Both the position numbers and the translations under genes were made by a program. Below the pieces are notes generated by a model. That model did no database searches. It was not told the origin of the DNA and was given only the letters and a program-made list of their open reading frames with translations. 7,906 nt of DNA. Source: Candidatus Cloacimonadota bacterium. Lineage in GTDB: Bacteria; Cloacimonadota; Cloacimonadia; Cloacimonadales; Cloacimonadaceae. Below are positions 1 to 7,906 of the stretch, piece after piece. The stretch spans positions 1 to 7,906 of the forward strand of contig JAAYQD010000184.1 in assembly GCA_012519465.1 (NCBI GenBank), read 5' to 3'. Position 1 is the stretch's first letter. The number at the start of each line of letters is the position of its first letter.

Positions 1-30
1 AGTTGATAGTTGATAGTTGTTAGTTGATAG
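1..30. repeat. Four tandem heptamers AGTTGAT
   Basis: The first 30 bases read as AGTTGAT, AGTTGAT, AGTTGTT, AGTTGAT and then AG. The array starts at the window edge, so its true length is unknown. It contains frequent stops and is non-coding. Low-complexity runs of this kind occur between genes in several bacterial genomes (general recollection, not checked). No function can be assigned. Confidence 0.85.
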
Positions 31-97
31 GGCTTCGCTAAAGCCAAGTCTGTTTTACGTTGGCGTTTCCTTATTATTAATCGCTTAGCGGTAGCGA
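31..97. repeat. Two small inverted repeats downstream of the operon
   Basis: GGCTT (31-35) pairs with AAGCC (41-45) around a 5-base loop. TCGCT (81-85) pairs with AGCGA (93-97) around a 7-base loop. Both lie beyond the stop codon of the last operon gene, so they could help end transcription or protect the mRNA 3' end. Read leftward, neither is followed by a proper run of T, so I do not call an intrinsic terminator. The operon may end further left, or by another mechanism. Confidence 0.4.
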
Positions 98-103
98 GCT
101 TAA

Positions 104-131
104 AATTCGTGTCAATTCGTGTAATTCGTGG
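104..131. repeat. Triplicate AATTCGTG intergenic repeat
   Basis: AATTCGTGT occurs at 104-112 and 114-122, followed by AATTCGTGG at 123-131, so the copies start 10 and 9 bases apart. The element ends 15 bases before the stop codon of the protease gene. I recall very similar intergenic strings in unrelated bacterial genomes, which would make it part of a dispersed family, but this was not checked. Function unknown. Confidence 0.75.
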
Positions 132-146
132 TTAAAATACAAAAGC

Positions 147-962
147 CTAAATCTTGGCCAAGATACTTTTCACCTCATCAATCGGGATCGCAAAGCCGAT
201 GCCCACATTCCCGCCGCTTTCGCTGAAGATAAACGTATTGATACCCACCACTTCGCCATTGATATTCACCAGCGGGCCACCGCTATTGCCGGGATTGATG
301 GCGGCATCCGTCTGTATCATATTGCGATAGGAGCGTTTATCAGCACGTGGGGAAAAGCTGCGGTTGAGGGCGGAAATCACTCCCACAGACACGCTTGGTT
401 TGGAATCGTTCATCAAGAATCCATAGGGATTGCCCAAGGCGATCGCCCATTCACCGATAATCAGGTTTTGGGAGCTGCCCAAGCGGGCATGGTTGAGGCG
501 TGAGCCATTGATTTTGAGCTTGGCGATATCGTGTTTATCATCCACGCCCAGCACGGTGGCATCAAATTCCCGTTTATCGGGCAAAACCACCTTGATCTGG
601 GTGGCACCCTCCACCACGTGGGCATTGGTGATGATATATCCCTTGGGGTCATAAATAATACCCGTTCCAATGCTTTGCACCTGCCTTTGCATGGGGGCAA
701 AATCAAAGAAATCAAAGAAAGGGATGCCAAACGGACGCCGGATCTGGATGGATTCGGTTTTGATCACGTTGATGCTCACCACCGCCGGCTCCACGGCATT
801 CACTGCGGCAGTGATGGAATTTTGACGGCTGGCATCTTCTGCGCTTGCCACAGGCGTTGGCGCAGCTTGGGACTGATCCTTGCTATTGATGATCATCATC
901 GTGATGCCGGCATTGAGGATGATGACCGCCAATACTATGATGATTATGGAACCAGCTCTCAT
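147..962 (-). CDS. Membrane-anchored HtrA/Deg-type serine protease without PDZ domain
   Basis: This 271-residue trypsin-fold protease of the HtrA/Deg family would act in the periplasm on misfolded or specific envelope proteins. Residues about 5-26 form a hydrophobic N-terminal anchor or uncleaved signal, followed by a polar, Ala/Pro-containing linker. The catalytic triad is visible: His115 in TNAHVV, Asp145 in KHDIAKL and Ser227 in NPGNSGGP. An aromatic loop (PFFDFFDF, 81-88) resembles the regulatory LA loop of HtrA proteases. The chain stops at FAIPIDEVKSILAKI, exactly where family members continue into one or two PDZ domains; DegS-like proteins are usually about 350 residues. The 146 bases beyond the stop are repeats with no PDZ remnant. 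The start is supported by a strong ribosome binding site (GGGAGGAG, 976-969) six bases upstream, in the 14-base gap after the DUF116 gene. It is the last gene of the operon visible here. The family assignment is secure; the substrate is unknown. Confidence 0.93.
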   Translation of the reverse strand: MRAGSIIIIVLAVIILNAGITMMIINSKDQSQAAPTPVASAEDASRQNSITAAVNAVEPAVVSINVIKTESIQIRRPFGIPFFDFFDFAPMQRQVQSIGTGIIYDPKGYIITNAHVVEGATQIKVVLPDKREFDATVLGVDDKHDIAKLKINGSRLNHARLGSSQNLIIGEWAIALGNPYGFLMNDSKPSVSVGVISALNRSFSPRADKRSYRNMIQTDAAINPGNSGGPLVNINGEVVGINTFIFSESGGNVGIGFAIPIDEVKSILAKI

Positions 963-976
963 TTTGCACTCCTCCC

Positions 977-1726
977 TTAGATGAATTTTTGCACGGCATA
1001 TTCCACGTTTGCCAGACTGACGGTGGTCTCGAAGCAGGGACCATGGGGACGCTCGTTCAATACGGCATAGACGGGCAACATCCAGGCATCCCGCGTGCCT
1101 TCCACCAGATCGCGATGACAGGCAACTGCCACGATTACCTCAGGCTTGTGCTCCACAATCAGCTTGCGGGCAATGGATCCTCCGCTTGCCACAGCGGCAT
1201 GGACGCTTTCCTGGTTTGCCCATTTCTTGAGGTGAGCAATCACGCACTTTCCACATTCTTCACAGTTTATAATGTCGTCTGTCACACGTATCTGACACTT
1301 GGAATTTTGCAGGCAATGGGGGAGGAGAAGGAGGACCTTATTGTGTTTTTTGCCCAAGTGATTGGTGAGCACTATTTCGTTGTTGAAGTTCAAAAAGCTT
1401 TCCCAAAGGCTTACGCGAGACTGGATAAAGAGGAGGTTTATCACCATTGCCAGAAAGTAATAGACGTGAAACATCATCCACTTCAGATAGGTTTTTAGTA
1501 TCTTGTTTTTGATCTTGCGGTGGGTGGAGGAAAGCACCAACAGCCAGGTGATGATGAGGAGTAAAATCACACCAAAGATAACACCATAGATGATCTTTTC
1601 CACCAGGCTGAGCCCCAGCGAGGCATATCCGCTGACGGAAAAGATAAAGAATAAAGCTGTGAGCAAGATGAGAGAGATGCTCACGAAAACGGGGAATTTA
1701 ATCACGGAAAAGTATTGGTTTTTCAT
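977..1726 (-). CDS. DUF116 membrane protein with seven cysteines
   Basis: This 249-residue protein matches my recollection of the DUF116 family, for which I know no established biochemical function. The N-terminal part holds two clear membrane segments (about 12-30 and 43-66) and a possible third (87-103). The C-terminal part is soluble and carries the conserved features: LLLLPHCLQ (132-140), Cys138, Cys144, then C-x2-C-x2-C (155, 158, 161), SGGSIARKL (181-189), VAVACHRDL with Cys203, and the PV-AVLNERPHGPC segment ending at Cys231. The cysteine pattern suggests a metal or Fe-S site (inference). Its start lies three bases after the fmt stop, with GGGAG (1738-1734) inside the end of fmt serving as ribosome binding site, so the two are translationally coupled. 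DUF116 genes next to def and fmt also occur, as I recall, in some Clostridia, hinting at a link to N-terminal protein maturation or translation, but this is unproven. Confidence 0.85.
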   Translation of the reverse strand: MKNQYFSVIKFPVFVSISLILLTALFFIFSVSGYASLGLSLVEKIIYGVIFGVILLLIITWLLVLSSTHRKIKNKILKTYLKWMMFHVYYFLAMVINLLFIQSRVSLWESFLNFNNEIVLTNHLGKKHNKVLLLLPHCLQNSKCQIRVTDDIINCEECGKCVIAHLKKWANQESVHAAVASGGSIARKLIVEHKPEVIVAVACHRDLVEGTRDAWMLPVYAVLNERPHGPCFETTVSLANVEYAVQKFI

Positions 1727-1729
1727 TAG

Positions 1730-2668
1730 TTAGCTCCCAAATTGGATAGCGGGTTTGAGCCGGGCTCCCAGATGAAAAGCCCAGGCATCCATCACCTTTT
1801 TGCCTTGCGGCTGAACGGTTTGAATAAAAAGGGGCTTATCGCCAGTATTGATGGCAAAGCCCTTGTTTTTTTCGATATTTGCCAGCTCTCCGGGTTTGCC
1901 GGTGGGTGCCAGCTCCGAGGGCTGGGCTGCCAAAATCTTTAGTTGTTTGCCCGTGAGGGTGGTCCACGCTCCGGGCTGCATGGCAAAGGCTCGGATTTGA
2001 TTGTGGATATCCCGGCAGGGTTGGTTCCAATCTATCAAAGTGCCGTTTCTATCTATCTTTTGGCTGTAGGTGGCAAGTGTATGATCCTGGGGTACAGGGG
2101 GATATGCCTGGGGATCAGATATATAGCCAAGTAGGAGACGGGCTGCCATATCCGCCAATCTCTCCTCCAATTGGCTGTGGTTTTCCAGGGGGTGGATGGG
2201 GGTTTCCTCTTGGATGAGGATATCGCCGGCATCCATCTTGGGCGCCATGGCAAAGATACTGACGCCAGTGATGGCAAAGCCTTGCAGAAGTGCGCTTTGG
2301 ATGGGGGTGGCGCCTCTGAGGAGGGGCAACAGCGAGGGATGGAGGTTGATGCAAATCTGTGCCAGTTCCAATAGCGGCTTCCGGAAGATGGAGCCATAGC
2401 TGGCGGTCACGATGATATCGGGGGCAAAATCCTGCAGAGTTGCCAAGCTGTGGCTATCGTTGACGTTTTCCGGGGTAAACAGAGGTAAATCCAGCTCTTG
2501 CGCCAAGGCGGCGAGAGGGTTTGCCTTTACCTTTAGCCTTCTGCCCTGGGGGCGGGCAGGCTGTGAAACCACCATTAGCCTGTACCTTTGGTTTGCCAAA
2601 GCCTTCAGCGAAGGCAGGGAAAACTCTGAGGAACCAAAAAACGCTATCGATGGCTGGGGGGAAGGCAT
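1730..2668 (-). CDS. fmt: Methionyl-tRNA formyltransferase
   Basis: Fmt transfers the formyl group of 10-formyltetrahydrofolate to the amino group of Met-tRNA(fMet), making the initiator tRNA in the cytoplasm. The 312-residue length is normal for the family. Visible motifs are the N-terminal FFGSSEFSLPSL (10-21), the ARPQGRRLK loop (38-46) and the catalytic core NLHPSLLPLLRGATPIQ, giving Asn108 and His110, with Asp146 in MDAGD. These correspond to the Asn/His/Asp triad of the E. coli enzyme. The C-terminal tRNA-binding domain begins around residue 205 and contains the expected PGAWTTL (232-238). The start codon overlaps the def stop by one base (TGATG), and only a weak ribosome binding site precedes it, so translation is probably coupled to def. 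The def-fmt pairing is a classic arrangement because the two enzymes add and remove the same formyl group. Nothing looks damaged. Confidence 0.97.
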   Translation of the reverse strand: MPSPQPSIAFFGSSEFSLPSLKALANQRYRLMVVSQPARPQGRRLKVKANPLAALAQELDLPLFTPENVNDSHSLATLQDFAPDIIVTASYGSIFRKPLLELAQICINLHPSLLPLLRGATPIQSALLQGFAITGVSIFAMAPKMDAGDILIQEETPIHPLENHSQLEERLADMAARLLLGYISDPQAYPPVPQDHTLATYSQKIDRNGTLIDWNQPCRDIHNQIRAFAMQPGAWTTLTGKQLKILAAQPSELAPTGKPGELANIEKNKGFAINTGDKPLFIQTVQPQGKKVMDAWAFHLGARLKPAIQFGS

Positions 2669-3240
2669 CAGTCGTTATTCTCTGGAGGCAATTCGGTGAC
2701 GATATTCACGCCATCCACGGCACGTCTTTCCAGCTCTTTGATGCGGGGCAAGAGGGTGAGGCGGGTGAGCATCTTGATCTTATCTATAAAAAGCACGCCG
2801 TTCAAATGGTCATACTCGTGTTGCATCACGATGGCAGGGAATCCTTTCAGATCCATGGTTTGCCGCGTGCCTTCCAAATCTGTGAAAGAGATGGTGATGG
2901 CTGAGGGGCGCACCACCTCGGCAAAGATATCGGGAACGCTGATGCAGCCTTCCTCATTCACGCTTTGCCCCTCACTTGATTCGATGATGGGATTGATGAG
3001 CACGAGGGGGTTTTGCTGGTCGGTATCCCTGCCCCACCAGGGGTCTGCGGCAAACATACGGATGCTCTTGCCCACCTGCGGTGCTGCCAAGCCGACGCCA
3101 TCCCTGAGATACATGGTGTGCACCAAATCGGCGGCGAAATCACGTATTTCATCCGTAATCTCCTCCACCTCGCGGGCTTTCATGCGCAGGATGTCGTCGC
3201 CCAGAATACGCACCGGCAGTAGTTCCGGTACTTGTTTCAT
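2668..3240 (-). CDS. def: Peptide deformylase
   Basis: Peptide deformylase removes the formyl group from the N-terminal methionine of new polypeptides at the ribosome exit, using a metal ion (usually Fe2+ or Zn2+). All three family motifs are intact: GVGLAAPQ (48-55), EEGCISVP (96-103) with metal ligand Cys99, and QHEYDHLNG (140-148) with ligands His141 and His145 and catalytic Glu142. The 190-residue length is within the usual range, and the charged C-terminal tail (from about 165) is the variable part of the family. The start is three bases after the yajC stop, with only a weak purine stretch (AGAGAAA) upstream. Its stop codon overlaps the fmt start. An enzyme with all catalytic residues should be active. 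Confidence 0.97.
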   Translation of the reverse strand: MKQVPELLPVRILGDDILRMKAREVEEITDEIRDFAADLVHTMYLRDGVGLAAPQVGKSIRMFAADPWWGRDTDQQNPLVLINPIIESSEGQSVNEEGCISVPDIFAEVVRPSAITISFTDLEGTRQTMDLKGFPAIVMQHEYDHLNGVLFIDKIKMLTRLTLLPRIKELERRAVDGVNIVTELPPENND

Positions 3241-3243
3241 GTT

Positions 3244-3618
3244 TTATTTCTCTGTGGTGGCAGGTTCCGTGTTTTGGGCGGTATTCACCACTCCGGCAAT
3301 GGCAGAACGGTCAAAATCCACGCGCACGTGGTTTGTGCTGTCGATTTCCACCACAATGATGTTTTTATCCGGTTTGATGCTGGCAATGCGGCCATGGATG
3401 CCGGAGGTGGTCATCACTCTGTCATTCACCTGCAGGGAATCCAGCATCTTTTGGGTTTCTTTTTGTTTCTTTTGTTGAGGACGGATCATCAGAAAATACA
3501 TGATGAGAAACATGCCGCCCATCAGCAATATCATGCTCATTCCGCCACCGCCGGATGCTGGCTGGCCTTGGGCGGGGGCTGCGGCAGGTGCCGCTGCCTG
3601 TAGTAGTATATAAAACAT
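3244..3618 (-). CDS. yajC: Sec translocon accessory subunit YajC
   Basis: YajC is a small inner-membrane protein that associates with the SecDF complex and the SecYEG protein-export channel. The 124-residue product has one membrane segment (about 27-45) ending in the family hallmark MIRPQQKKQK (44-53). The conserved cytoplasmic domain follows, with LQVNDRVMTTSGIHGRIASI (62-81) and VRVDFDRSAIAGV (98-110). The N-terminus before the membrane segment is a low-complexity Ala/Pro/Gly stretch (8-26), similar to YajC of Bacteroidota-type bacteria as I recall. A good ribosome binding site (AGGAG, 3628-3624) overlaps the pgpA stop codon and lies five bases before the ATG, which fixes the start. No secD or secF is present in the window; they may be elsewhere in the genome. 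Confidence 0.95.
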   Translation of the reverse strand: MFYILLQAAAPAAAPAQGQPASGGGGMSMILLMGGMFLIMYFLMIRPQQKKQKETQKMLDSLQVNDRVMTTSGIHGRIASIKPDKNIIVVEIDSTNHVRVDFDRSAIAGVVNTAQNTEPATTEK

Positions 3619-3626
3619 ATTATCTC

Positions 3627-4121
3627 CTATATAATATTAAAGAATTGCGGTGCCAAAAGGGTGAGCACCTGCAGGATGAGATTGGCGAAGATGCCTGCAA
3701 CCAGGTCGTCCACCACCACTCCCCAACCGCGGGGCAAGTTCTGGGCTTTGCCCACCCACCAAGGCTTGATGATATCAAAAGCCCGGAAGAGGATGAAAGC
3801 CCAAATACCTAACATCACCGTCTTTGGCAACCAAAGAACGCTAACAAAGAAGCCACACATTTCGTCAATCACAATCTGGGGGGCATCGTGCCCCAGGCGT
3901 CTTTCCGCCAAGGTGCTGATCCACACGCTGAAGAGGATGAACCCTGCAAAAGCCATGGTGAACCACCATCTTGCCAGATCCATAAACCACGCTTCCGGCA
4001 GCAAAAGATAGATTGCCAAGGAAAAGAGGCTGCCCCAGGTGCCGGGCATTTTGGGCAGATAACCGGTGCCTAAGAGGCTGGCGATAAAGTTGATGGGGTG
4101 ATACAGCTTTTTGGATTTCAT
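3627..4121 (-). CDS. pgpA: Phosphatidylglycerophosphatase A
   Basis: PgpA removes the terminal phosphate from phosphatidylglycerol phosphate in the inner membrane, giving phosphatidylglycerol. The 164-residue protein has the family's normal size and motifs: GTGYLPKMPGTWGS (18-31), HDAPQIVIDEMCG (78-90), the FRAFDIIKPWW segment (112-122) and PRGWGVVVDDLVAG (130-143). The acidic residues Asp79, Asp86, Glu87, Asp116, Asp138 and Asp139 are the expected metal-binding and catalytic set. Several hydrophobic stretches (about 32-48, 52-70, 88-110 and 140-157) indicate an integral membrane protein. Its start is four bases after the surA-like stop without a clear ribosome binding site, so it probably depends on re-initiation by ribosomes finishing the upstream gene. 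Confidence 0.95.
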   Translation of the reverse strand: MKSKKLYHPINFIASLLGTGYLPKMPGTWGSLFSLAIYLLLPEAWFMDLARWWFTMAFAGFILFSVWISTLAERRLGHDAPQIVIDEMCGFFVSVLWLPKTVMLGIWAFILFRAFDIIKPWWVGKAQNLPRGWGVVVDDLVAGIFANLILQVLTLLAPQFFNII

Positions 4122-4125
4122 GGCG

Positions 4126-5385
4126 TTATGGCAATACCTGCACCCATGATTCTTTGGTGAGCTCTTCTATCCATTCGGTGTATGCCTCAATTTGCTTTTG
4201 CTGTGCCAAAAGAGCGCCTATTTCGTCCTTAACTTCGTCGTAGGTATAAACTCTCTGTTCCAGCTCTTGGGTGCGCATAAAGATGTATAATGTGCCTTCG
4301 TTGTGCAAGACGGGCGTAGGCTCTCCAATCTGAGTGCCCAAGATGGCAGAGCGGAAGAGCTCCGGCATGCCGTTTTCGTCAAATTCGCCGATGATGCCTT
4401 GGTTTTGGGCAGATTCAGTATCATCGCTAAACTTGGCGGCAAGGGTGCCAAAATCTGTGCCTTGCATGAGGCTGGAGCGGGTATCCTCCATGAGGTCCCA
4501 GGCGGCAAGGCTATCCTCCAAGGTGGGTTCCACAATCTTGAGGATGTGGCTGGCGCGGATCTCTTTGCCCCGTTTTTCGGTGAGTTTGATGATGTGAAAG
4601 CCAAAATCGCTTTCCACCACGCCGCTCACTTCATCCACGGCAAGATCAAAGGCAGCGTCTTCAAAAGGCTTTACCATCATGCCTTTGCCAAAGAAGCCCA
4701 GGTCTCCGCCCCGGGCACTGCTGGGGCAATCGCTGGCTTCACGCGCCAAGGAGGCAAAATCCGCACCATCCATCACCCTGTTGAGCAGGGCGTTGATCTC
4801 TTGCAATTTGATATTGCGAGCGGCTTTGCTGGGCTTGATCTCTTTCATGATCATTCCCGTTTCCCAGGTGACGGGTTTTACAGCTAAGCTGTCTTTGTGG
4901 TCTGCATAAAACTCTCGCATTTCCGTTTCGGTAACGATGGCTTTGGAGGTTACAAAGCGTTCCACCAGCTGCTCTGTGAGCGCCTGCTCTTTGAGGACGG
5001 TGATATAGTAATCCAAGAGTTCGCTTTCCGTGGTCTGCATGGCTTGCAATTCGCTCCTGTACTCCTCTTCGGAGGGGTAGCGAGCTTTGATCTGTTTGAT
5101 ATAGCCCTCGGCATATTGGCGGATGCGTTCGTCATTCAGTTTGATATCCAATTCCTGTGCCTTTTGCAGGATGAGGCGTTGCTCTATCAATTCGCTCAAA
5201 ACATCGTTGGGGTCTATGCGTTCTGCGGGAACGCCAGCCGCTCTCATTTGCAGCATATTCTTTTGCACATCGCTCAAGAGGATGATTTCGTTGCCCACTT
5301 TGGCCAGAATCCTATCCACCAGGTCATTTGCCATCAGGCTAAACCCCAGGCAAACGAGCAGTATGGCAAACAGTGTCTTTTTCAT
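4126..5385 (-). CDS. surA: SurA-like periplasmic chaperone with two parvulin domains
   Basis: SurA-family proteins bind unfolded outer-membrane proteins in the periplasm and may isomerise prolyl bonds. This 419-residue protein begins with a signal peptide (1-19, KK then a hydrophobic core, cut near LMA-ND). The typical SurA N-terminal domain follows (DLVDRILAKVGNEIILLSDV, 21-40, and SELIEQRLILQKA, 64-76). Parvulin domain 1 spans about 174-271 and has a canonical GGDLGFFGKGMMVKPFEDAAF (226-246) and FGFHIIKL (261-268), but lacks the usual RHIL histidine around residue 177. Parvulin domain 2 (about 275-371) begins with canonical RASHIL (His280), but has QGIIGEF in place of GGDLGxF and lacks the closing histidine. 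A C-terminal helix (380-412) fits the SurA pattern of returning to the N-terminal module. Ribosome binding site AGGAA (5396-5392) overlaps the stop of the preceding gene. The chaperone role is well supported; isomerase activity is doubtful. Confidence 0.9.
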   Translation of the reverse strand: MKKTLFAILLVCLGFSLMANDLVDRILAKVGNEIILLSDVQKNMLQMRAAGVPAERIDPNDVLSELIEQRLILQKAQELDIKLNDERIRQYAEGYIKQIKARYPSEEEYRSELQAMQTTESELLDYYITVLKEQALTEQLVERFVTSKAIVTETEMREFYADHKDSLAVKPVTWETGMIMKEIKPSKAARNIKLQEINALLNRVMDGADFASLAREASDCPSSARGGDLGFFGKGMMVKPFEDAAFDLAVDEVSGVVESDFGFHIIKLTEKRGKEIRASHILKIVEPTLEDSLAAWDLMEDTRSSLMQGTDFGTLAAKFSDDTESAQNQGIIGEFDENGMPELFRSAILGTQIGEPTPVLHNEGTLYIFMRTQELEQRVYTYDEVKDEIGALLAQQKQIEAYTEWIEELTKESWVQVLP

Positions 5386-5394
5386 AATGTATTC

Positions 5395-6207
5395 CTAATA
5401 ATAGTAGATATCATGGTTTTTGTTTTTGAGCTGTCGCAATAGATCCTGATAAATCTGTTGGTGACGCTCGGCAAGAATGCGCTCTCTGATCTGGCTCTTA
5501 AAATCTTCAAAGCCGGCATCCTGGTTGCTTTCCTGGGTGCCGGTGTAACGGATGATATAAAATCCGTCATCGGCGGCGAAGTAGCTGATTTCTCCTTCCT
5601 TGATCTTGCGTGCCTGCATCCAAAAGAGGGAATCCGCACCGGTTGCACTCACAAATCCCATCTTACCCAGGCTGATACCGAGGTCTTCGCTGGAATAAGT
5701 GAGAACAGCTTCGTCAAAATCAAGGCCGCCTTTGAGCCGGTTTACCAGCTCGCGAGCTGCATTCTGGTCTTTCATATATATTCTTTGCACGTTATATTCC
5801 AATAGTTTGCCCTTAAATTCTGCCTGATAGAGGCGGTAGTAATTGAAGAGCTCATCTTCGGCAATGTGGATATTGCTGAGGCGGTTTGCTATCAGGGCAT
5901 TGGCCTTCACTTTCTTGACGGCGTTTTCCATCTTTAGTTTGATTGCCAGATCATCGCTCAAACCCAAGGCATCGGCTTCATTTGCCAATAAGGTGAGATT
6001 TACCCAATCCTCCAAATACTTCTTGCGCTGGCTGTCATCCATGGCATTCCACTGTTCATCGTTAAAGTTTGCACGAAAGCTTTGCAGGGAGAGAATCTGG
6101 GAGCCCACCTGCGCGGCGGGGGTCACAGCTTCTTTTTCCTTTTTGCAGGAAAGCGTGACAAGAAGGGCAACCAGCAGTATCAGATAACAAAGTCTTTTCA
6201 TTGGCAT
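5395..6207 (-). CDS. Parvulin-type (PpiC/SurA-like) lipoprotein
   Basis: This 270-residue protein looks like a lipid-anchored periplasmic folding factor related to PrsA/PpiC/SurA. The signal peptide (1-20) ends in a lipobox-like VTLSC with Cys21, followed by a charged linker; Thr at -3 is less usual than Leu. A helical SurA-N-like region follows (about 38-125), rich in charged residues. The parvulin fold spans about 137-222, recognisable by LDFDEAVLTYSSED (162-175), LGKMGFV (180-186) and the closing DGFYIIRYTG (214-223). Both catalytic histidine positions are substituted: RIYM stands where HIL is expected (about 142-145), and Tyr217 replaces the His of FGFH. It is therefore probably a binding chaperone rather than an enzyme (inference). 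The ATG directly abuts the previous stop (TAA-ATG) with no ribosome binding site, so translation is likely coupled; an in-frame ATG at codon 3 is an alternative start. The C-terminus ends in three tyrosines. Confidence 0.85.
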   Translation of the reverse strand: MPMKRLCYLILLVALLVTLSCKKEKEAVTPAAQVGSQILSLQSFRANFNDEQWNAMDDSQRKKYLEDWVNLTLLANEADALGLSDDLAIKLKMENAVKKVKANALIANRLSNIHIAEDELFNYYRLYQAEFKGKLLEYNVQRIYMKDQNAARELVNRLKGGLDFDEAVLTYSSEDLGISLGKMGFVSATGADSLFWMQARKIKEGEISYFAADDGFYIIRYTGTQESNQDAGFEDFKSQIRERILAERHQQIYQDLLRQLKNKNHDIYYY

Positions 6208-7440
6208 TTATAGGAATGGTGGAGTGTAAATCACCCTCAATTGTGGTTTCTTGCCATCGGGAGCGTTCAGGAAGTGTTCCAGCTCCAGGATGCCAAAGTT
6301 GTTCATCTCCTGAGTGCTGTGGATCACAAAGCCGTGGTTATCCTTTTTCCCATTGACGATGCCTTGCATAAAGGCGGTGATATCCACCCTCACGGTGCCT
6401 TCTTTCACCACGGAGATATTGCCCAGGACGCTTTCGTTCATGTCCTCATCAGCTATGTGCATCGCCGTATTGATGCTATCGCGGGTAACCATGGAGGCTT
6501 TGATGGAGTATGGGGTGAGATCTCCATAATAGGGGTTGGATTTGGTGTGGAAGATCAGCTCCGCCTTGTTGATGGTTACCTGTTTGCGCCTTGTTTCAGA
6601 TAACACATTGCCATCTGCATCCTTGAAGTGGTTCCAATTATCCACCCATCTCACAAAGATGCGGCTGGGGCTGAGATTGCCGATAATCCATTCGTCTGCC
6701 AGCACTTGGTTTTGGGCGCCTTTCACCCAATAACTGTCTTTTCTGGCAGCCAGGGAGTATTCACTGTCGGAATCTGCCACGTTGCCGTCTTCATCCACCT
6801 TGCGGTATTTGAACCTGAGCTGGGGTCCGCGTCCGGCGGTGGAGATGGAGCGGAATTCCATGAAGGCATCGGCATTGGTCTTGATCACAATGGAAAGGCT
6901 GTCCTCCCCGGCTTCATTGAGGGCTGTGAGAACATCTATGGGGAAGGGTATCTTGACGTCGGTTCCGGAGGTGTTGATGCTATCCGGCAGGGTAAAGCTC
7001 TCTCCAATCTGTTGTAAAGGGAGGTCCATCGCCTCATGAGCGGAATCCTCCCGCCAATGCTCGTTAATTTTATAGAGGGTGAGGGTGGTGGGATTCCTTT
7101 CAGAAAGCGGTGCCTGACGCAACACGGTGAGCTTGATCCAGGCGGAATCCGCATAGCTTCTGGAGGTGGGAATCACAAAATCCTGGGGCAAAGAGACAAA
7201 TTGCATGATGGCAGCTGCCTGCATACCATTATAATCACCACAGAGGAGGTTGCTTTCCGAGCCTTTGATATTTACATCCAGCCCATAACTGAAGCCAAGA
7301 TCAAAGCTTTCCTCATCCACAAAGATAATTGGCTCCACATCACTGAAGCTGTTGCCAGTGGGATTGCTCTTTTGTGTGCATGCTATCAGACTTGTTAAAA
7401 TCAGGATCAGCAAGCCGGTTATCTTCATCATTCTTTCCAT
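6208..7440 (-). CDS. Lipoprotein of unknown function with two related beta-rich domains
   Basis: I do not recognise a specific function for this 410-residue lipoprotein. A short signal peptide ends in a good lipobox (SLIAC, Cys21) and is followed by a polar, Ser/Asn-rich linker. Two domains of similar plan follow, about 60-213 and 246-408. Each has an aromatic or charged opening (SNLLCGDYNG; ADEWIIGNLS), a strand of the type WIKLTV or KAELIF, a later VKIPFPIDVL or VRVDITAFMQ strand, and a closing PQLRFKYRK (206-213) or PQLRVIYTP (399-407). This resembles DNRLRE-like or CBM96-like beta-sandwich modules in which the PQLRV-Y strand closes the domain (family recollection, not a search). It would face the periplasm or cell surface. 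As first gene of the operon it uses an AGGAT site (7453-7449) inside the AT-rich origin DNA. ATG codons at residues 4 and 5 are alternative starts, the first preceded by GGAAAGA. Confidence 0.8.
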   Translation of the reverse strand: MERMMKITGLLILILTSLIACTQKSNPTGNSFSDVEPIIFVDEESFDLGFSYGLDVNIKGSESNLLCGDYNGMQAAAIMQFVSLPQDFVIPTSRSYADSAWIKLTVLRQAPLSERNPTTLTLYKINEHWREDSAHEAMDLPLQQIGESFTLPDSINTSGTDVKIPFPIDVLTALNEAGEDSLSIVIKTNADAFMEFRSISTAGRGPQLRFKYRKVDEDGNVADSDSEYSLAARKDSYWVKGAQNQVLADEWIIGNLSPSRIFVRWVDNWNHFKDADGNVLSETRRKQVTINKAELIFHTKSNPYYGDLTPYSIKASMVTRDSINTAMHIADEDMNESVLGNISVVKEGTVRVDITAFMQGIVNGKKDNHGFVIHSTQEMNNFGILELEHFLNAPDGKKPQLRVIYTPPFL

Positions 7441-7475
7441 ATTATATAATCCTAATAATTTAGATTTATTAAATT
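7441..7475. other. AT-rich DNA unwinding element, also leader of the envelope operon
   Basis: Only three of these 35 bases are G or C (7451, 7452, 7463). The stretch lies directly beyond the DnaA-trio array, where duplex melting begins in characterised origins. It also carries the ribosome binding site (AGGAT, 7453-7449 on the minus strand) of the lipoprotein gene starting at 7440, so the melting element and the mRNA leader share the same DNA. Confidence 0.8.
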
Positions 7476-7489
7476 AGTAATAGTAGTAG
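7475..7489 (+). promoter_or_regulatory. DnaA-trio array, five triplets
   Basis: Read 5' to 3' on the plus strand this is TAG TAA TAG TAG TAG; read 3' to 5' it is GAT GAT GAT AAT GAT, the published DnaA-trio form. It ends four bases from a perfect DnaA box (7494-7502) whose TTATCCACA strand points toward it. In the B. subtilis basal unwinding system, DnaA bound to the boxes extends along such triplets as a filament on single-stranded DNA. Order, strand and orientation agree here; the spacer (TCAC) is short. Confidence 0.82.
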
Positions 7490-7493
7490 TCAC

Positions 7494-7510
7494 TGTGGAT
7501 AAGTGGATAA
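7494..7510 (-). promoter_or_regulatory. Paired DnaA boxes next to the trio
   Basis: TGTGGATAA at 7494-7502 is a perfect box on the minus strand. AGTGGATAA at 7502-7510 differs at one base, and the two share one base, giving two boxes in the same orientation eight bases apart. A head-to-tail pair beside the trio is what the basal unwinding system requires to load DnaA onto the strand to be melted. Confidence 0.88.
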
Positions 7511-7568
7511 ACGGTCAATGTTTTTTTTAAACCTCGGTGTTTTCTATCTTGCGGTTCATCTCCCAATC

Positions 7569-7588
7569 TGTGGATTACCTGTGGATAA
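7569..7588 (-). promoter_or_regulatory. Second pair of minus-strand DnaA boxes
   Basis: TGTGGATTA (7569-7577) has one mismatch to the consensus and TGTGGATAA (7580-7588) is perfect. They are spaced 11 bases start to start, about one helical turn, so both would present DnaA on the same face of the DNA. They have the same orientation as the pair next to the trio, from which they are separated by 58 bases containing a run of eight T (7521-7528). Confidence 0.85.
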
Positions 7589-7608
7589 GTGGGGCTTTTG
7601 GGCGGTAG

Positions 7609-7617
7609 TTATCCACA
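7609..7617 (+). promoter_or_regulatory. DnaA box, perfect, plus strand
   Basis: TTATCCACA is present in full. This is the point where box orientation flips: it faces the minus-strand box ending at 7588 across 20 bases. Confidence 0.88.
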
Positions 7618-7647
7618 TTGATATGTGAATGTCTCTTCCAAAACCAG

Positions 7648-7666
7648 TTATCCACATCTATCCACA
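7648..7666 (+). promoter_or_regulatory. Pair of plus-strand DnaA boxes
   Basis: TTATCCACA (7648-7656) is perfect and CTATCCACA (7658-7666) has one mismatch. Their starts are ten bases apart, close to one helical turn, as in the minus-strand pair at 7569-7588. Confidence 0.86.
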
Positions 7667-7682
7667 TGCTTATACTCACAAC

Positions 7683-7691
7683 TGGGGATAA
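7683..7691 (-). promoter_or_regulatory. Weak DnaA box
   Basis: TGGGGATAA differs from TGTGGATAA at one position that is normally strongly conserved. It is included because it closes the cluster, but it may be a chance match. Confidence 0.4.
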
Positions 7692-7834
7692 ACCTCTCAT
7701 ATTTAATTTATCTTCCATGCAGGCAACACCAAACGATGCCTGTTGCATGATTGCTGTATGTGTGTTCATATATTTCCACTTCTGCTCTGCTGTCAAGAAA
7801 GAATTGATTGTTTTCACAGCATAAGAGCTATTTG
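7692..7834. other. Intergenic stretch with no recognised element
   Basis: Between the last DnaA-box-like site and the promoter candidate of the rightward gene I see no box, hairpin with T-run, RNA gene or credible reading frame. The open frames crossing it on both strands are short, lack plausible ribosome binding sites and run through the DnaA boxes. Confidence 0.6.
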
Positions 7835-7863
7835 TTGACGAATATGGGCTGGAAATATATATG
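7835..7863 (+). promoter_or_regulatory. Sigma70-type promoter candidate for the rightward gene
   Basis: TTGACG (7835-7840) as -35 and TATATG (7858-7863) as -10 are separated by 17 bases, each one mismatch from consensus. Transcription would start near 7870, leaving a leader of roughly 25 bases before the ATG at 7896. No full DnaA box overlaps it, so direct autoregulation by DnaA at the promoter is not evident. Confidence 0.6.
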
Positions 7864-7867
7864 GTTA

Positions 7868-7884
7868 TCATACACAAAGTATGA
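7868..7884 (+). promoter_or_regulatory. Hairpin touching the ribosome binding site of the rightward gene
   Basis: TCATAC (7868-7873) and GTATGA (7879-7884) form a perfect 6-base inverted repeat with loop ACAAA. The right arm includes an in-frame ATG (7881-7883) and touches the AGGAGA ribosome binding site (7884-7889). It could be a protein-binding operator or a weak RNA hairpin modulating initiation; the stem is AT-rich and the loop too small a clue to decide. Confidence 0.4.
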
Positions 7885-7895
7885 GGAGATGGACG

Positions 7896-7906
7896 ATGTA
7901 TAATCA
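7896..7906 (+). CDS. Start of a rightward gene, probably dnaA, cut by the window edge
   Basis: ATG at 7896 is preceded by AGGAGA (7884-7889) with a six-base spacer, an excellent ribosome binding site. Only Met-Tyr-Asn and two bases of a fourth codon (His or Gln) are visible, so the product cannot be identified from sequence. The call of dnaA rests on position: the gene next to an oriC of this type, reading away from it, is very often the initiator gene. dnaN or another origin-linked gene is possible. An in-frame ATG at 7881 is a less likely start because it lies ahead of that ribosome binding site. Confidence 0.5.

Follow-up and report, generated by a model that had tools for sequence, protein, structure and literature searches.

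Architecture of the locus

The window, by which we mean the whole stretch of DNA analyzed here, comprises 7906 bases and represents the entire contig C37 of a draft genome (G000) distributed over 406 contigs. Close to one of its ends, a 466-base intergenic gap separates a gene for a lipoprotein-like protein from the contig end, and all the elements of the putative origin described below lie inside this gap (Table 1). The original prediction had drawn attention to two DnaA boxes at 7494-7510, four bases away from five DnaA-trios at 7475-7489, which are present exactly so, and to a run of 35 bases with only three G/C, which is confirmed at 7441-7475. Further, it had likened the order, strand and polarity of these elements to those of the Bacillus subtilis basal unwinding system, and inspection of the sequence recovers the same arrangement. 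A basal unwinding system calls for three or more correctly oriented DnaA-trios no farther than 16 bp from a box; the window has five TA[AG] triplets at a distance of 4 bases.

Table 1. Features of the intergenic gap and its flanks, in window positions; steps of the trio ladder and distances with a plus sign are counted from box 1.
Feature	Position	Strand	Remark
Lipoprotein-like gene, 410 residues, DNRLRE domain	6208..7440	-	Borders the putative origin on its trio side
AT-rich element, 3 G/C in 35, predicted unwinding region	7441..7475		Eight least stable 40-mers start at 7437-7444
Five DnaA-trios, TAG TAA TAG TAG TAG	7475..7489	+	Step 1 is nearest the box
Spacer TCAC, 4 bases	7490..7493	+	
DnaA box 1, reads TGTGGATAA	7494..7502	-	- strand TTATCCACA, perfect
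DnaA box 2, reads AGTGGATAA	7502..7510	-	- strand TTATCCACT, one mismatch; base 7502 common to box 1
GGTCAA, family-conserved	7513..7518	+	At +19; two bases past box 2
T-tract (T8)	7521..7528	+	3' of GGTCAA
DnaA box, 1 mismatch	7569..7577	-	Same-direction box at +74/+75/+76 in 21/13/7 of 46 family loci
DnaA box, perfect	7580..7588	-	At +85/+86/+87 in 18/12/6 of 46 family loci
DnaA box, perfect, opposite orientation	7609..7617	+	Recurrent place ~+113 to +116 in family
DnaA box, perfect	7648..7656	+	Recurrent place ~+152 to +156 in family
DnaA box, 1 mismatch	7658..7666	+	Recurrent place ~+162 to +166 in family
DnaA box, 1 mismatch	7683..7691	-	Recurrent place ~+188 to +191 in family
Small ORF, first 11 bases; in-frame ATG also at 7881	7896..7906	+	Cut by the contig end; whole in sister genome G002

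Beyond the pair, the stretch 7569-7691 holds six further boxes with no more than one mismatch to TTATCCACA, along with a weaker version, TTATACTCA, at 7670. The window as a whole contains 21 matches to TTATNCACA with at most one mismatch, as against 5.96 expected (sd 2.59), and the least stable of its 7866 40-mers are two tied segments starting at 7440 and 7443. Comparison with Rfam at gathering thresholds returned no match.

Conservation of the module within the family

The lipoprotein gene is present in 47 of the 49 genomes of the family, and the sequence upstream of it was read for 46 genomes: G003 and G029 gave no match, G010 has only a fragment of the gene, and in G019, where the gene is split over two contigs, the flank was taken at the 5' part. 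The anchor for comparison was the best-scoring place in each flank, under a score that favors boxes as well as trios and takes the spacer to be 4 bases long; hence, conservation near the anchor is somewhat favored. Next to this gene, a module is recognizable in 45 of the 46 loci, the exception being the degenerate version of G047 (L113), in which trios 2-5 are largely lost and little is left beyond trio 1 and box 1, the latter with one mismatch. With the assumed spacer, trio 1 is TAG in all 46 loci, both trios 1 and 2 have a central A in 45, and the last base of trio 5 is G without exception, all five of these steps being inside the anchor score. The trio-proximal box is the better match of the pair in 22 loci, the equal of its partner in 18 and the worse one in 6; in the window too it is the better. 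Further boxes recur at about +75, +86, +114, +153, +164 and +190 from box 1, and the family mean A+T amounts to 0.84 on the AT-rich side versus 0.57 at +45..+74. The window has the highest module score of the 46 loci, with that of the sister genome G002 coming second. Separately, a single T in the AT-rich stretch beyond the last trio (window position 7466, -28 from box 1) is kept in 45 of the 46 loci.

Relocation of dnaA away from the site

In 43 of the 46 family flanks, dnaA is found on the same strand as the lipoprotein gene and ends 267-497 bp from the start codon of the latter. An adjacent dnaA is missing in G000, with its 466-base flank to the contig end, and in G002, where 1500 bases hold no dnaA; the flank of G036, which runs 438 bases to the contig end, is too short to tell. 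The dnaA-flanking position implied by the original prediction is thus not borne out, as the gene in G000 resides on another contig (C104, L002, at 5970-7373) between ORF222/mtnA and NIF3. In G002 it is likewise placed between ORF222/mtnA and NIF3 on C32 (L068), and a single contig of this genome displays the lipoprotein gene, the putative oriC, the small ORF and tldD in that order. The window matches G002 at 96.8% over 587 bases, up to the start of the small ORF. In G005, tldD and the origin are 58 kb apart, with NIF3 on a separate contig, and in G006 they are at 357 kb and 431 kb, respectively. A further contig of G000 (C168, L304, 1-900) carries the small ORF and tldD; its first part differs, with only 81% identity to the window end over 140 bases, and it does not join the window to tldD; this copy could be either a paralogous copy or a strain variant. 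Near the moved dnaA, two long ORFs (L002 137-4295) resemble by eye what we take to be the motifs of a DNA methylase and a restriction subunit, which hints at a plastic region around the gene.

The loss of the dnaA neighbor raises the alternative that the box cluster of the window is a leftover DnaA-titrating or regulatory site, with replication now starting at the relocated dnaA on C104, which still has a pair of perfect boxes, 11 bases apart, upstream of it. However, G005 and G006, which have dnaA in its usual place, show the same pair, and hence it looks like an element of promoter control. Further, neither strand of C104 was found to have two consecutive TA[AG] at up to 16 bases from TGTGGATA, whereas the module of the window is intact and, as noted above, tops the scores of the family ahead of G002. 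We therefore regard a transfer of the origin to C104 as very unlikely, and favor the reading that the origin-opening site stays in place when dnaA moves off. It is tempting to view the module as having been strengthened in compensation for the moved gene; as both top scores come from one lineage, this is only an idea.

A switch of GC skew near the locus had also been anticipated. In the one-contig relative G006, the first 1.8 kb of the record contain both dnaA and the module, and the skew was computed from 40 stretches covering ~35% of the genome. Third-position skew has its best cut at 56 kb (permutation over cuts, p 0.002), and a cut at the record start takes rank 5 out of 40; raw skew has its best cut at 2.016 Mb (p 0.009), and the record start takes rank 7 out of 40. 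To within some hundred kilobases, and thus only coarsely, the sampled skew agrees with an origin close to the beginning of the record. The signal in G006 is weak, and seven stretches flanking the site in G005 show mixed skew signs.

A family-specific element next to the box pair

Just past the box pair, 42 of the 46 family loci carry a GGTCAA motif, at +19 in 41 of them and at +18 in one. As this motif is outside the anchor score, its fixed place confirms the register of the alignment. It is followed by five or more T within 5 bases in 37 of the 46 loci, is missing in three members of a single genus (G045, G046 and G047; loci L027, L031 and, for G047, L113), and is altered in G044. Per-locus counts are used here; the pattern GGTCAA + T5 + box is too narrow, recovering 10 of the 124 genomes, all of them from the family, with one control match. 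In the 21 Cloacimonadota loci from outside the family, no GGTCAA occurs up to 33 bases from the box pair. Among at least 118 matches from the cross-phylum search described below, just one has it no more than 25 bases from the pair, and this is accounted for by L143, i.e., contig C4 of the family member G004, in which GGTCAA is present. In another family, G055 (L309) and G056 (L310) display GTCAAG directly past the box pair, a partial likeness to GGTCAA.

G000 encodes two proteins of the HU/IHF family. Against the IHF consensus, WATCARNNNNTTR, the usual form of the element in the family differs at three specified positions as judged by eye; the match is poor, and an IHF site is not favored. We propose that GGTCAA and the T-tract may constitute a family-specific accessory site, which could act through bending or through a second protein; as such, it is a candidate target of a new factor acting at the origin.

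Given that the conserved stretch is situated directly upstream of the lipoprotein gene, and that GGTCAA reads TTGACC on the - strand, with an A-tract before it and a likeness to a -35 hexamer, it could in principle be a promoter or leader of that gene, with the boxes serving as an operator. However, a scan of 7350-7906, which covers sigma-70 type promoters, yielded 0 sites as against a shuffle mean of 2.1. Additionally, the module is 53-119 bases from the start codon across the 46 family loci (sd 16.8), in contrast to the fixed offset between GGTCAA and box 1: the spacing of the motif is fixed relative to the boxes rather than to the lipoprotein gene. The trio-box geometry also occurs in other phyla. 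On the strength of the sigma-70 scan and the offsets, a lipoprotein promoter is unsupported, and we give this explanation hardly any weight relative to that of an origin.

Conservation beyond the family and the question of chance

Searches of 124 genomes of the phylum with the exact pattern GTAGNNNNTGTGGATANNNGGAT recovered one match each in 25 genomes, and none with the reversed control. A longer pattern with up to three mismatches detected the module in 63 of the 124 (43 of 49 in the family and 20 of 75 outside it; control 2 of 124), leaving 61 genomes, 6 of these in the family, with no match to it. All 21 matches outside the family, which come from 20 genomes, one of them with two contigs, are 208-278 bp from dnaA. 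As the pattern search is blind to dnaA, this proximity tests independently whether the pattern marks the region of dnaA and the origin. In 19 of the 21 cases the module also has a lipoprotein gene homologue next to it, the exceptions being G121 and G072 (short flank). The conservation of boxes, trios and spacing in relatives, which the original prediction had named as a check, is accordingly seen in 45 of the 46 family loci and in the 21 loci outside the family. In one genome, two contigs (L314 and L315, from G070:C119 and C303) each contain a module and a dnaA gene, perhaps reflecting a strain mixture.

Across all genomes, the pattern TAGTAGNNNNTGTGGATNNGTGGATAA retrieved at least 118 stretches with the same trio-box geometry, and the taxa among the 80 titled matches listed include Bacillus, Thermus, Chloroflexi, Poribacteria, Balneola and Bdellovibrionales. 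The 4-base spacer and the one-base overlap of the boxes are seen directly in Bacillus and Thermus loci. dnaA was detected in 69 of these at least 118 matches, always at a distance of 2.5 kb or less, and was not detected in 49, some of which are truncated stretches; four or more boxes are found nearby in 89. The short spacer and the shared base had earlier been remarked upon as peculiarities. Both are present, but their standing as an oddity is to be rejected: with at least 118 stretches from diverse genomes, Bacillus among them, sharing the geometry, the tight spacing of the window is a common form.

The module was additionally compared with dinucleotide shuffles of the 466-base intergenic stretch (n=1000) and with shuffles of the whole window (n=300). 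In its strict form, i.e., five TA[AG] no more than 16 bases from a box with at most 1 mismatch, it appeared in 0/1000 and 0/300 of these, respectively, and three TA[AG] near a box were likewise seen in 0/1000 and 0/300. The loose rule of the published survey (NAN x3 and a box with up to 2 mismatches) has no power here and by itself furnishes no evidence, since 594/1000 gap shuffles also conform to it. While this last figure is what would be expected if AT-rich intergenic DNA merely held a few box-like words, a chance origin of the module is rejected as practically negligible in view of the absence of the strict forms from all the shuffles, the conservation in register within the family, and the dnaA synteny in 21/21 of the dnaA-blind matches outside it.

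The trio ladder

Across the 67 Cloacimonadota loci (46 in the family and 21 outside), step 5 of the ladder retains the central A in 66 and the final G in all 67. A final G at step 6 is found in 1 of the 67, i.e., the ladder ends at step five. Step 3 is degenerate: its central A is kept by 65% of the 46 loci in the family and by 57% of the 21 others; in the former, steps 1-5 are all part of the anchor score, and in the latter, steps 1-2 belong to the search pattern and the data are unbiased from step 3 on. Among the matches listed from other phyla (L141-L258), which are unequally related to each other, the final G of the 116 loci of sufficient length for tabulation declines gradually, reaching 76% at step 5 and 40% at step 6. 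In these same 116 loci, TAG occupies trio 5 in 72, trio 3 in 58 and trio 4 in 41.

Five uninterrupted triplets, emphasized in the original prediction, do exist in the window; however, five consecutive TA[AG] are found in just 3 of the 46 family loci, indicating that the uninterrupted run is not the conserved feature. Rather, the pattern of the ladder suggests that DnaA may read step five and skip step three. The set of 67 loci, whose ladders have five steps, always with the G of the fifth and with a degenerate third, may be viewed as a natural mutagenesis series, which bears on the number of DnaA subunits needed by the first filament.

DnaA and a model for origin opening

The DnaA protein of G000 is of the ordinary type, scoring 502.6 bits with TIGR00362 against a cut-off of 343.9. 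Opposite positions 190 and 264 of chain 8btg, which we take to be B. subtilis DnaA on the basal unwinding element, it retains an isoleucine and an arginine, and so keeps the ssDNA-binding and arginine-finger residues. According to PMC8287927, the I190A and R264A mutations of B. subtilis DnaA abolish unwinding. In the Bacillus model, as presented in PMC6669920, PMC8287927 and PMC10721633, box-bound DnaA extends along the trio strand and stretches that strand.

The locus thus combines the observed elements, in conserved order and register, with synteny to dnaA and the lipoprotein gene across relatives, and with an ordinary DnaA. As the box pair, the trios and the AT-rich segment recur beside dnaA in relatives, this is likely the place at which the bacterium starts copying its chromosome. 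More specifically, to judge from comparative sequence evidence, we are confident that the segment 7441-7691 represents the unwinding half of the chromosomal origin (oriC), of the basal unwinding type and likely opened by DnaA. ATP-DnaA would bind the box pair at 7494-7510, from which a filament would assemble along the trio strand at 7475-7489 at three bases per step, to reach and melt the AT-rich DNA at 7441-7475; the opened DNA would then allow the helicase to be loaded. The further boxes at 7569-7691 could raise the local concentration of DnaA, the GGTCAA-T-tract would serve as the family-specific accessory site, for bending or a second protein, and in G000 DnaA would presumably act at the site from its relocated gene.

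A more elaborate version of this model can be offered only tentatively, and we are inclined to doubt it as a whole. Herein, a ladder of exactly five trios, of which DnaA would read steps one, two and five but not three, might set the length of the first filament; a second initiation factor might dock at the GGTCAA-T-tract of the family or bend the DNA there; and the origin of this lineage might work with a moved dnaA, having the strongest module of the family as compensation. Irrespective of this, the module is real and is a well-conserved Cloacimonadota representative of a known system, and in one lineage dnaA has departed from it. This places a probable origin-opening site of textbook type in the phylum.

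Relationship to known origins

The open-access papers searched yielded no experimental origin for Cloacimonadota, no origin of replication for Cloacimonas acidaminovorans, and no link of the DnaA-trio to Cloacimonadota or to uncultured or candidate phyla; the accessible text of PMC7111523 contains nothing on a Cloacimonadota origin, and an earlier prediction for an origin of this phylum might exist. The basal unwinding system itself is widespread, having been predicted in 1755 of 2070 origins according to PMC8287927. The suggested extension of the mechanism to a new lineage stands insofar as the site is found in Cloacimonadota; broad conservation of the system had already been reported there.

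The closest counterpart is the basal unwinding system of the Bacillus oriC (incC, boxes 6/7 and trios), which, as described in PMC6669920 and PMC8287927, likewise features a box pair, a 4-base spacer, TAG/TAA trios and AT-rich DNA. Four Bacillus loci (L169, L174, L179 and L196), retrieved by this very geometry, have the 8-base box offset and one shared base of the window. There are also differences. The published peak of 10-13 bases between the trios and the better box points to the farther box, whereas the better box of the window, as in 22 of the 46 family loci, is the nearer one. Further, the ladder in Cloacimonadota stops at five steps and is degenerate at the third, and the window, known to date from its sequence, has the GGTCAA and T-tract past the box pair and lacks an adjacent dnaA.

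The oriC of Escherichia coli carries an IHF site and a DUE, and likewise has, close to the boxes on the DUE side, a conserved element that is no DnaA box, followed by a further box array. In contrast, the GGTCAA-T-tract fits the IHF consensus poorly, and the predicted opening site of the window is of the trio type. The IHF site and DUE of E. coli are also named in PMC6669920.

With respect to the position of dnaA, a comparable situation is offered by Synechococcus lividus PCC 6715, for which PMC6323995 describes an origin box cluster away from dnaA. As in the window, a box-cluster origin is set apart from the gene for its initiator; here, however, the split is confined to one lineage among the genomes read, against a background of 43 of 46 family flanks in which dnaA has remained adjacent.
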